7,301 nucleotides of DNA from Victivallales bacterium (GTDB lineage Bacteria; Verrucomicrobiota; Lentisphaeria; Oligosphaerales; Lenti-02). The stretch spans positions 1-7,301 of the forward strand of contig JABGQJ010000388.1 in the NCBI GenBank assembly GCA_018648945.1, read 5' to 3'. Below are positions 1 to 7,301 of this stretch, one piece after another (position 1 is the first letter of the stretch; each line of letters opens with the position of its first letter). Under the pieces are notes generated by a model. The model was not told where the DNA came from. It worked only from the letters and a program-made list of their open reading frames with translations, and did not search any database. The position numbers and the translations under genes were made by a program.

Positions 1-1647
1 TTTGCCAAGCATCGCCCGCCCGCTGAACGGCGGCAGGTCCTCCTTGGTGAACAGCATCTCTGCCATCTTGCCATTCAGATCAAACTGGACGACCCCCTTC
101 GTCCGGTCGATCCCGACGGACAGCACATTCCAGCCCACCCGTTTCAGGCGCAGATCAGGAATGAGATTGTGCTCGGGAGAGTTCAGGAAGGCAAAGGGCT
201 TGACTGCCCCACCACTTGCGTTCAGCCCCACGACGAGCCCGGAGCGCTGGCCAACAGTGCGGGTATCCACCAGGCACCCCATCGCCACCGACCGAAGTTT
301 GGCGCTGACCGTGACCACACCCTCATCCAAGGCCAGCGGCGTGATCGACTGTGCGGACTGGCTCCCCATGAACCGCCAGGCATCCCCCCGGCGCTCTGGT
401 CGAGCGGGCGGGAACTCCCGGGAACGCGGGAACAGGTAGTGCCTGTCCGGTTTCGGCAGCGGGCTAATCCGGGCGACTTTGATCGAGCGGGGCAGGTTTG
501 CCTGGCTGTAGCTGACCAGCAGCTCGTCGCCACGTCGCCAGAACTGCGGATACGCCACCACCGGCTCATGGCCCGTGATCCCCGGACCAGCCACGAAATC
601 CACGCCCTTACCACGGGTGAAGAACAGCGCCAGGTTCCGCCGGTCCTGAACGAACTTCCCGGCTGGGAAGTCGTTGTGAACCATCACCTTCCGGTCGCCA
701 TCCAGGCCGATCACATGCATGCGCGAGGCCACCGTCTCCAAAGGCACAAACCGATGCGGGCTCCAGGTCGCGCCCTTGTCCTTGCTCTCCGAATGGGTGA
801 GCATGGTCGCTGGAGACGCCCCGCCAGCATCGGCGGCACGGAAATCGTTGTTGCGGGCCACCATCAGGACCGTGCCGTCCGCCGCCTCCCAGACCGTCGG
901 TTCCCACTGCGCCCAGCTCTTGCCAGGGATGATGGCACCCGGGGAGCAATGCCAGGTCTTGCCCAAGTCGTCCGTGTAGATCACGCTGTCCCGCTTCTCC
1001 TGTGCCCACCAGTTCGGGAGGTCAGCAGGCGCATCCTTGGCCCTGGAGCCGCTGATCGTCACCGGAGCCAGAATCCGACCGGAGCGCAACCGACACGGGT
1101 TCTGGGTAGGGAACACGCGCCAGTGCACGCCATCGATCAGGGGTTCAGGCCTGCCGTCCCACAGCAGGCGAGTGTTCTCCCACTTGCCATCGGGAGATCT
1201 TAGTCGCGACAGGTAGCACCCCTTGTAGCCATCCCGTGAGTTCTGCGACCAGATTGCCCACAGCTCGCCATCCACCACGATCAGATTGGGCTGCCACTGC
1301 GTTCCCTTCGGGCAGGGAATCGGGTTCTCGCTGCAGGCCGCAGAGGCGAAGACCGGAACCGGCTTTGTCCATGTCTTGCCGTCGGGACTCGTCGCCATGT
1401 AGTTCAGCTGGCCGGGTTTGCTCTCCGCCGGAGCCGTATTGGCGTTCCACAGGCAGAACCAGCGGTCACGGAACCAAGCGACGCTGCTGTCGTGATTGTA
1501 AAGGAGCGGCGAACTGGCGGCATTGACCACGAAGTGTCGCTCGACCTTGGGCTGGTACAGCTCGTACATCCGCCAGTCTCCGGCTTCGGCAGCACGCGTG
1601 GCGACCACGGTAGTTACAAGAAGGGCGCAAGAGACGAGTCGATTCAT
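1..1647 (-). CDS. Exported BNR/Asp-box sialidase-like protein, 3' end beyond window
   Basis: The frame runs 549 codons from ATG at 1647 to the window edge with no stop, so the C-terminus is missing. The start is supported by AAGGA (1655-1659, minus strand) 7 nt upstream and by a signal peptide: MNR, a hydrophobic stretch at residues 4-17, and a probable Ala-x-Ala cleavage near residues 20-22. Three Asp-box-like motifs occur: SPDGKTW (87-93), TDDLGKTW (225-232) and SKDKGATW (288-295). They mark blades of a sialidase-type beta-propeller. A conserved-looking stretch, EPTVWEAADG (from residue 249) leading to Arg265, resembles the 'E-P-x-V-x-E-x-x-DG...R' segment of BNR_2-type sialidase relatives. 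From about residue 420 the sequence changes to alternating hydrophobic strands, which suggests a C-terminal LamG/concanavalin-like beta-sandwich. The likely role is cleavage or binding of terminal sugars on glycoconjugates outside the cytoplasm. The family contains many members not acting on sialic acid, so the substrate is not assigned. The gene is transcribed divergently from the rest of the window. Confidence 0.82.
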   Translation of the reverse strand, partial: MNRLVSCALLVTTVVATRAAEAGDWRMYELYQPKVERHFVVNAASSPLLYNHDSSVAWFRDRWFCLWNANTAPAESKPGQLNYMATSPDGKTWTKPVPVFASAACSENPIPCPKGTQWQPNLIVVDGELWAIWSQNSRDGYKGCYLSRLRSPDGKWENTRLLWDGRPEPLIDGVHWRVFPTQNPCRLRSGRILAPVTISGSRAKDAPADLPNWWAQEKRDSVIYTDDLGKTWHCSPGAIIPGKSWAQWEPTVWEAADGTVLMVARNNDFRAADAGGASPATMLTHSESKDKGATWSPHRFVPLETVASRMHVIGLDGDRKVMVHNDFPAGKFVQDRRNLALFFTRGKGVDFVAGPGITGHEPVVAYPQFWRRGDELLVSYSQANLPRSIKVARISPLPKPDRHYLFPRSREFPPARPERRGDAWRFMGSQSAQSITPLALDEGVVTVSAKLRSVAMGCLVDTRTVGQRSGLVVGLNASGGAVKPFAFLNSPEHNLIPDLRLKRVGWNVLSVGIDRTKGVVQFDLNGKMAEMLFTKEDLPPFSGRAMLGK

Positions 1648-1685
1648 GGTAGAGTCCTTGACGTGGTGGGACAGATCGAGAACTG

Positions 1686-1702
1686 CCGTGTAACGTACAC
1701 GG
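1686..1702. promoter_or_regulatory. Candidate operator: perfect 7-bp inverted repeat
   Basis: The sequence CCGTGTA-ACG-TACACGG has fully complementary 7-bp arms around a 3-bp centre. It sits in the 115-bp gap between divergent starts, 38 bp upstream of the sialidase-like gene (1647) and 60 bp upstream of the oxidoreductase remnant (1763). Size, symmetry and position fit a dimeric transcription factor site (GntR- or LacI-type proteins bind such palindromes). There is no T-run and the stem is short, so a terminator is unlikely. The regulator is not in the window. Confidence 0.45.
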
Positions 1703-1762
1703 TCTGGATGACAATCCCCCATCCCGCGAGCAAGACCCGAAACTCAGCCTGAGGAACGCACC

Positions 1763-1852
1763 ATGCCCAGGAAGAAAGTGGCAATCATCGGCACTGGTGG
1801 ACGCAGTTGCGCCTATGCCGCCCCCTATGCCCAATGCGAAGATATCGTCTGA
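1763..1852 (+). pseudogene. Truncated N-terminus of a Gfo/Idh/MocA-like oxidoreductase
   Basis: The ATG at 1763 has a good Shine-Dalgarno (GAGGA, 1751-1755, 7 nt spacing) and opens a 29-codon frame ending in TGA at 1850-1852. Its start, MPRKKVAIIGTGGRS, is the classic first beta strand and Gly-rich turn (IIGTGGR) of a Rossmann NAD(P)-binding fold. This form is common in Gfo/Idh/MocA sugar dehydrogenases. The rest, CAYAAPYAQCEDIV, fits helix 1 and the start of strand 2. The protein then stops where the NAD-binding acidic residue would follow. Neither the in-frame sequence after the stop nor the other two forward frames up to 1949 look like a continuation, so a simple frameshift does not explain it. 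A deletion that removed the body of the gene is the simplest reading. A small translated leader is a less likely alternative. The family match rests on about 25 residues. Confidence 0.6.
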
Positions 1853-1949
1853 GAAGTCCACGCCCCGACCGGCCCCGCGTTGCGTCGATGACGACCGCCG
1901 ATACTGTAGAGTGCAGTTGCCTGTCCTATCCGCCAGTGGAAACGCCACG

Positions 1950-3548
1950 ATGCCACCACCAAGCAGCGACAAACCAGTTGCCCCCCGTCGCGTGTTGGGT
2001 GACGACGAGTTCACGGACCTCCTCCAGCCACACGTGAGAGGACTGCTGGAGTTGGCCCGCTATGCGGCGGACCGAGAGGCCGAACCCGTCAACCGTCCGT
2101 TCCTGAACTCGGTCCATGCCCGGACCAACCGCGCCATCGAGGTGCTGGACTCCTGCGGGGCGCGGGGGAATCGGAAGTGGTTCCCCTTCCGGGTCCGCCT
2201 TGCCGCGTTGCGCAGCCTCGCGGCGGCAAGCCACGAACTGCTGCATGTCCGGCAAGCCACCCCCGACTACCATCTCCTGGAGGTGGCAGGCGACTTCAGC
2301 AGCGACACCGCACGAGCCGCGCAGTACTTCGACCGCCTGATCCACTGCGTTCTGAGACGGGTCCTGACCGATGCCGACGCCGTTGGCCTGCCACCGGCAG
2401 CGGCAGGCACGATCGATCCGGGACGCTTCGCGGAGAATCCCGCACCTGGTCGGTTGGTCTGGGACCGGGAGGGACGACATGCCCAGTCGCCGGGCGAGCG
2501 CATCGTTTCCCTGGCCACAAAGTACTTGGAAGTGGACGCGGAATCCCGCTTCCTGGACGCCGTATTCAGCAGCGAGGAGAACTGGCAGGAGCTCATCCCG
2601 GAGCCCCTGAGCGAGGAATCGGTTCGGGGCGTCATAGGCAGCTTCCATGACCTCCAGTCCGAGTACGACACCTTCGTCAGCGACAGCGAGGCCGAAGCGC
2701 TGGATACCGACCTCCTGGTTCTGCGCGGCCATGCGAGCCTGGCCCTGCACCTGCTGGAGATCGGTCGCACGCTCACCCACTTCCACGAACGGCATATGGT
2801 CGGCAACAGCGAATCCCTGTTCTGTTGTCGAGATTGCATGCTCTATGAGGACACCTTCCGGTGGGTGCTCTTCACCTACTGCCTGGGCTATGCACGACGC
2901 TTTTCCCAGGCGGCGCTGCCGGTCGCGCATCGCATTGTGCGCCACTACGCGGAGATCGCCGAGATCGAGATCCCCATCCCCCGCTACCGTGGCTTCCATG
3001 TGCGCCCCTCCACCTACGTCTCGCAGATCATCCGGCACTACGGCAGCGAGGCGACCATGGTTCTGGGGGATACCGAGTACAATCCCGGCTCCGCCTTCGA
3101 ACTGTTCCGGGCCAACGAAGAGATCCAGAGAACGAAACGCCAGCAGATCTGCGAGGCAGCAGCCGCCGGACATGCCAACGACCCCCTCGCCCCCGACGCA
3201 GATCCCGAAACCGCGATCCGGCGTATCCTCCTCAGCCTGGTGGCCGAGGGGCGAATCGTGATCCACGGGGCATTGACCTTTGATGCGCTCCCCCTCGCCC
3301 CGGATCGCCCTCTCCCCGACCTCGTCGCTGATGCGGTCTTCCATTTCCTCCGCACCGGTCGCATCGACATCCAGACCGATCTGACCGCTATCTTCCGGGG
3401 AGACAAACGCGTCCTCCACGACATCCAGTTGCTCGCGGATGCCGACTACGGGGAAGACGAACGCGGACGCAACCAGCCCATGCCCCCCGAACTCGACTAT
3501 CTGAAACACACCAAACTACCCCAAACCCAGCGAGACAACGATGCCTAA
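1950..3548 (+). CDS. Large protein with C-terminal HPr-like phosphocarrier domain
   Basis: 532 residues, predicted cytoplasmic: no signal peptide or membrane segment is seen. Residues from about 338 form an HPr-like domain. RGFHVRPST (347-355) matches the HPr active-site loop G-[IL]-H-A-R-P-A-T, giving His350, Arg352 and Pro353. A gap-free stretch then leads to Ser381 in NPGSAFELF. The His350-Ser381 spacing of 31 equals His15-Ser46 in HPr, where Ser46 is the HPr-kinase site. A helix-like segment DPETAIRRILLSLVAEG (418-434) fits HPr helix 3, with an insertion of roughly 13 residues before it. Residues 1-337 are mostly helix-like and unrecognised; they include a Cys cluster CCRDC (292-296). About 95 residues follow the HPr-like part. 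The role is inferred as phosphate acceptance on His350 or a domain repurposed for regulation; the partner is unknown. ATG 1950 is chosen because the upstream in-frame extension to 1797 is low-complexity and overlaps the oxidoreductase remnant; GTG 1911 is possible. The Shine-Dalgarno is weak. It overlaps the next gene by 8 bp. Confidence 0.72.
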   Translation: MPPPSSDKPVAPRRVLGDDEFTDLLQPHVRGLLELARYAADREAEPVNRPFLNSVHARTNRAIEVLDSCGARGNRKWFPFRVRLAALRSLAAASHELLHVRQATPDYHLLEVAGDFSSDTARAAQYFDRLIHCVLRRVLTDADAVGLPPAAAGTIDPGRFAENPAPGRLVWDREGRHAQSPGERIVSLATKYLEVDAESRFLDAVFSSEENWQELIPEPLSEESVRGVIGSFHDLQSEYDTFVSDSEAEALDTDLLVLRGHASLALHLLEIGRTLTHFHERHMVGNSESLFCCRDCMLYEDTFRWVLFTYCLGYARRFSQAALPVAHRIVRHYAEIAEIEIPIPRYRGFHVRPSTYVSQIIRHYGSEATMVLGDTEYNPGSAFELFRANEEIQRTKRQQICEAAAAGHANDPLAPDADPETAIRRILLSLVAEGRIVIHGALTFDALPLAPDRPLPDLVADAVFHFLRTGRIDIQTDLTAIFRGDKRVLHDIQLLADADYGEDERGRNQPMPPELDYLKHTKLPQTQRDNDA

Positions 3549-4500
3549 CGACCGTTGGCGCTCCCTCAAATTCCAGACTCCCGAGTCCCTGCCGGTATCG
3601 GTGAGCATCCTCCCCGCCGCCTGGATCAAGCACCGGGAAGCCATGCAGGAGATCGTGGACCGACACCCCATCCTCTTCGGCAACCCCGTAGAGCGAGACT
3701 TCGATGCCGTCTTTGACGAGAAATACATGATGGGCTCGGTCACCGACGCCTGGGGCTGCGTCTGGGAGAACGTCCACCATGGCATGGCCGCCATCGTCAC
3801 CGGCCACCCCCTGCCCCGGCGCGCGGACGTGCGCACCGCAGAGATGCCCAAAGAGGACATCGGCTTCCCCCACGGCTTCATGTTCCTGCGCCTGACCGAC
3901 CTGCGGGGATTCGAGGAGATGATGATCGACTTCGCGGAGGAGCCCCCGGAACTCCAACAGCTCATCGACCTCGTCCTGCAGTACAACCTGCGCCAAGCCC
4001 GGAATCGCCTGGCGGGTATGGCCGCCGACCCCCAGGTCGTCTACTTCGGGGACGATCTCGGTCTGCAGAACTCCCTGCCCATGAGCCCAACCACTTGGCG
4101 CACGTATCTCAAACCTTGCTTCGCCGCCGTCTACAAGCCCTTCGTGGAAGCCGGGCACACCGTCTACATGCACACCGACGGGCACATCCTGGAGATCATC
4201 CCCGACCTCATCGACTGCGGCGTCAAAGTCGTGAACCCCCAGATCCGCGCCAACGGCCTACAAGGCCTCCGCGACGTGGCCAAGGGCAAGGTCTGCATCA
4301 ATCTCGACCTCGACCGCCAGATGTTCCCCTTCTGCACCCCCGAGGACATCCACAACCAAGTCCTTGAAGCCATCGAGCTGCTTGGCTCCCCCGAGGGCGG
4401 CCTCTGGCTATCCGCCGAAGTCGGCCCCGACGTCCCCCTGGAGAACATCGAAGCCATCTGCACCAGCCTGGAAGAGGCAAGGCGCTGCTACTCCGCATAG
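3541..4500 (+). CDS. Uroporphyrinogen decarboxylase/MtaA-family protein (not haem UroD)
   Basis: 319 residues, cytoplasmic, recognised as a UroD-superfamily TIM barrel. Diagnostic stretches are YFGDDLGLQNSLPMSP (168-183), the helix with TWRTYLKPCF, HTVYMHTDGHI (206-216), the strand VKVVNPQ and the late GGLWLSAEVGPDVPLENI segment. The family includes haem-pathway UroD and cobalamin/corrinoid methyltransferases such as MtaA. The N-terminal Arg-rich RQAGR-type motif of true UroD is absent and the protein is shorter than usual UroD (about 340-360 residues), so a haem role is unlikely. The methyltransferase zinc motif His-x-Cys is replaced by His211-Thr-Asp213, with His215 close by, so metal binding, if any, would differ. 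The start ATG lies inside the end of the HPr-like gene (ATGCCTAA shared) and has only a weak Shine-Dalgarno, pointing to translational coupling. Such divergent UroD paralogues are common beside sugar-catabolic genes in PVC bacteria. The substrate is unknown. Confidence 0.85.
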   Translation: MPNDRWRSLKFQTPESLPVSVSILPAAWIKHREAMQEIVDRHPILFGNPVERDFDAVFDEKYMMGSVTDAWGCVWENVHHGMAAIVTGHPLPRRADVRTAEMPKEDIGFPHGFMFLRLTDLRGFEEMMIDFAEEPPELQQLIDLVLQYNLRQARNRLAGMAADPQVVYFGDDLGLQNSLPMSPTTWRTYLKPCFAAVYKPFVEAGHTVYMHTDGHILEIIPDLIDCGVKVVNPQIRANGLQGLRDVAKGKVCINLDLDRQMFPFCTPEDIHNQVLEAIELLGSPEGGLWLSAEVGPDVPLENIEAICTSLEEARRCYSA

Positions 4501-4659
4501 CCAACAGCTCCCAGTCTGCTCACCACACTCCCACCAGCAATCGCGGCATCACTGGATCTCGCGGTACGATGTACATGGGCACAGCCAAACAGGATTGAGA
4601 GCGGAATCCAATGCGCAGCTGTGACCCCCGTTCCTCTTCGTCGAGCAAAGGGAATAGAG
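4501..4659. other. Intergenic region upstream of the large hydrolase-like gene
   Basis: This 159-bp stretch separates two same-strand genes. No hairpin with a T-run is visible, so no intrinsic terminator can be called for the UroD-family gene, and I see no convincing sigma-70-type promoter. It contains ATGTACAT (4569-4576), a short palindrome, inside a 17-bp stretch (4562-4578) that resembles the operator-like repeat at 1686-1702. AAGGGA (4648-4653) is the likely ribosome binding site of the following gene. Confidence 0.5.
4562..4578 (+). promoter_or_regulatory. Weak second copy of the operator-like motif
   Basis: CGGTACGATGTACATGG matches CCGTGTAACGTACACGG (1686-1702) at 11 of 17 positions; the right half is nearly the same (GTACATGG against GTACACGG). 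It ends 81 bp upstream of the ATG at 4660. The left half is degenerate, so this may be chance. Confidence 0.2.
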
Positions 4660-7301
4660 ATGATGAAACGATGCCTGTCGGTTTTGGCCGCCACTGTCGC
4701 CGCCTTCGCTTTCACCATGGAGTTCGACTCTGGCGGCTTCTCGGTTGAGATCTCGCGTTCGCCGCTCGGGAAACCGTCTCCAGTCGGAAAGAACGTGACG
4801 ATCCGGGCGTTCCCCCATGCGTTCATCGACGACCAGTTCATGCTCAGCCAGGGACAGCCTGGGCTGCTGTTGCTCGGCTTCAGCAATCAGGAAGGCGTCA
4901 AGATCGGCACGCTCACAGCGTTCATCGAGCTGCCGAAAAGCATCGAGCTGCTGGGAGTCGCAGAGGGCCGCAAGCTGATTGGGGAGGAGGCGATGGGCGA
5001 CGTAATCCGGTACGCAATCGACGCCACCCCAACCAAGAGGAGCATCAAGGCCAAAGGCTACAACGTGTTTCAGGCGCTGGTCCTGACACTGCGCACCGCA
5101 GAGGCGCCGGGCACAAGGTCCGCAGCCACCTACTGGCTGACTAACGATGCCTACACGTCGCCCAGACGCTCACTCACGCTCGCCGTGATCCCGCGCATCG
5201 AGGGCGACCGTCCCCGCCGCTTCGAGACCGGGGTCCATTTCACCGCAAATTGCATCGCCCTCTCCGGCGAGGCGCTGGACGAGTACGCGCGCTTCTACGC
5301 GGAGACGGGCTGCAACGCCGCCATGATCTACCCCGGCGCCTTCTCTCAGCGCCTGCGCCAGATGAAGATCGTCCGCTACCACCAGCCCGGTTGGCTCGTC
5401 AACGGCTGCATGATCGGCACCGGCCCGCGCCCGGACAACGTCAAGTTCCAGCTCAAAGACGGCAAGAAGATGAACAACGGCGTCTGCCCCGCCGTCATCT
5501 ACCAGCGCGAGCAACCCTATTTCGACGAACACCTACAGGCACCCCTCCGCAAAATCCTGGTGGAAGATCGGGAGACGGACCACTTCCTCTGCAACTGGGA
5601 ACCCTTCATGTTCGACTTCAAAGGCTGCTTCTGCGACCGCTGCCGCGCGGACTTCGCAACGTATGCCAAGATTGGCCCGGAGAAGGTGGCCGCCGTCTGG
5701 CCAGACCAGGTCGTGGAGGAATACCGCGACGCGTGGATCGACTTCCGCGGCTGGCAGAACGCGCGGCTCGTGAAGACCATCGAGCAGACAGTCAATGCCC
5801 TCGGGCGCGAGATCGGGCGCGATGCCCACTTTGCCCCCGAAGTACACATCAAGTCCATCACCCAACTCTGGAAGGACTCCGCCTCGTTACGCCAGTACGC
5901 CACCATGGCCTACGCGGACAAGATCCCCCTGCTCAACGCCTGGGGGCCCTATCCCTGGCAGACGGTGATGAGGCCATATAATTACGTGCGCGGATACAAC
6001 CTCTCCACACACTGTCTGACCCGGGATTCGGTGGACTACGTTCGGTCCCAGATCCCCGAGAGCAGGCGGCCCCGCCTGCTTGGCTTCCCCCACGGGCTGC
6101 AGGGGAATCTCTGGACCACCGAGCCCGAATCCATGGCCATGGACATCCTCACCTACTTCGTCAACGAGTATGACGGCCAGTTGGTCTACGCCTTCCCCAA
6201 GGGCTACGACGCCCGATACTGGAAGGCACTGGCGGACGCGAATTCCGCCATCGCCGCCTTCGAGGACTTCACGCTTGACGGGACGGCGGACCGTGGGCAT
6301 GAGATCGCTCCAGTCACGCCCTACCCCGCCCCTTCCCCGCGCTTCCTCAAGGCGCCCTGCGGCGGCATCGATGCAAAGAAGTGGGCGGACGCCTCGATGC
6401 TGCAAAGCTGGGAGTACCGTCTCGGCGAGCGCAGAATGGTGGCCGTGGCCAACTACTGGCAACGCGGTGAGTGCTTCGCCACGCTCTCCTTCAAGGATGT
6501 GAAACGCCGGGGGCGCTACCTGCTCCGCGAACCCATGGCCCACCGCGTCTACGGCGCGGAGGACGGCGACACCACGCTCACGGGAAGCGCGCTTCGCGAC
6601 GGTGTCACGGTACACGTGGGCGCGCAACGCTTCGCCTTCTTCCTGCTCGGACCTGCCCGCGAGGCGACGCCCGGCGACACCGTGCTCCGCCCGTCCGCAG
6701 TCGCCGCCGCCAAGGCCGCCCGTCTCCCCGCCATTCAGAAGGCCTTCACGGCCGAGAAAGGGGAGCACGGCATGGCGGACTTCGCCAGGGCGTTCGCCAA
6801 GATCGGGAAACTGAAAAGGGACGGTTTCGAGATCAAGCGTATCAAGAACCGCCAACTCAAGCGTGACACGCTCCTCGTGACGACGAAGACGCAAACGCTG
6901 GACATCGACGTGCTCGGCGGTGGCCGCGTGCGCTCGTGGGTCGTAGCCGGAACCGAACTGGTGAGCGAAGACAAGGCCTGCGGCCTGGCGCTCGACGGCT
7001 TGTGGCACCCCGCCAAGATGCTCACCGCCCCCATGGAGTTCGTCAGGCGTGAAGTGGGGAACGGCGAGGCCCGCCTCGTCCTTCGCCAGCCGTCTGTCAA
7101 CGGTCTCCCTGGGCTGGTGCTTGAGAAGACGCTCGATATCGAGGGGAGAGCGGCGGCGTTCGCCGTGCGCACCGTCATCCGCAACACAGGCGAAGCGCCC
7201 CACGAATTCTCCCATCGCTACCACAACATGCCGGTCTTCCTCGAGTGCAGGGACGACGCGTCGGGCACAGCCACCTTCGGCGGCGCTACACCGGCTACCT
7301 T
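4660..7301 (+). CDS. Large exported glycosidase-like TIM-barrel protein, C-terminus beyond window
   Basis: An uninterrupted frame of 880 codons runs from ATG 4660 off the right edge. A second ATG follows directly at 4663; AAGGGA (4648-4653) can serve either. The signal peptide is MMKR, a hydrophobic run at residues 5-18, and a likely Ala-Phe-Ala cleavage near 17. Residues about 20-185 are beta-rich. Residues about 188-545 look like a glycoside-hydrolase-type TIM barrel: FETGVHFTANC (188-198), then CNWEPFMFDF (311-320) with Glu314 as a candidate acid/base at a strand end, a Cys cluster CFCDRC (323-328) typical of uncharacterised barrel hydrolases from PVC genomes, and FAPEVHIK (391-398) with Glu394 as a second candidate. 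Beyond about 600 there are beta-sandwich-like segments; from about 740 the pattern resembles the sugar-mutarotase/supersandwich fold that follows many hydrolase barrels. The likely role is extracytoplasmic polysaccharide degradation. No known GH family could be assigned by eye, and catalytic residues are inferred from position only. Confidence 0.62.
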   Translation, partial: MMKRCLSVLAATVAAFAFTMEFDSGGFSVEISRSPLGKPSPVGKNVTIRAFPHAFIDDQFMLSQGQPGLLLLGFSNQEGVKIGTLTAFIELPKSIELLGVAEGRKLIGEEAMGDVIRYAIDATPTKRSIKAKGYNVFQALVLTLRTAEAPGTRSAATYWLTNDAYTSPRRSLTLAVIPRIEGDRPRRFETGVHFTANCIALSGEALDEYARFYAETGCNAAMIYPGAFSQRLRQMKIVRYHQPGWLVNGCMIGTGPRPDNVKFQLKDGKKMNNGVCPAVIYQREQPYFDEHLQAPLRKILVEDRETDHFLCNWEPFMFDFKGCFCDRCRADFATYAKIGPEKVAAVWPDQVVEEYRDAWIDFRGWQNARLVKTIEQTVNALGREIGRDAHFAPEVHIKSITQLWKDSASLRQYATMAYADKIPLLNAWGPYPWQTVMRPYNYVRGYNLSTHCLTRDSVDYVRSQIPESRRPRLLGFPHGLQGNLWTTEPESMAMDILTYFVNEYDGQLVYAFPKGYDARYWKALADANSAIAAFEDFTLDGTADRGHEIAPVTPYPAPSPRFLKAPCGGIDAKKWADASMLQSWEYRLGERRMVAVANYWQRGECFATLSFKDVKRRGRYLLREPMAHRVYGAEDGDTTLTGSALRDGVTVHVGAQRFAFFLLGPAREATPGDTVLRPSAVAAAKAARLPAIQKAFTAEKGEHGMADFARAFAKIGKLKRDGFEIKRIKNRQLKRDTLLVTTKTQTLDIDVLGGGRVRSWVVAGTELVSEDKACGLALDGLWHPAKMLTAPMEFVRREVGNGEARLVLRQPSVNGLPGLVLEKTLDIEGRAAAFAVRTVIRNTGEAPHEFSHRYHNMPVFLECRDDASGTATFGGATPAT

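Follow-up and report, generated by a model that had tools for sequence, protein, structure and literature searches.

A recurrent bacterial protein family that joins an HPr domain to an undescribed helical domain

A protein in which an HPr phosphocarrier domain follows a large helical domain recurs in several bacterial phyla. We encountered it in a 7,301-nucleotide stretch of a Victivallales contig (the window, meaning the whole stretch of DNA analysed), where the predicted open frame of 532 codons was borne out (Table 1). A protein search returned 610 relatives at E ≤ 0.001 from 7997 candidates scored, the best 120 of which were listed, and a genome search returned 325 loci, the best 80 of which are covered by the locus analyses. 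The original prediction spoke of an unknown architecture; this stands for the helical partner, which is undescribed in the databases searched, but not in the sense of a one-off, given the size of the family. Literature searches for this fusion found no description among the papers listed. Our preferred reading, held tentatively and with somewhat less than even confidence, is that the fusion provides a second, dedicated HPr within a signalling or metabolic protein: enzyme I would phosphorylate His350, and the state of this residue would control the helical domain, coupling the PEP/pyruvate balance to carbon metabolism. Its basis is a predicted HPr fold, a conserved HxRP motif, the co-occurrence of enzyme I and the gene neighbours, from which we infer that enzyme I phosphorylates the protein, that the helical domain is controlled in turn, and that a ligand site and a glycolytic target exist.

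Table 1. Features of the window, with positions counted from its first letter
Feature	Positions	Strand	Basis or remark
BNR-repeat (sialidase-like) gene, divergent, cut by the window edge	1..1722	-	Pfam PF13088, E 2e-17
Helical-domain/HPr fusion gene, long form, 532 codons	1950..3548	+	open frame
N-terminal helical domain (residues 18-333), made up of two bundles at about 18-146 and 181-333	2001..2948	+	AlphaFold2 of residues 1-335
First part of the HPr domain (part A), residues 336-388, from strand 1 through the active-site loop, helix 1 and strands 2-3 into helix 2	2955..3113	+	predicted structure
Active-site His350 (2997-2999) and Arg352 (3003-3005)	2997..3005	+	kept in 241/241 aligned relatives
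Ser381, position of HPr Ser46	3090..3092	+	Ser in 68/121 long forms
Insertion that separates helix 2 from strand 4 of HPr, residues 389-475 with approximate boundaries	3114..3374	+	predicted structure; absent from 19/19 short forms
Second part of the HPr domain (part B), strand 4 plus helix 3 with the motif GDxRxLxDIxLL, residues 478-504 approximately	3381..3461	+	predicted structure, short-form alignment
URO-D-like gene, its first 8 bases shared with the end of the fusion gene	3541..4500	+	Pfam PF01208, E 2.5e-9

The HPr domain and its insertion

The relatives P0002 (98% identical) and P0003 (86%) likewise have 532 residues, and the closest locus, L001 of a Victivallales genome (G001), encodes a fusion 71% identical to the window protein. 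Another relative, P0127, is recorded under the name Engelhardtia mirabilis with no MAG label. The gene was present as a single copy in 39 of 41 genomes, with two copies in each of G016 and G023, and a plasmid search for it gave no match.

Structure prediction, one of the checks named with the original prediction, returned the HPr fold (an open-faced beta sandwich) for the HPr part, so that this attempt at disproof failed. The NCBIfam HPr model TIGR01003 matched residues 339-385 of the window protein with E 7e-4 and 19.5 bits, below its cut-off of 47.9; a Pfam scan of the same protein at E ≤ 1 gave no match, PTS-HPr included, and the protein reaches neither curated HPr cut-off. Among 89 aligned relatives, 88 were matched by the NCBIfam model at E ≤ 0.01 (best 1.1e-7) and 79 by PTS-HPr (PF00381) at E ≤ 1 (best 3.4e-5). 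The Pfam cut-off of 23 was passed by two of five relatives scanned, P0086 (24.3) and P0127 (25.4).

The domain does not end near residue 435 with some 95 residues behind it, as had been supposed; it spans residues 336 to about 504 and holds within it an insertion of about 85 residues. A short form of the protein, which has no such insertion, supports this reading of the long-form HPr. When 148 Planctomycetota genomes were searched with the family profile, 40 matched: seven had the full-length form, 28 more matched over the N-terminal domain and HPr up to about profile position 382 (the short form), and the remaining five gave a short match to the HPr part only. Short-form frames ranged from 412 to 551 residues, with one of 718, and in five of the 28 genomes the last 40 profile positions (HPr part B) matched again a few codons after helix 2. 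Twenty loci (L094-L113) were taken from Planctomycetota, one with the long form and 19 drawn from the 28 with the short form; the 19 aligned short proteins share the N-terminal domain of the long form, and their HPr lacks the insertion. A profile built on the N-terminal domain picked out 441 of 7996 candidate proteins. The best 120 of these measured 433-558 residues, many carried Pfam PTS-HPr and one was from Engelhardtia mirabilis; none was of the length of a bare helical domain without HPr.

In a gene tree of 144 sequences, built from the loci together with random draws of 25 of 121 long and 25 of 120 short database proteins, the 44 short forms were one clade with support 1.0, which suggests that the insertion was gained, or less likely lost, a single time. 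We also considered a winged-helix identity for the insertion, suggested by weak DUF3253 matches in 9 of 89 members (best E 5.5e-4), but could not place these matches, as none of ten members scanned showed one.

The positions predicted for the GFHVRPST loop and for Ser381 were confirmed, with Pro353 directly after Arg352. His350, Arg352 and Pro353 were kept in all 241 aligned relatives (121 long and 120 short forms, best-scoring matches that lean towards conserved members), which upholds the predicted conservation of His350 and Arg352. Each of the three was also present in 19 of 19 genome-derived short forms, where the loop mostly reads LHARP. The domain shares with free HPr (ptsH; PF00381, TIGR01003) its fold, the HxRP motif and the order of strands and helices, and in the short form the Ser46 position as well. 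It differs in sitting behind a helical domain of 335 residues and, in the long form, in its insertion and its variable Ser46 position.

The N-terminal helical domain

AlphaFold2 modelled residues 1-335 with a pLDDT of 93.6. Invariant or nearly so in this domain are N74, H99, H233, S237, Y239-D240-T241, R259, H267, H277, R281 and H282: H99, H233, Y239, D240, T241, H277, R281 and H282 were kept in 241 of 241 relatives, and R259 and H267 in 239. The 19 genome-derived short forms all kept H99, Y239, D240, R259 and H267, with exceptions at H277 (16 of 19), R281 (17) and H233, T241 and H282 (18 each). In our preferred reading, these near-invariant His, Arg, Tyr and Asp residues would most likely serve as an active site or as a binding site for a metal or a small anionic ligand. 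No homologue or ligand for the domain was found in the databases searched.

Two resemblances were dropped. An internal duplication of the two bundles received an hhalign probability of 0.3%, with no profile similarity; and the LRxxH stretch, which we take to resemble indoleamine dioxygenases, had no such structure among the structure-search matches listed.

A third candidate was the CHAD domain (PF05235), which is likewise helical with conserved histidines. If the helical domain were a divergent CHAD domain that binds polyphosphate, the fusion would link polyphosphate to the PTS. For the whole model, the top match in Foldseek was the CHAD-polyphosphate complex 6qva (E 0.064, prob 0.87); for the helical domain alone, this complex came fourth (E 0.18, prob 0.80). 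Some carriers are Competibacteraceae and Accumulibacter, groups known for glycogen or polyphosphate storage. However, TM-scores were 0.18-0.29 with an rmsd near 17, and the window protein has no Pfam match at E ≤ 1. Homology to CHAD was rejected at the profile level, since two N-terminal alignments compared with nine CHAD domains gave an hhalign probability of 0.2% and no profile similarity. We therefore give the polyphosphate link very little credence.

The conserved histidines also raise the question of a multiphosphoryl-transfer protein, in which His350 would pass its phosphate to H99, H233, H267, H277 or H282. The helical domain would then be a new EIIA-like phosphoacceptor that hands the phosphate on to a substrate or partner. 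Several of these histidines are kept in 239-241 of 241 relatives. HPr has been described as fused with IIA domains and as one domain of larger polypeptides (FPr/FruB; IIA-HPr, HPr-EI), as it is here (PMC2405797). The partner in our family is, in contrast, an unrecognised domain of two helical bundles: Pfam at E ≤ 1 assigned the window protein neither a IIA or IIB nor an enzyme I domain, and none was among the 25 listed of the 34 Pfam families matched by 89 relatives. No EIIA structure stood among the 50 matches listed per structure search, which is no proof, and the joint conservation of several His, Arg, Tyr and Asp residues is more suggestive of a binding or active site than of a lone phosphoacceptor. 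Such an internal transfer strikes us as unlikely.

Ser381, HPr kinase and the PTS of carrier genomes

It had been predicted that both phosphorylation positions are kept. This fails for the long-form subfamily: residue 381 is serine in only 68 of 121 long forms and replaced in 53, as against serine in 120 of 120 high-scoring and 18 of 19 genome-derived short forms. Of the two residues whose invariance had been named as a check, His350 thus proved invariant and Ser381 variable in long forms. Crh is an HPr paralogue with Ser46 and without the active His; the fusion has the opposite pattern, keeping the His while the Ser varies.

Control of the protein by HPr kinase acting on Ser381, as in Firmicutes, would fit the serine of the window protein, of the 68 long forms and of the high-scoring short forms, but the distribution of the kinase speaks against it. 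We searched 36 carrier genomes, those of 36 of the 80 loci chosen for spread, and found HprK over the cut-off in 17, with a weak partial match in G004. By their labels these 17 are Spirochaetes and Proteobacteria, plus the genome of L008, which is labelled Phycisphaerales; we suspect misbinning of L008 because the phosphofructokinase beside its fusion is 78-83% identical to Competibacteraceae ones. For 33 of the 36 loci both facts were available (three without a fusion gene in gene picking were dropped), and residue 381 was Ser or Thr in 6 of 16 long-form loci with HprK versus 10 of 17 without. No HprK match was obtained in G001, and none of the 28 short-form genomes had one over the cut-off, three showing weak partial matches. 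Since Ser or Thr is no commoner with the kinase and no short-form genome exceeds the cut-off, HPr kinase leaves Ser381 unexplained, and we regard this mode of control as highly improbable. In short forms, a structural role or a different kinase may account for the retention of the serine.

The components needed by our preferred reading were widespread. Enzyme I was present in 35 of the 36 carrier genomes, a strong HPr match separate from the fusion in 35 and EIIA_2 in all 36; in G024, EIIA, HPr and enzyme I lie in a row on one contig. That no enzyme I was visible, as first remarked, is right for the window, but it is a matter of window size. PTS_EIIC (PF02378, the single permease family tested) was found in eight carrier genomes and was absent from 28. 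Carriers in this respect resemble those of a regulatory PTS without transport (EI-NPr-EIIANtr; EI group R), having enzyme I, HPr and EIIA_2 and mostly lacking that permease family. The outputs of PTSNtr act through a separate protein, EIIANtr; the fusion, in contrast, is an additional HPr with a fused domain of its own.

Two observations stand against phosphorylation through enzyme I. First, enzyme I adjoins the fusion in only one of 80 loci: at L003 (Lentisphaerae), a same-strand gene encoding the full set of three enzyme I domains starts about 390 bases downstream. It was recognised with Pfam, motif searches at the loci for enzyme I, pyruvate kinase and others having given nothing, and as a query it matched none of the remaining 79 loci. 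Second, the short form occurs in two of the 148 Planctomycetota genomes, G064 and G103, that gave no match to enzyme I and matched HPr only as weakly as the fusion itself does; they may be incomplete, or the fusion may work without a relay. Planctomycetota as a whole have enzyme I in 146 of 148 genomes and an HPr match in 147, and co-occurrence there says little because the enzyme is nearly universal.

These two genomes would suit a different arrangement, in which enzyme or sensor activity would reside in the helical domain, with the HPr domain serving only for docking and no longer phosphorylated. The replacement of Ser381 in 53 of 121 long forms and the insertion within HPr point the same way. 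The insertion also counts against the preferred reading: it follows directly on helix 2, which we take to be part of the docking surface for enzyme I, so that docking of this enzyme might be changed or blocked. Against loss of phosphorylation, HxRP is invariant in 241 of 241 relatives, and pure docking would need neither His nor Arg there. We consider the docking arrangement distinctly unlikely.

Gene neighbourhoods and the proposed PTS output

It had been suggested that the fusion could be tied to the neighbouring enzyme. This holds locally: at L001 a URO-D-like gene (79% identical, from 9618) starts 16 bases after the fusion, and a BNR gene 68% identical to that of the window lies upstream. 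It does not hold across the family, where distant URO-D-like relatives (26-32%) were found in the fetched stretches of L006, L016 and L062 only; beyond these and L001 the URO-D-like protein had no match in the 80 loci, and the BNR protein had none outside L001. The arrangement is therefore local to the close kin of the window and no family trait. The window itself holds no recognised glycolytic gene. By eye, a frame at 1763-1852 on the plus strand starts like a Gfo/Idh/MocA oxidoreductase (MPRKKVAIIGTGGRS...) and stops after about 30 codons, and looks like a remnant between the divergent genes. A large plus-strand frame at 4621-7301, cut by the window edge (880 residues from 4660), had no Pfam match at E ≤ 1.

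Neighbours were tabulated for 74 of the 80 loci (the fusion gene was not picked in L001, L002, L016, L041, L047 and L064), and the contexts were diverse. A Pfam tally of 230 of 231 pieces (up to three genes on each side, at least 140 residues, one per cluster; L079:14622-15293 was left out) had no dominating family among the 25 commonest of 127 and 157 families; PEPCK and enolase families were present in it. In L057 an enolase gene lies directly upstream of the fusion and in L066 a PEPCK gene two genes upstream, both named by motif.

Phosphofructokinase (PFK) was encoded in the fetched stretch of 12 of 80 loci by tblastn, 11 of them by gene picking with L041 added by tblastn, and in none of the other 68. 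It is the convergent next gene in L008, L015, L018, L025 (with a small frame between), L065 and L072, the co-directional next gene in L066, the divergent next gene in L048, L053 and L069, and three genes off in L050. The three PFK groups are about 23-31% identical to one another among the longer alignments listed. By genome coordinates, PFK lies within 2 kb of the fusion in 6 of 36 genomes, against 0.17 expected. Because the loci with a PFK neighbour represent just two clades, one Competibacteraceae-like and the other Spirochaetales, a chance value closer to P ~0.014 applies, calculated for two chance clades and uncorrected for the many neighbours looked at. E. coli HPr binds PfkB and PykF (PMC8167557). 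Against the link, and in line with the 68 loci that lack it, PFK was absent from the fetched stretch in all 20 of L094-L113, of which 19 are short forms and one is long; this absence from short-form loci lowered our confidence both in the preferred reading and in the PEP-sensor reading given below.

Other observations at the loci were made in passing. L066 and L065 share thiolase and ATPase neighbours and have different kinds of PFK in opposite orientation. The PFKs adjoining the fusion in L008 (labelled Phycisphaerales) and L025 (Synechococcaceae) are 77-85% identical to Competibacteraceae ones, and by this likeness both contigs are probably misbinned. By eye, a LysR-type regulator, a HAD-like phosphatase and a lipoprotein-like gene precede the fusion in one orientation in L010, L012, L014, L030, L073 and others (Sedimentisphaerales and relatives), and L094-L113 carry a metallophosphoesterase-like gene in 10 of 20 and a ParB-like gene in 14 of 20.

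In our preferred reading, His350 would receive phosphate from enzyme I, itself phosphorylated by PEP, in the way that free HPr does. Whether this residue is phosphorylated would then set the activity or the partner binding of the N-terminal helical domain, and PEP/pyruvate balance would be coupled to central carbon metabolism, phosphofructokinase being the target best placed for it. The bacteria concerned may use their PTS less for importing sugar than for regulation. A more far-reaching proposal, possible but on balance rather unlikely, is that the fusion represents a new class of PTS output protein, in which HPr and an undescribed helical enzyme or ligand-binding domain would form a PEP sensor without sugar transport, acting on glycolysis through phosphofructokinase in Planctomycetota, Lentisphaerota, Spirochaetota and some Proteobacteria; the short form would be ancestral and the insertion gained once.

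Fusions of HPr are already known; what lifts this one above the routine is its proposed helical output domain, together with its occurrence in several phyla. To our knowledge, what the phosphorylation chain controls in bacteria with enzyme I, HPr and EIIA but without PTS transporters is largely open. An HPr fusion that is mostly single-copy, present in several phyla and joined to a conserved domain would give a direct handle on this question, because the output domain is in the same protein, and the Engelhardtia mirabilis relative means that the idea may be testable in a strain. If phosphorylation of His350 by enzyme I does control the helical domain, the fusion may link the energy state of the cell to metabolism in a new way.
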